NCBI RefSeq assembly: GCF_001644605.1
Contig: NZ_CP011388.1
Coordinates: forward strand, 4,073,501-4,137,500
Direction: 5' to 3'
DNA from: Paenibacillus swuensis
GTDB lineage: Bacteria > Bacillota > Bacilli > Paenibacillales > DY6
DNA: 64,000 bases
Part shown: positions 1 through 64,000 of the stretch, piece after piece
Layout of the letters: every line of letters starts with the position of its first letter
How positions within the stretch are numbered: the first letter of the stretch is position 1
The notes under the pieces: generated by a model
What the model saw: the letters and a program-made list of their open reading frames with translations, nothing else
The model's database searches: none
Told to the model about the DNA's origin: nothing
Program-made: the position numbers and the translations under genes

Positions 1-446
1 TCATGAATACGTTGGTCCATTCCGACAATATCTACAACTTCCTGTATTCTAGCTTGTGAGATACCTGGCTGCATATCCGCAAAATGTGCTAAATTCTCCC
101 AACCGGTAAGGTATGGATACATTTCAGGATTCTCTACGATACAACCCACATGGGTTAATGCTTTCTCGGGCTCCTTCTGAACATCATGACCACAAATGTA
201 AACTTCGCCCTCACTGGGTTTGATCAAATCTACCAGCATACGGATCGTTGTCGTCTTACCTGAGCCGTTAGGACCCAGAAACCCGAAAATCTCACCTTCC
301 CTGACGTCAAAAGAAATGCCTTTAATGATCGTCTTCCCGCCTATGCGTTTCACCACATTTCGTACCTCCAGAACGGGCTCTGCTGTTGCCGTTGACTCAG
401 TAACATCAGCGAGAGGAGCACTCGATGCCTGACGTTGATTTCTCAT
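1..446 (-). CDS. ABC transporter ATP-binding subunit (BcrA/LanF-like), 3' part outside window
   Basis: Only the first ~148 residues are present; the gene runs off the left edge. After a variable ~24-residue extension the ABC core begins (VLEVRNVVKR), with Walker A GPNGSGKTT at residues 58-66. The Q-loop region reads IVENPEMYPYLTG, so Glu105 stands where most ABC ATPases have Gln; this 'E-loop' is typical of bacitracin/lantibiotic-type exporters. Signature, Walker B and H-loop lie outside the window. The ATG has AGGAGG 8 nt upstream and follows the GDSL hydrolase stop by 23 nt, so the two are probably cotranscribed. The membrane partner should lie just beyond the edge. The substrate is unknown. 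Confidence 0.9.
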   Translation of the reverse strand, partial: MRNQRQASSAPLADVTESTATAEPVLEVRNVVKRIGGKTIIKGISFDVREGEIFGFLGPNGSGKTTTIRMLVDLIKPSEGEVYICGHDVQKEPEKALTHVGCIVENPEMYPYLTGWENLAHFADMQPGISQARIQEVVDIVGMDQRIH

Positions 447-469
447 CTGTTAAACCTCCTTTGGTTCGC

Positions 470-1294
470 TTATTCGAGTGCCTGAACTACACGATCCGCT
501 ATTCGCTCGTAGCCGGCCCCGTTCGGATGAAATTGATCTCCTGCTAAATATTCAGTGGGTTGACCTTCAAATAAATCTTGGGTAGGCACTAATGTCATAT
601 TAGGGAACTGATTCAGCGTTTCAAATACTCCGCTGTTCCATTGCTGAATAACAAGCGAGCTGCGTTTGCTCTCGTCCGCCTCGTAATAAGGGTTATAAAG
701 TCCGATGTAAACAATCTTCGCCCGCGGATTGATTTTGCCGATTTTTTCAATAATTTTTTTCACATTCTCTTTCGGTTCCTTAAGTTGCTTCTCCAGCTTT
801 TTGGGATCAATATCGGACACTTCATTAAGGTTATTACCTCCTCCGCTTTGCTCCAATGCCGCATAGGACAAATCATTGCCTCCGATCGTCAGCAACACAA
901 GATTGGCTTGCTTTAGCGCGTAGGCTTCACCTTTTTTGTTATGCAGGTCATAGAGTAACTGATCGCTTCGATAGCCGTTAACTGCCAAGTTCCCAACCAG
1001 CTTCACCTTTTTTCCCGAAGCTTTGGCTAACTTCTCCAACAGATGCCCCACATAACCTTTGCCCGTTTCATCCCCGGTGCCACGAGTTAAAGAATCGCCG
1101 AGCGCGACAATATGAATCTCTTCTTTTGTTACCAAAGGTTCCTCAAGTACATTTAATTCAGGACCATCACCCACGGATACGGCTGTCGGATTTAGTATAT
1201 CTTTGACTGCGTACCCAAAACCGAATATAAAAATAAGTGTGGATAAAAGTGAAATGATGCCTACCAGGCCCCACATCCATCGCGATTTTCCCAT
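470..1294 (-). CDS. SGNH/GDSL-type esterase or lipase, membrane-anchored
   Basis: A 274-residue protein with one N-terminal membrane segment (about residues 7-30), so the catalytic domain is probably outside the membrane. The SGNH blocks are visible: GDSLTRGTGD (block I, nucleophile Ser), a Gly block (VNGYRSDQLL), GGNDLSY (block III, Asn) and DQFHPNGAGY (block V, Asp/His). Substrates of the family include acyl esters, lysophospholipids and polysaccharide acetyl groups; none can be assigned. The ATG at 1294 has AGGAGG 10 nt upstream; an upstream in-frame ATG at 1351 lacks one. It precedes the ABC ATPase gene, suggesting a shared envelope or detoxification role (inference). Confidence 0.88.
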   Translation of the reverse strand: MGKSRWMWGLVGIISLLSTLIFIFGFGYAVKDILNPTAVSVGDGPELNVLEEPLVTKEEIHIVALGDSLTRGTGDETGKGYVGHLLEKLAKASGKKVKLVGNLAVNGYRSDQLLYDLHNKKGEAYALKQANLVLLTIGGNDLSYAALEQSGGGNNLNEVSDIDPKKLEKQLKEPKENVKKIIEKIGKINPRAKIVYIGLYNPYYEADESKRSSLVIQQWNSGVFETLNQFPNMTLVPTQDLFEGQPTEYLAGDQFHPNGAGYERIADRVVQALE

Positions 1295-1366
1295 ATTTGC
1301 TGCATCCTCCTGCGGAAGCCCATGCCATAAGTATTTACGGCATTCAGGCAATATTAGTTAATACTT

Positions 1367-1395
1367 AGAGTAATTCTTATGCAATCAATTTGCAA
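1367..1395 (-). promoter_or_regulatory. Candidate sigma-A promoter of the GDSL-ABC operon
   Basis: On the minus strand TTGCAA (1395-1390), a 17-nt spacer and TACTCT (1372-1367) form a fair sigma-A-like promoter about 70 nt upstream of the GDSL hydrolase start. This is a match by eye only. Confidence 0.3.
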
Positions 1396-1456
1396 ATGAA
1401 GAACTTGATTAAGAACATATGTTTGGATTATAATCTGTAAAGAGGCATATAAATAG

Positions 1457-1490
1457 GCCCAAGCATCTGTTAAGATACCTGGGCTTTTCT
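1457..1490 (-). terminator. Probable intrinsic terminator of the ABC exporter operon
   Basis: An inverted repeat (GCCCAGG...CTTGGGC on the minus strand) lies ~15 nt past the stop of the 618-residue ABC gene and is followed by an imperfect T/A-rich tract. The plus strand has a better TTTT run, so the hairpin may work in either direction. Confidence 0.4.
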
Positions 1491-1500
1491 ATACATCGTA

Positions 1501-3357
1501 TTAAGCTGAAAGGAATTTAAACTGAGCATCAATTAATCCCCGATAAATGCCCGCGTGCCGCATTAACTCTTCATGATTCCCCTGCTCCATAATCCGGCCG
1601 TGATCCATAACCACAATATTATCCGCATGACGAATGGTAGACAGGCGATGGGCGATAATGAAGGAGGTTCTTCCGAACAAGAGAGTTTTCAAAGCTTCTT
1701 GTATTTTCAACTCTGTCTCCGTATCGATGCTTGCTGTCGCCTCATCCAGGATCAGAATTTTCGGATCCGCCAACAGAGCCCTCGCAAACGATATTAACTG
1801 TCGCTGTCCCATGGAGAGTACGTTGCCTCGCTCCTGTACTTCCGTTTCATAGCCGTCCGGTAAACCGGCAATGAAGTCATGCGCATTGACCGCTTTTGCC
1901 GCGATCTCTACTTCCTCATCCGTGGCGTCCAATCGTCCGAAACGAATGTTATCGCGAATCGTTCCCGAGAAGATGAAGGTATCCTGCAACACGATACCAA
2001 CCTGTGAACGCAGGCTTTCCAGCCGGATATCCCGGATATCATGTCCGTCGATCAGCACCCTGCCCTGGACAGGATCATAGAATCTGCACAGCAAGTTGAT
2101 CATCGTGCTTTTACCCGATCCCGTGTGACCGACAAACGCGATCGACTGACCTGCTTGAACATCCAAGGATATTCCTTTCAATGCTTGGCGGCCTTTCTCA
2201 TACTCGAACACAATCTGATCAAAGGTAATATCGCCTTCAATGTTCGACAGGGACACCGCTTCCTTCCGGTTATCGACTAAAGGCTCAATATCCATAAATT
2301 CGAAGATGCGCTCCGATGAAGCCATGGCGACCAGCACCTGTGAATACATTTGTCCTAGCCTGTTGATAGGTTCCCAGAAATTCCCTACATAGCTGGCAAA
2401 GGCCACGAACAAACCAATAGTAATTTCTTTGGATTCAATTAAGTGAGCTCCATAGAAGAACAAGATAAAGGCGCCGATCGCCCCGGTTATTTCAATAACG
2501 GGACCGAAGGATTGATTCATCATTGATGCCTTGTTCCAAGAAAGCCGGTTGAACATATTCATCTCGTCGAAGAATCCGATGTTCTCCTTCTCTTGGGTGA
2601 ACGCTTGCGTTACGCGTATTCCCTGGATACTCTCACTTAAATGAGCGTTAAGTCGCGCCTGTTTCGTGCGAACATCCTGCCAGGCTCTGCGGATGTGTTT
2701 ACGCAGCGAGGTAGAGACAATAAACATTAAAGGTACAGTTATCATCACGGCTAATCCAAGCTTAAAATTCAACGTGAGCAAGATGATAATAATCCCTACC
2801 AGCTGTACACAATCAATGAGGACATTGACAACACCGTTTGTGAACAAATCCTGTAGCGAATTGACATCATTCGTTACCCGCACAAGCACGGAACCCGCGG
2901 GGCGTTTATCAAAGAAATTAAAGGAGAGTTTTTGAATATGCTTAAATATATCATGCCTGATGTCATAAATTACACGTTGTCCGATAATATTGGTGTACCG
3001 GATTCGATAGGTGTTAGCTCCCCACTGAATCAAGTAAAGTACCATCATCGTAATCGCATAAATCCATAGGAGTCTTACATTCCCCCCGCCACCGGCAACA
3101 GGTTCAATGGCTTTATCAATCGCCTGGCTGATGATAAACGGCACGGCAAGCCGTGTAATCGTTCCAAGGACCATCATGATAATGATAACAGGCAGAAGTT
3201 GTTTAGCGTAAGGCTTCAGGTAGACACCAAGACGTCTTAATTGTCCCCAGTCAAACGGTTTCTCCATAATTTCATCATCCTGATAAACGAAACGATCTTG
3301 ATTTGTTATCGGTTCTGCTTGATCCTGGTCTTTAGGTTTCTGGTTCTTGTCGCTCAA
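1501..3357 (-). CDS. Heterodimeric ABC exporter, half with consensus Walker B Glu
   Basis: A 618-residue half-transporter: six predicted membrane helices (residues ~55-345) followed by a nucleotide-binding domain. Walker A is GHTGSGKST (410-418), Walker B ends ILILDEA with catalytic Glu539, and the H-loop is IIAHRLST. The signature is LSMGQ (514-518) instead of LSGGQ. It overlaps the upstream half-transporter by 4 nt (TTGA), with a TTG start and AGGAGG 8 nt ahead. Together the subunits form the known asymmetric exporter arrangement (compare BmrC/BmrD, TM287/288) with one degenerate ATP site. Drug or lipid export is likely; the substrate is unknown. Confidence 0.92.
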   Translation of the reverse strand: MSDKNQKPKDQDQAEPITNQDRFVYQDDEIMEKPFDWGQLRRLGVYLKPYAKQLLPVIIIMMVLGTITRLAVPFIISQAIDKAIEPVAGGGGNVRLLWIYAITMMVLYLIQWGANTYRIRYTNIIGQRVIYDIRHDIFKHIQKLSFNFFDKRPAGSVLVRVTNDVNSLQDLFTNGVVNVLIDCVQLVGIIIILLTLNFKLGLAVMITVPLMFIVSTSLRKHIRRAWQDVRTKQARLNAHLSESIQGIRVTQAFTQEKENIGFFDEMNMFNRLSWNKASMMNQSFGPVIEITGAIGAFILFFYGAHLIESKEITIGLFVAFASYVGNFWEPINRLGQMYSQVLVAMASSERIFEFMDIEPLVDNRKEAVSLSNIEGDITFDQIVFEYEKGRQALKGISLDVQAGQSIAFVGHTGSGKSTMINLLCRFYDPVQGRVLIDGHDIRDIRLESLRSQVGIVLQDTFIFSGTIRDNIRFGRLDATDEEVEIAAKAVNAHDFIAGLPDGYETEVQERGNVLSMGQRQLISFARALLADPKILILDEATASIDTETELKIQEALKTLLFGRTSFIIAHRLSTIRHADNIVVMDHGRIMEQGNHEELMRHAGIYRGLIDAQFKFLSA

Positions 3358-5120
3358 TTCGCCAACCTCCTGGCCGCCGCGGCTGCGTCGGGCGCATCAG
3401 CATATTGGATTTCATAAGTTTTTCGGTAAGGACCTTCCATAGCGAGCAGTTGCTCATGCGTCCCTCGCTGCACCGTGCGTCCTTCATCCAGAACGATAAT
3501 TTCATCAGCATGGCGGAGAGAGGAGATCCGATGGGCGATAATGAAGGTTGTGCGCCCTTTCATCAGTTCCTTGAAACCTGCTTGGATTTCATGTTCAGTT
3601 TCCATATCCACCGCGCTTGTCGCGTCGTCAAGAATCAATACTCGAGGATTCTTTAACAGAGCTCGGGCAATCGCAATTCGCTGCTTCTGTCCGCCGGACA
3701 AACCCATACCTCGCTCACCGACTACCGTGTCATAGCCGAGCGGCAACTCCATAATAAATTCATGCGCTTTGGCCAGCTTGGCGGCATACATAACTTGCTC
3801 ATCGGTCACATGGCGCAAACCGTAAGCAATGTTGTTACGAATCGAAGAAGAGAAAAGAAAGGTTTCTTGGAACACCGTCGCGATCTGTTTGCGTAAACTG
3901 TGAATGGTTACGTCATCAATGGCATGACCATCCAACGTGATCGAGCCGGCTTGAGGGCTGTAGGCCCGCATTAACAATTGGATAACGGTTGATTTACCTG
4001 CACCCGTTCCCCCTAACAATCCAATGACACTGCCGGGTTTGGCGTCCACATGGAATTGACGTAGCGCGGGCTTTTTATCCGGATAGGCGAATGTTACATC
4101 AGTGAATACTACATGACCTTGAACATCTTCATCCGAGAGCTCAGTCGCGTTCTCTTTATTCTTCACATGGATATATTGGTTTAAGATCTCAAGTATACGT
4201 TCACCTGAAGCTTTGGACTGTGTATAGTTGTTAATGTGGAACCCAATCTGCCACATAGGCCCGATAATGTACCAGATTAAACTAAAGAATGCGACCAGTT
4301 CGCCCAGCGTCAAGCTGCCGTTAATGACCATCGTCCCGCCGGAAGCCAACAGGATTACGACGCACAGACACGCGAACAGCTCCATGACCGGGAAATATTT
4401 GCCCCATATTGAAGCCGCTTCAATCTGATTCGCTTTATAGTTTTCATTCCGGGAGGAGAACTTTTCTACCTCGTAAGGCTCGCGGGCGAACGATTTTACG
4501 GTTCGAACACCTGTGATATTTTCTTGAACTGCTGTGGTTAGATTACTCATCGCGAGCCGCATTTCCCGAAAGGCCGGATGAATCTTCTTCTCAAAACGTA
4601 TAGCCGTATATGCAAGCAACGGAACAGTTACAAATGTGATGAGGGTAAGTTGCCAGTTCATATACAGCATAAGGGCCGAGCCAAACGTAAACATCAGGAA
4701 CATGTTTAGAACTTGTGCAAATCCAAAGCCTATAAACTGTCGAATGGCCTCCAGGTCTGCCGTTAATCTGGACATCAAGTCACCGGTTTTGGCAGTATCA
4801 TAATACTGAAACGATAAATATTGCAGTTTCTCATATAACGCATTTCGCATTGAATAAGCTACACGATTGCCAACGCGTCCCCCGCTTAATCCATGGAGAA
4901 ATTGAAAAATTCCCTTTACCGTTGACACTACAAAAACCCCGATGGCCAGAGCAGGTACAATGGCGTAATTTTCTTGCTTAATGACATCGTCAATTAAAAT
5001 TTTTAACAGATAAGGATATACAAGCCCTAATGCCGTTGCGACCATCAGACAAAAAATCGATACGGTGAGCAGCCTCTTCTCAGACCAGTAAAACTGCTTC
5101 AATTGCCTGAATACTTCCAC
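3354..5120 (-). CDS. Heterodimeric ABC exporter, half with degenerate Walker B
   Basis: A 588-residue half-transporter: membrane domain at residues ~18-300, then a nucleotide-binding domain. Walker A is GGTGAGKST (369-377), the signature is canonical LSGGQ (474-478), and the H-loop is IIAHRISS. Walker B reads VLILDDA, so Asp499 replaces the catalytic Glu. In a heterodimer the canonical signature here pairs with the partner's Walker A and Glu to make the active site, while this Walker B and the partner's LSMGQ make the degenerate site. It starts at GTG 5120 with GGGAGG upstream and is translationally coupled to the downstream half. Confidence 0.92.
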   Translation of the reverse strand: MEVFRQLKQFYWSEKRLLTVSIFCLMVATALGLVYPYLLKILIDDVIKQENYAIVPALAIGVFVVSTVKGIFQFLHGLSGGRVGNRVAYSMRNALYEKLQYLSFQYYDTAKTGDLMSRLTADLEAIRQFIGFGFAQVLNMFLMFTFGSALMLYMNWQLTLITFVTVPLLAYTAIRFEKKIHPAFREMRLAMSNLTTAVQENITGVRTVKSFAREPYEVEKFSSRNENYKANQIEAASIWGKYFPVMELFACLCVVILLASGGTMVINGSLTLGELVAFFSLIWYIIGPMWQIGFHINNYTQSKASGERILEILNQYIHVKNKENATELSDEDVQGHVVFTDVTFAYPDKKPALRQFHVDAKPGSVIGLLGGTGAGKSTVIQLLMRAYSPQAGSITLDGHAIDDVTIHSLRKQIATVFQETFLFSSSIRNNIAYGLRHVTDEQVMYAAKLAKAHEFIMELPLGYDTVVGERGMGLSGGQKQRIAIARALLKNPRVLILDDATSAVDMETEHEIQAGFKELMKGRTTFIIAHRISSLRHADEIIVLDEGRTVQRGTHEQLLAMEGPYRKTYEIQYADAPDAAAAARRLAN

Positions 5121-5400
5121 CCTAGTACCTCCCAGTTGTGAATCCGGTTACAGCCGGACTTCTTAGCAATATAGTTACCCCTGTGATTCTCTACACACTA
5201 TTCCCGTCTAAAGGCGAAAATCAAGATCTCCTTCCCCTTTACTATTGAATCTTTTATGAATATTAGCACCATAGAATTTATCCTTCAATCAGTGGAATAA
5301 CGCATATTTCCTCATATAACCACCTCTGCCTTCATAAGGAGGAACTAATCCTCTGAAATCACTTAAATCATCGAAAATCATTCCATTTGTTACCTGTACG
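5121..5400. other. Intergenic stretch with one possible promoter
   Basis: This AT-rich gap separates dynA from the ABC exporter and shows no credible ORF. On the minus strand TTGAAG (5288-5283), a 17-nt spacer and TAATAT (5265-5260) could be the exporter promoter, giving a leader of ~130 nt. Nothing else recognisable was seen. Confidence 0.35.
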
Positions 5401-5447
5401 AAAAAAAGCCCTTTCTCCACGGGAATTCCCGTATTTGAGAAAAGGCT
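5401..5447 (-). terminator. Intrinsic terminator of dynA
   Basis: On the minus strand AGCCTTTTCTC pairs with GAGAAAGGGCT around a smaller inner palindrome (ACGGGAATTCCCGT), followed by a run of seven T. It lies 20 nt past the dynA stop. Confidence 0.85.
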
Positions 5448-5467
5448 AATGTCTGCTAAAAAGAGGC

Positions 5468-8400
5468 TTATAAAGGTTTACTTAAGGCGATAAGTTCCCG
5501 ATGTCTCGACAGAATGTCAGGCAGATCGAGCTTCATCTCTAAAGATTCCTGCATACCTTGAGCATATTCGTTCCACTCTCTAAGCTGTTGTTCCGCCAAA
5601 GAGGCAATCGTGCGCTGTAGCTGACCGTGATATGCATCCATCAGCAAGAGTTGATGACGCTCCGTGAACGCATCTAACATGCTCATCAGAATGGTTTCCA
5701 ACTCCGCCTTCAACCGTTCCTTGCCCGCACCCTCAAAAAATTGTTTGGCATTACGGAAGTGCTCAAGGAGAACCTTCTCAACGTCGGGTGAATCCGGTAA
5801 AGACTCCTCCACAGCAGGCGTAGCAAATGCCTGTGGGGCATAGGGTTCCGCATGGAAGCCTTCCATCTGTTGTTCCAGCAGCCTTGCAAACTCCGTATAC
5901 AACCCTTCCGCTTCCCGGTTCAGGAAGTTTTCAATTCGTAACGTCGTTGCTAACACTTCCTGTGACAAATCATAAGAGATCGAGCGCGACAGCTCCTTCC
6001 AGGAAGCGCGCAACGCCTGTTTGCGGTCCCTGCCGTCATCCTGCAGGGACGCCGGATTAAACGCGGCGTTATAGAAGCCGCCGAAGCGGAAGACGGCCCG
6101 TTGCTTCACATAGTGAAGCAATTCGCCGACTTCCTGGCGCAGCTCGCGTTCCCGCGAACGGCCGCTGAGTTCCGCCAGCAGCCGCTCGCCTCCCGCCCGC
6201 GCCTCGCTCAGCGCGGCGAGCTTGCTCTGGCGCGCATCGTCACCTATGCGCGCATCGTCCAGCCATTGGCCGAGCCGCGTCGCGCCGCGACGAATCTCGG
6301 CCTCGGCCGCGCCGACGGCGAGCGACGCCAGCTCGCCGAACGCGAAGGCATAGAACGCGCGCTCGAACGCGGATAAGCCGGAGCGGCTGATGAGGCTCTC
6401 GTCATCAGCCGTCTTCGCCTGCACGCCAAGCTTGCTCGACAGCGGGAAGATCCGCGGCTTACGGATCCCGTACTGCAGGAGATTGTCTTTCACGTGCGTG
6501 ACAACACCCGTGAGTTCCTCTTGGGAAGCGGCCAAGTCAGCCGCGTTGACGATAAAGAACATTTTGTCCAGCTCAAAGCTTTCTTTCACCCTACCCAGCT
6601 GCAGCAGGAATTCACGGTCCGCTTGGGAGAACGCATGGTTGTAATAGGTCACAAACAGAATCGCGTCCGCGTTCTTGATATAGTTGAAGGCAACCCCAGT
6701 ATGCCTTGCATTAATGGAATCCGCTCCCGGTGTATCCACCAGCACGATCCCTTGGCGGGTTAGAGCGCAATCATAATGTAGCTCAATCCACTCCACGAAG
6801 CAGGATTGCTCCTCTAGCGCCACATAGGCCTCGAAATCGGGAAGAGTCTCGGTACGCAACTCCATGCCCAACTGCTTCTCCGCAGCTTGCCAGCCCCGTT
6901 CCACAGCCTTTAAGAAGGCATAATGAGGCTTACCTCTCGGTGTAAGTCGATCCGGTGTCAGGCGGGCAATCGTTCTCAACCAATCTTGTGTATCCGAAGC
7001 CTGATATCCCAGCGTTTCCAAAGAGAAGCGAACGTCATCCAATACAGCCTCTCTGGTTTTTAGCTTTACTTTAGCTGTACCATGAGGGAAACCGACTACT
7101 GGCGGAACAATCTTGTTAATGGCGGCTGTTGTCGGATTGGGGGATACCGGCAATACCCTTTCTCCGACTAGCGCATTTGCGAAGGAAGACTTTCCTGCGG
7201 AGAAAGCTCCGAATAAAGCAATCGTGAAGCGATTATCACGCAGCTGTGCCGATTTCTCCCTCATGGAACGAGCAAGAGAACCCATGGAGGTGATCCCGTC
7301 GATCAGTTCGCCCGCCCGATTCAGTTTCTGTACTGTCTCGTCCAGACGTTCACGGATCTGGGTTTGATCGGTCGCGTCGTCGGTTCGGTCTGCTATTCCC
7401 GTGTCAGCCGCTACAGTGAAATCTACGGGAGCTGCTTGTGTACCGCCAGTAACCGCTTCTTTCCATGAATCCGCTCCAGTCTGCTGTGCCTTCTTCATAA
7501 ACAATCCGAGATCCGGCAGTGTAAGCACATTCATGGACGGGGTCGGATGGAGCCGGTTATCATCTAACAAGGTCTTCACATACGCTTGCTCCCGCTTTTC
7601 TAAATCATGCAATCTTTGGTACGCTTCCAGTTGAGTTCTTAGGGAATCCAAACGAAGCCTCTCCGCCTTTAATTCCGCTTCCACGTGATCCTCGGTATGC
7701 CGGATAAGATGTTCCAGAATCTCCATCCCGGCTTTGCGATACACACCCTTCATATCGTCGCTAAGCTTCCGCGAATAAGTCATCGTATACTCCGAAGTAA
7801 AGCTTGCGCCGGTTTGGATCAAGTCCGCCAGCTTGGCTACAGTTACTTCGTCCCGCGCTTCATCCAACAATGTTAGGTAATCTTCATAAGCTACCGACGC
7901 CTCTTCGCTGCTTTTCCGAAGCCAGTCTCTCATATGCCAATCCACATTCGCTGTGACCTGCTTCAACACATCCTGATAAAACGCGTTTTCTCTGCGTTCC
8001 TTCTCGGAAGCCGTCTTTCCGCTTGCAAAAAACAGTCCTGTCTTAAACCCCGGCTTTCGGCTTTCTAAATAGGCTTCGGCTAACTCACGAGTGGATGCAG
8101 GCGTCAAGTTAGCATTATCCAAAATCAATGACATTTCTCTCTTCCATCGCTGTCCCATTTGTGAAGGCTGTTGTGCTAGTTCATTTAACTGAAACTCAGC
8201 CTTCTCGACCGCCTTCATCTCGGCCTTTGCCTCCGAAAGATTGCCGACCTCAAGCAGTAACCGTTGTTTTAAACCAATATTACGCGATTCAAGCAGCTTC
8301 CCGTGCTCGCCGATCAGATGCGCAGCGGACCGCTCCATACTAAACATCCTCAACTGTTCACCTTTTGTCTTCAATTCCTCTAGTAGCCACACCAACCTCT

Positions 8401-9145
8401 CCCAGTCGTTATGCATATGGCTAAGGTCTCGCAATGAAGTAAACAGAATGCCGTTCGGATGGATGTTCCAGCCGGCAAACGCTTCTTCCACACTTTTTAT
8501 GTAGTCTTCGAATCGGAGTTCGTCTTCCGAGTGCTTGTCAATTTGATTCACAATTAAATAAAGAGGTTTTCCCCAATCCTGTAACTGCTTTGTAAACTCG
8601 AAATTCACCTCGGACTGAACATGGTTGTAATCCATAACGTAGAATACAACATCGGCCAAGTGCAAGGCGGACTCTGTCGCCAGCTTATGGGCATCGTCTG
8701 TGGAGTCAATTCCCGGCGTGTCGAGAAACATCATGCGTTCTCCGAGCAATGGGACCGGATAATGAATCTCAACGGCTTCGATATCCTCCCCATTCTTGCA
8801 ATAAGATTCCAATTGTTCCAACGGAACAGAATGGACTATGGAACCGTAGCCTGTTGTATGCCGTCTTACCTGTGCTTCCGCCTCGCCACTGCGGATGGTG
8901 ACCAGATTCGCGCTTGTTGGAATAGGCGAAGAGGGCAGTAATTCAGCACCGCATAACCGGTTCACCATCGTCGATTTCCCTGCGGAGAAGTGACCGCAAA
9001 ACGCCACAGCCAAAGGCTCGCTATTCAATTTATGTAATAATTGCTCTATTTTGTCCGCATGTACGCGATCGTCCGCGTCTAGCATTACCCGCTGCAATTG
9101 GATCAGAGATTGTTGCAGGGGAGTTGTCGTTAACTGTGCCGCCAT
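5468..9145 (-). CDS. dynA: Double dynamin-like GTPase (DynA/YpbR family)
   Basis: A 1225-residue protein with two dynamin-type GTPase modules in one chain. Module one has the P-loop GHFSAGKST (51-59), a G2 Thr region (SPIPTSANLV), DTPGID and NQID. Module two, near residue 640, has GAFSAGKSS, SPNPTTAAIN, DTPGAD and NAAD. Long helical regions follow each module. B. subtilis DynA (1193 aa, same duplicated layout) tethers and fuses membranes and protects against membrane damage and phage; a similar role is inferred. The ATG at 9145 has GGAGG upstream. The stretch around 6050-6450 is much richer in GC than the rest of the gene. Confidence 0.93.
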   Translation of the reverse strand: MAAQLTTTPLQQSLIQLQRVMLDADDRVHADKIEQLLHKLNSEPLAVAFCGHFSAGKSTMVNRLCGAELLPSSPIPTSANLVTIRSGEAEAQVRRHTTGYGSIVHSVPLEQLESYCKNGEDIEAVEIHYPVPLLGERMMFLDTPGIDSTDDAHKLATESALHLADVVFYVMDYNHVQSEVNFEFTKQLQDWGKPLYLIVNQIDKHSEDELRFEDYIKSVEEAFAGWNIHPNGILFTSLRDLSHMHNDWERLVWLLEELKTKGEQLRMFSMERSAAHLIGEHGKLLESRNIGLKQRLLLEVGNLSEAKAEMKAVEKAEFQLNELAQQPSQMGQRWKREMSLILDNANLTPASTRELAEAYLESRKPGFKTGLFFASGKTASEKERRENAFYQDVLKQVTANVDWHMRDWLRKSSEEASVAYEDYLTLLDEARDEVTVAKLADLIQTGASFTSEYTMTYSRKLSDDMKGVYRKAGMEILEHLIRHTEDHVEAELKAERLRLDSLRTQLEAYQRLHDLEKREQAYVKTLLDDNRLHPTPSMNVLTLPDLGLFMKKAQQTGADSWKEAVTGGTQAAPVDFTVAADTGIADRTDDATDQTQIRERLDETVQKLNRAGELIDGITSMGSLARSMREKSAQLRDNRFTIALFGAFSAGKSSFANALVGERVLPVSPNPTTAAINKIVPPVVGFPHGTAKVKLKTREAVLDDVRFSLETLGYQASDTQDWLRTIARLTPDRLTPRGKPHYAFLKAVERGWQAAEKQLGMELRTETLPDFEAYVALEEQSCFVEWIELHYDCALTRQGIVLVDTPGADSINARHTGVAFNYIKNADAILFVTYYNHAFSQADREFLLQLGRVKESFELDKMFFIVNAADLAASQEELTGVVTHVKDNLLQYGIRKPRIFPLSSKLGVQAKTADDESLISRSGLSAFERAFYAFAFGELASLAVGAAEAEIRRGATRLGQWLDDARIGDDARQSKLAALSEARAGGERLLAELSGRSRERELRQEVGELLHYVKQRAVFRFGGFYNAAFNPASLQDDGRDRKQALRASWKELSRSISYDLSQEVLATTLRIENFLNREAEGLYTEFARLLEQQMEGFHAEPYAPQAFATPAVEESLPDSPDVEKVLLEHFRNAKQFFEGAGKERLKAELETILMSMLDAFTERHQLLLMDAYHGQLQRTIASLAEQQLREWNEYAQGMQESLEMKLDLPDILSRHRELIALSKPL

Positions 9146-9181
9146 ATGTCGATATCCTCCCGAAATGAATCAAAAATGAAC

Positions 9182-9210
9182 AAAAAAAAGAACCGATAGA
9201 CTCGGTCTTT
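9182..9210 (-). terminator. Intrinsic terminator after the 90-residue gene
   Basis: Minus-strand hairpin AAAGACCGA...TCGGTTCTTT followed by a T tract, overlapping the end of the small upstream gene and preceding dynA. dynA probably has its own promoter or depends on readthrough. Confidence 0.7.
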
Positions 9211-9481
9211 AGTTTAACACATTTTCTTTTTCGGGAATAAGAATTTCGAACAAATTCCCGTGTTGCAGAATCGTGATATCGGAATCCTTTACTTTCATAA
9301 CTACTACTTCAAGCTTCGAACGCATACGCTCCAAATAATTTTCAGGCACTTCGCCGGATTCGGTTACCGTGATGCCTTCCATGACTTTCTCTTCATTCTC
9401 TTCCAGTTTGGTATTAAGAATTTCTTCAAACAAGTCGGAGAATACTTCAAAGTTGCTTGTGTATACAGATACGCATTTCAT
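9209..9481 (-). CDS. Conserved small protein of unknown function
   Basis: A 90-residue acidic soluble protein (starts MKCVSVYTSNFEVFSDLFEE). It has no signal peptide, membrane segment or recognised catalytic motif. The alternation of short strands and a helix suggests a small alpha/beta fold. The ATG at 9481 has a GGATGGGA purine-rich stretch upstream. It sits between nth and dynA on the same strand and ends in a terminator. I cannot assign a function. Confidence 0.65.
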   Translation of the reverse strand: MKCVSVYTSNFEVFSDLFEEILNTKLEENEEKVMEGITVTESGEVPENYLERMRSKLEVVVMKVKDSDITILQHGNLFEILIPEKENVLN

Positions 9482-9540
9482 ATTAATCCCATCCTTCTGA
9501 TTCTATAGTTTTAAATCCGCTATTTCTAATCATTTCTAAA

Positions 9541-10185
9541 TTAGCGCTTTTTCATTCGTTTCTGTCCTTCACGACACATCGGAAGCAAAGGGCAGATTTC
9601 ACATTGCGGGTTCTGAGCCTTGCAGTGATATCTTCCGAAGAAAATAAGACGATGATGCGTTAAAGTCCATTCCTCACGAGGAACTTGCTTCATCAGCTTA
9701 CGTTCAACTTCAAGTACGGAATCTTTCCAATTCGCCAGCGCTAATCGTTTGGAAACACGTTCAACATGAGTATCCACAGCGATAGCGGGTTCATCAAACG
9801 CGTTGGATACGACTACATTCGCCGTCTTGCGTCCTACGCCCGGAAGCTCTACCAAGCGTTCATGCTCTCTGGGAATTTCACCATTATAACGTTCTAGAAG
9901 AATTCGGCATAGTTGTTGAATATTTTTGGCTTTGTTACGGAATAACCCAATGCGTCTGATGTCCATCTCTAGTTCTTCCAAGGGGACAGCGATATAATCT
10001 TCGGGTTTCTTATACTTGTGAAATAAATCTGCAGTCACCTTGTTCACCGTTTCATCTGTGCATTGTGCAGAAAGCAGCACAGCGATCGTCAGTTCAAAAG
10101 GGTTCTCGTGCCGCAGCTCACAATGAGCGTCCGGAAACATGGTGCCAATAGTGTCCAGCACATGCCGGACTTGTGTTCGATTCAT
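9541..10185 (-). CDS. nth: Endonuclease III
   Basis: A 214-residue DNA glycosylase/AP lyase that removes oxidised pyrimidines. The helix-hairpin-helix LPGVGRKTA carries catalytic Lys120, the conserved Asp138 follows in AVDTHVERVS, and a C-terminal [4Fe-4S] motif is complete at C188-X6-C195-X2-C198-X5-C204. Length is usual for the family. In B. subtilis nth lies directly beside dnaD; here dnaD is 16 kb away. Confidence 0.97.
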   Translation of the reverse strand: MNRTQVRHVLDTIGTMFPDAHCELRHENPFELTIAVLLSAQCTDETVNKVTADLFHKYKKPEDYIAVPLEELEMDIRRIGLFRNKAKNIQQLCRILLERYNGEIPREHERLVELPGVGRKTANVVVSNAFDEPAIAVDTHVERVSKRLALANWKDSVLEVERKLMKQVPREEWTLTHHRLIFFGRYHCKAQNPQCEICPLLPMCREGQKRMKKR

Positions 10186-10356
10186 GGCTTAACGGACCCC
10201 ACTTCGACAAGAACGTTAATGCTTTCTAATTGCTTAAAAAACATTCGAAACCCAGTGTAACCAATCTGGAAACATTAATCAATCTGTTCCTGAATGTTTT
10301 TGCGAACTTTTTAAGAACAATTGCCGGAGAAGAACAACTTGTAATTCAGTTTCCAT

Positions 10357-10402
10357 AAAAAAACCGCCTAGCCCAGTGGTTGTCCACAAAGGCTTAGACG
10401 GT
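10357..10402 (-). terminator. Intrinsic terminator of the amidase-GerM operon
   Basis: Minus-strand ACCGTCTAAGCC pairs with GGGCTAGGCGGT and is followed by seven T, about 55 nt past the GerM-domain gene stop. Confidence 0.85.
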
Positions 10403-10456
10403 ATGTTTTCGAAAAAGTTACAAAAAAAGCATGTCCAATTGTTACTAAATATTTTT

Positions 10457-11002
10457 TTATTTTCTCATGATCGGCTGTTGTAAATCAACATGGCCCAACA
10501 ACGTTTCGACCGCTTTTCCTTCTTTCAGTAACGAAATCGACGTAACTTCATTGAACTGAAAAAGGGTTTTTTGAAGAGACTGGATCGCTAATTGCTCTCC
10601 GGGTGCTCCGAGTCCCGCGAAGTCCTCCCCCATTCTAAGGTCAATCGTTAATTGTCCGTTCTCAAACTTGGTAATCGAGAACTCCACATCTCTCCACAAA
10701 GCGAAATCAGCGGATTGATCCGATTGTTTCAACGTGTTAAGTGCGGCAAGATATTTATCCTTCTCAGACTTAAAGGTAATGTTACTGTCGCGCTCTACAA
10801 GCTCCAGAATCTCATCATCCGTATAATAGGATTTAATCGTTAATTCTGTATTTTTCGCATTGGGAGAAGTGGTCTGGCTACCGCTTACAGCCTTATTGTT
10901 TGAATCGGCTGATGCGCTGTTTTCATTCGCCGGCTTGTCCCCGCATGCTGTCAACAATAGGGTGCTAAGAGACAACGCTATACCTAGGTTTCGCTTGTTC
11001 AT
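10457..11002 (-). CDS. GerM-domain lipoprotein
   Basis: A 181-residue exported protein. The N-terminus is a lipoprotein signal with lipobox LLTAC, so Cys20 is the predicted lipidated residue. A Ser/Asn-rich linker leads into one C-terminal GerM domain (about 65-180), recognisable from the GxxGEQLAIQSLQKTLFQF region. GerM domains occur in sporulation and germination proteins and in cell-envelope lipoproteins. It follows the amidase gene by 16 nt on the same strand, which suggests a joint role in wall remodelling. Confidence 0.85.
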   Translation of the reverse strand: MNKRNLGIALSLSTLLLTACGDKPANENSASADSNNKAVSGSQTTSPNAKNTELTIKSYYTDDEILELVERDSNITFKSEKDKYLAALNTLKQSDQSADFALWRDVEFSITKFENGQLTIDLRMGEDFAGLGAPGEQLAIQSLQKTLFQFNEVTSISLLKEGKAVETLLGHVDLQQPIMRK

Positions 11003-11018
11003 TGGACATCCCTACCTT

Positions 11019-12437
11019 CTATAGTTTGTAGTACTCTTTAATGGATTTAACAATTGCCGCCGCGCAACGTTGTTGATATTCTTCGTTGAACATCTTGCTT
11101 TCATCCGAGGAGGATGACAAGAACCCAAGCTCCAACAATACAGACGGCATCTTGGTCTCGCGTACAACGTGGAAATTTTCTACGCGCACCTTACGATCTT
11201 TAATATTGGTAGCGGAAAGTAGATTCTTATGAACAATGTTCGCGAATTCAGCTGAATTCTTATGCAAGTAATATGTCTCTAGTCCATTGGCGGAACTCCC
11301 TTTGAGGCTGTTTCCGTGAATGGAAATAAATAAATCCGCATTGACATTGTTCGCCAAACTGCTGCGATCGCTCAATGAAGGATAGGTATCTCCGGTCCGT
11401 GTCATGACTACTTCAATCTTCGATTCCTTCAACAACAGTACGTTCACCTTCGATGCGACCGCCAGGGTAAAGTCCTTTTCCCTGCGTCCGTTAATACTCG
11501 GGGCGCCGGGATCGGTTCCGCCGTGACCCGCATCGATGATCACCTTATACCGGGCATCAGCCGGCGGGCTTACAACGCTTGTCAAGGAAATCAGCACCTG
11601 CTGCAAATTGCTGTCATACGTAACCGAATACCCCGAAGCACTCTTCAAATCTACCACGACGCGGATTGTCTGATCTTCGCTGGAGAAGAGCGAATACCTT
11701 ACTTTAGAAATTACCGGGTGATCCGCAAGCATCTCGCCGGACAGCGGCGCTAGCTGAACTCCGGAAGTATTCTGTTGAAAGAAATCCGGCATGAAATCCG
11801 CCGCAGGCAAATCGACAACAATCCGATCAGGAGAAGTTAACAGGAAGGAAGTCGGTGACAAAGCACCATCGGTTTGAATCACTACGGAATCATCCTGCAA
11901 ATAGATGGAATGAATCTTGGCTGTTCCGGCTTCCGGATTGGCAGGCTCTCCCGGTTCCACGGGCTCAACGCCTTCTCCTTCTCCAGTTTCAGGAGGCGCA
12001 GGTTCAACAGTCACAGGCTTGGACAACATCACCGAACGATTCGGTTGGTCCCAGTACACATCCAACCCCATACTTTGTCCGATGAAGCGTAATGGTAACA
12101 GCAGTGAACCCTTGTCCGCTACCGGCGCAGTAGGAAGCGTGACAGCTTGTCCGTTGAGAGTTGCCCCCTTCTTACCGATATTCAGAATGATTTCAAGACT
12201 TTCATTGTAAATACTCACGGTATTCGCGCTCTTGTTCCAGATCACGTCAGAGCCGAGTTCTTCCCCGACGACGCGAACAGGAACCAGAACCGAATTATTC
12301 ACGACTTTAGGCGGAACGTTCGATTGAAGCTCTGTACCGTCCAAGTACAATTTGATTGGCGTGTTTGCGCCGGCCATGACAGGCATCAGCATAAACAGCA
12401 TGGACATAAAGAAAAATACAGCAACTACTTTTTTCAT
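11019..12437 (-). CDS. N-acetylmuramoyl-L-alanine amidase with CuAO-N and AMIN domains
   Basis: A 472-residue secreted protein: signal peptide (1-~24), two copper-amine-oxidase N-terminal-like repeats (~27-135), a Pro/Glu-rich linker (~142-166), an AMIN domain (~170-265) and a C-terminal Amidase_3 domain (~295-472). Zinc ligands are visible in IIDAGHGGTDPG, in RREKDFTL (Glu) and in ISIHGNS, with the catalytic Glu in LELGFLS. It cleaves the MurNAc-L-Ala bond of peptidoglycan. ATG 12437 has GAGGTG upstream and is followed by the signal peptide; a longer reading frame to 12536 has neither. Confidence 0.95.
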   Translation of the reverse strand: MKKVVAVFFFMSMLFMLMPVMAGANTPIKLYLDGTELQSNVPPKVVNNSVLVPVRVVGEELGSDVIWNKSANTVSIYNESLEIILNIGKKGATLNGQAVTLPTAPVADKGSLLLPLRFIGQSMGLDVYWDQPNRSVMLSKPVTVEPAPPETGEGEGVEPVEPGEPANPEAGTAKIHSIYLQDDSVVIQTDGALSPTSFLLTSPDRIVVDLPAADFMPDFFQQNTSGVQLAPLSGEMLADHPVISKVRYSLFSSEDQTIRVVVDLKSASGYSVTYDSNLQQVLISLTSVVSPPADARYKVIIDAGHGGTDPGAPSINGRREKDFTLAVASKVNVLLLKESKIEVVMTRTGDTYPSLSDRSSLANNVNADLFISIHGNSLKGSSANGLETYYLHKNSAEFANIVHKNLLSATNIKDRKVRVENFHVVRETKMPSVLLELGFLSSSSDESKMFNEEYQQRCAAAIVKSIKEYYKL

Positions 12438-12600
12438 GATGCACCTCTTCTTCCTGTTTGGTAGGTCACTGTCCCTTCTGACTTGAGTAGTGTTTCGAAT
12501 CTGCAGATAAAGGGTAAAATTAGACAGTAAAACCATTCTTTCGACTTGTCAGCCTTTTAGTTAGACGTATAGGGATGTAAAAAGTTGCGGAAAATGATAG

Positions 12601-12657
12601 AAAAAAAGAGTCTTCCCTCTTTCCTGTGATCAGGTTAGGAGATAGACTCTTTTTTTG
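12601..12657 (-). terminator. Bidirectional-looking terminator after leuD
   Basis: AAAAAAAGAGTC at one end pairs with GACTCTTTTTTT at the other, with additional inner pairing (CCTG/CAGG). It is placed 18 nt past the leuD stop. Symmetry allows action on both strands, but both neighbouring genes read on minus. Confidence 0.85.
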
Positions 12658-12674
12658 TTACTGAACTACGAAAG

Positions 12675-13280
12675 TTATTTATAGGCCAATCGAGATTGAT
12701 GCTGTTCTTCATATGCCGTAATTGCATCCGTGTGTTGCAGAGTAAGACCGATATCATCCAGACCTTGCAGCAGGAATTGACGGCGATGCTCATCCAAGTC
12801 AAACGGAATTTCAAGACCTAGGCTGTCTGTCAGCTTCTTGCCTTCCAAATCTACCGTCAATTGGTAGCCTGGATTTGCCGAAGTCCGCTGGAATAATTCT
12901 TCCACTTGCGCTTCCGAGAGTTTAATTGGGAGGATCCCGTTTTTAAAGCAATTGTTATAGAAAATATCCGCATAAGACGGAGCGATAATGACTTTAAAGC
13001 CGTAATCGAGAATAGCCCACGGCGCGTGTTCTCGCGAAGATCCGCAACCGAAGTTGGCTCGCGAAAGCAGAACGGATGCGCCCTGATATCGTTCCTTGTT
13101 CGGTTCAAAGTCAGGGTTTACATTCCCCTCTTCATCAAATCGCCATTCATAAAACAGAAACTGTCCGAACCCGGTACGCTCAATCCGTTTCAAGAACTGC
13201 TTCGGTATAATGGCATCTGTATCCACATTCACCCGGTCTACGGGTGCGGCTAATCCTGTATATTGCTTAAATGGTTCCAT
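12675..13280 (-). CDS. leuD: 3-isopropylmalate dehydratase small subunit
   Basis: A 201-residue swivel-domain subunit that partners LeuC to convert 2- to 3-isopropylmalate in leucine synthesis. The aconitase-like hallmarks [27 protein letters not shown] and [11 protein letters not shown] are present at normal spacing. The gene starts 29 nt after leuC, so the two form an operon; leuA and leuB are not adjacent. Confidence 0.97.
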
Positions 13281-13309
13281 CTGTGCAGCCCCTCTCCCTC
13301 TATCCGGCC

Positions 13310-14731
13310 TTATGCCGTAACCTCAGTTTTAAATTCCCATTCACGCACATCGACGAATCTGCCGTGGATGGCTGCAGCGGCGGCCATTGCCGGTGAGACG
13401 AGATGCGTGCGTCCTCCGCGCCCCTGACGACCTTCAAAGTTCCGGTTCGAGGTGGATGCACAACGCTGACCTGGCGTCAGTACGTCGGGATTCATGGCAA
13501 GGCACATGGAACAACCGGCGTCACGCCATTCAAAACCCGCTTCGATGAACACTTGATCCAGGCCTTCCTTCTCCGCTTGCAGTTTCACGCGGCCGGAGCC
13601 GGGTACAACCATCGCCTGAACGCTCGGGTTAACTTTATGCCCTTTGGCAACAGCTGCCGCTGCGCGTAAATCTTCGATACGTCCGTTTGTACAAGAGCCG
13701 ATAAACACAACATCAATCGAGAGCTCCGTCATCGGAACGCCTGGTGTTAACCCCATATATTCAATGGCTTTCTCAGCGGCTTTACGCTCGTTCTCTGTAG
13801 TAAAGGATGCAGGATCCGGTACATCGGCGGTAACATCTGTACCCATACCCGGACTAGTTCCCCAGGTCACTTGAGGTACGAGTTTCTCGGCATCAAATTC
13901 GATAACGGTATCGTATACCGCGCCTTCATCCGTGTTCAGCTGTTTCCAATCCTCAACGGCTTGTTCGAATGCCTCGCCTTGCGGAACATATTCGCGACCG
14001 CGTAAATAGTCGAAAGTCGTTGCGTCCGGCGCAATTAGTCCCGCTCTGGCTCCGCCCTCAATGGACATGTTGCAAACCGTCATTCGTTCTTCCATAGTCA
14101 GACTGCGAATCGCTTCGCCTGTGTACTCAATAACATAGCCTGTCGCGAAATCCGTGCCGTATTGTGCGATGACGCCCAGTATTAAGTCCTTCGCGGTAAT
14201 GCCTGGCTTCAGAGCGCCGTTAATGCGCACTTCCATCGTCTTCGCTTTGGATTGTTGCAGACATTGCGTAGCCAACACATGCTCTACTTCACTCGTGCCG
14301 ATCCCAAATGCCAACGCGCCGAAAGCGCCGTGTGTAGACGTATGGCTGTCGCCGCAAACGATGGTCTTACCCGGATGAGTTAATCCGATTTCGGGACCCA
14401 TCACGTGCACGACACCTTGATCAATGTGATTCAGATCGAACAGTGTTACACCGAAATCCGCACAGTTCTGTGCGAGTGTGTCAATCTGTTGCTTGGAAAT
14501 CGGGTCTGTGATGTTAAAGCGGTCTTTCGTGGGCACGTTGTGATCCATCGTAGCGAACGTCAAATCCGGACGGCGTACTTTGCGACCTGTCAGACGGAGA
14601 CCTTCAAACGCTTGCGGCGAAGTCACCTCATGCACCAATTGAAGATCAATATAGATAATGCTCGGTTTGCCTTCTTCCTGATGGATAACGTGTCTGTTCC
14701 AAATTTTCTCGAATAATGTTTGTGCTGACAT
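13310..14731 (-). CDS. leuC: 3-isopropylmalate dehydratase large subunit
   Basis: A 473-residue catalytic subunit holding a [4Fe-4S] cluster. Its Cys ligands are seen in [14 protein letters not shown] and in the C-x-x-C of [11 protein letters not shown]; substrate-binding blocks [14 protein letters not shown]-like [13 protein letters not shown] and [12 protein letters not shown] are intact. I prefer ATG 14731 (GAGG 8 nt upstream) over in-frame GTG/ATG codons up to 14740, which crowd the ribosome-binding site. The upstream region has an 8-bp inverted repeat just ahead of the RBS and faces a divergent LysR gene. Confidence 0.96.
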
Positions 14732-14746
14732 CTTCATCACCTCATG

Positions 14747-14767
14747 TAAAGTGATACGCTCACTTTA
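14747..14767 (-). promoter_or_regulatory. Perfect 8-bp inverted repeat upstream of the leuC RBS
   Basis: TAAAGTGA-tacgc-TCACTTTA, 16 nt upstream of the leuC start and immediately before its GAGG. It could be a DNA operator or a 5'-UTR hairpin beside the RBS. The regulator is unknown. Confidence 0.5.
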
Positions 14768-14832
14768 AAATTATTAAACTTAATGTAACATTCCTTTCTT
14801 CATTGATCCAAGATATAATATCTATAAGCATG

Positions 14833-14847
14833 ATAGGTATTAACTAT
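14833..14847 (+). promoter_or_regulatory. Candidate LysR-type operator (T-N11-A)
   Basis: ATAG-N7-CTAT in the leuC/lysR divergent region, 19 nt before the LysR start codon. It fits the T-N11-A dyad used by LysR-type regulators. A second dyad, AGATATAATATCT (14811-14823), lies 10 nt upstream. Autoregulation is inferred. Confidence 0.4.
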
Positions 14848-14865
14848 AATATTGCGAGGTGCATC

Positions 14866-15801
14866 ATGGAATTTCGCCAACTACAGTATGTCATTCAAAT
14901 TGCCGCCGAAAAAAACTTTTCCCGCGCCGCCGAGAAACTGCATATCGCCCAACCTTCCCTGAGCCAACAACTTTCCAAACTGGAGAAAGAAATCGGCGTG
15001 CTTCTCTTTAGAAGGAGCACTAACTCCGTAGAACTTACCCACGCCGGTGCAGCATTCGTGGAACAAGCGCAAAAAATCATAGATGCCGCCGAGCAGCTTA
15101 AACTTGCGATGGCGGACATTTCGAATATGCGCAAAGGCAAGCTCGTAGTCGGTTCGCTGCCGATTACAGGTTCTCACATTTTGCCGCTGGTATTGCCCGT
15201 GTTCGCACGTAAATACCCCAATATCGAGATTGCTCTTGTCGAGGATACAACCAACAATCTGGAAGCCCTCACTTCCGCCGGCAAAACGGATTTATCGCTT
15301 TTGACCTTACCATTGCTTGAACAATCATTGACATACCAAACCTTGATCCAGGAAGAAATATGTTTAGCGGTACCCCATTCCCATCCCTTGGCCGAAATCG
15401 CGAATAGGCTGCCCGTGGATGTAAGCAGCCTTAAAGATGAACCGTTTATCGTTCTGAAAAGAGGTCAAGGCTTCCGCCAAATCACACTGGATCTCTGTGA
15501 AGAAGCCGGATTCTCTCCCCGTGTGGTGTTTGAAAGCAGCAATATCGAAACCGTGCAATCCCTGGTTGCCGCCGGAATGGGCGTTGGTTTCGTGCCTCAT
15601 ATGATGACACGTTCCCAGAGCGGCGATTTCATCCCCGCGTACCTGAGATTAGCAAGCCGAAACGGCTCAGCCCCCTCCAGAACGCTGGTTATCGCCTCAC
15701 GTAAAGGACGTTATCTGTCCAAGGCGGCCGAGGCGTTCATCGCAACCCTGATGGATGTCATGAAAGAATACGAAACAGATCGGTTAGGAGGGAACCCTTA
15801 A
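14866..15801 (+). CDS. LysR-family transcriptional regulator
   Basis: A 311-residue regulator with an N-terminal winged helix-turn-helix (residues ~1-60; FSRAAEKLHIAQPSLSQQLSKLEKEIG) and a periplasmic-binding-like effector domain (~90-300). ATG 14866 has GAGGTG 7 nt upstream; earlier in-frame codons have no RBS. It is divergent from leuCD, and LysR regulators often control the divergent gene with a pathway metabolite as co-inducer, so control of leuCD is plausible. Its stop codon overlaps the stop of the convergent mtnU. Confidence 0.92.
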   Translation: MEFRQLQYVIQIAAEKNFSRAAEKLHIAQPSLSQQLSKLEKEIGVLLFRRSTNSVELTHAGAAFVEQAQKIIDAAEQLKLAMADISNMRKGKLVVGSLPITGSHILPLVLPVFARKYPNIEIALVEDTTNNLEALTSAGKTDLSLLTLPLLEQSLTYQTLIQEEICLAVPHSHPLAEIANRLPVDVSSLKDEPFIVLKRGQGFRQITLDLCEEAGFSPRVVFESSNIETVQSLVAAGMGVGFVPHMMTRSQSGDFIPAYLRLASRNGSAPSRTLVIASRKGRYLSKAAEAFIATLMDVMKEYETDRLGGNP

Positions 15802-16604
15802 TACAGCGTAGGACGGCGATCTTCAAAGACGGGAATCCGCGCGCGTACTTCATCGACTAATGAAACATCAATGGAGGCGCGAATAATCGCCTCCTCTTCT
15901 CCGCCTTCCGCAATGACTTCGCCCCATGGATCAATGATCATGGAATGTCCAAAGAACGCGGTTGTTCCGCTGACCCCGACGCGATTACAGGCAATAACGT
16001 ACATCTGATTTTCAATAGCTCTCGCGGTCAACAATGTTCTCCAGTGATGCAGACGGGGGTGCGGCCATTCCGCGGGAACAAATACCAGCTTCGCACCGCC
16101 CAAAGCCAGTTTGCGCGACAGCTCGGGGAAACGAATGTCATAGCAAATCATCGCTCCTGCCTGCACACCTTCAACTTCGAACGTTCCCTCCTTTTCGCCG
16201 GCTGTCAGATACTTTTCTTCTTCCATTAATCGGAACAGATGAATTTTGGAATAATCCGCGATCCGCTTCCCTTTTCGATCAAATCCGTACACTCTGTTCT
16301 TTACATCTTCCCCGTCCGTATCCGCTACGGAACCCGCGATGATATTCACGTTATGCTTCAGGCAAAATGCGGAGATTAGCTTTGACGTCTGCTCTCCGTC
16401 TCGGTCCGCCAAATCATGAATCCGATCTAAAGCATACCCCGTGTTCCACATCTCGGGCAGGACGATCACATCCGGCATAACAGCTCCCGAGACGGCCTCC
16501 TCCAGCAATTGCCCTGCTCTCTTAATATTCAATTCCGGTTCACCAATGGCAATATCCATTTGCAGCAACGCAATTTGTAATCTTTGTTCAGTCAACGACA
16601 TCAT
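15798..16604 (-). CDS. mtnU: Carbon-nitrogen hydrolase, probable omega-amidase of methionine salvage
   Basis: A 268-residue nitrilase-superfamily enzyme with the Glu-Lys-Cys triad visible in LPEMWNTG (Glu), YSKIHLFRL (Lys) and MICYDIRFPE (Cys). In B. subtilis the equivalent gene (ykrU/mtnU) accompanies the MtnE transaminase and hydrolyses the 2-oxoglutaramate that MtnE makes when glutamine is the donor. Here mtnE is the divergent neighbour, which supports the same role. Two adjacent ATGs (16604, 16601) are possible starts; a longer frame to 16712 lacks an RBS. Confidence 0.85.
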   Translation of the reverse strand: MMSLTEQRLQIALLQMDIAIGEPELNIKRAGQLLEEAVSGAVMPDVIVLPEMWNTGYALDRIHDLADRDGEQTSKLISAFCLKHNVNIIAGSVADTDGEDVKNRVYGFDRKGKRIADYSKIHLFRLMEEEKYLTAGEKEGTFEVEGVQAGAMICYDIRFPELSRKLALGGAKLVFVPAEWPHPRLHHWRTLLTARAIENQMYVIACNRVGVSGTTAFFGHSMIIDPWGEVIAEGGEEEAIIRASIDVSLVDEVRARIPVFEDRRPTLY

Positions 16605-16758
16605 TCCCCCTGTGTGCAACCTGATACTTTCTATCTTAAACTGTTGACGCCTCATGTCAATAAACAAGCGGCCCAGCAAGAGATAAGGCTCTATACTTTG
16701 CCGGTTTTTCATGATACATTGATTCTAATATTTTGCCAAGAAAACGGAGTGAACCTAT

Positions 16759-17946
16759 ATGAATACTTCCCATTTTCCCATCTCGCCTGCCAAACGCATG
16801 CAGCACTTGCCTTCGCAATTTTTTGCGGGTCTGGTTCGTAAAGCCAACGCTCAGATTGCGCAAGGTCATGATGTGATTAACCTGGGTCAAGGCAATCCGG
16901 ATATGCCTACCCCTTCGCATATCGTAAGCAAGCTGCAGGAAGCTGCCACGAATCCTCTTTACCACAAATATCCCCCGTTCAGCGGATACAGCTTTCTGAA
17001 GGAAGCCATCGCCTCTCGATATAAGGCTGATTACAATGTGGATCTCGATCCGGAGACCGAAGTCGCTATCTTGTTCGGAGGAAAGACTGGTCTCGTTGAA
17101 ATCAGTCAATGCTTGTTGGATCCGGGAGATGTTTGCTTAGTTCCCGATCCGGGATATCCGGATTATTGGTCCGGTGTCGCTCTTTCCGGAGCCGAAATGG
17201 TAACGATGCCGCTCAAGGCAGATCATGCCTTCCTTCCGGACTATTCAGCGTTGTCCGTGTCCGCGTTGGAACGGGCCAAGCTCATGTTCATCAATTACCC
17301 GAACAACCCTACAGGGGCGGTCGCGGACCGCGGCTTTTATGAAGAGACAGTACGCTTCGCGGAAAAGAACGGTATCGTTGTGGCCAGTGATTTCGCGTAC
17401 GGCGCAATCGGCTTTGACGGACACCGCCCCGTATCGTTTCTGGAAACGCCGGGCGCGAAGGAAGTGGGCGTGGAATTCTACACGCTTTCAAAAACCTACA
17501 ACATGGCCGGTTGGCGCGTCGGCTTCGCGCTGGGCAACAAAGAAGTGATCCGGTTGATCAATCTGATGCAGGATCACTACTATGTTTCGCTGTTCGGCGG
17601 CATTCAAGCCGCCGCAGCGGAAGCGTTGACCGCTTCGCAAGTCTGCGTGACGGAGCTGGTCGGGGTGTACGAACAGCGCCGGAACGCGCTGTACGGTGCG
17701 CTCGGACGCATCGGCTGGGATGCCAAGCCGTCGCCGGGTTCGTTCTTCACGTGGTTGCCCGTGCCAAACGGGCATACCTCCGTGTCCTTCGCCGATCTGC
17801 TGCTGCAGGAGGCGAAGGTGGTTGTGGCGCCGGGCGTAGGCTTCGGGGCGCATGGCGAGGGCTATGTGCGCGTAGGGCTGCTTGCGCCTGAAGCGCGTCT
17901 CGAGGAAGCCGCCGAACGGATCGGCAGGCTGGGTCTTTTCGGCTGA
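16759..17946 (+). CDS. mtnE: Methionine-salvage aminotransferase
   Basis: A 395-residue fold-type I PLP aminotransferase very close to B. subtilis MtnE (YkrV) in the segments NLGQGNPDMPTP, LFGGKTGLVE, PDPGYPDYWSGV and YPNNPTGAVA. The PLP lysine is K245 in YTLSKTYNMAGWR. It makes methionine from 4-methylthio-2-oxobutanoate. ATG 16759 has a CGGAG-type RBS. It lies just upstream of the proline T-box but ends before that promoter, so it is probably a separate unit. The last ~400 nt are noticeably GC-rich. Confidence 0.93.
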   Translation: MNTSHFPISPAKRMQHLPSQFFAGLVRKANAQIAQGHDVINLGQGNPDMPTPSHIVSKLQEAATNPLYHKYPPFSGYSFLKEAIASRYKADYNVDLDPETEVAILFGGKTGLVEISQCLLDPGDVCLVPDPGYPDYWSGVALSGAEMVTMPLKADHAFLPDYSALSVSALERAKLMFINYPNNPTGAVADRGFYEETVRFAEKNGIVVASDFAYGAIGFDGHRPVSFLETPGAKEVGVEFYTLSKTYNMAGWRVGFALGNKEVIRLINLMQDHYYVSLFGGIQAAAAEALTASQVCVTELVGVYEQRRNALYGALGRIGWDAKPSPGSFFTWLPVPNGHTSVSFADLLLQEAKVVVAPGVGFGAHGEGYVRVGLLAPEARLEEAAERIGRLGLFG

Positions 17947-17966
17947 AGCATCAGCCAAAAGCTGTC

Positions 17967-17995
17967 TTTACAAACAATACCAGCCGTGCTATTCT
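17967..17995 (+). promoter_or_regulatory. Promoter of the T-box-controlled proBAC operon
   Basis: TTTACA (17967-17972), a 17-nt spacer and TATTCT (17990-17995) lie just downstream of the mtnE stop and upstream of the T-box Stem I. The expected transcription start is near 18002. Confidence 0.65.
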
Positions 17996-18001
17996 ATTGT
18001 A

Positions 18002-18262
18002 CAAATGTGAAACGTATTGACGGGGCCAGTAGATGAGACCGGCATGCTGCAGAGAGTAAATTTCCGGTACGCCGGGCTGAAATAATTTACCTTGCCTCTC
18101 CTTGAAACCTACCCCTGAACGGTCAACGGAAGTTGAACAGCGCCTCCTGTTACGAGGCTCCAAGTTGGATGACCCTGCCCTGCGTAACAGGAGTCATCAA
18201 TGAAGGTGGTACCGCGGAAGCAACAGACTTTCGTCCTTTGATTAAGGACGAGGGTCTTTTTT
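18002..18262 (+). ncRNA. T-box leader, probable proline specifier
   Basis: A tRNA-sensing T-box riboswitch. Stem I has the usual CAGTAGA and CAGAGAG...GCTGAAAT elements. The specifier loop reads GAA-A-CCT-A (18104-18111), placing CCT, a proline codon, at 18108-18110. The antiterminator carries the canonical box AAGGTGGTACCGCGG (18203-18217), whose TGGT pairs with an uncharged tRNA ACCA end. The alternative terminator is at 18225-18262. Uncharged tRNA-Pro should favour readthrough into proB. The T-box call is very secure; the exact specifier register is by eye. Confidence 0.95.
18225..18262 (+). terminator. T-box terminator (attenuator)
   Basis: AGAC...CGTCCTT-tgatt-AAGGACG...GTCT followed by a T run, directly after the T-box sequence; mutually exclusive with the antiterminator. 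Confidence 0.9.
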
Positions 18263-18355
18263 GTGTACGCGGATCCTTTATTTCCTGTAAAGATGCGTTC
18301 GGCGTTATATTTCAGCAAGACCCATAAGGCCAAGTTAAAGAAGGAGAGGATGAAC

Positions 18356-19453
18356 ATGCGCCTCATTGTCGTAAAGATCGGAAGCTCCTCCCTGACCTCG
18401 GATGAGGGAGGATTGAATCGCGAACGCATCGGATTTTTCGCCGACGAAATTACCTCGCTGATACGTTCAGGAGCCCATGTGCTGCTCGTGACATCCGGCG
18501 CGGTAGCCGCCGGCTTCCGGGCCATCGGTTACACAACTAGACCGAAAGCTCTGCACGAGAAGCAAGCAGCGGCAGCGGTCGGTCAAGCGCTCCTGATGCA
18601 GGCTTACAATCAGGCTTTCGGCTTACATAATATCCCCACTGCCCAGATTTTACTGACTCGCTATGATTTCTCTAACCGCCGCAGCGTTCACAATGCCCAG
18701 ATGACGATCGATGAATTGCTGCGCCGGGGCGTTGTTCCCATCATTAATGAGAACGATACGGTTTCGGTGGATGAACTCAAGTTCGGCGATAATGATACCC
18801 TGTCCGCACTCGTTGCCAACCTCTGCAAGGCGCAGCAGCTTGATATAATTACGGACACGGACGGCTTGTATACCGCGGACCCGAGGCATCATTCCGATGC
18901 CCGGCGATTGGACCGGATCGATGCGGTAACCGATGAGATTTTTCGGATTGCCGGCGGCGCGGGTTCTTCTGTCGGAACCGGCGGCATGCGCTCCAAGGTG
19001 GAAGCCGCGCGAATTGCTATGCGCGGAGGTGTACCGGTATTTATAGGACGTGTGACGGAGCCGGGAGATTTACGAGCTGCAGTGGCGGGAACCGGGAAAG
19101 GGACGTATTTCGAGACACGTCAGCATAGCCTTTCTATGAAGAAGCAGTGGCTCGGTTTTCATTCCCTGCCCAAGGGTACCGTGCTTGTGGACAGCGGAGC
19201 CGAAGCCGCGCTTCGATCCGGCGGGAAAAGCTTGCTCCCCGTAGGCATATGTGAAGTGGAGGGTGATTTTCACCCGGGCGACGTCATTGAAGTCATCAAC
19301 GGCGAACGCTATCCCATCGGCCGCGGTGTATCCAATTATACTTCCGCACAAATCAGGGCGGTTGCAGGGTTGTCCACCGATGAGGTACAGAAACGGGTCG
19401 ACGTTCAACGGATTGAAGTGATTCACAGAGATGAGTGGGTAACGCTGAATTAA
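18356..19453 (+). CDS. proB: Glutamate 5-kinase
   Basis: A 365-residue enzyme catalysing the first step of proline synthesis (glutamate to glutamyl phosphate). An amino-acid kinase domain starts at VVKIGSSSLTS, with INENDTVSVDELKFGDNDTLSA and TDTDGLYTADPR motifs, followed by a C-terminal PUA domain (from ~residue 275). Start ATG 18356 has GGAG 9 nt upstream; ATG 18350 is too close to it. It is the first gene after the T-box leader. Confidence 0.96.
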   Translation: MRLIVVKIGSSSLTSDEGGLNRERIGFFADEITSLIRSGAHVLLVTSGAVAAGFRAIGYTTRPKALHEKQAAAAVGQALLMQAYNQAFGLHNIPTAQILLTRYDFSNRRSVHNAQMTIDELLRRGVVPIINENDTVSVDELKFGDNDTLSALVANLCKAQQLDIITDTDGLYTADPRHHSDARRLDRIDAVTDEIFRIAGGAGSSVGTGGMRSKVEAARIAMRGGVPVFIGRVTEPGDLRAAVAGTGKGTYFETRQHSLSMKKQWLGFHSLPKGTVLVDSGAEAALRSGGKSLLPVGICEVEGDFHPGDVIEVINGERYPIGRGVSNYTSAQIRAVAGLSTDEVQKRVDVQRIEVIHRDEWVTLN

Positions 19454-19475
19454 TATTTTGGAGGAGGACATAAAG

Positions 19476-20723
19476 ATGAGCGAAGTTAGGGAGAAAGCAA
19501 CTTTGGCCAAGCAAGCGGCCGCTGTATTAAACAATGTGACAACGGACCAGAAGAATGACGCCTTGGTGCGCATGGCGGAGCGTTTGGTGGCAGACACGGC
19601 AGCCATTATTGCCGCGAACGAACTCGATCTGCAGCGTGGACGCGATCAAGGGATGAGTGTTTCCTTGCAAGACCGGCTGGCTCTCACCCCTGGACGTATC
19701 GAATCTATGGCGCAAGCGTTACGGGATATCGCCCAGTTGCCGGATCCGATTGGCGATGAACTGGATTCATTTTCACGTCCGAACGGGATCCGGATTCAGA
19801 AGATTCGCGTACCGATTGGCGTGGTAGGCATGATCTATGAGGCGCGTCCGAATGTGACCGTGGACGCCTCCGCCTTGTGCCTCAAGACGGGCAACGCCGT
19901 CGTGCTGCGCGGCGGCTCCGCGGCGCTACACACGAACGCCCGCGTCGTAGAGTCGCTGCACGCCGCGCTCCGCGGTTCCGCCGTGCCGGCCGATGCGCTT
20001 CAGCTCATCGAGAACGCCGACCGTTCCTCGGTCGACGAGATGCTGAAGCTGAACGGCCTGCTCGACGTCGTCATCCCGCGCGGCGGCCAGTCGCTGATCA
20101 CGAACGTCGTGATGAACGCCACGGTGCCGGTCATTGAGACCGGCGCGGGCGTATGCCACACGTTCGTGGATGCCTCGGCGTTGCCGGCGATGGCGGAGTC
20201 CATCGCCGTCAACGCCAAAGCGCAGCGTCCATCGGTGTGTAACGCGATGGAGACGCTGCTTGTGCACGCCGCCTACGGCGAGGGCGATTTCGCCCGCCTG
20301 GCGGAAGCTTTGCGCGCCGCGGGCGTCGAAATCCGCGGCTGCGCGGAGACGGTCCGCCGGCTGCCGTGGGCGTTGCCGGCGACCGCGGAAGATTGGGGCA
20401 CAGAGTACAACGACTACGTTGTGTCTCTGCGCATCGTGTCAGGGCTGGATGAAGCGCTTGCGCACATCCGCCAGTACGGCACGATGCATTCGGAATGCAT
20501 CGTGACCGAAGATCACGCGAACGCTGAGCGTTTCCTGCAGGAAGTGGATGCGGCTGCTGTCTATCATAACGCCTCCACCCGTTTCACCGACGGATTCGAA
20601 TTCGGATTCGGCGCGGAGATCGGCATTTCCACCCAAAAGCTGCATGCCCGCGGCCCGATGGGTCTGCCTGCCCTGACATCCACGAAATATCGAATTTACG
20701 GCAACGGCCAGATCCGAAACTAA
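19476..20723 (+). CDS. proA: Gamma-glutamyl phosphate reductase
   Basis: A 415-residue aldehyde-dehydrogenase-fold enzyme reducing glutamyl phosphate to glutamate semialdehyde. The catalytic Cys is in QRPSVCNAMETLLVH, and the family blocks VPIGVVGMIYEARPNVT and FGFGAEIGISTQKLHARGPMG are present. ATG 19476 has GGAGGAGG upstream; it follows proB by 22 nt. The middle (about 19880-20500) is strikingly GC-rich compared with the flanks, yet all key residues and the frame are intact. Confidence 0.97.
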   Translation: MSEVREKATLAKQAAAVLNNVTTDQKNDALVRMAERLVADTAAIIAANELDLQRGRDQGMSVSLQDRLALTPGRIESMAQALRDIAQLPDPIGDELDSFSRPNGIRIQKIRVPIGVVGMIYEARPNVTVDASALCLKTGNAVVLRGGSAALHTNARVVESLHAALRGSAVPADALQLIENADRSSVDEMLKLNGLLDVVIPRGGQSLITNVVMNATVPVIETGAGVCHTFVDASALPAMAESIAVNAKAQRPSVCNAMETLLVHAAYGEGDFARLAEALRAAGVEIRGCAETVRRLPWALPATAEDWGTEYNDYVVSLRIVSGLDEALAHIRQYGTMHSECIVTEDHANAERFLQEVDAAAVYHNASTRFTDGFEFGFGAEIGISTQKLHARGPMGLPALTSTKYRIYGNGQIRN

Positions 20724-20745
20724 CCTAATCACGGAGGAACCAGCG

Positions 20746-21597
20746 ATGAGTGCATCCATTATAGAGAAACGCATTGCCTTTTACGGAGCAGGCTCCATTG
20801 CGGAGGCATTGGTACGCGGCCTGCTGGCCAAGCAGAAAGCATGGCCGGGCAACCTGTCCCTGCTTAACCGCGGCGGCAAATCGGAACGATTGCAAAATTT
20901 AAGAACAACCTACGGGGTGCGCGTGAGCGGCAATCCTGAAAGCAAACAACGTTTCGTGCAAGAAGCCGATCTGATCGTTCTGGCGGTTAAACCGGTGGAT
21001 TGCGAGACGGCATTGCTGGAGTTAAAGCCTTTATTAAATGAAAATCAGATGATTGTTTCTGTTGTGGCGGGTTTAACGATTGAAACCATTGAGGGTATAC
21101 TTGAAATGTCTATGCCTGTTGTGCGTACGATGCCGAATACATCCAGTACAATCGGTTTTGGCGCAACCGGCATCGCCTTCTCGGAACGTGTGACGGACCA
21201 TCAGCAACAGACGGCACTGGAAATGTTTGAATCCATCGGTACCGTAACGGTTGTGGAAGAATCGCTGCTGAACGTGGTGACAGGCGTTTCCGGGTCAGGC
21301 CCAGCTTACGTATATTTCCTCATGGAGCAATTAACAGCGGCTGGCGTGCAAGGCGGCATGGATGAGGAAACAGCTCGCACTCTCACCGTACAGACTTTTT
21401 TGGGAGCCGCCCAAATGGTACAATTAACGGGTGAGGATCCTGCAGACCTGCGCAGAAAAGTCACCTCTCCGAACGGAACTACTCAGGCAGCGCTTGATGT
21501 TCTGGCCGAATATCGGTTTGCGGAAGGCTTTAACCGCGCTGTATTGCGAGCAAGTGAGAGAGCCGCGGAGATGGGGGCAACGATTGGGAGGAAATAA
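20746..21597 (+). CDS. proC: Pyrroline-5-carboxylate reductase
   Basis: A 283-residue enzyme for the last step of proline synthesis. The N-terminal Rossmann motif is FYGAGSIAEALVRGLL, and the C-terminal dimerisation signature SGSGPAYVYFLMEQLTAAGVQGG followed by SPNGTTQAALDVL is intact. GGAGG precedes ATG 20746. Its stop codon is only 3 nt before the mtnW start, and no terminator or promoter is visible in between. Confidence 0.97.
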   Translation: MSASIIEKRIAFYGAGSIAEALVRGLLAKQKAWPGNLSLLNRGGKSERLQNLRTTYGVRVSGNPESKQRFVQEADLIVLAVKPVDCETALLELKPLLNENQMIVSVVAGLTIETIEGILEMSMPVVRTMPNTSSTIGFGATGIAFSERVTDHQQQTALEMFESIGTVTVVEESLLNVVTGVSGSGPAYVYFLMEQLTAAGVQGGMDEETARTLTVQTFLGAAQMVQLTGEDPADLRRKVTSPNGTTQAALDVLAEYRFAEGFNRAVLRASERAAEMGATIGRK

Positions 21598-21600
21598 AAG

Positions 21601-22869
21601 TTGAATGAGTATTGTTTAGCGGTATATCGCACATATGATGACAAGGCTGATTTTGCCAAAAAAGCGCAAGGTATCGCCATAGGTTTAACCGTAGGAAGCT
21701 GGACGGATCTGCCGGAAGCGCAAAAAGCCACGATGGAGAAGCATCTGGGTCAAGTGGTTTCTGTAGATGTATATGAACGCCCCGGAGAGGATCGTTACGC
21801 TGACATTGCCATTGCTTACCCGGACGTAAATTTTAGCCGGGACCTTCCCGCTCTCCTTGTTACCGTATTTGGCAAATTATCAATGGACGGACGCATCAAG
21901 CTGATCGATCTTAGATTCAGCAACACTTTTCTTGGAGCGTTTCCCGGGCCTAAGTTCGGCCTAGCCGGTGTTCGAGAGCTGCTAAACGTTAAGGACAGAC
22001 CTCTGTTGATGAGTATTTTCAAAAGTGTGATCGGCCACGATCTTCAAGGGTTAAAGGATCAGTTCTATCAACAGGCTTTAGGCGGCGTGGATTTAATCAA
22101 GGATGATGAAATTCTGTTTGAAAATCCGCTTACCCCGTTGGAGCGGCGGGTGGAAGTCTGCATGGAGGCCGCGCGTAAAGCAGAGGCCGAGACAGGTCAG
22201 AAATTGCTGTACGCCGTTAATTTGACAGGTCCCACTTCCTCCCTGGCCTCTCAAGCGAAGAAAGCTATTCAAGCAGGTGCCAACGCATTGTTATTCAATG
22301 TATTAGCCTATGGCTTTGATACATTGCACGAATTGGCGGCGGACCCTGAAATTTCGGTTCCGATTGCAGCGCATCCCGCTATGGCCGGCGCGATGTATCC
22401 TTCGCCGCACTACGGGATCGCACCGAGCGTCCTTCTCGGAAAGCTGATGCGCTTGGCCGGGGCGGATTTGGTCCTGTTCCCTTCTCCTTATGGCTCCGTA
22501 GTTATGCCTAAGGAAGAGAATATGGCAATTAAGCATGCATTGCTTACCGAGAACCTGATTCAAGATTATGTGTATGCCAACCATGAACTTTCTCAGGCGG
22601 ACTTACAGCTTAAACCTTCGGTTCCTGTACCGTCCGCAGGCATTCATCCAGGTCTGGTTCCTTGGATATTACGTGACTTCGGTCCAGATGTGGTTGTTAA
22701 CGCAGGCGGCGGGATTCACGGTCACCCGATGGGGACGGCGGCCGGCGGCAGAGCTTTCAAACAGGCCATAGATGCTGCGTTGTCCGGCGAAACTTTGGAA
22801 AATTACGCACATCAACACCAATATGCGGAGCTTTCCGCAGCTATTCAAGCTTGGGGGGTTAAGCAATAA
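21601..22869 (+). CDS. mtnW: 2,3-diketo-5-methylthiopentyl-1-phosphate enolase (RuBisCO-like protein)
   Basis: A 422-residue RuBisCO-like protein of the methionine salvage pathway. The RuBisCO-type N domain and barrel are recognisable. The metal-site segment GGVDLIKDDE gives Lys167 (probably carbamylated), Asp169 and Glu170, and the phosphate-binding regions NAGGGIHGHPMGTAAGG and AHPAMAGA are present. Start is TTG 21601 with GAGGAA upstream. It is joined to proC by a 3-nt gap, so the proline T-box transcript probably continues into it. Confidence 0.94.
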   Translation: MNEYCLAVYRTYDDKADFAKKAQGIAIGLTVGSWTDLPEAQKATMEKHLGQVVSVDVYERPGEDRYADIAIAYPDVNFSRDLPALLVTVFGKLSMDGRIKLIDLRFSNTFLGAFPGPKFGLAGVRELLNVKDRPLLMSIFKSVIGHDLQGLKDQFYQQALGGVDLIKDDEILFENPLTPLERRVEVCMEAARKAEAETGQKLLYAVNLTGPTSSLASQAKKAIQAGANALLFNVLAYGFDTLHELAADPEISVPIAAHPAMAGAMYPSPHYGIAPSVLLGKLMRLAGADLVLFPSPYGSVVMPKEENMAIKHALLTENLIQDYVYANHELSQADLQLKPSVPVPSAGIHPGLVPWILRDFGPDVVVNAGGGIHGHPMGTAAGGRAFKQAIDAALSGETLENYAHQHQYAELSAAIQAWGVKQ

Positions 22870-22870
22870 G

Positions 22871-23581
22871 ATGAGCAACTTAGATATCACAACACATGTA
22901 ACCTCAGTAGAAGCAGGCTCTAAAGCACCTGTATTATTCTGTGACTTTGACGGGACCATCACCGAAAATGATAACATTATTGCAATCATGGAGCACTTTC
23001 AACCTGAAGGTTGGAAAGAGCTGGTTGAGCAATTGACGGCAAAGCAAATTTCACTCCAGCAATGCGTAGGTTCCATGTTTCGGTTATTTCCTTCTACCAT
23101 GCGTGACGAGGTTGCTGACTTCGCCATCGCCAACGCCCGGATTCGCGAAGGCTTCGAGGAGCTTCTAACCTTTTGCGGAGAGCAACAAATACCTTTCTTG
23201 GTTACATCCGGAGGGATTGATTTCTTCCTGCAACCGATTCTAAAGCCCTTCGAAGGCCGGATTGACCGAATATATTGCAATGGAAGTAACTTTAGCGGAG
23301 AACAGATGGAAATCACCTGGCCTTATGCTTGTGATGAGCACTGTGCGAACGGAGCTTGCGGGATGTGCAAAACTTCGATTATTCGCGGCTTTGATGCGGA
23401 CAAGCACTATCGGATTCTGATTGGCGACAGCATATCGGATTTCGAAGGCGCCAAAATTGCGGATCTGGTATTCTCTCGTTCACATCTTACCGAACTTTGC
23501 GAGGAACTTGAACTGCCGCATATTCCGTTTACCACCTTTCACGATGTGCTTCGACATTTAAAGCCGGCTGTGACTCGTTAA
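22871..23581 (+). CDS. mtnX: 2-hydroxy-3-keto-5-methylthiopentenyl-1-phosphate phosphatase
   Basis: A 236-residue HAD phosphatase acting after MtnW. The nucleophile motif is FCDFDGTITENDN (Asp-x-Asp), the Ser/Thr motif is VTSGGIDFF, and the acidic motif is GDSISDFEGAKIAD. A Cys-rich cap segment (CDEHCANGACGMCK) is typical of this family. The ATG begins 1 nt after the mtnW stop, so translation is probably coupled. Confidence 0.93.
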   Translation: MSNLDITTHVTSVEAGSKAPVLFCDFDGTITENDNIIAIMEHFQPEGWKELVEQLTAKQISLQQCVGSMFRLFPSTMRDEVADFAIANARIREGFEELLTFCGEQQIPFLVTSGGIDFFLQPILKPFEGRIDRIYCNGSNFSGEQMEITWPYACDEHCANGACGMCKTSIIRGFDADKHYRILIGDSISDFEGAKIADLVFSRSHLTELCEELELPHIPFTTFHDVLRHLKPAVTR

Positions 23582-23605
23582 GTTTAAAGAAAGGAGTATC
23601 ACCTA

Positions 23606-24250
23606 ATGAATCATACCTCCATAACTTTGGAACAGAAGCAATTTGCATATTCCCAATTGACAGAAGTCAAGACGTTATTCGCAAACCGCGGTTGGTTTCC
23701 GGGTACCAGCGGCAACTTATCTGTTCGTGTCGGGGATTACACCCCTCAAGATTTTACCTTTGCGGTGACCGCCAGCGGTAAAGATAAATCCGTGAATACG
23801 CCAGAGGACTATTTACTTGTGGACCAAACCGGCAAACCCGTTGAAGCAACCCATCTGAAGCCTTCGGCGGAAACTTCCATTCATTGTGAAATTTATCGTT
23901 TAACGGGTTGCGGTGCGATTTTTCATGTGCATACCGTGTTTAACAGCCTAGTCTCCGAATTATTCTGGGAGCGCGGGAGCATCCCCGTAGACGGTGTTGA
24001 GCTAATCAAAGCATTTAATATCTGGGATGAAGACGCGCAGATCGACATTCCGATCGTTCCTAATTATACGAATGTACCGACGATTGTGCCTCTGCTTGAA
24101 GGCTCGATCCAACCTCGGATTCCCGGCATTATGCTTCGAAAACACGGGATTTACGCTTGGGGCGCGAACGCGTTTGAAGCAAAGCGTCACTTGGAAGCTT
24201 TCGAATTCCTGTTCGAGTATGTATATCGTTGGTACTTGCTGAAGAAATGA
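23606..24250 (+). CDS. mtnB: Methylthioribulose-1-phosphate dehydratase
   Basis: A 214-residue class II aldolase-like zinc enzyme of methionine salvage. The zinc site HVHT (His107, His109) with a distal His in MLRKHGIYAWG is visible, the family's catalytic Glu is in SAETSIHCEIY, and the N-terminal GTSGNLSVR loop binds phosphate. AAAGGAG precedes the ATG, 24 nt after mtnX. It is the last gene of the pro-mtn transcript, which ends in a strong terminator. mtnA, mtnK and mtnD are not in the window. Confidence 0.93.
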   Translation: MNHTSITLEQKQFAYSQLTEVKTLFANRGWFPGTSGNLSVRVGDYTPQDFTFAVTASGKDKSVNTPEDYLLVDQTGKPVEATHLKPSAETSIHCEIYRLTGCGAIFHVHTVFNSLVSELFWERGSIPVDGVELIKAFNIWDEDAQIDIPIVPNYTNVPTIVPLLEGSIQPRIPGIMLRKHGIYAWGANAFEAKRHLEAFEFLFEYVYRWYLLKK

Positions 24251-24294
24251 CAGTTCACGCCCAGATGAATGAAACGTTCTGATATTTCCCCAAA

Positions 24295-24337
24295 AAAACC
24301 TGTTCAATCGACCGAATGGCCGAAATGAACAGGTTTT
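24295..24337. terminator. Bidirectional terminator between mtnB and the molybdopterin gene
   Basis: A perfect 12-bp stem AAAACCTGTTCA/TGAACAGGTTTT with a 19-nt loop, T-rich on both strands, placed between convergent genes. Confidence 0.92.
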
Positions 24338-24343
24338 ATTTGT

Positions 24344-25615
24344 TTAAGCGTTGACCCAAGCATCATTATCATACCCGCGCTCTTCCCAATATCCGATATG
24401 CGGTTCCGCGATCAATTCTATGGATTGAAGCCACTTCACCGATTTATAGGCGTACATCTGGGGAACAACCAGTCGCACCGGTCCCCCGTAATCGGCGCCG
24501 ATCGGTTTACCGTCATGTAACACCGCCACGATTACATCTTCCATTCGGGCTTGTTCCAAGCTTAGCGCATCGGTATACACCCCGTCACCGGAATAAAACT
24601 TGACGAATCTCGCTTCTGATTTAACGCCTGCTGCTTTCAGCAATTGATGTAATGGTATGCCTTCCCACGTATTACTGTACACAGACCACCCGGTCACACA
24701 ATGAAAATCGCTGACCTGTACCTCGCGTTTCAATGCCAGAAAGGCGTTCCAATCGAGTTCCATGGGCTTGTCGACCAAACCTCCGACAGTAAATTTCCAA
24801 TCGTCTGATGTAAATGAGGGGATCGGCGTTACAGTATACACGCGGAAATCTCCTTTAGCCCCTCCCCCAATCACTGCGGTGGAATCGGGTAATGGTGTCG
24901 GTGCGGGAAGCATCCGATTCGCGTCCGTACCTGGCATGGCCGCTGGTTTACCGCTTCCTCCGCCTCCGTTGCCCAAAGAATCTCCCAGCCAACGGATGAA
25001 GGAAGGTCCGAAAACCGCTGCAATTCCGGCTCCGATTCCCCACCGCAGGAATACTCTGCGGGAGACTCTCGGCTTTCCTGTTATAGGCGGCAATGGCTTG
25101 ACTTTGTACTCCTCGTCGTTAATCACTTGCTGCGAAGTTTCCGAAACAATCGTCCGTTTCGCAGGTTCCTTCATCCATCGCATTCTTGTAATCGAGTGGT
25201 ATAGGATATAAGGAATTCCGACCCAGGTTAACAAGTCATGGATCCAAAGCGCCGTATTGCTCCAAGCCGGAGGGAAATGGCGAAATAACCACAGCACAAT
25301 GCCGGAAAGAATCCAACCCACCGTGAGTCCCAGCACCAACCCAAGGTTCCATTTCTGTGCGGGTTTCTTTCGGATTTGTTTTACATGCTTGCGGATATAA
25401 GGTAAATAGAACAGGATCAATATGACGGAGGCGAGCCCTACCCAAGTGTGAATATTTTTGAGCCAAACCCGTATCATACCCAAATCTCCGCGGATCGCCC
25501 CAATCGATAGTACGACACCGGTTAACGCAAGAAGCAACACCGACCAAGCATTCCACCGGTGTAGTTTAACTAACAGCCTTCCCATCGCAGGCTTCCATTG
25601 GTTTTTTAAATTCAT
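24344..25615 (-). CDS. Molybdopterin oxidoreductase fused to a four-helix cytochrome-b-like membrane domain
   Basis: A 423-residue protein. Residues ~10-150 form four hydrophobic helices with several His near helix ends (LHRWN, NIHTWVG, WIHDLL, YHSITR), fitting a b-type cytochrome. A twin-arginine stretch and fifth hydrophobic segment follow (SRRVFLRWGIGAGIAAVFGP, ~170-190), then a Gly/Pro-rich linker and a sulfite-oxidase-type molybdopterin domain (~235-423) with the Mo-ligand Cys in DFHCVTGWSVYSNTWEG. It resembles MsrP/YedY catalytic domains, but substrate is unknown. ATG 25615 has an AAAGG RBS. The topology suggests combined Sec and Tat insertion (inference). Confidence 0.85.
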   Translation of the reverse strand: MNLKNQWKPAMGRLLVKLHRWNAWSVLLLALTGVVLSIGAIRGDLGMIRVWLKNIHTWVGLASVILILFYLPYIRKHVKQIRKKPAQKWNLGLVLGLTVGWILSGIVLWLFRHFPPAWSNTALWIHDLLTWVGIPYILYHSITRMRWMKEPAKRTIVSETSQQVINDEEYKVKPLPPITGKPRVSRRVFLRWGIGAGIAAVFGPSFIRWLGDSLGNGGGGSGKPAAMPGTDANRMLPAPTPLPDSTAVIGGGAKGDFRVYTVTPIPSFTSDDWKFTVGGLVDKPMELDWNAFLALKREVQVSDFHCVTGWSVYSNTWEGIPLHQLLKAAGVKSEARFVKFYSGDGVYTDALSLEQARMEDVIVAVLHDGKPIGADYGGPVRLVVPQMYAYKSVKWLQSIELIAEPHIGYWEERGYDNDAWVNA

Positions 25616-25704
25616 GACCTTTCCCCCTCTCGTTAGCATTCGTTCTGCATTACATTACCCACAATATAACATGCAAATCTTAAATTCATCTTAACAGCGT
25701 ATAA

Positions 25705-25735
25705 AATAAAAAACTGCCTGCAATTGCAGACAGCT
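25705..25735 (-). terminator. Intrinsic terminator after the 74-residue gene
   Basis: Minus-strand CTGTCTGC-aatt-GCAGGCAG followed by a T run; it separates the small membrane protein gene from the molybdopterin gene. Confidence 0.8.
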
Positions 25736-25752
25736 CAAATTTTCTCGATTAT

Positions 25753-25977
25753 CTATTCCAAATCCCGTTGATGTCTCGGATGCCGACCGTCTCTCGGATT
25801 GGTGTAATCCATATTTTTAAGCCAACTGTCCACATACAGAAATCCGAATACCGGGATTACAGAGGCCATCAAAACATAATACCAAGTATCCGTCTTTAGT
25901 CCATAGATCAAACTGAACATTACAAAGCTGGCTACAAACGAAACGAGTGCAATTAAGCCTCTTGCCTTGCCTGACAT
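25753..25977 (-). CDS. Small membrane protein of unknown function
   Basis: A 74-residue protein with two hydrophobic helices (about 8-27 and 32-52) and a charged, His/Arg-rich tail (GRHPRHQRDLE). A purine-rich GAGAGGTG lies ahead of the ATG. It has its own terminator and sits between dnaD and the molybdopterin gene. No family recognised. Confidence 0.6.
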   Translation of the reverse strand: MSGKARGLIALVSFVASFVMFSLIYGLKTDTWYYVLMASVIPVFGFLYVDSWLKNMDYTNPRDGRHPRHQRDLE

Positions 25978-26010
25978 ATTCTTTCACCTCTCTAAACCTC
26001 TTCTATAGGA

Positions 26011-26043
26011 AAAAGGGACATCCACCGTTGGCTTTTGTCCCTT
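26011..26043 (-). terminator. Intrinsic terminator of asnS-dnaD
   Basis: Minus-strand AAGGGAC...GTCCCTT with a long loop and a TTTTT run, ~20 nt past dnaD. Confidence 0.75.
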
Positions 26044-26063
26044 ATCCCTATTATAACATATAT

Positions 26064-26759
26064 TTATCTTGTTCCTGAACGAAATTTCTGGGAATACTCC
26101 TTGGCTTGTTCGGCTGTAAACACCCGATTACGACTCCATTCCAAGAGAATACGATCAATATATCTGAAGTTGAGCTTACCGGCAAAAACGGATTCTTTCA
26201 ACGCAGCAGTGATTAACTCTAACGAGTAGCGGTCCAAGTCCAACCAACCGGATATCGTTTCACATTCCATCGGTGACAGAGGCCTGGCAAATTCCCGCTC
26301 AAACATGAGAAAGACGTTATCCTCTTTCTTCTTGACCGAAACTGAAGAATCTTCTTGTTTAGGGGAAAGATTCAGCGGCTTCACCTTGGACTGTTCTTCC
26401 AGTAACAGTGCAGCGATTCTGGTATAGAGCGCCGTGAAATTATAACGCTCCGACTGAATACCCGATTCCCTGTCGAAATCCTCTTCAATGGTTATAATCC
26501 CGCCCATCACCAGCTTCTGAAGCCCTTTAATCACGACTTCACCTGAAGAAGTCATTCTCTGTTGGATATCTTCATGCGTCGGAAAATCCATCATTTCCTT
26601 TTCTTTGAACGCAATCATTTGGATTAGTATCATCGCTTCTACATCCGTCAGATTTAACTTCCGGTAATATTTAATCAGCAGATAAGGAACCGAAACGGAT
26701 CCGCTCATCATCCCCGCAAGCATACCATCCGTCCAGGATTTCTTTGCATCGTTGTTCAT
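26064..26759 (-). CDS. dnaD: DNA replication initiation protein DnaD
   Basis: A 231-residue primosomal protein. It has an N-terminal winged-helix DDBH1 domain (~20-110) with LNLTDVEAMILIQM and THEDIQQRM, a charged linker (~120-145) and a C-terminal DDBH2 domain (~145-215) with the LSPMECETISGWLD and FRYIDRILLEWSR features. It helps load the DnaC helicase at oriC and restart sites with DnaB and DnaI. It follows asnS by 24 nt, as in B. subtilis where asnS and dnaD are adjacent. Confidence 0.94.
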   Translation of the reverse strand: MNNDAKKSWTDGMLAGMMSGSVSVPYLLIKYYRKLNLTDVEAMILIQMIAFKEKEMMDFPTHEDIQQRMTSSGEVVIKGLQKLVMGGIITIEEDFDRESGIQSERYNFTALYTRIAALLLEEQSKVKPLNLSPKQEDSSVSVKKKEDNVFLMFEREFARPLSPMECETISGWLDLDRYSLELITAALKESVFAGKLNFRYIDRILLEWSRNRVFTAEQAKEYSQKFRSGTR

Positions 26760-26783
26760 TTCCGCACCCCATTCGAAATCACT

Positions 26784-28079
26784 TTACGGATACAAACGGT
26801 TCAATAAGCGAGGGAACGGGATGGTCTCCCTGACGTGATCCAGTCCGCAAATCCAGGCCACGGTACGCTCTAAACCTAAACCAAAGCCGGAATGCGGTAC
26901 GGTCCCGTATTTACGCAGATCCATGTACCATTGGTAAGCTTCCATCGAGAGTTCATGCTCCTTGAAACGTTCTTCCAGCAGAGCCGGATCATCAATACGT
27001 TGAGACCCTCCGATGATTTCACCGTATCCTTCCGGAGCAATCAGGTCTGCGCACATAACCACTTCCGGACGATTCGGATCGGGCTTCATATAGAAGGCTT
27101 TAATCTCTGTCGGATAATGGGTGATGAACACAGGCTTATCATAATGCTCCGCAATAGCCGTCTCATGCGGCGCGCCGAAGTCTTCGCCCCATGCGATTTC
27201 GTGGCCTTGCTCTTGCAGGAATTGAATCGCTTCGTCATACGTAATTCTTGGGAAGTCACCTTGTACGTTCTGCAATTTCGTAATATCCCGTTCGAGTACC
27301 TTCAGTTCTTTGGCGCAGTTCGTCAGGATCGTCTGTACAACATGGGACAGCATCTGCTCTTGCACCTGCAGATTTTCTTCATGTTCAACAAAAGCCATCT
27401 CGGGTTCAATCATCCAGAACTCGATTAAATGACGACGTGTCTTGGATTTCTCCGCACGGAACGTAGGACCGAAAGAATACACTTTGCCGAGAGCCATAGC
27501 CGCCGCTTCCATATAAAGCTGTCCGCTCTGCGTTAAATACGCATCCTCATCAAAATACTTGGTCGCGAATAAATTCGTCGTACCTTCACAGGAGGAAGGC
27601 GTTAAAATCGGCGGATCGACAAGATGGAAGCCTCTGTCGTCAAAAAATTGTTGAATGGCCCTAATAATCTCGGCACGAATGACAAGAACGGCGCGCTGAC
27701 GCGGTGACCGAATCCATAAATGACGGTGGTCCATCAGATAATCCACACCATGTTCTTTGGGAGTAATCGGATAATCCTGAGTAATATGAATAATTTCGAT
27801 CCCTTGTATGGTAAGCTCGTACCCGCTCTGACTTCGATCGTCTTCACGGACCGAACCTGTAACCCACAGAGAGCTCTCTTGTGTCAGTTCTTTAGCCGCT
27901 TCCCAGATGTCTTCGCCTACTTCGCTCTTGACAACGACGCCTTGAATGAAACCGGAACCGTCACGAAGCTGCAGAAATTGAATCTTGCCGCTGGAACGCT
28001 TGTTATGAAGCCAACAGCCGATTCTAACCGTCTGTCCTACATGATGTTTAACTTCTTGGATCGTACTTTTCACGGTCAC
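26784..28079 (-). CDS. asnS: Asparagine-tRNA ligase
   Basis: A 431-residue class II aminoacyl-tRNA synthetase. An N-terminal OB-fold anticodon-binding domain (~1-110) is followed by a catalytic core with motif 2 ([24 protein letters not shown] region) and motif 3 ([15 protein letters not shown]). Length fits AsnRS and synteny with dnaD supports Asn rather than Asp specificity. No T-box leader is present; a sigma-A-like promoter overlaps the end of ackA. Confidence 0.96.
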
Positions 28080-28135
28080 TGCACAAACCTCTCCCTTATA
28101 AACGAATGCTGTGTAATTGTATGATGTGCTTTTCT

Positions 28136-28165
28136 ATTATACAGCCTACTTACCCGCTTCATCAA
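28136..28165 (-). promoter_or_regulatory. Candidate asnS promoter overlapping the ackA 3' end
   Basis: Minus strand TTGATG (28165-28160), an 18-nt spacer and TATAAT (28141-28136), about 57 nt upstream of asnS. The -35 element lies within the last codons of ackA. Confidence 0.4.
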
Positions 28166-29354
28166 TGAGACGATACGTGTCCCGGGCAATAACCAGCTCT
28201 TCATTCGTAGGGATCACCAATACCTGAACTTTGGAATTCGCCGTGGAAATACGACGGTTGTCGCCTGATCGAATCTTGTTCGCTTCTTCATCCATTTCTA
28301 TTCCTAGGAAGCTTAAGCCTTCGCATACTTTAGCCCGGACATTCGACGCATTCTCGCCAACGCCCGCAGTAAAGACGAGCACGTCTATTCCGTTCATAGC
28401 TGCGGCATAACCGCCAATATATTTCCGAATACGGTATTCGTACATCTCGAATGCGAGGGTTGCATTCCGGTCCCCTTCGTTCATGGCCGTTTCGATTTCC
28501 CTCATATCGCTGGAGATGCCGCTAATCGCTTGCAAACCGCTATGCTTGTTCAGCATGGAATTGACTTCATTAATCGTTAAATCTTCTTTGCCCATAACAA
28601 AAGGTACAATCGCCGGATCCAGATCACCAGAACGGGTACCCATCATTAATCCTTCCAACGGCGTCATACCCATGCTTGTATCAAAAGACTTGCCGTCCAG
28701 AATCGCTGTCACGCTGCCTCCGTTACCGATATGACAAGTCACGACTTTCAGCTCCTCCAGAGGGCGTTCCAGAAACTCCGCGGCTTGGCGGCTCACATAA
28801 AAATGAGAGGTGCCGTGAAAGCCGTAACGGCGGACTTTATGCTTGGTATAAAGCACGCGGGGAATCGCGTACATATACGACTTGGCGGGCATCGTCTGAT
28901 GGAACGCCGTATCAAATACCACGGCCTGAGGAACACCCGGCATGTTCAGTTCAACAGCCTCGATACCCATCATGTGAGCCGGGTTATGCAACGGCGCCAA
29001 GTCGAACAGGCGCTTGATTTCTTTCTTGACTTCCGGTGTAACAACAACGGAGGAGGAGAACGTTTCGCCGCCATGCACGATGCGGTGACCTACAGCGTCG
29101 ATTTCATTGATAGAACCTAGGACACCATGTTCCGGGTGTGTCAACATATCGACCACTTTACGGATTGCCGTGCGGTGTTCCAGAATTTCGCTGACTTCCG
29201 TAACATCTTGCTTGTCCGTCGGTTCATGTACAAGTATTGCCGAATCCATACCGATTCGCTCTACGCGGCCTTTAGCCAGAACAGACTCATCCGTCATATC
29301 GTACAGTTGATATTTAAGCGAGGAGCTCCCCGCGTTAATGACTAGAACTTTCAT
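28146..29354 (-). CDS. ackA: Acetate kinase
   Basis: A 402-residue ASKHA-fold kinase interconverting acetyl phosphate and acetate with ATP. Signature NAGSSSLKYQLYD at the N-terminus, GHRIVHGGE, the catalytic VVFDTAFHQTMP, GFHGTSH and nucleotide loop HIGNGGS are intact. Length is typical. The ATG overlaps the hbd stop by 4 nt (ATGA), so it is translationally coupled to hbd, an unusual pairing; pta is not nearby. Confidence 0.97.
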   Translation of the reverse strand: MKVLVINAGSSSLKYQLYDMTDESVLAKGRVERIGMDSAILVHEPTDKQDVTEVSEILEHRTAIRKVVDMLTHPEHGVLGSINEIDAVGHRIVHGGETFSSSVVVTPEVKKEIKRLFDLAPLHNPAHMMGIEAVELNMPGVPQAVVFDTAFHQTMPAKSYMYAIPRVLYTKHKVRRYGFHGTSHFYVSRQAAEFLERPLEELKVVTCHIGNGGSVTAILDGKSFDTSMGMTPLEGLMMGTRSGDLDPAIVPFVMGKEDLTINEVNSMLNKHSGLQAISGISSDMREIETAMNEGDRNATLAFEMYEYRIRKYIGGYAAAMNGIDVLVFTAGVGENASNVRAKVCEGLSFLGIEMDEEANKIRSGDNRRISTANSKVQVLVIPTNEELVIARDTYRLIDEAGK

Positions 29355-30223
29355 ACTCTATCACCATCCTTATCGTAGCGGAAAAAGCCTTCGCCCGTTT
29401 TTACGCCAAGATGTCCGGCACGAACCATTTTCTTCAGCATCACCGAAGGACGGTACTTGATGTCCCCGTATTCCCTGAACATACGCTCCAGGGCGGCCAG
29501 CACGGAATCCAAGCCGAAACGGTCACACATTTCAAGAGGGCCGTACTTAAAGTCGTAACCGATTCGCATCGCGGCGTCGATATCTTCCGCGGAGGCAACC
29601 CCTTCTTGCAACGTATGTAAAGCTTCATTAATTAACGTACAAATCAACCGTGTCGTTACGAATCCAGGGGATTCATAGACCATAACGCTTTTCTTCGAAA
29701 TGGTTTCTTCAACGAAATGCTTCGTTGCCGTAAAAGCCGCCTCGGATGTCTTTAATCCGCGGATGATTTCAACGAGATCGATTTTGGAAACAGGATGAAT
29801 AAAGTGAAGTCCGATGACTCGTTCAGGTCTTGTCGTAACGCCTGCCAGTTCTGTTAAACTTAATGTAGATGTATTACTTGCGAGTATAATATTCGGTCCG
29901 CAGATCGTATCCAGTTCGCGGAAAATGTCCTTCTTGGCATCCAAGTCTTCTGTAATCGTTTCTATGACAAGATCGCAATCGCTAAGATCCGCGAATTGAT
30001 CTACTTTATGAATTTTGGCCATAATGAGCTTCTTTTCGGTTCCCGTAATCGCCCATTTCTCCATTTGCTTATCCAAGCTCAATTCAATCATATCAAAAGC
30101 ATTGTGCAGCTTTTCCTTCGTCTTTTCAGCTAACAGCACATCCAGGCCTTTGCGCGCCAACATCTCCGCAATCCCTTGCCCCATTGTACCGCCGCCGATC
30201 ACGCCGATTTTTTTAAAACTCAT
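29351..30223 (-). CDS. hbd: 3-hydroxybutyryl-CoA dehydrogenase
   Basis: A 290-residue NAD(P)-dependent 3-hydroxyacyl-CoA dehydrogenase. Rossmann loop GVIGGGTMGQGIAEML at the N-terminus; catalytic residues in NTSTLSLTELA (Ser/Asn) and GLHFIHPVSKIDLVEII (His), with Glu following; C-terminal CoA domain with GFVTTRLICTLINEA and KYGPLEMCDRFGLD. ATG 30223 has GGAG 6 nt upstream; an earlier ATG at 30235 overlaps the RBS. It may serve butyrate/PHB-type or fatty-acid metabolism; a role distinct from acetate metabolism is not proven. Confidence 0.92.
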   Translation of the reverse strand: MSFKKIGVIGGGTMGQGIAEMLARKGLDVLLAEKTKEKLHNAFDMIELSLDKQMEKWAITGTEKKLIMAKIHKVDQFADLSDCDLVIETITEDLDAKKDIFRELDTICGPNIILASNTSTLSLTELAGVTTRPERVIGLHFIHPVSKIDLVEIIRGLKTSEAAFTATKHFVEETISKKSVMVYESPGFVTTRLICTLINEALHTLQEGVASAEDIDAAMRIGYDFKYGPLEMCDRFGLDSVLAALERMFREYGDIKYRPSVMLKKMVRAGHLGVKTGEGFFRYDKDGDRV

Positions 30224-30374
30224 GTTTGGCTCCATCCTTTTTGTCTTTGTCTCTGTGTTTGATCTGTATAGTTTCTAAAAGTCCAATGAAAATAATACAG
30301 CTTTTTTTCAAAAAATGCACGCTTCTAATACACTTTTCACACCATTTCCATAATTTGAACTGTTTTTATCCCAT

Positions 30375-30405
30375 GAAAAAAGCCTGCGGCCACGGCCGGA
30401 GGCTT
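30375..30405 (-). terminator. Intrinsic terminator of the FtsH-like operon
   Basis: Minus-strand AAGCCTCCGGCC pairs with GGCCGCAGGCTT, followed by TTTT; 36 nt past the FtsH-like stop and upstream of hbd. Confidence 0.88.
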
Positions 30406-30440
30406 AACTTCATATTTAGAAAATAAAATATAAATTCAAG

Positions 30441-31943
30441 TTATGCTGTTACAAGTTCTCTTGTCTGCTCAAGAAGCTCACGGAATTGATCGCCCGACAG
30501 AACCTCTTCCTTCATCAAAATACTCAAAGATTGATCAAAAACTGACCGGTATCTTTCTAATAACATCTTGGTGGAACCGAACAGTTCGTCCAGAATAGCT
30601 GTCGTTTCCTTCGAATACTCGTCTTTATTTAAGACATCCGGATTCACAATTCCGAGTTTCGTGAGTCCACAATCAATCATCGTGCGAACCATGTTAACGG
30701 ATTGCTCAAAGTCATTCCGGGAACCTGTGCTTCGGGAGTTGTAGAATATCTCCTCCGCTGCGGCGCCGCCCAGAGCAATCATGATTTGTCCTTCAAGATG
30801 GTCCTTTGTGTACAAATATTGGTCTTGCTGCGGGTTATGACGCACATAACCCAACGCTTGCCCGCGAGGGCTTAACGCTACTTGCGATACAGAACCCGGA
30901 CGCACTACTTCCGCCGCAATGGCGTGACCCAATTCATGCAACGCCACTCGTTCTTTCTCTTCCATAGTCGATTCACGATCTGTTTTCTCGCCCATCAGCA
31001 CTTTGTCGACCGCACGGGAAAGATGAGATTGTTGGATAAGATCCAGGCTGTCGCGCATCGCGTAAATGGCTGCTTCATTCATCAAACTCTCCAATTGTGC
31101 TCCTGAGAACTGGAAAGCTTCTTGTGCAATACGATCCAAATTAACATTCTCAGCTAAAGGCTTGTTCTTAGCATGAATATTAAGGATGTGCAGACGGCCT
31201 TTCTTATCAGGCAAATCCACTTGAATGTGACGGTCAAATCTGCCCGGACGCAATAATGCGCTATCCAGCATTTCTTTCCTGTTGGTTGCGCCAACGATCA
31301 GAATTCTTGGAGATTGTGAAGTATGCATGCCATCCATCTCCGTTAAAAGTTGGTTCAGGGTCTGATCATATTCACGTTGCTGACCGCCGTCACGCTTACC
31401 TCCGATGACATCAATCTCGTCAATAAAAATGATCGCGCTGTCTTTCTTCTCTTTCTCGGCCCGGCTTCTCGCTTCCTTAAAGAGGTCACGGATCCGGCTG
31501 GCACCGACACCGACATACATTTCTACGAATTCCGAACCGGAAGCCGACATGAATACGGAGTTCGTATAATGAGCTGAAGCTTTGGCAAGCAGTGTCTTTC
31601 CTGTCCCGGGAGGCCCTGTTAACAGAATCCCTTTCAGGGGACGAATGCCGAATTTCTTAATTTCCTCATGTTTAATCAAGAAGTCCAATGCCTCAACCAG
31701 TTCTTTCTTCGCGCTGTCCTGACCCCCGATATCATCAAAAGTCATGAAGCCGGGAGATTTACCTCTGTTCTTGGAACCGCTGGCCACGCCGACACTGCCC
31801 GTGCGAGATTTAGTCATGAAGTACAATGCGGCTACAAAAGCTGTCACCATAATTAGCGGTACTATATTCACGTTAATATAGAAGAGAAATGCAAAAATAA
31901 CAGGTATTATTCCGATTAATATTTCCTTCGCATATTTACTCAT
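30441..31943 (-). CDS. FtsH-like AAA+ zinc metalloprotease lacking the extracytoplasmic domain
   Basis: A 500-residue FtsH paralogue, shorter than the usual 600-700. Two hydrophobic helices (~8-24 and 28-44) are separated by only a few residues, so the ~75-residue outer domain of FtsH is missing. Walker A GPPGTGKT (110-117), pore loop EMYVGVGA, Walker B IFIDE (172-176), the second region of homology, and the zinc site HELGH (336-340) with a distal Asp in GSRNDFEQS are intact, so ATPase and protease should both work. ATG 31943 overlaps the upstream gene's stop by 8 nt. The authentic housekeeping ftsH would be elsewhere (inference). Confidence 0.88.
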
Positions 31944-32469
31944 TCGACCATACCCCCATCTGTGCAGGAATGCGCGGAAGAACAACAAACTTGCTGGATT
32001 TGCCTTCAGTCAAACGTACATAAACGTTATGTTCGTCCATCTCCGTAGTGACCTGCATACCCGGGCGACTCTTCGTCATTTGTTCCAACGCCGCCGGGAT
32101 ATCGGCGTACTTCTTCGTTTCCATAGCTTCTGCTACGCGGAACAGTCCCTTGGACCATACTTCATCTAGAGCAGATGAGCTTTCATTAACGATATCCAAT
32201 TTTAAATCTCGGTTCCCGATAATCGACTCGCCTTCCCGGGAAATTCGTTGATAGACTTCACGAATATTAGCATCTTTTGAGAGTTGCAGTTCCACACGTA
32301 CCGAAGTATCCCCAAAAAAGGATTGAGATTTCTCTACGCCCGGTGTGTTGTCCACGACTTCAGCCAGGGGATTTTCAACAGCGACACTTTGATATATAAA
32401 CCATCCGCCAAACAATAAACCGGATGCTACAATTGCAGTAATAACAATAGGCATGAGACGCAGTTTCAC
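31936..32469 (-). CDS. Membrane-anchored protein coupled to the FtsH-like protease
   Basis: A 177-residue protein with one N-terminal membrane helix (about 6-28) and an extracytoplasmic domain of ~145 residues. The segments VRVELQLSKDANIREVYQRI and KKYADIPAALEQM look like alternating strands and helices. No known family was recognised. Its 3' end overlaps the FtsH-like start by 8 nt, so the two are probably made in a fixed ratio. It may provide the outer domain that the protease lacks, or act as its adaptor (inference). Confidence 0.75.
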   Translation of the reverse strand: MKLRLMPIVITAIVASGLLFGGWFIYQSVAVENPLAEVVDNTPGVEKSQSFFGDTSVRVELQLSKDANIREVYQRISREGESIIGNRDLKLDIVNESSSALDEVWSKGLFRVAEAMETKKYADIPAALEQMTKSRPGMQVTTEMDEHNVYVRLTEGKSSKFVVLPRIPAQMGVWSNE

Positions 32470-32526
32470 ATCAAACGCATCCTTTCTGTGAATGTAGTAT
32501 ATACATGATTACGTATAGTAAGTATA

Positions 32527-32538
32527 TCACATGTGATG
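32527..32538 (-). promoter_or_regulatory. Palindromic operator candidate upstream of the FtsH-like operon
   Basis: Perfect 12-bp palindrome ATCACATGTGAT, extendable with one mismatch, 58 nt upstream of the operon start. On the minus strand it directly abuts a TATACT that could be a -10 element, the usual place for a repressor site. Confidence 0.4.
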
Positions 32539-32591
32539 TACGGAGAGCGAATCGAATTGTGACAACATCCGTAAAAGCGTCGTAAAACTAT

Positions 32592-32641
32592 GAAGAAGAA
32601 AAGAGGGCAAACCACTCCGAATTTCGGAATCATTTACCCTC
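32592..32641 (-). terminator. Intrinsic terminator of mtaD-ypmB
   Basis: Minus-strand GAGGG...CCCTC with an inner CCGAAATTCGG hairpin, followed by TTTTCTTCTT; just past the ypmB stop. Confidence 0.65.
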
Positions 32642-32651
32642 CCTCCTAACT

Positions 32652-33143
32652 TTAGTGGATACTCATATTATAGGTAACAATATATCTGCCGTCTTTCCAT
32701 TGATAAAAGTCGTAAAAATGTCTTTCTTCCGAACCGTCAACTTTCGTGTAGAAAACTTCCCAGATTGGCGCACCCTTCATCTTCCCCGGCAAGATCCGCA
32801 GAATTTCCGCATCAGGCGAGCGCTCCTTAGTCAAGGCTGCAATTCGTTCTTTACTTACGCCGTCGGACATCTCCCGAGTTTCGACTTCTTTACCGTCTTC
32901 AGGAATCCATGTCATCACTTCGACACCGGCTTTATTTTTTCCGGATACCACATAATATGAGTCGTCCCAGATGTAAGGATTGGCCTGGTCCACTTCCGTT
33001 ATCCCCGCTTCCTTCAAGGCCGTTTCAACAGCGGCATGCCTTTCCGTCCAATGATCTAGTTGCATATAATAGTAAAAGCGGTTTAAACCTATTACTAGTA
33101 AAATCAGCGCTATAATGGAATAAAATATATACTTCTTTTTCAT
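32652..33143 (-). CDS. ypmB: YpmB-like membrane-anchored protein (DUF5590/PepSY-type)
   Basis: A 163-residue protein with one N-terminal membrane helix (~5-23) and an outer domain resembling tandem PepSY-like halves (VETALKEAGITEV, YYVVSGKNKAGVEVMTWIP, IWEVFYTKVDG, HFYDFYQWKDGRYI). Length matches B. subtilis YpmB (about 160 residues), which also sits in the dinG-asnS neighbourhood. It follows mtaD by 4 nt, so the two are cotranscribed. Function is unknown; PepSY-type domains are thought to inhibit or chaperone proteases. Confidence 0.8.
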   Translation of the reverse strand: MKKKYIFYSIIALILLVIGLNRFYYYMQLDHWTERHAAVETALKEAGITEVDQANPYIWDDSYYVVSGKNKAGVEVMTWIPEDGKEVETREMSDGVSKERIAALTKERSPDAEILRILPGKMKGAPIWEVFYTKVDGSEERHFYDFYQWKDGRYIVTYNMSIH

Positions 33144-33147
33144 ATCT

Positions 33148-34446
33148 TTAGCCTTTCGTGAGGCGTTCGTATGAAGCAGTGAACTCAGCCTTCACCTTTT
33201 CTTCATCCAGTGTGAGGCATTCACCTTTACGCACCAACTGCTTGCCGTCTACCCACACATCCGTGACATCTTTGGCTGATGCTGAATATACGACATGAGA
33301 AACAAAGTGCGTTCTGGGATAAAAATGAGGCTGATCGGCATCTAAAGCAATAAAATCTGCTTTCATTCCGGCTTTAAGCATCCCGGTTTCTTTCAGCCAT
33401 ATGGATTTAGCTCCGTCGATCGTACCCATACGAAGCGCGGCCATTGCGGGAACCGCTGTCGGATCTCCGGAAATTCCTTTGTGAAGGAGAGCCGCTAATC
33501 TCATTTCCTCGAACATATCCAAATTATTGTTGCTTGCTGAGCTGTCCGTACCCAAGGATACCAACACGCCGGCCCTCAGCAAATCAGGAACGCGGGCAAT
33601 GCCGCTTGCCAGCTTCAGGTTGCTGCCTGGGTTATGAGAAACACGTACATCATATTGCTTCATAATATCAATTTCTTCGTCGGTAAGATGCACGGCGTGG
33701 GCCACCAAGGTTGGACGATCAAATACCCCTAGTCTGCGAAGATGTTCCACGGGACGATCCCCGTATTGCTTCACATTGTCTTCAACCTCCGCTAAAGATT
33801 CCGACATGTGTGTGTGAAGCGGTAAATCAAGATCATGGGCAGCCTGTACAATCTTAGTGATATAATCCGGCGGACACGTATAAGGCGCGTGCGGCGACAT
33901 CATCGTGGTGATCCGGCCGTTCGCTTTCCCGTGCCAGTCTCTGGCGAAGCTCATGGCATCCTCCAGTTTGGCTTGTTGAACGTCAGGAGGAACCAAGCCG
34001 ATCACACCGCGAGTCAAACATCCTCTCATGCCTGAAATTTCGACTACTCCGGCTACTTCTCCCATATGATCGTACATATCTACAAAAGAAGTGGTGCCTC
34101 CTTTAAGCATTTCAATGACGGATAAGGAAGTTCCGACTTGAACATCCTGCGATGTAAATTTACCTTCAATCGGCCACATCTTTTCCTGCAGCCATACTTG
34201 CAAATTTAGATCGTCCGCATATCCTCTCAGTAAAGACATGGCGGCATGGTTATGGGTATTCACCAAACCGGGCATAATAATCTTGTTCTTGCCGTCAATA
34301 ATCTCTTCCCAATCTGTGGCAGGATCCGGCGATTCCGTTCCCACATATGTAATCCTATCGTTCTCAATAACCATATGTCCGGTTAGGAAGGGATTTTCTT
34401 CGTCCATTGTAATAAAGGAAGCATTGCGTATCCATCGTTTCTTCAT
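33148..34446 (-). CDS. mtaD: 5-methylthioadenosine/S-adenosylhomocysteine deaminase
   Basis: A 432-residue amidohydrolase of the MtaD/SsnA group. Metal and catalytic residues are in MPGLVNTHNHAAMSLLRG (HxH), DLPLHTHMSES, LVAHAVHLTDEEI and LGTDSSASNNNLD. The family deaminates MTA or SAH to the inosine derivatives; guanine or other purine substrates cannot be excluded from sequence alone. ATG 34446 has AAAGGATAGG upstream. It links functionally to the methionine-salvage genes 10 kb away, as MTA is the pathway's starting compound. Confidence 0.85.
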   Translation of the reverse strand: MKKRWIRNASFITMDEENPFLTGHMVIENDRITYVGTESPDPATDWEEIIDGKNKIIMPGLVNTHNHAAMSLLRGYADDLNLQVWLQEKMWPIEGKFTSQDVQVGTSLSVIEMLKGGTTSFVDMYDHMGEVAGVVEISGMRGCLTRGVIGLVPPDVQQAKLEDAMSFARDWHGKANGRITTMMSPHAPYTCPPDYITKIVQAAHDLDLPLHTHMSESLAEVEDNVKQYGDRPVEHLRRLGVFDRPTLVAHAVHLTDEEIDIMKQYDVRVSHNPGSNLKLASGIARVPDLLRAGVLVSLGTDSSASNNNLDMFEEMRLAALLHKGISGDPTAVPAMAALRMGTIDGAKSIWLKETGMLKAGMKADFIALDADQPHFYPRTHFVSHVVYSASAKDVTDVWVDGKQLVRKGECLTLDEEKVKAEFTASYERLTKG

Positions 34447-34578
34447 ATTCTCGCCTATCCTTTCCTTGACCAATATACATTTACAAATGTACATGGTTCA
34501 CCATTCAATTGCAAGGCGAACAAATGCGTTGATGTTTAAGGGCGTCTATGTTAATTTATTCCTTAGCATCATTTCACA

Positions 34579-34607
34579 TTTACATACCATTCACAACCTA
34601 CTATTTA
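34579..34607 (+). promoter_or_regulatory. Promoter of the DUF47 gene with Pho-box-like hexamers
   Basis: TTTACA (34579-34584), a 17-nt spacer and TATTTA (34602-34607). The same stretch holds TTTACA-N5-TTCACA with an 11-bp period plus an adjoining TTCACA at 34573, resembling PhoP repeats (TT-A/T/C-ACA). Confidence 0.45.
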
Positions 34608-34627
34608 CTACGAAATGAGGGTTGAAT

Positions 34628-35251
34628 ATGTTTCCGTTTAATAAGAAATCCGACGTTAACTACTTAAATTATCTGATTATGAACTCGGAAAACGCGCTGA
34701 AATGCGCTCAACTGTTTCGCAATGCCATGATGGGAACGAAACCTCCGGCGGAACACCAAGAAGAGATTAAAGAGCTTGAATCCAAGGGGGACTCCCTGAC
34801 TCACGAAATTTACAAGGGATTAAATGCCGCCCATCCTGATTTTTTGAAACGCGAAGATATTTTGGAACTCGCTACACGGATTGATGATGTGCTTGACGGC
34901 ATTGAAGCGTCCATTGCCCGGTTTGATTATCTGGGTATTGATTTTACCGATAATTATATGAAGGATTTTTCTGAGGTGCTGGTTCAATCCTGTGAGCACA
35001 TCCTCACCGCGATGAAGCTGCTGTCCGAAAGAAAATTTGTGCAAATGCGGGAGCATATCGTCATTATTAACAGTATGGAGAATGACGCCGACCGGATCAT
35101 GCGCGAAGGGATTCGCCAAATTTTCAGCAATCCCACCGATCCTTACACGGACTTCAAGCTTAAGGAAATATACGAGCGACTTGAAGAAACAACAGATGAT
35201 TGTGAGAATGTTGCCGACATCCTGGAAAGCATTGTGCTTCGTTACGCATAA
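34628..35251 (+). CDS. DUF47 family protein (PhoU-like, YkaA-type)
   Basis: A 207-residue all-helical cytoplasmic protein of the DUF47/PhoU-like family; helices carry the E/D-rich segments EEIKELESKGDSLTHEIYKG and NSMENDADRIMREGIR that bind metals in PhoU folds. Such genes usually stand beside a Pit-type phosphate transporter, but none is present: the gene ends in a terminator and has its own promoter. ATG 34628 has GAGGG upstream, preferred over TTG 34622. Confidence 0.9.
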   Translation: MFPFNKKSDVNYLNYLIMNSENALKCAQLFRNAMMGTKPPAEHQEEIKELESKGDSLTHEIYKGLNAAHPDFLKREDILELATRIDDVLDGIEASIARFDYLGIDFTDNYMKDFSEVLVQSCEHILTAMKLLSERKFVQMREHIVIINSMENDADRIMREGIRQIFSNPTDPYTDFKLKEIYERLEETTDDCENVADILESIVLRYA

Positions 35252-35261
35252 ACTTCATGAG

Positions 35262-35310
35262 AAAAGGCTGTCCTTTCGTAACCTTCACGGTTGCGGCAGG
35301 ACAGCCTTTT
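35262..35310. terminator. Bidirectional terminator between DUF47 and rex
   Basis: A perfect 13-bp stem AAAAGGCTGTCCT/AGGACAGCCTTTT between convergent genes; it touches the rex stop codon. Confidence 0.92.
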
Positions 35311-35947
35311 ATACTTGTTCTTCGGCGTCATCTATATAATAAGCCAGGCTCAATAAATCCGTTGTGAAATCGGCATGATGAATACGGATACCTTGCGGCA
35401 CTTTAATAATAACGGGCGCAAAATTCAATATAGCTTCAATGCCCGCATCGACAAAACGGTCGGCTACAACCTGAGCTTCCGAAGCCGGAACGGTTATAAT
35501 TCCGATGCGGATAGACCGTTGGTTTACCGTTGCATTCAGCTCTTCCATCGATTGAACAGAAAGGTTATTAATGACCTCTCCTACCTTCCCCGAATGCGCA
35601 TCAAAAATCGCTACGATTTTCATATTATCTTTCAGATATGCGTTATAGTTGCTTAATGCGCGTCCTAAATTACCAGCACCGACCAGAGCTACATTAATGA
35701 CTCTGTCGATCTTTAAAATAGACCTGATTTTCTCGATCAGATATGAGACATCATAACCGATTCCCTTGCGGCCGAATTCTCCGAAATGAGCTAAATCCTT
35801 TCGAATTTGCGCCGGGTTGAGGTCAAGCTTAAGGCCCAAATCCTGGGACGATACCGTAAGCACGTTGTTAGCCTTCAATTCACTTAAAAACCTCAGATAG
35901 ACCGGCAACCTTCGTACTACGGCTTCAGAAATTTTCGGCGTTTTCAA
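35309..35947 (-). CDS. rex: Redox-sensing transcriptional repressor Rex
   Basis: A 212-residue repressor sensing NADH/NAD+. The N-terminal winged helix (KTPKISEAVVRRLPVYLRFL, SSQDLGLKLDLNPAQIRKDLAHFGEFGRKGIGY) precedes a Rossmann domain with VALVGAGNLGRALSNY and C-terminal swapped helix. I choose TTG 35947, with GGGGAG 6 nt upstream, because it matches the family N-terminus; the ATG at 35998 would overlap dinG and add an alien extension. It follows dinG by 29 nt in the same transcript. Targets are typically fermentation and respiration genes; no clear Rex site was found in the window. Confidence 0.93.
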   Translation of the reverse strand: MKTPKISEAVVRRLPVYLRFLSELKANNVLTVSSQDLGLKLDLNPAQIRKDLAHFGEFGRKGIGYDVSYLIEKIRSILKIDRVINVALVGAGNLGRALSNYNAYLKDNMKIVAIFDAHSGKVGEVINNLSVQSMEELNATVNQRSIRIGIITVPASEAQVVADRFVDAGIEAILNFAPVIIKVPQGIRIHHADFTTDLLSLAYYIDDAEEQV

Positions 35948-35976
35948 AGACTTGCTCCCCCTGTCTTGTCTAAAGT

Positions 35977-38832
35977 CTACTCTCCCGTTTCCTGCCAATC
36001 CCTTATGCGGGGCACGAGTTGCTCTAAACGCATATGTTCGATGCGCGGACCCGGCAACGAATAAAGAAAGTGTTTTCCGTAATACGTATCTAAAACACGG
36101 GTGTCATATATGATTACGATGCCTTTATCCTGGCCGGTACGCACTAACCGGCCGAAACCTTGTTTAAACCTTATGACGGCTTGGGGCACCGACAGCTTCA
36201 TAAATGGATTCTTATTCTGACGTTGAAGCATCTCCGACTTCGCTTCCACAAGAGGATGATTAGGCGGTTGAAAAGGCAGACGCACGATGACCAAGCAAGT
36301 CAACGCGCTGCCTGGAATGTCTACCCCTTCCCAGAACGAGCTGGTTCCTAATAATACAGCTCCTGAACTGTCCTGGAACATCCGGGTCAACTTTGAACGG
36401 TTACCGCTGTCGATCCCTTGTCCAAGCACTTGTATACCTTGACTGCCAAGCTGTTCTTTCAATTTTCCGTGCACCAGCTTGAGCATGCGGTAGGATGTAA
36501 ACAGCACTAACATACGCCCTCGGGTTTGCAGAGCTACATCCCTTAACGAATCAGCCAACATATCTGTAAATTTTGTTTCACCGCCCGGCCCTCGAACACC
36601 CGGAAAATCCCGCGGGATGCATACTAGCGCTTGCTTACGATAATTGAACGGAGAAGCCAGTAGCTTCGTGCGAACTCTACCGCTTTCGGTCATCGTATCC
36701 AAACCGAGTTGTTCGGCCGCATATTGAAACGATTTATCTACAGATAACGTAGCTGAAGTAAGAATAACGCTATGCTTCGGTTCAAAAAAATGTTCTCTCA
36801 GCTTACCGCTGACATCCGCGGGTACGGCCATAAGCGAAAGTGACTTTCCTTTGTAGTAGCTATTAGCCTCAAGCCAATACACATAGCCCGGATCGGACAA
36901 CTTCATAAACATGCGAATATCATCCCGAAGACCCAATAAGTCACGTACTGTCGAATTCATATCTACGCCTAATTGGGAAATATCACTGTCCTCGTGCTCT
37001 TTCACTTCCGAGATGATCTTGTCCAGTTTCTTCAGCGCATCGCTTAATTCAATATACAAGTTATTCTCTATCCCCGCAAGCGTATCCCACTCTGCTGGAA
37101 GTACATCCGTCTTTAATCGATACACCATTTGTCCGGTTTCGCCTTGTCCGGGATCTTGCGACGCTGTGGCGGTAGTTAGTTCGTAAAGAAGCTCCGTAAG
37201 CTTGTCCCAATGCTCTTTAGCCGATATGATCTTAGGGATAACGTCATCTATTATAGACATCCATTCAGAACTCTTGTCGTCGTCTAACTGCTCAAGCTCA
37301 TTCCGCAGATGTGGAATTTGTCCGCTTCGGCTATCCTTCAGAAGTATCAGCATAGGGTTAACCAAAGAGAAATAATTCACATTCATCCCCATATGTTTGC
37401 CTGCGACTTCTTCGAAATGATGAGCTTCGTCGACGACCAAGTGATCATAAGAAGGAAGAATACGATGATCCGCTTTAACATCGGTAAACAACAATGAATG
37501 ATTAGTAATAACTACATCGGCGATATTGGCTTCATGGCGCGCACGATGATAGAAGCAACGACGGAACCAAGGGCAGGAACGGTTAAGACACGAATCTGCA
37601 TCACTGGAAACGGAATGCCAGAAATCCGATCCCTTATTGCCGAAATGAATCTCTTCTTCATCACCGTGCATGGTTTCACTAAGCCAAACAATCATTTGTG
37701 CGGCAGTGATAACATCCTCTTTGGGACTCTCAAAGTCGGAACCGTTTATTTTGTGCTCGAATTTACGTAAACAAAGATAATGGCTACGGCCTTTAAGAAC
37801 GGAAGCCCGGAAATCCACAGGGAATATATGTTCAAGCAAAGGCAAATCTCTTTCCCTCAGTTGCTCTTGTAAATTAATGGTATGCGTGCTTACAATAATC
37901 TTCTTCTCACGGCGTATTGCATAATACAACGATGGAATTAAATAACCCAAGGATTTGCCTGTTCCTGTGCCTGCTTCAATTAACAGATGCTTGTCGTCTT
38001 CCAATGAATCATAAACCTCATGAATCATCTGTTCCTGAGCGGACCTGTCTTCGTATTGCTTTAACCCGCCTTGCAAGCGTGCTTTGAGATCCTTATAAAA
38101 CTCCTCAAAGGCGATGCCTTTCAACGCAGGATCAGGGTCGTCTTCCCGCGCGGAGGTTTCTTCGGGCCATTCCCCGACATTCAGTTCGAATTGTCTGTGA
38201 TAATTACCGGATTGCTCATCTGAGGAAATATGGAGTTCTTTCCTGAATCGGTTTTCCTGCATAAACCAGGATAAATCTGAGGAATCATCCTCAAACAGAG
38301 CTGAGATTCGTTGGGTTGTGAGCAATGAAAGATCTTCTAATTTCTCTAAACACCTTATCCAGATTAATGCCGTAACTTCCGCATCGCTGTCCGCTTGATG
38401 GGGTCGGTCATGATGAATGTTCATTTCCTTGCACACCATGGAAAGTTGCAGACTCGGCATAGACGGAAAAAGGATACGCAGTAAATCCAGCGTATCCAGC
38501 ACTCTTCCTGAGAAAGGCAAATAACCGCATTGTTCCAGTGACCGTTGCAGGAACGAAACGTCAAATGCAGCATGGTGCGCTACTAACACCGCATCATCCA
38601 GCAACGGAATCATATGAAGCAATACTTCGTCCAGAGGTGGTGCATCCTTGACCATGTCTTCCGTAATTCCGGTTAGTTGCGTAATGAACGGAGGAATCTC
38701 CACCGTAGGGTTTATATACGAAGAAAACCGTTTGGTAATCTTTCCGTCTTCTACAATAACAAGACCCGCTTGAATGACTTCATCCGTCATACCGCTGCCT
38801 GTCGTTTCAAAATCCAATACAGCATATTTCAT
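35977..38832 (-). CDS. dinG: DinG-family helicase with N-terminal exonuclease domain
   Basis: A 951-residue protein: N-terminal DEDDh exonuclease (~1-165; LDFETTGSG, HHAAFDVSFL, HQADSDAEV) fused to an XPD-like superfamily 2 helicase (~250-951; Walker A EAGTGTGKS, VVDEAHHFEE, GTSSFWEGVDIPG, QGFGRLVRTGQD). Four Cys between motifs Ia and II (LCLRKFE, SCLNRSCPWFRRCFY) fit an iron-sulfur cluster, so true helicase activity is possible. ATG 38832 has GGAG 6 nt upstream. It lies between a TPR gene and rex in the pan operon direction. Confidence 0.94.
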   Translation of the reverse strand: MKYAVLDFETTGSGMTDEVIQAGLVIVEDGKITKRFSSYINPTVEIPPFITQLTGITEDMVKDAPPLDEVLLHMIPLLDDAVLVAHHAAFDVSFLQRSLEQCGYLPFSGRVLDTLDLLRILFPSMPSLQLSMVCKEMNIHHDRPHQADSDAEVTALIWIRCLEKLEDLSLLTTQRISALFEDDSSDLSWFMQENRFRKELHISSDEQSGNYHRQFELNVGEWPEETSAREDDPDPALKGIAFEEFYKDLKARLQGGLKQYEDRSAQEQMIHEVYDSLEDDKHLLIEAGTGTGKSLGYLIPSLYYAIRREKKIIVSTHTINLQEQLRERDLPLLEHIFPVDFRASVLKGRSHYLCLRKFEHKINGSDFESPKEDVITAAQMIVWLSETMHGDEEEIHFGNKGSDFWHSVSSDADSCLNRSCPWFRRCFYHRARHEANIADVVITNHSLLFTDVKADHRILPSYDHLVVDEAHHFEEVAGKHMGMNVNYFSLVNPMLILLKDSRSGQIPHLRNELEQLDDDKSSEWMSIIDDVIPKIISAKEHWDKLTELLYELTTATASQDPGQGETGQMVYRLKTDVLPAEWDTLAGIENNLYIELSDALKKLDKIISEVKEHEDSDISQLGVDMNSTVRDLLGLRDDIRMFMKLSDPGYVYWLEANSYYKGKSLSLMAVPADVSGKLREHFFEPKHSVILTSATLSVDKSFQYAAEQLGLDTMTESGRVRTKLLASPFNYRKQALVCIPRDFPGVRGPGGETKFTDMLADSLRDVALQTRGRMLVLFTSYRMLKLVHGKLKEQLGSQGIQVLGQGIDSGNRSKLTRMFQDSSGAVLLGTSSFWEGVDIPGSALTCLVIVRLPFQPPNHPLVEAKSEMLQRQNKNPFMKLSVPQAVIRFKQGFGRLVRTGQDKGIVIIYDTRVLDTYYGKHFLYSLPGPRIEHMRLEQLVPRIRDWQETGE

Positions 38833-38897
38833 GCTTAACTCCAATCCCCGTATGACACTGCACGGAACTTAACTTGAAGCTCCGTCCTGACCTTTAC

Positions 38898-39569
38898 CTA
38901 ATGATTCAATCCAGCACTGAGATTCATTGTGTCGGACTTATGCTGCACCATTTCAAGGTTAGACAACGGCTCCACTATAGAAGGATCCAATTGATAAGCC
39001 ATTTTGAAATATTCGCAAGCTTTTTCGGTATTTTGGTTTCTGGCCTGGATGCAGCCCAAGGCGTTATATGAGATGGCTTTCATCATTTTGTTGTCTGTCA
39101 TCGGGATAATCATCTGAAAGTGTGGGTAAGCTTCATTCATATCCCCTGTTTTCAGATAGGCAAGAGCTAAATACAGTCGGGCCAGTAAATAATCAGGCTG
39201 AGCGGCCACGATCGCCTTGAAGTAACCAATGGCTTCTTTAAACATGTATAATTTGAAGTAGCCTTGTCCTTTAATAAATTCCGAGGATTTCAACTCAGGC
39301 GAAAGCTGACCTCCTTGTTGTTCAAGCAATTGAGATAATGAGAATGGATGATGGCTGGAAACGTTATCAGATGAGTTTTGTTCCGAAGGCAAAGTCCTGA
39401 TTTTTTCTTCAAAAAGCAACCATTCCTCAATCATTGAATCGCTCATCGCTTTCAGAACCTGAATCTTCTCGTTCAATTCCTCTTTCCGCGTTCCTGTTGC
39501 ATTAGGAAAATCACGGATGATCTCATCCAAAACTTCATTCATTGAAGCGAATATCGGTTTGAACATCAT
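38898..39569 (-). CDS. Tetratricopeptide-repeat protein
   Basis: A ~223-residue soluble protein. The N-terminal half is helical and coiled-coil-like (~10-60); the C-terminal half has about three TPR units (GYFKLYMFKEAIGYFKAIVA, ARLYLALAYLKTGDMNEAYP, SYNALGCIQARNQNTEKACE). It probably acts as a protein-interaction scaffold. The start is uncertain: ATG 39569 and 39566 both follow GAGGGGTGGGAC. It lies between panD and dinG with no terminator visible. Confidence 0.78.
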   Translation of the reverse strand: MMFKPIFASMNEVLDEIIRDFPNATGTRKEELNEKIQVLKAMSDSMIEEWLLFEEKIRTLPSEQNSSDNVSSHHPFSLSQLLEQQGGQLSPELKSSEFIKGQGYFKLYMFKEAIGYFKAIVAAQPDYLLARLYLALAYLKTGDMNEAYPHFQMIIPMTDNKMMKAISYNALGCIQARNQNTEKACEYFKMAYQLDPSIVEPLSNLEMVQHKSDTMNLSAGLNH

Positions 39570-39679
39570 GTCCCACCCCTCTTCCCCATGTCGTGCTTCA
39601 TGTACCTCATTGTTTGTTTCCCGGGGTGTTTTCATACTGAGTTACTGAGTGGCATTGTTTACATGAGCCCTTTGGAGCT

Positions 39680-40060
39680 TTAAACCGTAACGCCGTGTTT
39701 CTCCGCCATCAGATCCAAGATCCGGTTATCTCCGTCCATTAATGCAACTTTAGGCTCATAACGTATGGCCTCGTCATGACTCATCATCGCGTAGGAAATA
39801 ATAATCACGATATCTCCAGGTTGCACCTGTCTGGCCGCAGCCCCGTTAAGGCATATCGTGCCGCTGCCGCGCTCGCCGGGTATAACATAGGTTTCGAAAC
39901 GCGCTCCGTTGTTGTTGTTAACGATCTGAACTTTTTCATTTGCCAAAATATCCGTTGCATCCATGATGTTTTCATCTATTGTGATGGAACCGACATAATT
40001 CAAGTTCGCTTCGGTAACGGTAGCCCGGTGTATTTTGGATTTCATCATATGTCTGAACAT
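39680..40060 (-). CDS. panD: Aspartate 1-decarboxylase proenzyme
   Basis: A 126-residue proenzyme that makes beta-alanine for pantothenate. It self-cleaves at Gly24-Ser25 ([11 protein letters not shown]) to form the pyruvoyl group; the catalytic Lys9, Tyr and Arg surroundings ([14 protein letters not shown]) and [16 protein letters not shown] are intact. GGGAGG precedes the ATG, 3 nt after panC. Confidence 0.97.
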
Positions 40061-40063
40061 GAT

Positions 40064-40948
40064 TTAAACCTCCCCTAATGGTTGTCGTACAATGGCATTG
40101 TCAATTAGCCGGGTTGCCCCGTATTTGACCGCTAATGCGACAATATAATCGAAATCTGCATCATGAACGGTGAAGTCCTGTGCGATGGGGAGGAGTCCGG
40201 GATAAGTTAATATTTCAATATAATCCACGTTGCCTAAAGGAGATTTCTGAATCTCATCCTTCATTTTATGGCGTAACTCCCCAAAGGTCAATTCTTCATT
40301 CACGCGCCACACCCGAAGGCGGGATAACGCTTTGGAAAGCGACAGCGCTTCACCACGCTCCTCCGGGCTTAAATAAACGTTACGGGAACTCATAGCCAGT
40401 CCGTCCCCTTCTCTCAGAATCGGGCAAGGCACAATCGCCACGGGCAAATTCAGATCCGCCACCATCTGTTCGATAACAGCTACCTGTTGCGCGTCTTTCT
40501 CGCCAAAATAAGCCCTGTGTGGATTAACAATGTTAAACAATTTGGAAACCACGGTAGCTACTCCGGCAAAATGGCCCGGGCGGGATGCGCCGCATAGTAC
40601 ATCGGTAATGCCCGAAACCTCAACTTGCGTGCGCATCGGCCGTGGATACATTTCCTCAACAGATGGCATAAATACGAAATCTGTTCCCGCTTGTTCAGCT
40701 AAAGCCAAATCCCGCTCTCGATCTCTCGGATATTTGTCCAGGTCTTCCGTTGGTCCGAATTGCAGCGGATTGACAAAGATGCTCAACACCACGACATCGC
40801 ACTCTTGCCGGGCTTTTCGCAGCAGGGAAGCATGCCCCTCATGCAAATACCCCATGGTCGGTACAAAACCGACGGTACCTTCGGGATTTCGCTTACGAAA
40901 CGTGGAAATCGTATCTCTTATTTGCTTGATCGTGTAGTTTACAATCAT
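40064..40948 (-). CDS. panC: Pantothenate synthetase
   Basis: A 294-residue ligase joining pantoate and beta-alanine with ATP. HIGH-like motif [49 protein letters not shown] and the KMSKS-like [13 protein letters not shown] are present. Its ATG overlaps the panB stop (ATGA), giving translational coupling. Confidence 0.97.
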
Positions 40949-41790
40949 TTGCCGCCTCCGTATAAGTGAGGAATAAGCTCCGCATTCATCGGAAATACAT
41001 GACTCTCATCCGGAAACTTACCTTCTTTAACTTCGCGGACATATTCAGCGATGCCTTCGCGAATCATTTTCTCTACGTTCGCGTAGGTTTTCACAAATTT
41101 CTTAGGTCTGTAATCAGGAGCATATTGGATGACATCATGATAGACCAGAACCTGACCGTCGCAATATCGTCCCGATCCAATCCCGATCGTCGGCACGGAG
41201 ACGGATTCACTTACCCGTTTAGCCAGTTCTTCCGTTACCAGCTCTAGCACTATGGCATATACACCCGCTTCTTCCAACGCCTTCGCATCTTCAATGAGCT
41301 TCTGAGCCTGTTGAAGCTCGCGGCCTTGGACTTTAAAGCCACCTATTTGATGAACCGACTGCGGAGTAAGTCCCAAGTGCCCCATCACAGGGACGCCGGC
41401 GCGTGTAATCGCTTGTACATTCGCTGCAATCTCGGCTCCGCCTTCCATCTTTACGGAGTGAGCATGACCCTCCTGCATAATCCTTGCCACCTGTTGCAAA
41501 GCCGCATCCGAACTGCCGTGATAGGTTAGGAAGGGCATATCCGTGACGATAAAGCAGCGCTCCACTGCCCGCGCTACAACACGGGAATGGTAAATCATAT
41601 CCTCAACGGTAACCGGAATCGTGGAATCGTACCCTAATACCACATTGCCGAGTGAATCGCCAACCAATAAAATATCCGCTCCGGCTTGCTCCGCTAATTT
41701 CGCAGATGGATAATCATAAGCGGTAATCATGGCAATCGGTGTTTTATCGAGTTTCATTTTCTTTAGTTTCGCTGTTGTTATTTTACTCAT
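40945..41790 (-). CDS. panB: Ketopantoate hydroxymethyltransferase
   Basis: A 281-residue barrel enzyme making ketopantoate from 2-oxoisovalerate and methylene-THF. Family blocks [44 protein letters not shown] and [15 protein letters not shown] with Mg/ligand residues are intact. First gene of panBCD; GGGAGG precedes the ATG. It lies behind a ~230-nt leader with an intrinsic terminator ~50 nt upstream. Confidence 0.97.
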
Positions 41791-41840
41791 CTAACTCGCC
41801 TCCCGGGGAATTGCTAGCTGTATAAAACGATAAGTGCGCA

Positions 41841-41873
41841 TAAAAAATACCCTTTAGCTCACAACTAAAAGGC
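41841..41873 (-). terminator. Intrinsic terminator/attenuator in the panBCD leader
   Basis: Minus-strand CCTTTTAG-ttgtga-GCTAAAGGG-type stem followed by TATTTTTT, ending 51 nt before panB. As a promoter lies between birA and this hairpin, it sits within the panB leader rather than simply ending birA. Confidence 0.7.
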
Positions 41874-42030
41874 ACCTATCCCACAAGAATCCACTTCATA
41901 TGATCCTTCTGTCTCGGTCCCTTCGGCTCAGAGCAGAATCCAACATACTACTTACGTTAGTATGAGATTGTTTTCAATCCATCCTTTGGAAAGTGCAGCT
42001 CTGACAAAGTCAAGATACCGCCTCACCTCT
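41874..42030 (-). promoter_or_regulatory. Structured 5' leader of panBCD, possible regulatory RNA
   Basis: The transcript from the promoter at 42033-42062 would carry this stretch before the terminator. It holds further hairpins on the minus strand, including AAGGATC-N9-GGATTCTT (around 41885-41910) and ATACT...AGTAT (around 41945-41965). panB leaders in Firmicutes are known to carry the conserved 'pan' RNA motif; I could not confirm its consensus here. No T-box or SAM-box element is seen. Confidence 0.45.
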
Positions 42031-42032
42031 AC

Positions 42033-42062
42033 ATTATATCGCAATCATACCTTTGCAATCAA
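42033..42062 (-). promoter_or_regulatory. Promoter of panBCD
   Basis: Minus-strand TTGATT (42062-42057), an 18-nt spacer and perfect TATAAT (42038-42033). It begins 3 nt after the birA stop codon. Confidence 0.6.
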
Positions 42063-42064
42063 TG

Positions 42065-43069
42065 TTATTTTGCACCTGGACCCGGTTGGCCCGGTAAATT
42101 CCCCGTTATCTGGACATCACCGGAATATACCTTTACCCGCTTGCCTGAGTTGTCCTTAATTAAAAGTGCCCCTAAATCATCGATTTCCATGGCTACGCCT
42201 TCTACCACTCCGGTTGCCCCGCTTATAGAAACAGGATGACCAAGTGTGACGTTTAACGCTTCCCAGAGCGATTTGATCGGGGCGAAGCCTTCCTCGGTAT
42301 ATAACTCATAAAGATATTCCAATTGTTGCAAAAAAGTTCGAATCAGCACGGCTCTGTCTACAGTCTCTCCGCCCGCTATCCGCAATGAAGTAGCAATTTC
42401 ACGCAACTCCTGCGGATAATCGGTCGAGGTTAAATTTACACTTACCCCTATTCCGGCAACTACATACTGCAAACGTTCATCTTCAGCGCTCGATTCAAGC
42501 AAGATTCCCGCCACCTTGCGTCCTCCAATGAGGATATCATTCGGCCACTTGATGCCCGCATCTACAGGAGCAACGGCTTTAATCGCCCGGCATAATGCGA
42601 CAGCAGACAGCAAAGTCAGTTGAGGAGTCAGGTGCAACGGAACCGAAGGTTTCAACACCAAGCTCATCCAAACTCCTTTACCTTGCGGGGAGTGCCAGGT
42701 TCTTCCCATTCGGCCTCTGCCGGCGGTTTGGCCTTCGGCAATGACCATAGCGCCTTCGGGGGCGCCTTCTTTCACCCACTCATGCGCTACCCGCTGCGTT
42801 GAATCCACCACATCCAGAAGCTTTATTTGCTTACCCAGCACGCGCGTGTTTAAATCCGTCAATAACGTCTGCATATTCAGTTTAGGAGGAGCTGATTTCA
42901 GCCGGTAACCTAAACGGGGTATCGCTTCAAACTCGTACCCCTGGGCCTTCAGCTTGCGGATATGCTTCCATACGGCAGTCCTGCTGCAATGCATACGCTC
43001 GCTTATGTATTCCCCGGAGACGAATTCCTCCGGATGTTCGCGAAGGATGTCCAAGATCGATAGGCTCAT
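42065..43069 (-). CDS. birA: Bifunctional biotin ligase/biotin operon repressor
   Basis: A 334-residue protein: N-terminal winged helix (~1-60; SGEYISERMHCSRTAVWKHIRKLKAQGYE), central biotin-protein ligase domain with GRGRMGRTWHSPQGKGVWMSLVL and KWPNDILIGGRKVAGILLES, and a small C-terminal SH3-like domain. It attaches biotin to carboxylases and represses biotin genes. ATG 43069 overlaps the cca stop (ATGA). The frame stays open to 43453, but that part is a GC-rich shadow of cca. Confidence 0.96.
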   Translation of the reverse strand: MSLSILDILREHPEEFVSGEYISERMHCSRTAVWKHIRKLKAQGYEFEAIPRLGYRLKSAPPKLNMQTLLTDLNTRVLGKQIKLLDVVDSTQRVAHEWVKEGAPEGAMVIAEGQTAGRGRMGRTWHSPQGKGVWMSLVLKPSVPLHLTPQLTLLSAVALCRAIKAVAPVDAGIKWPNDILIGGRKVAGILLESSAEDERLQYVVAGIGVSVNLTSTDYPQELREIATSLRIAGGETVDRAVLIRTFLQQLEYLYELYTEEGFAPIKSLWEALNVTLGHPVSISGATGVVEGVAMEIDDLGALLIKDNSGKRVKVYSGDVQITGNLPGQPGPGAK

Positions 43070-44436
43070 GGGAGGTCGATCTCCTTTCCGTACTGCGCTG
43101 CCCGGTCCAGCAGCGCTTCCTGTTCGTTCGGCACGATGCCTAGTGCCGCGTCCTCCAGCAGCCGGGCAAGCACCCGGCTGACCCAGGGCCCGCCCGGGCG
43201 CCCCAACACGCGGATCAGCTCCGCTCCGCCGAGCTGAAGGTCGCTCAGGGCGCGCACGGGCAGCTCGCGCAGCCAGCGCTCGCCCGCGGCGAGCAGTGCC
43301 GCGAGCCCCTGCGGGTCGCGCGTGTACAGCGCGCCCGCCGCCGCGGCCGGGTGCAGCCCGGCCACGCGCAGCCAGCCGAGCAGCGGCTCGCTGCCGAAGC
43401 GGAGCGCGCAGCGAAGCCACGCTGCGCGGCCGCAGCCCTGCTGCTGCAGCCACTCGCGCACGCCGAGCACGCCGCTCACTTGCCCTGCCTTCTCATTCGA
43501 GAAGGTTAGGGCGCGGAGCAGCGTGTTGGCCTCGGCTTGCGTGCTGCCTTGCAGCAAGAGCAGGTACGCCCAGCGCAGAGGAGCGGGCGTTAACTGCGCT
43601 AGCGGCGTGCTTAGGTCGGCGCCGGCGGCTTCAGGCTTGTCCGCATGCGCGGGTAAGCAGGTTCTTTCATCTGTTTCTAACGATTCAATTGTTCCAGCTC
43701 GCGCTTCCCCTTCCCTGCGTAACGCACAGGCAAACAGCGGCTCCAGCGGAATGCCGCCTTTGACATGGCTTAACAGCCCGCTCTCTACCAGGAGAGCTGA
43801 ACCCCTTTCAGGCTGAGGGCCTTCGAGCGTCTTCTCTAATTCAACGCGTACCCGCTCACGCGCGATATGCTCCAGTAATCCATGGTGTCGCAACAAAGCT
43901 TCCCACGTCTCCGGGCTGATATCCAGAGCGTAAGACGCGGCAAAACGCACGCAGCGTAACATGCGTAGAGCGTCTTCCTGGAAACGGGCATCCGCGTCCC
44001 CAACACATCGCAGCTTACCCGCTTTAAGGTCAGCCAAGCCTCCCCAAGGATCAATGAGCTTCCCTCGGGCATCCAGCGCCATCGCGTTCATTGTGAAATC
44101 GCGCCGTCTCAAATCCTCATGTAAATCCGACACGAATACAACGGATGCCGGTCGTCTGTGTTGTTCATAAACAGATTCTTTGCGATATGTAGTCACTTCA
44201 AATGTCAGACGATCGCGAATGACTGTAACCGTTCCGTGCTGCAACCCGGTTGGCGCTGTTCTTGGAAACACTGCCATCACCTCTTCAGGCTTGGCGGATG
44301 TGGCAATGTCGATATCGTAGGACGGTTTATTCAGCATCTGATCCCGAACATAGCCGCCTACGATAACAGCCTCAAAACCTTGCGATTCAAGTTCCAGCAG
44401 CACTATGACCGCTTCGTCCCTTAAGAGATTATTCAC
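43066..44436 (-). CDS. cca: CCA-adding tRNA nucleotidyltransferase
   Basis: A 456-residue class II nucleotidyltransferase that adds or repairs the tRNA 3' CCA. The head domain carries VGGYVRDQMLNKPSYDIDIAT (GGxVRD and DxD), RRRDFTMNAMALD-like RRRDF motif and EDALRMLRCVRFAA. GTG 44436 lies 10 nt after a GGAG and overlaps the bshA end by 8 nt; GTG 44445 is too close to the RBS. The C-terminal third (43080-43480) is extremely GC-rich and diverged, unlike its neighbours. Confidence 0.94.
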   Translation of the reverse strand: MNNLLRDEAVIVLLELESQGFEAVIVGGYVRDQMLNKPSYDIDIATSAKPEEVMAVFPRTAPTGLQHGTVTVIRDRLTFEVTTYRKESVYEQHRRPASVVFVSDLHEDLRRRDFTMNAMALDARGKLIDPWGGLADLKAGKLRCVGDADARFQEDALRMLRCVRFAASYALDISPETWEALLRHHGLLEHIARERVRVELEKTLEGPQPERGSALLVESGLLSHVKGGIPLEPLFACALRREGEARAGTIESLETDERTCLPAHADKPEAAGADLSTPLAQLTPAPLRWAYLLLLQGSTQAEANTLLRALTFSNEKAGQVSGVLGVREWLQQQGCGRAAWLRCALRFGSEPLLGWLRVAGLHPAAAAGALYTRDPQGLAALLAAGERWLRELPVRALSDLQLGGAELIRVLGRPGGPWVSRVLARLLEDAALGIVPNEQEALLDRAAQYGKEIDLP

Positions 44437-45589
44437 ACAGAACACGCTCCGCCGGCGCCTCTTTACCCAGCACCCGGTAATATATATTTTCGTATTCCTG
44501 CGTAATCAGGTCATTGCAGAACCGGAACCGGGAGCGATCCAGACACGCTTGCGAAAAGCGTTTATATAACGCTTCATTGGACAACATCGTGATGCAATAT
44601 TGCGCCATTAATTCGGTGTCGCCGATCGGAGCAAGAAATCCGGTTTCGCCATGGGTTACAAGCTCCGGGATCCCTCCCGCGTTAGAGCCCACGGTTGGTA
44701 CTCCGCAAGCCATCGCTTCCAGGGCAACCAGACCAAAGCTCTCCTTTTCCGAAGGCAGCAATAGAATATCTGCAAGGGAAATGACCTGCGCAACGTCATC
44801 CTGTTTCCCCAGAAAATGGACCCGGTCTTCTAGGCCGAGTTCACGGATTTTGCACTGAACCTTAGGCAAGTCGGGGCCTTCCCCTACGAGAAGAAGCTTT
44901 GCGGGCATGGCCGCGCTGACTTTAGCGAATACTTCCACGACATCACTCACCCTTTTGACAGGACGGAAGTTGGAAATGTGCATCAGTATTTTTTCGTTTG
45001 AGGAAGCAAAATCATGCCTCATCCCGGTGACATCGCGGGGATAGTACACTCTTTTGTCCACAAAGTTATAAGTTAGATCTATGGGCTTATCAATTGCTAA
45101 CAAGGACCGCGTCTCGCGAATTAAATCCTCCGACACCGCCGTAACCGCGTCACTCTGATTAATGCCTAACCGAATGATGTCGCTCAACGACTCATCTTGC
45201 GCCAGTACAGTAATGTCCGTGCCGTGCAGGGTTGTAACCACCTTCAGTTGATCTCCGATCATTTGCTTCGCCAGGAAAGCGCAAATCGCGTGCGGCACGG
45301 CGTAGTGAACATGCAGAATATCTAACTGCTGCATCTTGGCTACCTGCGCCATCTTGCTCGCAAGGGACAGATCATAAGGAGGATAACGGAAAACATAATA
45401 ATCATTCACTTCAACTTCGTGATAATAAATATTTTTTTGAAATTTACCCAATCGGAACGGCATGCTGTGTGTTATGAAATGTACCTGGTGGCCTTTCTCG
45501 GCCAGAAGCTTCCCGAGCTCCGTCGCCACAACACCGGAACCGCCTAAGGATGGATAACAAGTTATCCCGATTTTCAACCTGTCCGCCAT
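44429..45589 (-). CDS. bshA: N-acetyl-alpha-D-glucosaminyl L-malate synthase (bacillithiol step 1)
   Basis: A 386-residue GT4-family glycosyltransferase joining GlcNAc to L-malate. N-terminal GITCYPSLGGSGVVATELG loop, HVHYAVPHA, LHGTDITVLAQD, and C-terminal SNFRPVKRV and LPSEKESFGLVALEAMACGVP (E-x7-E) identify it. Neighbouring bshB1 confirms the bacillithiol context. It starts 51 nt after bshB1 on the same strand. Confidence 0.95.
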   Translation of the reverse strand: MADRLKIGITCYPSLGGSGVVATELGKLLAEKGHQVHFITHSMPFRLGKFQKNIYYHEVEVNDYYVFRYPPYDLSLASKMAQVAKMQQLDILHVHYAVPHAICAFLAKQMIGDQLKVVTTLHGTDITVLAQDESLSDIIRLGINQSDAVTAVSEDLIRETRSLLAIDKPIDLTYNFVDKRVYYPRDVTGMRHDFASSNEKILMHISNFRPVKRVSDVVEVFAKVSAAMPAKLLLVGEGPDLPKVQCKIRELGLEDRVHFLGKQDDVAQVISLADILLLPSEKESFGLVALEAMACGVPTVGSNAGGIPELVTHGETGFLAPIGDTELMAQYCITMLSNEALYKRFSQACLDRSRFRFCNDLITQEYENIYYRVLGKEAPAERVLCE

Positions 45590-45640
45590 CTGCTCCCATC
45601 CTTCACTCAGTATTTAATACTATATATATTCTCCAAGGAC

Positions 45641-46348
45641 TTAAAATAGATGAACGAGATAAGGAAGCTTGCTCGCAAAACCTTCCGCATAAGCTACATT
45701 TCGCTGTTGACCGAGTAATCGGTCCCGCGCAGCGACACGCTCCAAGTAGGATTGATTGAGTGGAGTACTCACAACATCTTTTCCCTCTCCCGGCGCTTCA
45801 AACTGCGAACGGTAAGCTTCCAGCGCTGCGGTTTTGCGGTCATATACGTCACTGATATCCACCATCAGATCTATATCGTGCACATCATTAATATAATAGA
45901 AATACAATTGCCCCACGGTCCAAGGCGTCAACTCAGGCATCATTTTGCGTAACTTGGCATTGAATACAGCTTGTTCCACCAAGTGGCTGCAATGAACGTG
46001 ATCGGGATGTCTGTCTTGAAAATAAGGCGCGAACACCTTCTTTGGCTTGTACGTTCGAATAACAGATGTAACGGCATCCATATGCTCCTGTGTCAAGAAA
46101 AGCCCACGATCCTTCAGACCCAGATTCATCCGCACGGTTAACCCCAATATATCTGAAGCACGCTCCGCTTCTTTCTGTCGAAGCTCGACCGTTCCGTTGG
46201 AGGACATCTCGGCATAGGTCAGATCGCAAACACCTACACGGTACCCCTGTGCCGTGTGTTTAACTATCGTCCCGCCCATTCCAATTTCCGCATCGTCCGC
46301 ATGTGCGCCGAAAACAAGAATATCCAGTGCTGGTTGTTCTCCGTTCAT
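45641..46348 (-). CDS. bshB1: GlcNAc-malate deacetylase (bacillithiol step 2)
   Basis: A 235-residue zinc deacetylase of the LmbE/PIG-L family. The zinc motif HADDAEIGMGG (HxxDD) and distal HPDHVHCSHLV are visible. It removes acetate from GlcNAc-Mal before BshC adds cysteine. ATG 46348 lies 1 nt after the mgsA stop with GAAGAGG upstream; the open frame to 46507 is a shadow of mgsA. Confidence 0.95.
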   Translation of the reverse strand: MNGEQPALDILVFGAHADDAEIGMGGTIVKHTAQGYRVGVCDLTYAEMSSNGTVELRQKEAERASDILGLTVRMNLGLKDRGLFLTQEHMDAVTSVIRTYKPKKVFAPYFQDRHPDHVHCSHLVEQAVFNAKLRKMMPELTPWTVGQLYFYYINDVHDIDLMVDISDVYDRKTAALEAYRSQFEAPGEGKDVVSTPLNQSYLERVAARDRLLGQQRNVAYAEGFASKLPYLVHLF

Positions 46349-46349
46349 T

Positions 46350-46769
46350 CTATACCTCTTCCGGCTTGTACTTATCCACAAGCTCTCGCCAAGCAAAATC
46401 ACCGCGATCGAGTGCGCGTACCAACATCTCAGCTGTTGCCACATTCGTTGCAACGGGAATACCTTGCACATCGCATAACCGAAGCAAGGCGATAATATCC
46501 GGCTCATGCGGTTGGGCCATGAGCGGGTCTCTAAGGAAAATAATTAAATCCATCTCATTTTGAGCCACCAGCGCTCCGATCTGCTGATCTCCTCCGAGCG
46601 GGCCGGACATGAAACGATGAATCTTTAACTTCGTCGCTTCCATGATCCGTTTTCCAGTTGTCCCGGTAGAAAATAGGTTATGTCCCTGAAACACATGCTC
46701 ATAGGCAATGACGAAATTGACAATTTCATCTTTCTTTCGGTCATGCGCGATAAATGCGATATCTAACAT
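46350..46769 (-). CDS. mgsA: Methylglyoxal synthase
   Basis: A 139-residue enzyme turning dihydroxyacetone phosphate into methylglyoxal and phosphate. Signature blocks ALIAHD-like [41 protein letters not shown] and [15 protein letters not shown] with catalytic Asp are intact. ATG 46769 has AAAGGGG 7 nt upstream; an upstream ATG at 46787 overlaps the dapB stop. Its placement with bacillithiol genes fits thiol-dependent methylglyoxal detoxification. Confidence 0.95.
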
Positions 46770-46786
46770 AGCTGTACCCCTTTTCA

Positions 46787-47590
46787 TTAATCCATCAGAT
46801 GCTCAAAGCCATAAACCATTCCTGTATAGTTCATTACTTTTTTTATTGATACGTTCACGCCCGGCATGTAACCTGCGCGGTCATAGGAATCATGACGTAT
46901 TTTCAATGATTGGCCGAATGCGCCGAACACCACTTCCTGTTGTGCGAACACACCTGGTAATCTCACACTATGTATACGGAATCCGTTATAATACCCCCCG
47001 CGGGAGCCTTCAATGGTTTCTGTTTCATTGGGATTGCCCTGACGCAGTTCTTGTCTTGCTTCAGAAATCCATTCGGCTGTTTTTACCGCCGTTCCCGAAG
47101 GCGCGTCGAGTTTCTGATCCCCATGGTATTCTATAATCTCTAAATGCGGCATGTATTTAGAAGCTTCCGCCGCAAATTTCATCATTAATATGGCTCCTAT
47201 AGAGAAATTAGGTGCGATTAAGCCGCCAATGCCTTGATCATTACACAGCTTGTCCAGTCTTACAATGTCCTCAGGCGTAAACCCCGTTGTGCCTATGATA
47301 GGGCGTACCTTATGCTTCAGAGCTAACTCGGTATGACTAAGGACCGTGTGAGGGGTGGTGAAATCAACGACTACATCCGGCTTTCCATTGATAAGCGCTG
47401 TTTCAAAGTCTTCCTCCACCAACACCCCCGCTGGTTCCATACCTACCAACCGTCCCGCGTCAATTCCTTTCACGGAAGGACTAACCGCCGCGACAAGCCT
47501 AAGTTCCGGATCGGACAGCACCATTCTCACAACTTCTTGGCCCATACGTCCTCTGGCCCCTGCTACGGCTACTTTAATGATTTGCGACAT
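46787..47590 (-). CDS. dapB: 4-hydroxy-tetrahydrodipicolinate reductase
   Basis: A 267-residue NAD(P)H-dependent reductase of lysine/diaminopimelate synthesis. Rossmann loop [28 protein letters not shown] and the catalytic segment [18 protein letters not shown] (His-His/Lys) are clear. GAGGAG precedes the ATG. It sits in the conserved ypjD-dapB-mgsA-bshB1-bshA-cca-birA order, here with a TPR gene inserted. Confidence 0.96.
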
Positions 47591-47637
47591 TCGTGTTTCT
47601 CCTCTTCATCTATGATCTGCAAGGATATCAACCGTTT

Positions 47638-48162
47638 TCAGTGATGATTTGAATCGTGATTCACGTTGATCCATAGTTCATATTGCAATAGCAACGCTGA
47701 TGCCAATTCATTCGCCGGATCTGTCTTTAATGCTTCCTTCGCGTAATGAATGGCGGAACGTACATCGTGTTGCGCATATTTCACTTCAGCCAACAACACA
47801 TAGGCTTCGACGGACAACGGATCTAGCTTAATCGCTTGCTTTAACAACCGGGCCGCCTCAGCTAAATCCGGAGTCTCCGATTGGACCAGTCTTTCGGCCA
47901 GATGAACATTGTCTTTGGCTTGCAGAAGCTGTATTTGCAGCAAATATTCATCGTGTTGTGAATCAAGCTCAATAGCTTTCATAGCATGTTCCCGGGCCTT
48001 GGCCAATTTACCGCTGCGCGAATACGTAATGGAGAGCTTATAATGATAGCTGGCATTCATAGGTTCTAGTGTAACAGCTTTCTCGAAGGCTTCTATAGCA
48101 CCTTCAAAATCATGATGAAATATACGCTCATAGGCCTTACGGACATAGTCTTCCCCATTCAT
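47638..48162 (-). CDS. Tetratricopeptide-repeat protein
   Basis: A 174-residue soluble protein made largely of TPR units (FHHDFEGAIEAFEKAVTLEP, ASYHYKLSITYSRSGKLAKA, LAEAARLLKQAIKLDPLSVE, AYVLLAEVKYAQHDVRSAIH). It ends in a His/Asp/Asn-rich tail. GGAGGATG precedes the ATG. It sits between ypjD and dapB, a position not occupied by a TPR gene in B. subtilis. It probably mediates protein contacts; the partner is unknown. Confidence 0.85.
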   Translation of the reverse strand: MNGEDYVRKAYERIFHHDFEGAIEAFEKAVTLEPMNASYHYKLSITYSRSGKLAKAREHAMKAIELDSQHDEYLLQIQLLQAKDNVHLAERLVQSETPDLAEAARLLKQAIKLDPLSVEAYVLLAEVKYAQHDVRSAIHYAKEALKTDPANELASALLLQYELWINVNHDSNHH

Positions 48163-48213
48163 GCGCCCATCCTCCTCTCCTGATCCAAGTAAAGGTGATG
48201 GTACAGCATATGT

Positions 48214-48555
48214 TTATCCTTCGGGTTCGGTGTTGACTTTTGTCCAACGATTGGCATCACGGGTGTTAAATTTATGCATAACTTTATTGTGCGCTTCGGT
48301 CAAATCAATTCCTAACGAATTGGCAAAACATACCGTAATGAACAGAATATCGCCAAGCTCCAACTCTATGGAATTATCGGGTTCGTTCTGCTTCTTGGGT
48401 TTTTCCCCAAATTCGTGATTCACTTCTCTTGCAAGCTCGCCTACTTCCTCAGACATTCGGGCCAGCATCGCCAGCGGGCTGAAATAACCTTCTTTGAATT
48501 GCGATATGTATAGATCTACTTCCTGTTGAATTTCCTTCAATGACTTCTCCGCCAT
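48214..48555 (-). CDS. ypjD: MazG-like nucleotide pyrophosphohydrolase
   Basis: A 113-residue all-alpha NTP pyrophosphatase. The metal-binding EExxE motif is in MSEEVGELAREV and the ExxD motif is in ELGDILFITV. It likely cleaves non-canonical or excess (d)NTPs. ATG 48555 has AGGATG upstream; the longer frame to 48678 extends into the divergent promoter region. First gene of the dap-bsh-cca-birA operon. Confidence 0.9.
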   Translation of the reverse strand: MAEKSLKEIQQEVDLYISQFKEGYFSPLAMLARMSEEVGELAREVNHEFGEKPKKQNEPDNSIELELGDILFITVCFANSLGIDLTEAHNKVMHKFNTRDANRWTKVNTEPEG

Positions 48556-48625
48556 GCGCTCACATCCTGATCCTCTTGTGCTAACCCCTATGTTATCGCA
48601 AAGCAGAGTTGAAAACAAATCCTTT

Positions 48626-48654
48626 TTGGCTTCTAAAATGAAAACGGGTATAAT
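48626..48654 (+). promoter_or_regulatory. Promoter of ypjC with overlapping inverted repeat
   Basis: TTGGCT (48626-48631), 17-nt spacer, TATAAT (48649-48654). The -10 is part of one arm of a perfect 10-bp inverted repeat, CGGGTATAAT at 48645-48654 and ATTATACCCG at 48681-48690. Confidence 0.65.
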
Positions 48655-48707
48655 AAAATTCGTAGCTTCACAACACAACCATTATACCCGAAGAGGACTG
48701 TGAAACC

Positions 48708-49586
48708 ATGCGTCATAGCTTAGCGGACAACATCTTTAAAACTTTACTCCCGATCATGCTAGGTACCGCCCTTTATGCTTTCGGGCTCCATTACTTTATT
48801 ATTCCCAATCAACTTATGGAAGGCGGAGTTACAGGGATCTCCATCCTTCTTAGTTATGCCTTTGATGTGCCAACCTCTGTATCTACACTACTATTCAATA
48901 TACCCTTGTTTATCCTAGGTTGGCGCGTCTTAGGACGGAAGTCCATGATGTTTACCATCTTCGGAACGTTGTCCTTTACGTTCTTCCTGTGGCTGATGGA
49001 AACAATTATTGACAAACAATATATTCAGCCTTTCTATACAGAACATGACTATATCCTTGCATCTTTATATGCAGGGGTTTCGGTTGGCGGCGGATTGGGT
49101 ATTGTATTTCGTGCAGGCGGAACCACCGGCGGTTCGGATATTATTGCTCGCATATTGCAGAAGAAACGCGGATTCAGCATGGGACAAGTCATCCTCTTCT
49201 TCGATGCTTTAATCATCGGGTTATCCTTGTTGTATATTCCGTTGGAAAGAGTGTTATATACGCTCGTCACGGTATTTATTGGATCCAAAATTATCGATTT
49301 TATTCAGGAAGGCGCTTATGCCGCCAAAGCTTTTACTATCATCACCAATCACGGCGAGAAGATTGCGGATACCATTACGAAGGATATGGATCGCGGCGTT
49401 ACGATTATTCCCGCCACGGGCGCATATTCCAAACAAGCGAAGGAAGTGCTGTACTGTGTTGTAAGCCGGCAGGAAATCCGCAGAGTGAAAGAAATCGTTC
49501 ATGAGATTGACCACTCTGCTTTTGTCATCATCAATGACGTTCATGATGTGCTTGGAGAAGGATTTAAAGGAAATTCAGGGCACTAA
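48708..49586 (+). CDS. ypjC: YitT-family membrane protein (DUF161 + DUF2179)
   Basis: A 292-residue protein with about five or six membrane helices in the first ~200 residues (PIMLGTALYAFGLHYFIIPN, GGVTGISILLSYAF, GGGLGIVFRAGGTTGGSD) and a cytoplasmic DUF2179 domain (~220-290) with VTIIPATGAYSKQAKEVLYC. Position beside ypjD and ypjB matches B. subtilis ypjC. YitT-family function is unknown. A purine-rich AAGAGGA precedes the ATG. Confidence 0.88.
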   Translation: MRHSLADNIFKTLLPIMLGTALYAFGLHYFIIPNQLMEGGVTGISILLSYAFDVPTSVSTLLFNIPLFILGWRVLGRKSMMFTIFGTLSFTFFLWLMETIIDKQYIQPFYTEHDYILASLYAGVSVGGGLGIVFRAGGTTGGSDIIARILQKKRGFSMGQVILFFDALIIGLSLLYIPLERVLYTLVTVFIGSKIIDFIQEGAYAAKAFTIITNHGEKIADTITKDMDRGVTIIPATGAYSKQAKEVLYCVVSRQEIRRVKEIVHEIDHSAFVIINDVHDVLGEGFKGNSGH

Positions 49587-49624
49587 AAGAGAGGCAGGTC
49601 TTTAATAGACCTTGCCTCTCTTTT
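49585..49624. terminator. Bidirectional terminator between ypjC and ypjB
   Basis: A stem of 17 nt per arm (AAAAGAGAGGCAGGTCT with its near-perfect complement) between convergent genes. It overlaps the last codons of ypjB. Confidence 0.93.
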
Positions 49625-50492
49625 CCTTCTGAACCGGGACGTAATTTTGTTCATGTCTGTAACGTAAATAAGCGACATAAACCAGAACCGTCAAAATCGA
49701 CGCTCCCAGCACCGATGACCAAATCCATGGATTCGGCGGAGCCAACGCGGGACCATATGCAGCGGCATCCTTCTTCGCGAAAAGGTCCGACAACATTAAA
49801 CGAAAGTTTTCGATTCCAATCTGGACTTGCCTCTTCGAAATTTGCGGTCTTGATAATTCTTCCTCTATAAATCGCAGAGTACCTAAAACCCGTTCTTCTT
49901 CTTCCGGTGGTCTTTGAATAAGCATAGCGGGCCGGATAAACAGATAATGGGTTTTCAGTATATTGAAACTTGACAGCGCATCTGCCCACTTGGCATCTTT
50001 CACGGTTGTCTCCAGGACGTTAACTTCTTCATGGATAGTACGATAATACTGTAGCCACATAGGTTGGCTGGGATGGGTTAAGGCATCTGTTACCAATCGC
50101 ACGCGCGCAATCGCCTCAGATGCTTCCTCCTGCGAATATTGGACCGCGTTGAACTCCTTCTGAGCTTCAAGTACCGTATCGTAAAAGGCCCTCGCCCCTT
50201 CCGGAGAAGTAATCCCAGTGTACTTTATTTGTGTCATGGTTTTGCTGAATTTCTGCAGCTGCTGCCGAATGGCCAGTACATCTTCAAAGCTTTCCGCCGC
50301 GTATACATTTTTGTACATTTGATCTGCTGTTGCGTTTAAGGAAGTAATTTTCTGAAATTCATCACTCTGCTCTACGGCAGCGTGTGTCATATATACGGCA
50401 GGCGCGTTGACACTGCATGCCGCGCATCCGACCAAAGCGCTAATCCCCAACATTAGCATACCGGATCTGCGCAAGACTCTCGTCCATAACAT
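49602..50492 (-). CDS. ypjB: Sporulation protein YpjB
   Basis: A 296-residue envelope protein: an N-terminal export signal with a lipobox-like ALVGC, a helical outer domain (~40-250) and a C-terminal membrane helix (WIWSSVLGASILTVLVYVAYL). It matches the YpjB sporulation family by topology and by its place between ypjA and ypjC. The likely RBS (GGGGGG) and the ATG at 50492 both lie inside a 21-bp hairpin arm, so translation may depend on ypjA translation. Confidence 0.87.
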   Translation of the reverse strand: MLWTRVLRRSGMLMLGISALVGCAACSVNAPAVYMTHAAVEQSDEFQKITSLNATADQMYKNVYAAESFEDVLAIRQQLQKFSKTMTQIKYTGITSPEGARAFYDTVLEAQKEFNAVQYSQEEASEAIARVRLVTDALTHPSQPMWLQYYRTIHEEVNVLETTVKDAKWADALSSFNILKTHYLFIRPAMLIQRPPEEEERVLGTLRFIEEELSRPQISKRQVQIGIENFRLMLSDLFAKKDAAAYGPALAPPNPWIWSSVLGASILTVLVYVAYLRYRHEQNYVPVQKEKRGKVY

Positions 50493-50540
50493 AGGACATC
50501 CCCCCTACATTGAATGTATGGGGGGATGTCCTATGTTATG
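50485..50540 (-). repeat. Perfect 21-bp inverted repeat over the ypjB RBS and start codon
   Basis: Arms 50485-50505 and 50520-50540 are exact reverse complements (one arm begins CATAACATAGGACATCCC); the 14-nt loop adds five more pairs (TACAT/ATGTA). In ypjA-ypjB mRNA the GGGGGG RBS and ATG 50492 are both in the 3' arm. No T run follows on either strand, so it is not an intrinsic terminator. It starts 7 nt after the ypjA stop. Confidence 0.9.
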
Positions 50541-50546
50541 CCTGGA

Positions 50547-51194
50547 TTATTGACGTCCTTTCGAACGGTAAATAACCGCGTACCATGCAATTGCAACACT
50601 GACCAGAGTCAATGTTACCGTATAGCCCGCGATAACATTGAGATTGTCTTCCAGTTCGGCAGACAGCCAAGGATACAGTCCCTGACCGTAATCCATATAA
50701 TCATTAACCAGTGTCCACAAGCCCACAAGCAGCAAACTGCCCCAGCCATACCTGTAGAACCTGGCAAAAAGCAATACTTCAGCAGCCATTCCCAGATGGG
50801 ATACGGTCAGCATCCAATCCTGCCAATGCAAGGGATCGCCCTGTGCGGAACCGGCAAATATCATGGTTACGGCCCAGATCCCGTATTTAAACGAAGTAAC
50901 AAGCGCAAAAGCTTCAATAAAACCTCTGAGCGGTGTGCGTATGGATTGATTAGCATATACATCCGCTACCAGATAAACTAAGGTCAAAGTGAAAAAGAGG
51001 CTGGCTGTGGGACTATCCGGAACAAATAATAGTTGCCACTCCGGCCGCATCATATTCGATACTGTATACTCCAATTGGCCGGCATACCACATATAGCCAT
51101 AGATGGTGCCTGCCAGATTCGTAAGCAGTAAACTCCATAACATCAACCGGCTTTTCAAAAAAGCGGTACTCCATAAATAGGGTAAATTCAACAA
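50547..51194 (-). CDS. ypjA: YpjA-family membrane protein (DUF1405)
   Basis: A 215-residue polytopic protein with about five or six membrane helices (LWSTAFLKSRLMLWSLLLTNLAGTIYGY..., LLFVPDSPTASLFFTLTLVY, PLHWQDWMLTVSHLGMAAEVLLF). Its position between qcrC and ypjB matches B. subtilis ypjA. I choose TTG 51194, 6 nt after AAAGGAG; the frame stays open to 51242, but that region is the qcrC terminator hairpin. Function unknown; the qcr neighbourhood hints at respiration or sporulation. Confidence 0.85.
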   Translation of the reverse strand: MLNLPYLWSTAFLKSRLMLWSLLLTNLAGTIYGYMWYAGQLEYTVSNMMRPEWQLLFVPDSPTASLFFTLTLVYLVADVYANQSIRTPLRGFIEAFALVTSFKYGIWAVTMIFAGSAQGDPLHWQDWMLTVSHLGMAAEVLLFARFYRYGWGSLLLVGLWTLVNDYMDYGQGLYPWLSAELEDNLNVIAGYTVTLTLVSVAIAWYAVIYRSKGRQ

Positions 51195-51213
51195 AAGGAA
51201 CTCCTTTACGTTC

Positions 51214-51275
51214 AAAAAAACCTGACCTTCTTCCGGAAGCAATTGCCTTCTAAAAGTGGGTCAGGTATTTTTTTG
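51214..51275. terminator. Terminator between qcrC and ypjA
   Basis: Minus-strand ACCTGACC and GGTCAGGT frame a loop containing CTTCCGGAAG; T runs follow on both strands. It lies ~10 nt past qcrC and just upstream of the ypjA RBS, so ypjA expression may rely on readthrough. Confidence 0.8.
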
Positions 51276-51281
51276 ATTATG

Positions 51282-52175
51282 TTATTCTGCAGCAGGCGCT
51301 TTTTGTTTAGACAACCATTCCGCAAGAGCGTCAATATCTTGATCCGAGAAACCGGCAGCTGTCAAAGCATCTTTCTGCGCGGGCATCTTGTTATATCCGT
51401 TCGCGATGATGTCTACAATAGCGTCTTTGTCGTGAAGATCGCCTACACCGCGTAATGCTGGAATCTTGGCGTTAGGCATACCTTTCAAATCCGCACCGTG
51501 GCAGGATACGCAAGAAGCTTTCGCATAGAGTTGAGCACCCGGGTCGTCTTCTGCAACGATCGGGACTACGGCCGGCTTCTTCGTTTCTCCGCCTCCGCCG
51601 CCTTTCTTCGCTTCTTCTTCCGCCAACATTTCGCGTTCGATATGCTCAGGAACGACACCGGAAGCTTTCAGCTCATGCTGGTAGTGCGTCCAGGATACGT
51701 TCGTCAAGTAAATCGTTGCGAGAATGGAAAGAAACATGAGTGAAGAGGCAATCGGACGACGGTAGAATCTTCTTTCTTTACCCGTGTCCAGGAAAGGAGC
51801 AAGAGTTAATCCGCCGAACAGAATACCAGGCACGACGAGCGTTCCCAGCACTACATAATCTTCTGAAGTATAAGGATACTTAAGTAGTTGATACATGAAT
51901 AAGAAGTACCAGTCCGGCATCGGAATGAACGATCCGTTCAGCGGATTGGCCGGATAACCTAACGGTGCAGGCTCAGCGATGGTTAAGACCAGAAAGCCTA
52001 CCAACACTACCGCACCTACCATCCATTCTTTCAACAGGAAGTTAGGAATAAATGCCTCGGATTTGCCCGGGAAGGACGTGTAATCCGGAGGGATATACGT
52101 GTTCGGATTCTTCTTAACGCGGGAATCCCCGACGTAAATGACTTTCTCATTGTTGTTTCCTTGGCCGTGTGCCAT
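51282..52175 (-). CDS. qcrC: Menaquinol:cytochrome c reductase, subunit IV-cytochrome c fusion
   Basis: A 297-residue subunit of the bc complex. The N-terminal part resembles b6f subunit IV with three membrane helices (about 52-70, 108-128, 145-162) and the PDWYFLFMYQLLKYP segment. A Lys/Gly-rich linker leads to a C-terminal cytochrome c domain with CVSCH at 222-226 and axial Met in YNKMPAQ. This fusion is typical of Bacillus-type complexes. It follows qcrB by 22 nt. Confidence 0.96.
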   Translation of the reverse strand: MAHGQGNNNEKVIYVGDSRVKKNPNTYIPPDYTSFPGKSEAFIPNFLLKEWMVGAVVLVGFLVLTIAEPAPLGYPANPLNGSFIPMPDWYFLFMYQLLKYPYTSEDYVVLGTLVVPGILFGGLTLAPFLDTGKERRFYRRPIASSLMFLSILATIYLTNVSWTHYQHELKASGVVPEHIEREMLAEEEAKKGGGGGETKKPAVVPIVAEDDPGAQLYAKASCVSCHGADLKGMPNAKIPALRGVGDLHDKDAIVDIIANGYNKMPAQKDALTAAGFSDQDIDALAEWLSKQKAPAAE

Positions 52176-52197
52176 GAAGGGTTATCCTCCTTTCAAC

Positions 52198-52869
52198 TTA
52201 TAGTGGACCGGCAATTCCTTGTCTGCGGATCATGAAGAAGTGACCGCCGAGCAGGGCAAGCAGAACACCCGGCAAGAAGAAGACATGCAGCGCGAAGAAA
52301 CGGGTTAGTGTTTGTGCGCCTACAATTGTTCCGCCTTGCAGAAATTCTTTAATATAAGGGCCGGCAACCGGAACCGATGCCGCAATTTCAATACCGACCT
52401 TCGTTGCGAAGTATGCTTTGTTATCCCATGGCAGCAAGTACCCTGTGAAACCAAGACCCAGCATGACGAAGAAAATCAACATCCCGACAACCCAGTTCAT
52501 CTCGCGAGGCGCTTTATAAGAACCTGTGAAGAACACACGCAGGGTATGTAGAAACATCATTACAATAACCAAACTTGCTCCCCAGTGGTGCATACCGCGA
52601 ACGATGACGCCGAAGGCGACTTTGTGTTGAAGGTAATCGACACTGGCATAAGCATTGATAATATCCGGAACATAATACATTGTCAGGAACATTCCGGAAA
52701 GAATTTGAATGATTGTGATAAAGAACGTTAATCCGCCGAAACAATATACGAATGCAGAAAAGTGATGAGCGGGGTTAACATGCTCGGGAACTTCATGGTC
52801 CGCAACGTCTCTCCATATCGGCGTGATATCAAGACGTTCATCTATCCAATTATAGACGTTTTTAAACAT
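52198..52869 (-). CDS. qcrB: Menaquinol:cytochrome c reductase cytochrome b subunit
   Basis: A 223-residue cytochrome b6-type protein with four membrane helices. The heme-ligand His pairs are in VIVRGMHHWGASLVIVMMFLHTLRVF and RFFALHVFFLPGVLLALLGGHFF, and GFTGYLLPWDNKAYFA is the quinol-site segment. A Cys of the kind that binds heme c_i may be near the N-terminus in this family but I did not see one conserved. It follows qcrA by 15 nt. Confidence 0.97.
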   Translation of the reverse strand: MFKNVYNWIDERLDITPIWRDVADHEVPEHVNPAHHFSAFVYCFGGLTFFITIIQILSGMFLTMYYVPDIINAYASVDYLQHKVAFGVIVRGMHHWGASLVIVMMFLHTLRVFFTGSYKAPREMNWVVGMLIFFVMLGLGFTGYLLPWDNKAYFATKVGIEIAASVPVAGPYIKEFLQGGTIVGAQTLTRFFALHVFFLPGVLLALLGGHFFMIRRQGIAGPL

Positions 52870-52884
52870 CTGATGTAACGCCTC

Positions 52885-53427
52885 CTATCCTCTTGTATTC
52901 GGTTTCAGACCGCCCAGATAAACATATCCGTCTTTAACTTCCACTTCATATTCATCAAGTGGGGCCGGTGCAACCATTAAGTTCTTACCGTTCTTGTCAT
53001 AATGCGCATTGTGGCAAGGGCACATAAACTGATTCGGCGTGGAAGGATCGTTATTCCAACCGATTGTGCAGCCTAAGTGCTTACAAATCGGAGACATGGC
53101 GTATACACTGCCCTGCTCGTCTTTGAGTATCCATGCTTCAAATTCCGGATCGCTCTCAAACCATCCGTCTACTTGATGTGCCTGAAATTTGAACGACTTC
53201 GGTTCCGTCGTAATTTTGCTCTCCTCAACAACTTTCACCATAGCCGCTTCGTCTTTCTTGCGCAACAGCGGATCCACCGCGAATCTTACCATCGGAATGG
53301 TAGGACCGGCTGCCAGAAAGGCTGTCGTGCCTCCAAGCGTGTAAGCCAGAAACTGACGTCGCGACATTTCGCGGCGTTTAGGCTTTTCGTTTACTCCAGG
53401 CAGACTCTGCTTGTTCTCGTTACTCAT
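52885..53427 (-). CDS. qcrA: Menaquinol:cytochrome c reductase Rieske iron-sulfur subunit
   Basis: A 180-residue Rieske protein. A twin-arginine signal anchor (MSRRQFLAYTLGGTTAFLAAGP) fits Tat export. The [2Fe-2S] ligands are in SPICKHLGCTIGWN and CPCHNAHYDKNG, with both bridging Cys present. ATG 53427 has AAAGGGGG upstream; a longer frame to 53460 lacks an RBS. First gene of qcrABC, behind a good promoter. Confidence 0.96.
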   Translation of the reverse strand: MSNENKQSLPGVNEKPKRREMSRRQFLAYTLGGTTAFLAAGPTIPMVRFAVDPLLRKKDEAAMVKVVEESKITTEPKSFKFQAHQVDGWFESDPEFEAWILKDEQGSVYAMSPICKHLGCTIGWNNDPSTPNQFMCPCHNAHYDKNGKNLMVAPAPLDEYEVEVKDGYVYLGGLKPNTRG

Positions 53428-53493
53428 ACGTATTCTACCCCCTTTGCTGACAACTCTCACATCTTCATTGTTCTTCTGTACTAGGACATAATA

Positions 53494-53522
53494 ATAATAG
53501 CTTAGTGCCTATATACCGTCAA
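53494..53522 (-). promoter_or_regulatory. Promoter of qcrABC
   Basis: Minus-strand TTGACG (53522-53517), 17-nt spacer, TATTAT (53499-53494), ~67 nt upstream of the qcrA ATG and downstream of the ypiF terminator. Confidence 0.7.
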
Positions 53523-53539
53523 GAATTTGACACGAAAAA

Positions 53540-53562
53540 TGAAAGGGCATTCCTTGCCCTCC
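53540..53562 (-). terminator. Intrinsic terminator after ypiF
   Basis: Minus-strand AGGGC-aaggaat-GCCCT followed by TTTCATTTTT, ~12 nt past the ypiF stop. Confidence 0.55.
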
Positions 53563-53573
53563 CTATCAATTGT

Positions 53574-54062
53574 TTACGAATTTGTCACATTTCCCGAAAC
53601 GTGTGTCCCGCTTGCTTTAATTGTGTCCGGATCAACTCGTTGTACACGCCAGAGCTCCTGTATTTGTTCATTAATCACGGCCTTGTGTGTCATGTCTTTG
53701 AACGAATCAAACAATAAAGGATGCACAATTAAATCGGCTTCATAGGCGTTTTCATTTTCAAGCGCGATCGAACTCACCATCACTATGTATGTAAACCCCG
53801 AACTTCTCAACTTGTTACATATCCTATTTATGTATTCCGCATAAGACGGGTGGTCCCCTTGATAATGAAGGGCCGGATAGGTAACTGTTCTACCCTTGTA
53901 GGGAATCTCTACTAACTCAAGCACATCTCTCAGTTGTTCCAGCGCTCTCGATGCTTCCCAAGGTTGTTCATCTCCGCGTAAACCGGTGACCGGCAACAGA
54001 CATGTATCCAGAAAGGGTTGGAGACTCGTCCATTCCGACTCTCTGATTTCACTAAATTTCAT
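53574..54062 (-). CDS. ypiF: YpiF-like protein (DUF2487)
   Basis: A 162-residue soluble protein matching YpiF/DUF2487 by sequence features (MKFSEIRESEW, ALHYQGDHPSYAEYINRIC, ADLIVHPLLFDS) and by its conserved place directly upstream of qcrABC. ATG 54062 has AAGGAG 7 nt upstream. No enzymatic motif is recognisable; function unknown. Confidence 0.87.
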   Translation of the reverse strand: MKFSEIRESEWTSLQPFLDTCLLPVTGLRGDEQPWEASRALEQLRDVLELVEIPYKGRTVTYPALHYQGDHPSYAEYINRICNKLRSSGFTYIVMVSSIALENENAYEADLIVHPLLFDSFKDMTHKAVINEQIQELWRVQRVDPDTIKASGTHVSGNVTNS

Positions 54063-54138
54063 CTTTCCACTCCTTCGGCCCAAAAGTTGCAGCCTTCATC
54101 ATACCAATTTACAGAGGCAAAGTCATTTTTTATACAAA

Positions 54139-54191
54139 AAAGACAAACGAAGAATGTTAAGCAGATTCACTCCACATTCCCTGATTGTCTC
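54139..54191 (-). terminator. Probable terminator after the IDEAL-domain gene
   Basis: Minus-strand AGACAA...GAATGT pairs with ACATTC...TTTGTCT, followed by TTTTTTG; ~32 nt past the gene's stop. Confidence 0.5.
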
Positions 54192-54222
54192 TGGCGATCT
54201 CTATGAAAGCAAACATCTTTGT

Positions 54223-54405
54223 CTAAGACCTTAATTCTTTAAGCTCGCTTGTCAGTTGCAAAAATTTATGTTCGTCGCCGATAGCCAGCGCGTTATCAAT
54301 CTCTAGGTACAGATGCTCTTCCTTATATTTACGAATAGCTTCATCCAACACGAATTCTGCGTAAAGCCCCAGCATCACTTCATAGTTGACCTTCATTTTA
54401 TCCAT
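54223..54405 (-). CDS. IDEAL-domain protein (YpiB C-terminal-like)
   Basis: A 60-residue protein that is essentially one IDEAL domain (YAEFVLDEAIRKYKEEHLYLEIDNALAIGDEHKF). In B. subtilis YpiB the same domain follows an N-terminal UPF0302 domain and lies next to ypiF; here only the small domain is present at that position. ATG 54405 has GGAGG 8 nt upstream. IDEAL domains occur in ComK-, YpiB- and anti-TRAP-neighbourhood proteins as regulators or adaptors; no direct function is known. Confidence 0.75.
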   Translation of the reverse strand: MDKMKVNYEVMLGLYAEFVLDEAIRKYKEEHLYLEIDNALAIGDEHKFLQLTSELKELRS

Positions 54406-54575
54406 GGGTGCGACCTCCAATAGCTAATTAATGGGCCATGGTGCGAAATCTGGATAGTAACGTGTAAAGTTCCTACTAAATTATATTCATCAACTTGCCT
54501 TGCCGACGTATGCCTTAGCCTCTATGACTAAGAATATACCCTTGCCTAAAGCTAGTCTCCCCGATTCCGCTTCTT

Positions 54576-55712
54576 TCAAACAAGTTCTGGAGCTGAGCCG
54601 GCAGGAAGTACGATCGTGTCGTCCAGCGCAACATAAACGCCCGCGATGACACTGCTGCCTAGCTTTGTTACTTGCAATACCGTCCCTGTCGCTCCGTCTT
54701 CGCCGATCCGAATCAGTCCCAGGTGCAGAAGCATCAGAAGAATTCTCTGTTCCAAAATGGATTCCGGTGTATCGTAATAATATGGTTGGATGAAACGCAA
54801 CAGTACAGTGCTTATGCTTTGTACCGTTACCCAATCCTTCGCCAGAATATCAATCCAATGCACCAGAGAGAGTAAGTTATGTACCGGGCCTTTGTAGAGT
54901 CTTAACCAGAACTTGTACACATGAAGCAAGTTTTCACGCTTGTCCTGAGAAACACTCTCACGACCCTTATCCGTTAAAGCCAGACGCTGATCCTGCTCTT
55001 CAATCAGTTGTTGATAATAGCAGTAATCGTAGATGAGGGAAAGCCGGTTTGGGTATTCCTTAAACCTGCGTCCATAGCCGAAACGCCAGCCTCCCTTCCC
55101 GACAAGTTCTTCATGAACAGAGAACCTGTCTATAATCTGTTGTTGGTTCTTCTTATACATGATGCCGTCGGAGGTGAGCTGAATGTCGTTCTGATGCACA
55201 TAATGCAAGAATTGATAGATATCCCGCAGGATCAGCTCTTGTTCATCCCGGTAAGCTGCCGGCTCGCCGGAGAGTACAAGCTCCGATTTAAACTGCTTGG
55301 CCAGCGTTTCGCTGAAACGTGATTTCAGATCATGGGGGACTTGAAAAAGATACTTCGTTTGTTGAGAGAAGCCGTTAAACAACCAGCCATGCTGCTTGAA
55401 CTTCGTGATCATGTCCCTCGGATTCCATCGATCCCGCTCCTCTTTAGAGAAACGCGTTTGTTGTACCCTGGCCACCAACTCTTCCAGGGAGAAGGAGTTA
55501 CGTTGGTCGAACAGCAAGGAATTCAGGAACCTTAAATCCTCAGTCGTAAGATTATCCATGTGCTGTTGAAACACTTCTTTACGGCAAACTCGGGAGAGGA
55601 TCGATTGGATCAGCTCATTTTTGGAGTTTCCGTTACAATCGCATTCGTAGTAGTTTGCAATGCGGCTTAAATCTTGAATATCCGCATAGCTCAACATATC
55701 GGCGAGATTCAT
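54576..55712 (-). CDS. Unknown 378-residue protein, possible winged-helix modules
   Basis: A predominantly helical soluble protein beginning MNLADMLSYADIQDLSRIANYYECDCNGNSK. The N-terminal ~40 residues resemble a SAP-like or helix-hairpin segment; later parts (LTDKGRESVSQDKRENLLHVYKFWLRLYKG, LLHLGLIRIGEDGATGTVLQVTKLGSSVIAG) look like winged-helix units similar to those in helicase-associated domains. No catalytic motif is seen. ATG 55712 has GGAGG 7 nt upstream. It lies where aroE/ypiA stand in B. subtilis. Family not recognised. Confidence 0.7.
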   Translation of the reverse strand: MNLADMLSYADIQDLSRIANYYECDCNGNSKNELIQSILSRVCRKEVFQQHMDNLTTEDLRFLNSLLFDQRNSFSLEELVARVQQTRFSKEERDRWNPRDMITKFKQHGWLFNGFSQQTKYLFQVPHDLKSRFSETLAKQFKSELVLSGEPAAYRDEQELILRDIYQFLHYVHQNDIQLTSDGIMYKKNQQQIIDRFSVHEELVGKGGWRFGYGRRFKEYPNRLSLIYDYCYYQQLIEEQDQRLALTDKGRESVSQDKRENLLHVYKFWLRLYKGPVHNLLSLVHWIDILAKDWVTVQSISTVLLRFIQPYYYDTPESILEQRILLMLLHLGLIRIGEDGATGTVLQVTKLGSSVIAGVYVALDDTIVLPAGSAPELV

Positions 55713-55790
55713 AACCAAACCTCCGTTCTCTGTACGGAATCTTTAGTACCATTATGGGATTTTTTCTGGAAAACATACCTAGATTCAAAA

Positions 55791-55821
55791 GAAAAACAGC
55801 CTACGAATTTCGTAAGCTGTA
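55791..55821 (-). terminator. Intrinsic terminator after the histidine phosphatase gene
   Basis: Minus-strand ACAGCTTACG-aaatt-CGTAGGCTGT followed by TTTTCTTTT, just past the phosphatase stop. Confidence 0.8.
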
Positions 55822-55825
55822 CTTT

Positions 55826-56407
55826 CTACGTATTTAAATGGGCCGTGCAATTAAACAACGTCTTCGTCCATTGCGTCTGATTCAGGGTCGCTATCGTTAA
55901 AGAAGTATTAGAAAGATATTCATCTTTATGATCTGCAAATAAGGCTTTGTACAGAAGAGCTAAGTAACCGCCATGGCTTACGACCAGTACTTTTTGGTCG
56001 GCATAATGCTCTGTTGCCCATTGCATGAAGTCCAGTGCTCTTTCAATCAGATGTTCGTCTTGTTCCGTATCCAGATCCAGGCTGGACCAGCCTTCCCCCC
56101 ACCTCACAATCCTTTCAGCGACGGTGGTGCCCTCCAATTGTCCAAACGCTCGTTCACGCAGTCTGGAATCCGCGGTTATGCAATTTTCAGAAATCCCAAG
56201 CTCTTTTCCTACAATCTTCGCTGTAACAGCCGCGCGTTGCAGGTCGCTGCATACGATGGCATCCCAGTGTTCACCGCTCAATCGGTTGGCCAGCGCTTTC
56301 GCCTGGAGGACCCCCTCCTCGCTTAGCTCGATGTCAATCTGGCCTTGTAATCTGCCTTCCGCATTCCATCTTGTAAGCCCGTGTCTAATAAATCCGAAAG
56401 TTGTCAT
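55826..56407 (-). CDS. Histidine phosphatase family protein
   Basis: A 193-residue phosphoglycerate-mutase-like phosphatase. The catalytic RHG motif is FIRHGLTRWNAEGRLQG, the second His is in VSHGGYLALL, and the proton-donor Glu lies in RERAFGQLEG. It is probably a broad phosphatase (YhfR/PhoE-like) rather than a glycolytic mutase, judged by its short length. A GAAGGAG-type RBS lies upstream of the ATG. Substrate unknown. Confidence 0.9.
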   Translation of the reverse strand: MTTFGFIRHGLTRWNAEGRLQGQIDIELSEEGVLQAKALANRLSGEHWDAIVCSDLQRAAVTAKIVGKELGISENCITADSRLRERAFGQLEGTTVAERIVRWGEGWSSLDLDTEQDEHLIERALDFMQWATEHYADQKVLVVSHGGYLALLYKALFADHKDEYLSNTSLTIATLNQTQWTKTLFNCTAHLNT

Positions 56408-56476
56408 CGATCTACTCCTTCATAACGTTCCTTAAATCGGCTTGTCATTGCGTCTAATAATTATTGCGATTATAAC

Positions 56477-56518
56477 ATGAAAACAGCCCCCGATGCCCTA
56501 AACCAGGCTGGAGGCTGC
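56477..56518 (-). terminator. Intrinsic terminator of the sigma/anti-sigma operon
   Basis: Minus-strand CAGCC...GGCTG with inner pairing (GCC/GGC) followed by TTTTCAT; directly past the anti-sigma stop. Confidence 0.6.
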
Positions 56519-56520
56519 GA

Positions 56521-57129
56521 TTATGTCCTTGTTCTGGAAAACCAATTTAAGATAAGCAAAATTCCGATTAAACCTAATAAGGATACGGCTACCAAATAAT
56601 CAGGATAAGAGATCGCGCCGATCTTTAATACGATGGGGTCGCTGATGCTCGCTACCGGCATTTCTTGAAACATATCCGCGGTTACATCCACCATGCCCGC
56701 TGTCAAAGCGCCCTCAGGGAGCAAACCCGAAGAATCTATCGCGGATTGAAGCGTCTGGCTTCTTGATTCCGACACCAGGGAATAGATGAAACTGACACAG
56801 AAGAAGGCTAAACTCAAGGCAAGGGCCACGGATACATTCCTGCGCCACTTGTAAGTCATGTTATAGATTCTGTTGTGTACCGGAAGTCTCCATGCTTCTT
56901 CCGAATAAATTCGTTCCATCACGGATTCCGCCAGGTTTCTGGTCGGGATCGGCCGTTCGGCGATTAACGCCGAGACTTGGATTAAATCTGCCGATTCTCT
57001 CCAGATGTCGAACTCTTCCCTGCAAGATGCGCAAGTCTCAACGTGCTCCTCCACCAGGATCCGCTGGCTGTCTTCTTCAGGCATATCCCAATAAGTCACC
57101 AACAGATCTTGGATGTCTGAACATCTCAT
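56521..57129 (-). CDS. Membrane anti-sigma factor (zf-HC2 type)
   Basis: A 202-residue protein. The N-terminal zinc-binding anti-sigma domain has His-x3-Cys-x2-Cys in EEHVETCASCREEFDIW (His28, Cys32, Cys35 approx.). Two membrane helices (~101-122 and ~175-195) frame an outer region of ~50 residues that likely senses an envelope signal. Its ATG overlaps the sigma-factor stop (ATGA). It should hold the cognate sigma at the membrane until proteolysis or a conformational change. Confidence 0.9.
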   Translation of the reverse strand: MRCSDIQDLLVTYWDMPEEDSQRILVEEHVETCASCREEFDIWRESADLIQVSALIAERPIPTRNLAESVMERIYSEEAWRLPVHNRIYNMTYKWRRNVSVALALSLAFFCVSFIYSLVSESRSQTLQSAIDSSGLLPEGALTAGMVDVTADMFQEMPVASISDPIVLKIGAISYPDYLVAVSLLGLIGILLILNWFSRTRT

Positions 57130-57719
57130 CGTTGATTCATCCCTTCGTATTCTTGAAAAATAGGTTCTGCGAAATAGGGCTCCAGTTGAGCTTTCACACT
57201 AGCCCTTGCCCGAAACAGGAGTGACTTTACCGAAGATACCGTCAAACTTAAAACATCGGCGATTTCTTGGTAATCCAATCCTTCGTATTCTCTTAAGATA
57301 ATTGCAGCGCGCTGCTTCTCCGGTAAGCTGTTGATCGCTTCACGCACCATTGAAACCTTCTCGCTTTGCAGCATTCGTTGTTCAGGCATGACATCGGGTG
57401 ACGCCGCCGGATTATGTATACCGTCATCCAGGGATACGGTGGTGCTCTTCTGTTTACGCAGCTCGCTCAGCACAGTGTTACGTGCGATTGTATAGAGCCA
57501 AGTGGAAAAGGAGGCGTCCGTCTCCCGGAAGGTCTGTAAACTGCGATAAGCTTTATAGAACGTTTCCGAGCATAAATCTTCTGCTACGGACTCCATCTTG
57601 GCGCCCTTAAGCATATGAAATATAAAGGCGAGGATTTTGCGCTGATAACGCTGCATCAACTCCGAATATAATTCAATATTACCGTCCTTGATTTCTCGAA
57701 TTAACTGGGAATCGGTCAT
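57126..57719 (-). CDS. ECF RNA polymerase sigma factor
   Basis: A 197-residue group IV sigma-70 factor. Region 2 is in YSELMQRYQRKILAFIFHML...DLCSETFYKAYRSLQTF...FSTWLYTIARN and region 4 is in INSLPEKQRAAIILREYEGLDYQEIADVLSLTVSSVKSLLFRARASVK. It is coupled to a zinc-finger anti-sigma. It resembles SigW/SigX-type envelope-stress factors; the signal is unknown. A weak ECF-like promoter upstream suggests autoregulation. Confidence 0.94.
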   Translation of the reverse strand: MTDSQLIREIKDGNIELYSELMQRYQRKILAFIFHMLKGAKMESVAEDLCSETFYKAYRSLQTFRETDASFSTWLYTIARNTVLSELRKQKSTTVSLDDGIHNPAASPDVMPEQRMLQSEKVSMVREAINSLPEKQRAAIILREYEGLDYQEIADVLSLTVSSVKSLLFRARASVKAQLEPYFAEPIFQEYEGMNQR

Positions 57720-57806
57720 TCAGCGATCCTCCTTGCTCAGACCCTAACTTTCCAATCCCAGTAAAGTACGTATGACTTACTATTTGTACTTCACTAGGAA
57801 TAAAAA

Positions 57807-57836
57807 GTTGCGCTTAATTGTAAAAAAAATGTTACA
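57807..57836 (-). promoter_or_regulatory. Weak ECF-type promoter ahead of the sigma gene
   Basis: Minus-strand TGTAAC (57836-57831), 18-nt spacer, CGCAAC; similar to SigX-type TGTAAC-N17-CGAC but off by one in spacing. About 90 nt upstream of the sigma start. Confidence 0.3.
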
Positions 57837-57989
57837 GTTTGACCAGTCAAATTTATACAATATGTAACTGAATTCTATGCAAAGCATGAAAATCCTTCTT
57901 TCTTCGACAAGATTACATAATACTGGAAATGAAAACCGTTATACACAGTGTACGAGAATAGGTAGTAAAACTTGCTTAAAGTATTTAAA

Positions 57990-58067
57990 CAAAAAAAGAG
58001 CCACCCAAAAGGGTGGCTTGCACGAAAAGTGCTAGTATCGGATAGGAGTGGAGAGAAACCATACTGT
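57990..58067 (-). ncRNA. Candidate small regulatory RNA (~78 nt)
   Basis: A consensus promoter (58074-58102) drives this stretch, which ends in a strong terminator. Minus-strand structure has three hairpins: AGTATGG...CCGATACT with a CU-rich loop (TTTCTCTCCACTCCTAT), GCAC-ttttc-GTGC (58032-58020), and AGCCACCC-tttt-GGGTGGCT plus seven T. The loop is complementary to GGAG-type ribosome-binding sites. A 25-codon ORF in it has no RBS and runs through the terminator, so it is probably not coding. No known RNA family recognised. Confidence 0.7.
57991..58018 (-). terminator. Terminator of the candidate small RNA
   Basis: Perfect AGCCACCC/GGGTGGCT 8-bp stem, 4-nt loop and T run on the minus strand. 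Confidence 0.9.
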
Positions 58068-58073
58068 ACTTTT

Positions 58074-58102
58074 ATTATATGTATACGTTTTCATTCTGTC
58101 AA
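58074..58102 (-). promoter_or_regulatory. Consensus promoter of the candidate small RNA
   Basis: Minus-strand TTGACA (58102-58097), exactly 17 nt, TATAAT (58079-58074): the best sigma-A promoter in the window. No gene of normal size starts downstream before the terminator at 57991-58018. Confidence 0.9.
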
Positions 58103-58139
58103 CACTTTTTTTGAAACGCTTTCTTTTCGGGAGAAATGA

Positions 58140-58171
58140 ACGAAAAGAACGCCTTGCGGCGTTCTTTTCGT
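58140..58171. terminator. Terminator of the trp-hisC-tyrA operon
   Basis: Perfect 14-bp stem ACGAAAAGAACGCC/GGCGTTCTTTTCGT, 4-nt loop, 13 nt past the tyrA stop; symmetrical, so it would work on both strands. Confidence 0.85.
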
Positions 58172-58183
58172 GGCAAATTTGAA

Positions 58184-59275
58184 TTAATAATGTACCGAAT
58201 ACCCTAAATCGGCCAACACGCGGGCCGCCTCTTCCCAATCTTTCTCATTACGGAAAGATAATCTAAGAACACCCGGCACATCTTCGCGGCTTTCAATGAT
58301 TTGAATGTTGCTTAAATTAATCTTCCGATTTCCGAGCTCGGATGTGATGCTTCCGATAATGCCCGGATGATCCGGAACATCCACGTAAAAATCATACAAA
58401 GCTGTAATCATTCCCTTGCGTCGCTCAGGCAACTGCTTACGGAACTCTCCCGCTAGCCGGAACCGTTCCACTATTCCTTCGCCGTCTTCCCGTTCAATTA
58501 AATTCGCAAAGCCGGCAATCTCCTGATTCCAGTCCGAAATTAATTTCAACATGACTTCTTTATTATTCAGAAGTATATCGCGCCAGATGTACGGATCACC
58601 GGAAGCAATGCGCGTAATGTCCCTGAAGCCTCCTGCAGCCAGATTCTGGTACAACGCATTGTCCTCATTGTATCCTGAGATCTGGTTTACTAGCGCTACG
58701 GCAATTACGTGAGGTAAATGACTGACAGCTCCGACGATATCATCGTGAAGCTGAGCATCCATCTTCATGATCTGAGCTTTCGTGTGCTTGAGCAGATCCT
58801 CGAGAGCTTTGTAAATCTCGACAGGTACACGCGGCCCCGGGGTAAGGACATAAAAAGCGTTCTCGAACAGATGCGAAGAGGCCGCCTCCACACCTGAACG
58901 CTCTGAACCTGCCATGGGATGCCCCCCGATGAAGTAACTGTTCCCGAGGGCAATCCGCTCAGCGCATGATGAGATTGAATGCTTAGTGCTCCCTACATCC
59001 GTAATAATACATCCCGGTTTCAGGTTCATCTTGCTTAACTCCTGCAGATAAGGCTCCAGATTACCTACAGGCACACACAAAAAGATGAAATCGGCCGCTT
59101 CTGCGGCTTCCTTCATCGATGTGGTACCCTGATCTACGACATTACGTTTAACATACTTGGCTACGGAGTCTGGATTGTTGGAATGTCCGATGACATGCAG
59201 GTCCGGCTTTCCTTTGAAACAAAGTGCAAGTGAGCCTCCGATTAAGCCAACACCGAATATAGAAATTGTAGTCAT
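58184..59275 (-). CDS. tyrA: Prephenate dehydrogenase
   Basis: A 363-residue enzyme of tyrosine synthesis. N-terminal Rossmann loop FGVGLIGGSLAL, catalytic segment GGHPMAGSERSGVEAA, VSHLPHVIA, and a C-terminal ACT domain (~290-363; YVDVPDHPGIIGSITSELG) for feedback control by tyrosine. ATG 59275 is chosen over TTG 59287, which abuts the AAAGG. It is the last gene of trpCFBA-hisC-tyrA; aroE, which follows in B. subtilis, is absent. Confidence 0.95.
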   Translation of the reverse strand: MTTISIFGVGLIGGSLALCFKGKPDLHVIGHSNNPDSVAKYVKRNVVDQGTTSMKEAAEAADFIFLCVPVGNLEPYLQELSKMNLKPGCIITDVGSTKHSISSCAERIALGNSYFIGGHPMAGSERSGVEAASSHLFENAFYVLTPGPRVPVEIYKALEDLLKHTKAQIMKMDAQLHDDIVGAVSHLPHVIAVALVNQISGYNEDNALYQNLAAGGFRDITRIASGDPYIWRDILLNNKEVMLKLISDWNQEIAGFANLIEREDGEGIVERFRLAGEFRKQLPERRKGMITALYDFYVDVPDHPGIIGSITSELGNRKINLSNIQIIESREDVPGVLRLSFRNEKDWEEAARVLADLGYSVHY

Positions 59276-59313
59276 GTTATAAAACAACCTTTGTTTAGAC
59301 GTAGTGGTTCGTA

Positions 59314-60414
59314 CTATACCTCAATCGTTAATTCTGCTAGGGATACTTCGAGGGCATTGATAAATTTCTCATTTTGCTCTTGGCTGCCGATCGTCACCCG
59401 GATAGATGCAGGAAAATTAAGCTTATGTCCTCCGCGAACGATGATCCCTTTGCTTAGAAGTGAATTGAAAACTTTTTCGGCATCTCGACCGGTGTTAACC
59501 ATAACGAAGTTACCATAAGCCGGATAAGCATCCAGACCGAGCCGTTGAAATTCCGATTGCAGAAATTGTAAACCTTTGGCATTTTCCTCCCGGCAGAACT
59601 GAATAAAGGATTGATCTTCAATCGCCGCTTTGGCCCCTGCCTGAGCAAACCGTGTTGTATTGAAAGGTTCACGAACCTGATTGATATAACGGATGACTTT
59701 GGGGTGTCCTACCCCATATCCGATTCTCAAGGAAGCTAAACCATAAATTTTGGAAAATGTGCGCAGTAACAAAATATTCGGATAACGAGAAAGGAAGGCC
59801 AAGCCGTCCGGATATTCCGAATCTGTGATGTATTCGCAATAGGCTTCATCCAACACCACAAGTACCCGCTCAGGAACTTCTTTCATAAAGCTTTCCAGCT
59901 CTTCCAGGGTAACAATGGTCCCGGTAGGGTTATTGGGATTACAGATCCAGATGACTTTTGTCCGCTCGGTAATACGTTCAAGCATACCCGGTAGATCGTG
60001 TTTTCCTTCCTTCAGAGGAATCTCGACCGAAACCGCACCTTCAATTTCCGCATTGTGCTTGTACTGAGGGAACGTGTGTGTAGCCATAATGGTTTCATCC
60101 CCGCTAACAAAAAAAGCTCTCGCGATCATCAAGATGACTTCATCCGAACCTGCTCCAAAAATAAGCTGGTCTGTGTTAACCCCAAGATGATTCGCCACCG
60201 CTGCAGCCAGTTCAACCGAAGCTCCGTCCGGATACAAGGAAGTATGTTGCAGCTCATGTACAATGGCCTCTTTGGCTTTCGGCGAACAACCGAACGGATT
60301 CTCATTGGAAGCAAGCTTCGTCACCTCGGTTAACCCCAGTTCGCGCTTCACTTCTTCCATCGGCTTGCCCGGTTCATAGACCGGCAAGTGAACTATATTG
60401 GACTTGGGCTGCAT
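59314..60414 (-). CDS. hisC: Histidinol-phosphate aminotransferase
   Basis: A 366-residue PLP aminotransferase with Lys222 in TFSKIYGLASLRIGYG, NPNNPTG and FGAGSDEVI. In Bacillus this enzyme serves histidine, tyrosine and phenylalanine synthesis, which fits its place between trpA and tyrA. AAAGGTGG lies 7 nt before the ATG, 24 nt after trpA. Confidence 0.95.
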   Translation of the reverse strand: MQPKSNIVHLPVYEPGKPMEEVKRELGLTEVTKLASNENPFGCSPKAKEAIVHELQHTSLYPDGASVELAAAVANHLGVNTDQLIFGAGSDEVILMIARAFFVSGDETIMATHTFPQYKHNAEIEGAVSVEIPLKEGKHDLPGMLERITERTKVIWICNPNNPTGTIVTLEELESFMKEVPERVLVVLDEAYCEYITDSEYPDGLAFLSRYPNILLLRTFSKIYGLASLRIGYGVGHPKVIRYINQVREPFNTTRFAQAGAKAAIEDQSFIQFCREENAKGLQFLQSEFQRLGLDAYPAYGNFVMVNTGRDAEKVFNSLLSKGIIVRGGHKLNFPASIRVTIGSQEQNEKFINALEVSLAELTIEV

Positions 60415-60438
60415 CTCGTAACCACCTTTACCATCAGT

Positions 60439-61251
60439 TTATAGTTTTAGTTGTCTTACAAAATCACGAATTTTCAAGAGTCCTGCATCCTGTCTCTCCG
60501 CTTCATGGTTTGTAAGTTCAGGGAGTACTTCTTCAATCTTTCTTACGATCGCGCTGCCTACAATCACACCGTCGCACAGCTCTGAGAAGCGTTCAACTTG
60601 CTCCCTGTTGGAAATCCCGAACCCTACCGCTACAGGCAGAGAAGTTGCTTCTTTCACATTCTGAATAAACTTTTCCACCTCTTGATGGAAGTCGGCACGC
60701 TCTCCGGTCACCCCTAAGGATGAGACACAATAAATGAATCCGGAGGCGGAGTTCACAATTCGCTCGATACGCTCATTGGAGGTAGGGGCGACTAAAGGGA
60801 TTAAATGAATGTTATATTCACTTGTGTATTTAGCAATGACGGAGCTTTCTTCCACCGGTAAATCGGGGATAATCAACCCGCTGATATCGTTTTCCCTTAA
60901 CAGGTTGAACAACGTTTCAAAACCTAGTTGTAACAAGGGATTATAATACGTAAAAAGAATGAAGGGCAGGTTAACACCGGATTTCCTGGATTCACCGGCT
61001 GCTTTAATGCAATCGATGACGGTGATTTGATGTTCCAGCGCTCTTTGCGAAGCGCGTTGGATAACAGGTCCATCCGCTAACGGATCGGAATAAGGTACCC
61101 CAAGCTCGATCAAATCAGCGCCTGCTTCCTCCATGGCTTGAATAATTCGAATGGATGTGGCAACATCCGGATCACCGACGGTGATGAAAGGAATTAAGGC
61201 GGATTGTCCGTCCCGCTTAAGCTGTTGGAACGTCTGATCAATGCGATTCAT
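60439..61251 (-). CDS. trpA: Tryptophan synthase alpha subunit
   Basis: A 270-residue barrel enzyme releasing indole from indole-glycerol phosphate. Catalytic Glu in [17 protein letters not shown] and Asp in [13 protein letters not shown] are present; phosphate loops GVTGERADF and [11 protein letters not shown] follow. ATG 61251 (GGAGG 8 nt upstream) is preferred over GTG 61260; it overlaps the trpB end by 14 nt, so the subunits are coupled. Confidence 0.96.
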
Positions 61252-62443
61252 GGCCCGCACCTCCCAAGTAACGCATAATCGACTCCACGTCTTTATCCCC
61301 TCTGCCGGACAAGGATACTACTATAACCTCATCCTTCGACATCGTCGGCGCCAGCTTTAATGTCTGGGCAATCGCATGAGCGCTTTCCAGTGCCGGAATT
61401 ATACCCTCCGTGCGGCTGAGTAGCTGCAAAGCGTCCAAAGCTTCCTGATCGGTGATAGGCACATATTGCGCTCTGCCGGAATCTTTCAGGTAGGCATGCT
61501 CCGGTCCTACACCCGGGTAATCCAATCCTGCGGATATGGAATGGGCCGGTTGGACCTGACCATACTCATCCTGCAGCAAATAGCTCATAGAGCCTTGAAA
61601 CACACCATGGCTGCCTTTAGTCATGGTGGCCGCGTGCTCCGTCGTCTCTACACCGCGTCCCGCCGCTTCCACGCCAATTAATCGAACGGAAGCATCATTC
61701 ACGAACGGATAGAAGATCCCCATCGCGTTGCTTCCCCCGCCTACGGCGGCCACAATGGCATCCGGTAATTTGCCTTCAGCCTCCAGAATCTGCTTACGGG
61801 ACTCGTCACCGATAATACGCTGAAAATCTCGAACCATCATCGGATAAGGATGCGGTCCGACGACGGAGCCCAGAATATAGAAAGTGTCATGCACATGGCT
61901 GACCCAATAACGAAGCGCCTCATTACCCGCATCTTTGAGCGTACGTGTGCCTGACAATACGGGTATAACCTCAGTTCCGAGCAAATTCATGCGGAACACA
62001 TTCAGCTGTTGGCGCTTCGTATCTTCTTCACCCATAAATACCTTGCATTCCAGTCCCAATAATGCAGCGACCGTCGCCGTTGCGACACCATGCTGACCGG
62101 CACCGGTTTCGGCAATGACTTTCTTCTTGCCCATTCGTTTGGCCAGAACAGCCTGACCGATAGTGTTATTTATTTTGTGAGCGCCCGTATGGTTCAAATC
62201 CTCGCGCTTTAAGTAAATTTTGGCCCCGCCCAATGATTCTGTCAGTCTTTCGGCATAATACAGCGAAGTGGGCCTTCCCGAATATTGCTTAAGTAAGTAG
62301 TTTACTTCGTTTATGAAATCGGCGTCTTGGCTGTAATGCTTGTAAGCCTCATCCAGTTCAATTAAAGCGTTCATTAGTGTCTCAGGAACGTAACGGCCAC
62401 CGAATTTACCGAATCGTCCGTTCTCATCTGGTACTTGGTTCAT
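61238..62443 (-). CDS. trpB: Tryptophan synthase beta subunit
   Basis: A 401-residue PLP enzyme making tryptophan from indole and serine. PLP Lys90 is in [13 protein letters not shown], the catalytic Glu region is [13 protein letters not shown], and the phosphate loop is GGGSNAMG. Normal length. Its ATG overlaps the trpF stop by 4 nt. Confidence 0.97.
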
Positions 62444-63186
62444 CTCGTCTTCACCCTTTCGACAAATGCTTGAATTCTCGCTGGATCCTTCACGCCATTG
62501 GTTTCCACACCGCTTGATATATCAACGCCGTACACGTCGTATTTATAAATTAATTCGCTGACGTTCCCTTCATGCAAACCGCCCGCGATTAACAAAGGCA
62601 GATTGTGCTCCCTCGCCCATGCGGAGTAAGGAGGTATCGCTTCCCAGCCGAATACTTGGCCGGTGCCGCCTCCTGTAACAGGGTCATACGTATCGATGAG
62701 AATGCCGTCCACGTGTCCCGTGTAAGGCTGCAATCGTTCGAGAACATTCACGGGTTCTTCCTTTGCGTCTTTCACGGCAAACGCCTTGTAGACTTGAACA
62801 CGAAGCTTCTCACGCACCTCGGAACAAAACTGAGGAGTTTCCTGACCATGCAGTTGTATAATGTCCAACCGAGCAACGGATAGCACCCTCTTCAATTCCG
62901 CAAAGTCCGGATTTACGAAGACACCTGCTATAAGAGGTCTTGGATCAACCTCCCATGCTTGCGATGCAAGGATAAGCTGGGCAGCTTGGTTAGCTTCCAC
63001 TTGCCTCCGGCTGGGAGCAAATACGATTCCGATATAATCCACAGGTAAGTTTACGATAGATTTTAACACTTCAACGCTTTGCAGTCCACAAATTTTTACC
63101 TTGGGAACAGAACGTGTTTCAGCCTTGTCGGGTCCCTGTATATTCGTCAAATCGTCGTTAGACCTGCCTGGTTGATTACGGGTCAT
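62440..63186 (-). CDS. trpF: Phosphoribosylanthranilate isomerase
   Basis: A 248-residue barrel enzyme. Catalytic Cys in [10 protein letters not shown] and Asp in [15 protein letters not shown] are visible; [14 protein letters not shown] and [15 protein letters not shown] complete the family set. It has an unusual ~28-residue polar N-terminal extension before the normal family start, with no better start codon. ATG 63186 overlaps the trpC stop by 4 nt. Confidence 0.95.
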
Positions 63187-63989
63187 GCTTTAATCCCATG
63201 CCCTGAAGCGGGTCCCATCAAATCTTGAACCGCTCTCTCAATATCCTCTTGACGCATGAAGCTTTCTCCGATCAGAACGGCGTCTGCCCCGATCGAAGCA
63301 AGATATTCAATCTCATCTTTGCTGGAGATGCCGCTTTCGCTCACAATCGTCTTGTCTTTCGGGATCGCTTGCAGCAGTCTTTCCGTTGTGCGGATATCCG
63401 TTTCAAACGTATGCAGGTTCCGGTTATTGATTCCAATCATTGTTGCATCCGTTGCCAACGCGCGCTCCAGTTCCTTCTCGTCGTGCACTTCCATCAGAAC
63501 ATCCATCCCCAGGCCGCGGGCAATGTGATGATATCCTTTTAATTGTTCATTCGTGAGAATGGCGGCTATTAACAGGATCGCGTCCGCCCCCAACAAACGA
63601 GCTTCAAATATTTGAGTATGGTCAATGATAAAGTCTTTCCGCAGAAGGGGTACGTTTACCGTCGTACGTATATCGGTCAAATAATCATTCGAGCCTTTGA
63701 AATAAGTTTCATCCGTCAATACGGAAATACAGTCAGCTCCGGCGTTTTCATAGGATATAGCAATGTCGGTATGATAGAAGGCTCTGCGAATCAGGCCTTT
63801 CGATGGAGAAGCCTTCTTCACCTCCGCAATCAAGCCCATCGACCGGATGCGGCTGTTTTTGAGCGCGTTCTCAAAGCCAAGGCATGGCGGCAGCTCCGCA
63901 ATAACAGCCTCGACTTGGGATTGGTGAAATTGTTCCGTAAGCTTCGCTACTTCTTTCTTCTTCGTTGCTACAATTTGATCAAGAAACAT
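63183..63989 (-). CDS. trpC: Indole-3-glycerol phosphate synthase
   Basis: A 268-residue barrel enzyme. Catalytic Lys in LIAEVKKASPSKG and LLRKDFIID, Glu in VSESGI and the phosphate loop AVLIGESFM are intact. The start ATG lies 11 nt from the right edge; upstream trpD and the trp leader would be outside the window. Confidence 0.97.
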   Translation of the reverse strand: MFLDQIVATKKKEVAKLTEQFHQSQVEAVIAELPPCLGFENALKNSRIRSMGLIAEVKKASPSKGLIRRAFYHTDIAISYENAGADCISVLTDETYFKGSNDYLTDIRTTVNVPLLRKDFIIDHTQIFEARLLGADAILLIAAILTNEQLKGYHHIARGLGMDVLMEVHDEKELERALATDATMIGINNRNLHTFETDIRTTERLLQAIPKDKTIVSESGISSKDEIEYLASIGADAVLIGESFMRQEDIERAVQDLMGPASGHGIKA

Positions 63990-64000
63990 GGCTCAACTCT

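Follow-up and report, generated by a model that had tools for sequence, protein, structure and literature searches.

The minus strand of the 64-kb window (the whole stretch of Paenibacillus swuensis DNA that was analyzed, 64,000 nt) contains a small-RNA gene that most likely produces a free-standing, base-pairing RNA, repressed by CcpA and blocking ribosome-binding sites when a preferred sugar is absent. In the mechanism that we propose, CcpA would occupy a cre (CcpA operator) in the promoter spacer and keep the promoter shut in the presence of a preferred sugar; in its absence, RNA polymerase with sigma-A would produce an RNA of ~77 nt ending at its own terminator. The single-stranded 5′ seed of this RNA, UUUCUCUCCACUCCUA, which resembles an anti-Shine-Dalgarno sequence, would then pair with translation start regions of the GGAG/GGAUAG type, and ribosome entry would be blocked. 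The messages controlled in this way are probably lineage-specific. About half of the Bacilli genomes sampled contain its near-invariant core of ~16 nt, which makes it unusually old and strongly constrained among the base-pairing RNAs of bacteria. With this RNA, Paenibacillus, Cohnella, Brevibacillus and their relatives would possess a small RNA of catabolite repression on a par with RsaI or RosA of the model species.

Features of the small-RNA locus and its neighbors in the window
Feature	Position	Strand	Basis or remark
tyrA, prephenate dehydrogenase, upstream neighbor	58184..59287	-	start codon as given by the ORF tool
Terminator-like hairpin between tyrA and the small-RNA promoter	58140..58171	-	
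Second, imperfect cre-like site AGAAAGCGTTTCAA, upstream of the -35 hexamer	58111..58124	-	by eye
-35 hexamer TTGACA	58097..58102	-	sequence match
Predicted cre (CcpA operator) TGAAAACGTATACA, filling the -35/-10 spacer	58080..58093	-	perfect consensus match
-10 hexamer TATAAT, 17 nt from the -35 hexamer	58074..58079	-	sequence match
Predicted small RNA, ~77 nt	57991..58067	-	start predicted from the -10 hexamer; end is the end of the T run
Conserved 5′ seed TATGGTTTCTCTCCACTCCTATCC	58040..58063	-	conservation
Universal core TTTCTCTCCACTCCTA	58058-58043	-	at every position, 256 to 263 of the 263 unique copies agree
Small hairpin (stem 2) GCAC-TTTTC-GTGC	58020..58032	-	fold and alignment; two of five pairs changed on both sides
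Intrinsic terminator GCCACCC-TTTT-GGGTGGC and T run	57991..58017 (stem 58017-58000, T run to 57991)	-	
ECF-type sigma factor, downstream neighbor	57126..57719	-	

All parts of the gene lie on the minus strand of the window. The promoter, TTGACA-N17-TATAAT (58102-58074), is the sole perfect copy of this pattern in the window, and none was found in 100 shuffles. The predicted start (~58067) and the end of the terminator together give the RNA length of ~77 nt; its predicted fold has an energy of -24.4 kcal/mol (z = -4.96), and none of 200 shuffled sequences was as stable. The original prediction had described a perfect sigma-A promoter, a short transcript with a strong terminator, and a further terminator on the tyrA side. 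Each of these was found, the last as a terminator-like hairpin; the coordinates and the length were right, and the strand had been left unstated. Thus, the observation of a small-RNA gene with its promoter, RNA span and terminator is confirmed, and the gene has the features by which trans-acting base-pairing small RNAs are generally recognized, i.e. an own promoter, an intrinsic terminator and no encoded protein.

The 5′ segment of the family reads UGGUUUCUCUCCACUCCUAUC, with UUUCUCUCCACUCCUA as its core. The CU-rich stretch TTTCTCTCCACTCCTAT at 58058-58042 on the minus strand is complementary to GGAG-type ribosome-binding sites, as had been predicted, and is near-invariant among the homologues. 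The region 3′ of the core diverges, and the hairpins and terminators there differ in sequence, but 236 of 239 loci had a run of at least five T within 130 nt downstream of the seed (of the other three, two end at the locus edge and one was excluded for an N). In an alignment of 39 homologues of the window's subtype, compensatory changes were seen in four of the eight terminator pairs and, weakly, in two of the five pairs of stem 2; the covariation of the whole structure exceeded that of all 500 shuffles, chiefly owing to the terminator. The original prediction had placed the CU-rich stretch in the loop of a first stem. In the same 39-RNA alignment, its outer four pairs were formed in 67.4% of the cells with no compensatory change at all, and stem 1 was rejected as a conserved element. 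The conservation check therefore favored the stretch, the terminator and, weakly, stem 2, but not stem 1. RNAalifold offered an alternative, a hairpin of three pairs between UGG and CCA at the start of the seed, which would be broken in f16 copies that have TGA for TGG. The predicted probability of the seed being unpaired had a median of 0.81 and a minimum of 0.53 over 195 RNAs, and was 0.97 for the RNA of the window. Since stem 1 lacks covariation while the stretch is near-invariant and its unpaired probability high, the conserved CU-rich stretch is best read as a single-stranded 5′ seed, conserved and, by prediction, accessible. From its complementarity to Shine-Dalgarno sequences we infer that such sites are its targets, and the interpretation given in the original prediction is thus partly supported.

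An ATG lies at the seed in 225 of the 263 unique copies and is followed by the codons for MVSLHSYP in 209 of them, so the stretch could be conserved as the beginning of a micropeptide gene (MVSLHSYP...). We give this reading next to no credence. The ATG is missing from 38 of the 263 copies, in which the seed is still kept; the ORFs that it opens range from 6 to 425 codons, 136 of the 225 extending beyond the terminator; conservation at third codon positions equals that at the others; and the predicted 5′ leader would comprise just a few nucleotides. Frameshifted natural copies were also seen. The micropeptide was rejected because the frame that the ATG opens is not maintained, and the earlier statement that no protein of credible size is encoded holds, including its proviso that the small ORF should not be what is conserved in place of the RNA.

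The invariant stretch might also be a binding site for a protein on the DNA, at +5 to +28, instead of an RNA seed. Two loci (L211 and L213, with a near copy in L212) lend this some color: their promoter spacers hold the seed in reverse complement, GGAGTGGAGAG, and the start site is thereby flanked by an inverted repeat. In the other loci the stretch has no such symmetry, it belongs to the transcribed region and is followed by the T run in nearly all loci, and a 16-nt asymmetric stretch of such constancy is unusual for an operator. We therefore regard a DNA operator as highly improbable and retain the reading of the stretch as an RNA seed.

Of 60 genomes of the order, the own genome included, 58 matched a query of 156 nt comprising promoter and RNA with E ≤ 1.7e-8, a conservation well above what chance would give. 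The two genomes without a strong match were G036 (81% complete) and G027 (1.4 Mb, 91% complete). An exact 30-mer recurred in at least 119 stretches, from Paenibacillus, Cohnella, Fontibacillus, Brevibacillus and Caldalkalibacillus genomes. With up to three mismatches allowed, 138 of the 398 Bacilli genomes searched contained a 27-mer (55 of the 146 genera; reversed pattern, 0), and 198 contained the 21-mer TGGTTTCTCTCCACTCCTATC (85 of the 146 genera, compared with 17 genomes for the reversed control). Several families of Bacilli have no copy of the RNA. Downstream of aroA in genomes that mostly had no match, shorter conserved copies were present in L316, L319, L331 and L337, and none in the other loci. 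In a phylum-wide sample, 13 of 299 genomes matched, five of them from the own order. Outside the Bacilli there were matches in 8 of 288 genomes, each with three mismatches, and the control matched in the same number of genomes; the layout of promoter, seed and terminator was absent from the five non-Bacilli matches inspected. Since the matches outside the Bacilli are at the control level, the family looks confined to this class.

In the window the gene sits 3′ of tyrA, and the genes downstream of it encode the ECF sigma factor and a zf-HC2 protein. The upstream same-strand ORF cluster that contains the tyrA of the window was found in 176 of 239 loci and the aroA cluster in 61, where clusters are connected components that also absorbed opposite-strand frames; the start of tyrA was read directly in many loci. 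Among the 28 loci L340-L368 without L356, aroA lies upstream in eight, and in other loci of this group the upstream ORF end is presumably that of a DAHP-synthase-like protein. As the gene keeps its position 3′ of aromatic amino-acid genes across families, it looks vertically inherited. This constant linkage to tyrA or aroA, with neighbors on the same strand, would also suit a cis element, either a leader or attenuator of the downstream gene or the 3′ end of the tyrA or aroA mRNA. Such a role is very unlikely, since the gene has a perfect promoter and a terminator of its own, the downstream genes vary between families, and some genomes hold second copies elsewhere. Second seed copies with their own hairpin and T run were found in L475 (G091), L476 (G248) and L238 (G281). 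A stand-alone RNA is thus the reading that we follow here.

The original prediction had missed the operator, as the promoter spacer is a perfect match to the cre consensus. The consensus used was TGNAANCGNWWNCA. The window contains four perfect matches to this pattern against 0.68 expected. The three others are at 5139-5152 (-), 39356-39369 (+) and 52894-52907 (-). We surveyed 261 unique regions, from 272 usable ones, for the operator. In the Paenibacillales the best cre was perfect in all 153 unique regions and always lay in the spacer, compared with 0.2 expected from dinucleotide shuffles. In 149 of 149 Paenibacillales promoters the fixed cre positions were invariant and the free positions varied, of which only the variation at free positions is informative since these promoters were picked by pattern match. 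A box similar to the second cre-like site was present in many, but not all, homologues. In the Brevibacillaceae (e.g. L183-L199), 20 of 22 unique regions had a perfect cre, there inside the terminator hairpin. A cre within one mismatch was found in 29 of 30 regions of f16/f58 (over the -35 hexamer in 23 of these), in all four regions of f29/f42 (with C for G in the center), and in 11 of 19 regions of the remaining families. The cre recurs in several families but not at one fixed position, which argues that CcpA control has been under selection. Because the operator lies inside the promoter, we infer that CcpA represses the small RNA, the predicted sign being taken from the operator position only; the cre in the terminator hairpin of the Brevibacillaceae might influence termination in addition to initiation. 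The conserved cre in the control region that marks members of a CcpA regulon is thus present in this family, except in f21, where no cre within one mismatch was found in 10 regions, and in the f27/f40 group, where only 5 of 23 regions had one against 1.1 expected, so that CcpA control is not universal. The comparison of lineages with and without the cre makes the purpose of the seed directly testable.

Targets were sought at the translation starts of the own genome (751 start regions from 800 kb of this genome and the window), a search that the original prediction had called for. The pairing energies lay on the strong side, but they were not clearly beyond those of 20 shuffled seeds, three of which had a lower mean and one of which gave more starts below -18 kcal/mol. 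The strongest-pairing of the 751 starts belonged to a mannose-1-phosphate guanylyltransferase-like gene (L292:5590-6942, minus strand; label by eye). Of 246 genomes of the order, 80 had starts complementary to the seed, i.e. AGGAGTGGAGAG-N0-11-ATG, compared with 54 for a permuted control, and in one of the 80 (G010) the match was the RNA gene itself. An ORF followed 40 of the 50 target sites examined and 21 of the 30 control sites. The 40 target ORFs included three ABC permeases (L390, L399 and L451), a solute-binding protein (L452) and an ABC ATPase (L391) that has orthologues in three further loci from its genus (L394, L396 and L397; by eye); no sugar transporter was recognized by eye among the 21 control ORFs. 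With one control pattern, these results are no more than suggestive.

Other searches gave single sites. Among 26 starts read from a search of 40 genomes with AGGAGTGGAG-N0-12-ATG, the only recurrence was that of two orthologue pairs, each within one genus, and no gene came up in more than one genus; exact 11-mer matches within the homologue loci were unconvincing. The start of a PTS lactose/cellobiose IIA gene (PF02255; L454:677-1024, minus strand, G059) can form 19 contiguous Watson-Crick pairs with the seed, and strong sites were also found at genes for an AMP-binding enzyme in G077 (acsA by eye) and a biotin-carboxylase-type enzyme in G404 (pyc by eye), all three coming from very large scans. 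Several of 14 pyc starts paired well with the seed, but not consistently, and for acsA few starts were read, and unreliably, in 29 homologue loci. Once six known second copies are discounted, the 21-mer scan yielded ~33 matches beyond one copy per genome, against 17 control matches, and the excess is therefore at most about twofold.

The best conserved target candidate is tyrA in the Brevibacillaceae. Its start there is typically GGATAG-N5-GGAGATG, which pairs with most of the seed. The mean z of this pairing was -2.92 over 28 unique starts, 75% of which were below -2 (the related species are not independent), compared with -1.11 for aroA (30 starts) and -0.55 for hisC (21 starts) of this family. 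The candidate fails in the Paenibacillales (z = +0.22, 72 starts), and the pairing was likewise absent from f16 (+0.07, four starts) and other families (+0.59, five starts). As tyrA pairs with the seed in the Brevibacillaceae and not in the other families, lineage-specific targets appear likelier than one universal target. One may go further and suppose that an ancient RNA of the Bacilli, located beside the aromatic operon, uses its near-invariant anti-Shine-Dalgarno seed to tie tyrosine/chorismate supply and sugar uptake to the catabolite state, and that in the Brevibacillaceae it represses the adjacent operon (tyrA) with CcpA acting via the cre in the terminator hairpin; we put this forward as a speculative proposal that is more probably wrong than right. 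It is also conceivable, but improbable, that the CU-rich seed serves mainly to titrate G-rich small RNAs or leaders, i.e. that the RNA is a sponge mirroring the action of the G-rich RosA and RsaI on the C-rich RoxS. These two CcpA-repressed RNAs bind other small RNAs via G-rich regions, according to PMC8216469 and PMC9266662, and the pairing with mRNA starts of the own genome, not clearly stronger than that of shuffled seeds, would agree with such a role. The seed is, however, CU-rich and anti-Shine-Dalgarno-like as in mRNA-targeting RNAs, ribosome-binding sites complementary to it exceeded the permuted control, and the tyrA start of the Brevibacillaceae pairs with it. An RNA acting on ribosome-binding sites is therefore the reading with which the known systems are compared below.

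The small RNA matched no Rfam family at the gathering score, and the permissive list held weak matches to unrelated families; antisense_SR1 reached 11.4 bits, on the opposite strand, at a cut-off of 45. Elsewhere in the window, the Rfam pan motif (RF01749) scored 36.8 bits at 41905-42024 (-), with a cut-off of 36.2. Among the titles and abstracts listed from the open-access PMC literature, none described the small-RNA family; the seed sequence, in four spellings, had no match there, and the words tyrA, Paenibacillus and Brevibacillus do not occur in PMC6429828 and PMC2864571.

Four systems are close enough for comparison. RsaI (RsaOG) of Staphylococcus aureus is a stand-alone RNA that is repressed by CcpA, derepressed without glucose, and blocks translation at Shine-Dalgarno sites (PMC9266662); it also has G-rich regions and is described as conserved in Staphylococcus, not in Bacilli generally (PMC8216469). 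The RNA of the window shares with it, as predicted from sequence, CcpA repression of a stand-alone RNA and the blocking of Shine-Dalgarno sites. Unlike RsaI, it has no run of more than three G, it does not match Rfam as RsaI even at permissive scores, and its seed and neighborhood would seem to be different. RosA of Bacillus subtilis is likewise stand-alone, with a sigma-A promoter that has a CcpA site (here predicted), and is repressed by glucose; however, it is a G-rich sponge of ~225 nt for RoxS and FsrA (PMC8216469), whereas the present RNA has ~77 nt, a CU-rich seed and no G-rich region of that kind. RoxS/RsaE and FsrA are also short, and through C-rich regions they pair with the Shine-Dalgarno sites of mRNAs from central metabolism (PMC8216469, PMC8464778); the RNA described here has a CU-rich, anti-Shine-Dalgarno-like seed. 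They differ from it in being regulated by Rex/ResD or Fur, and no Rfam match links them to it. SR1 of Bacillus subtilis, which is conserved over Bacillales, is repressed under glycolytic conditions through a CcpN site in the promoter spacer (PMC8464778), the position of the predicted CcpA site here, but it has 205 nt and encodes SR1P, and no ORF is maintained in the ~77-nt RNA. By analogy, the RNA most likely works like RsaI and RoxS without detectable homology to either. Small RNAs controlled by CcpA or CcpN are a known kind, and what is new is this family, its age and its operator.
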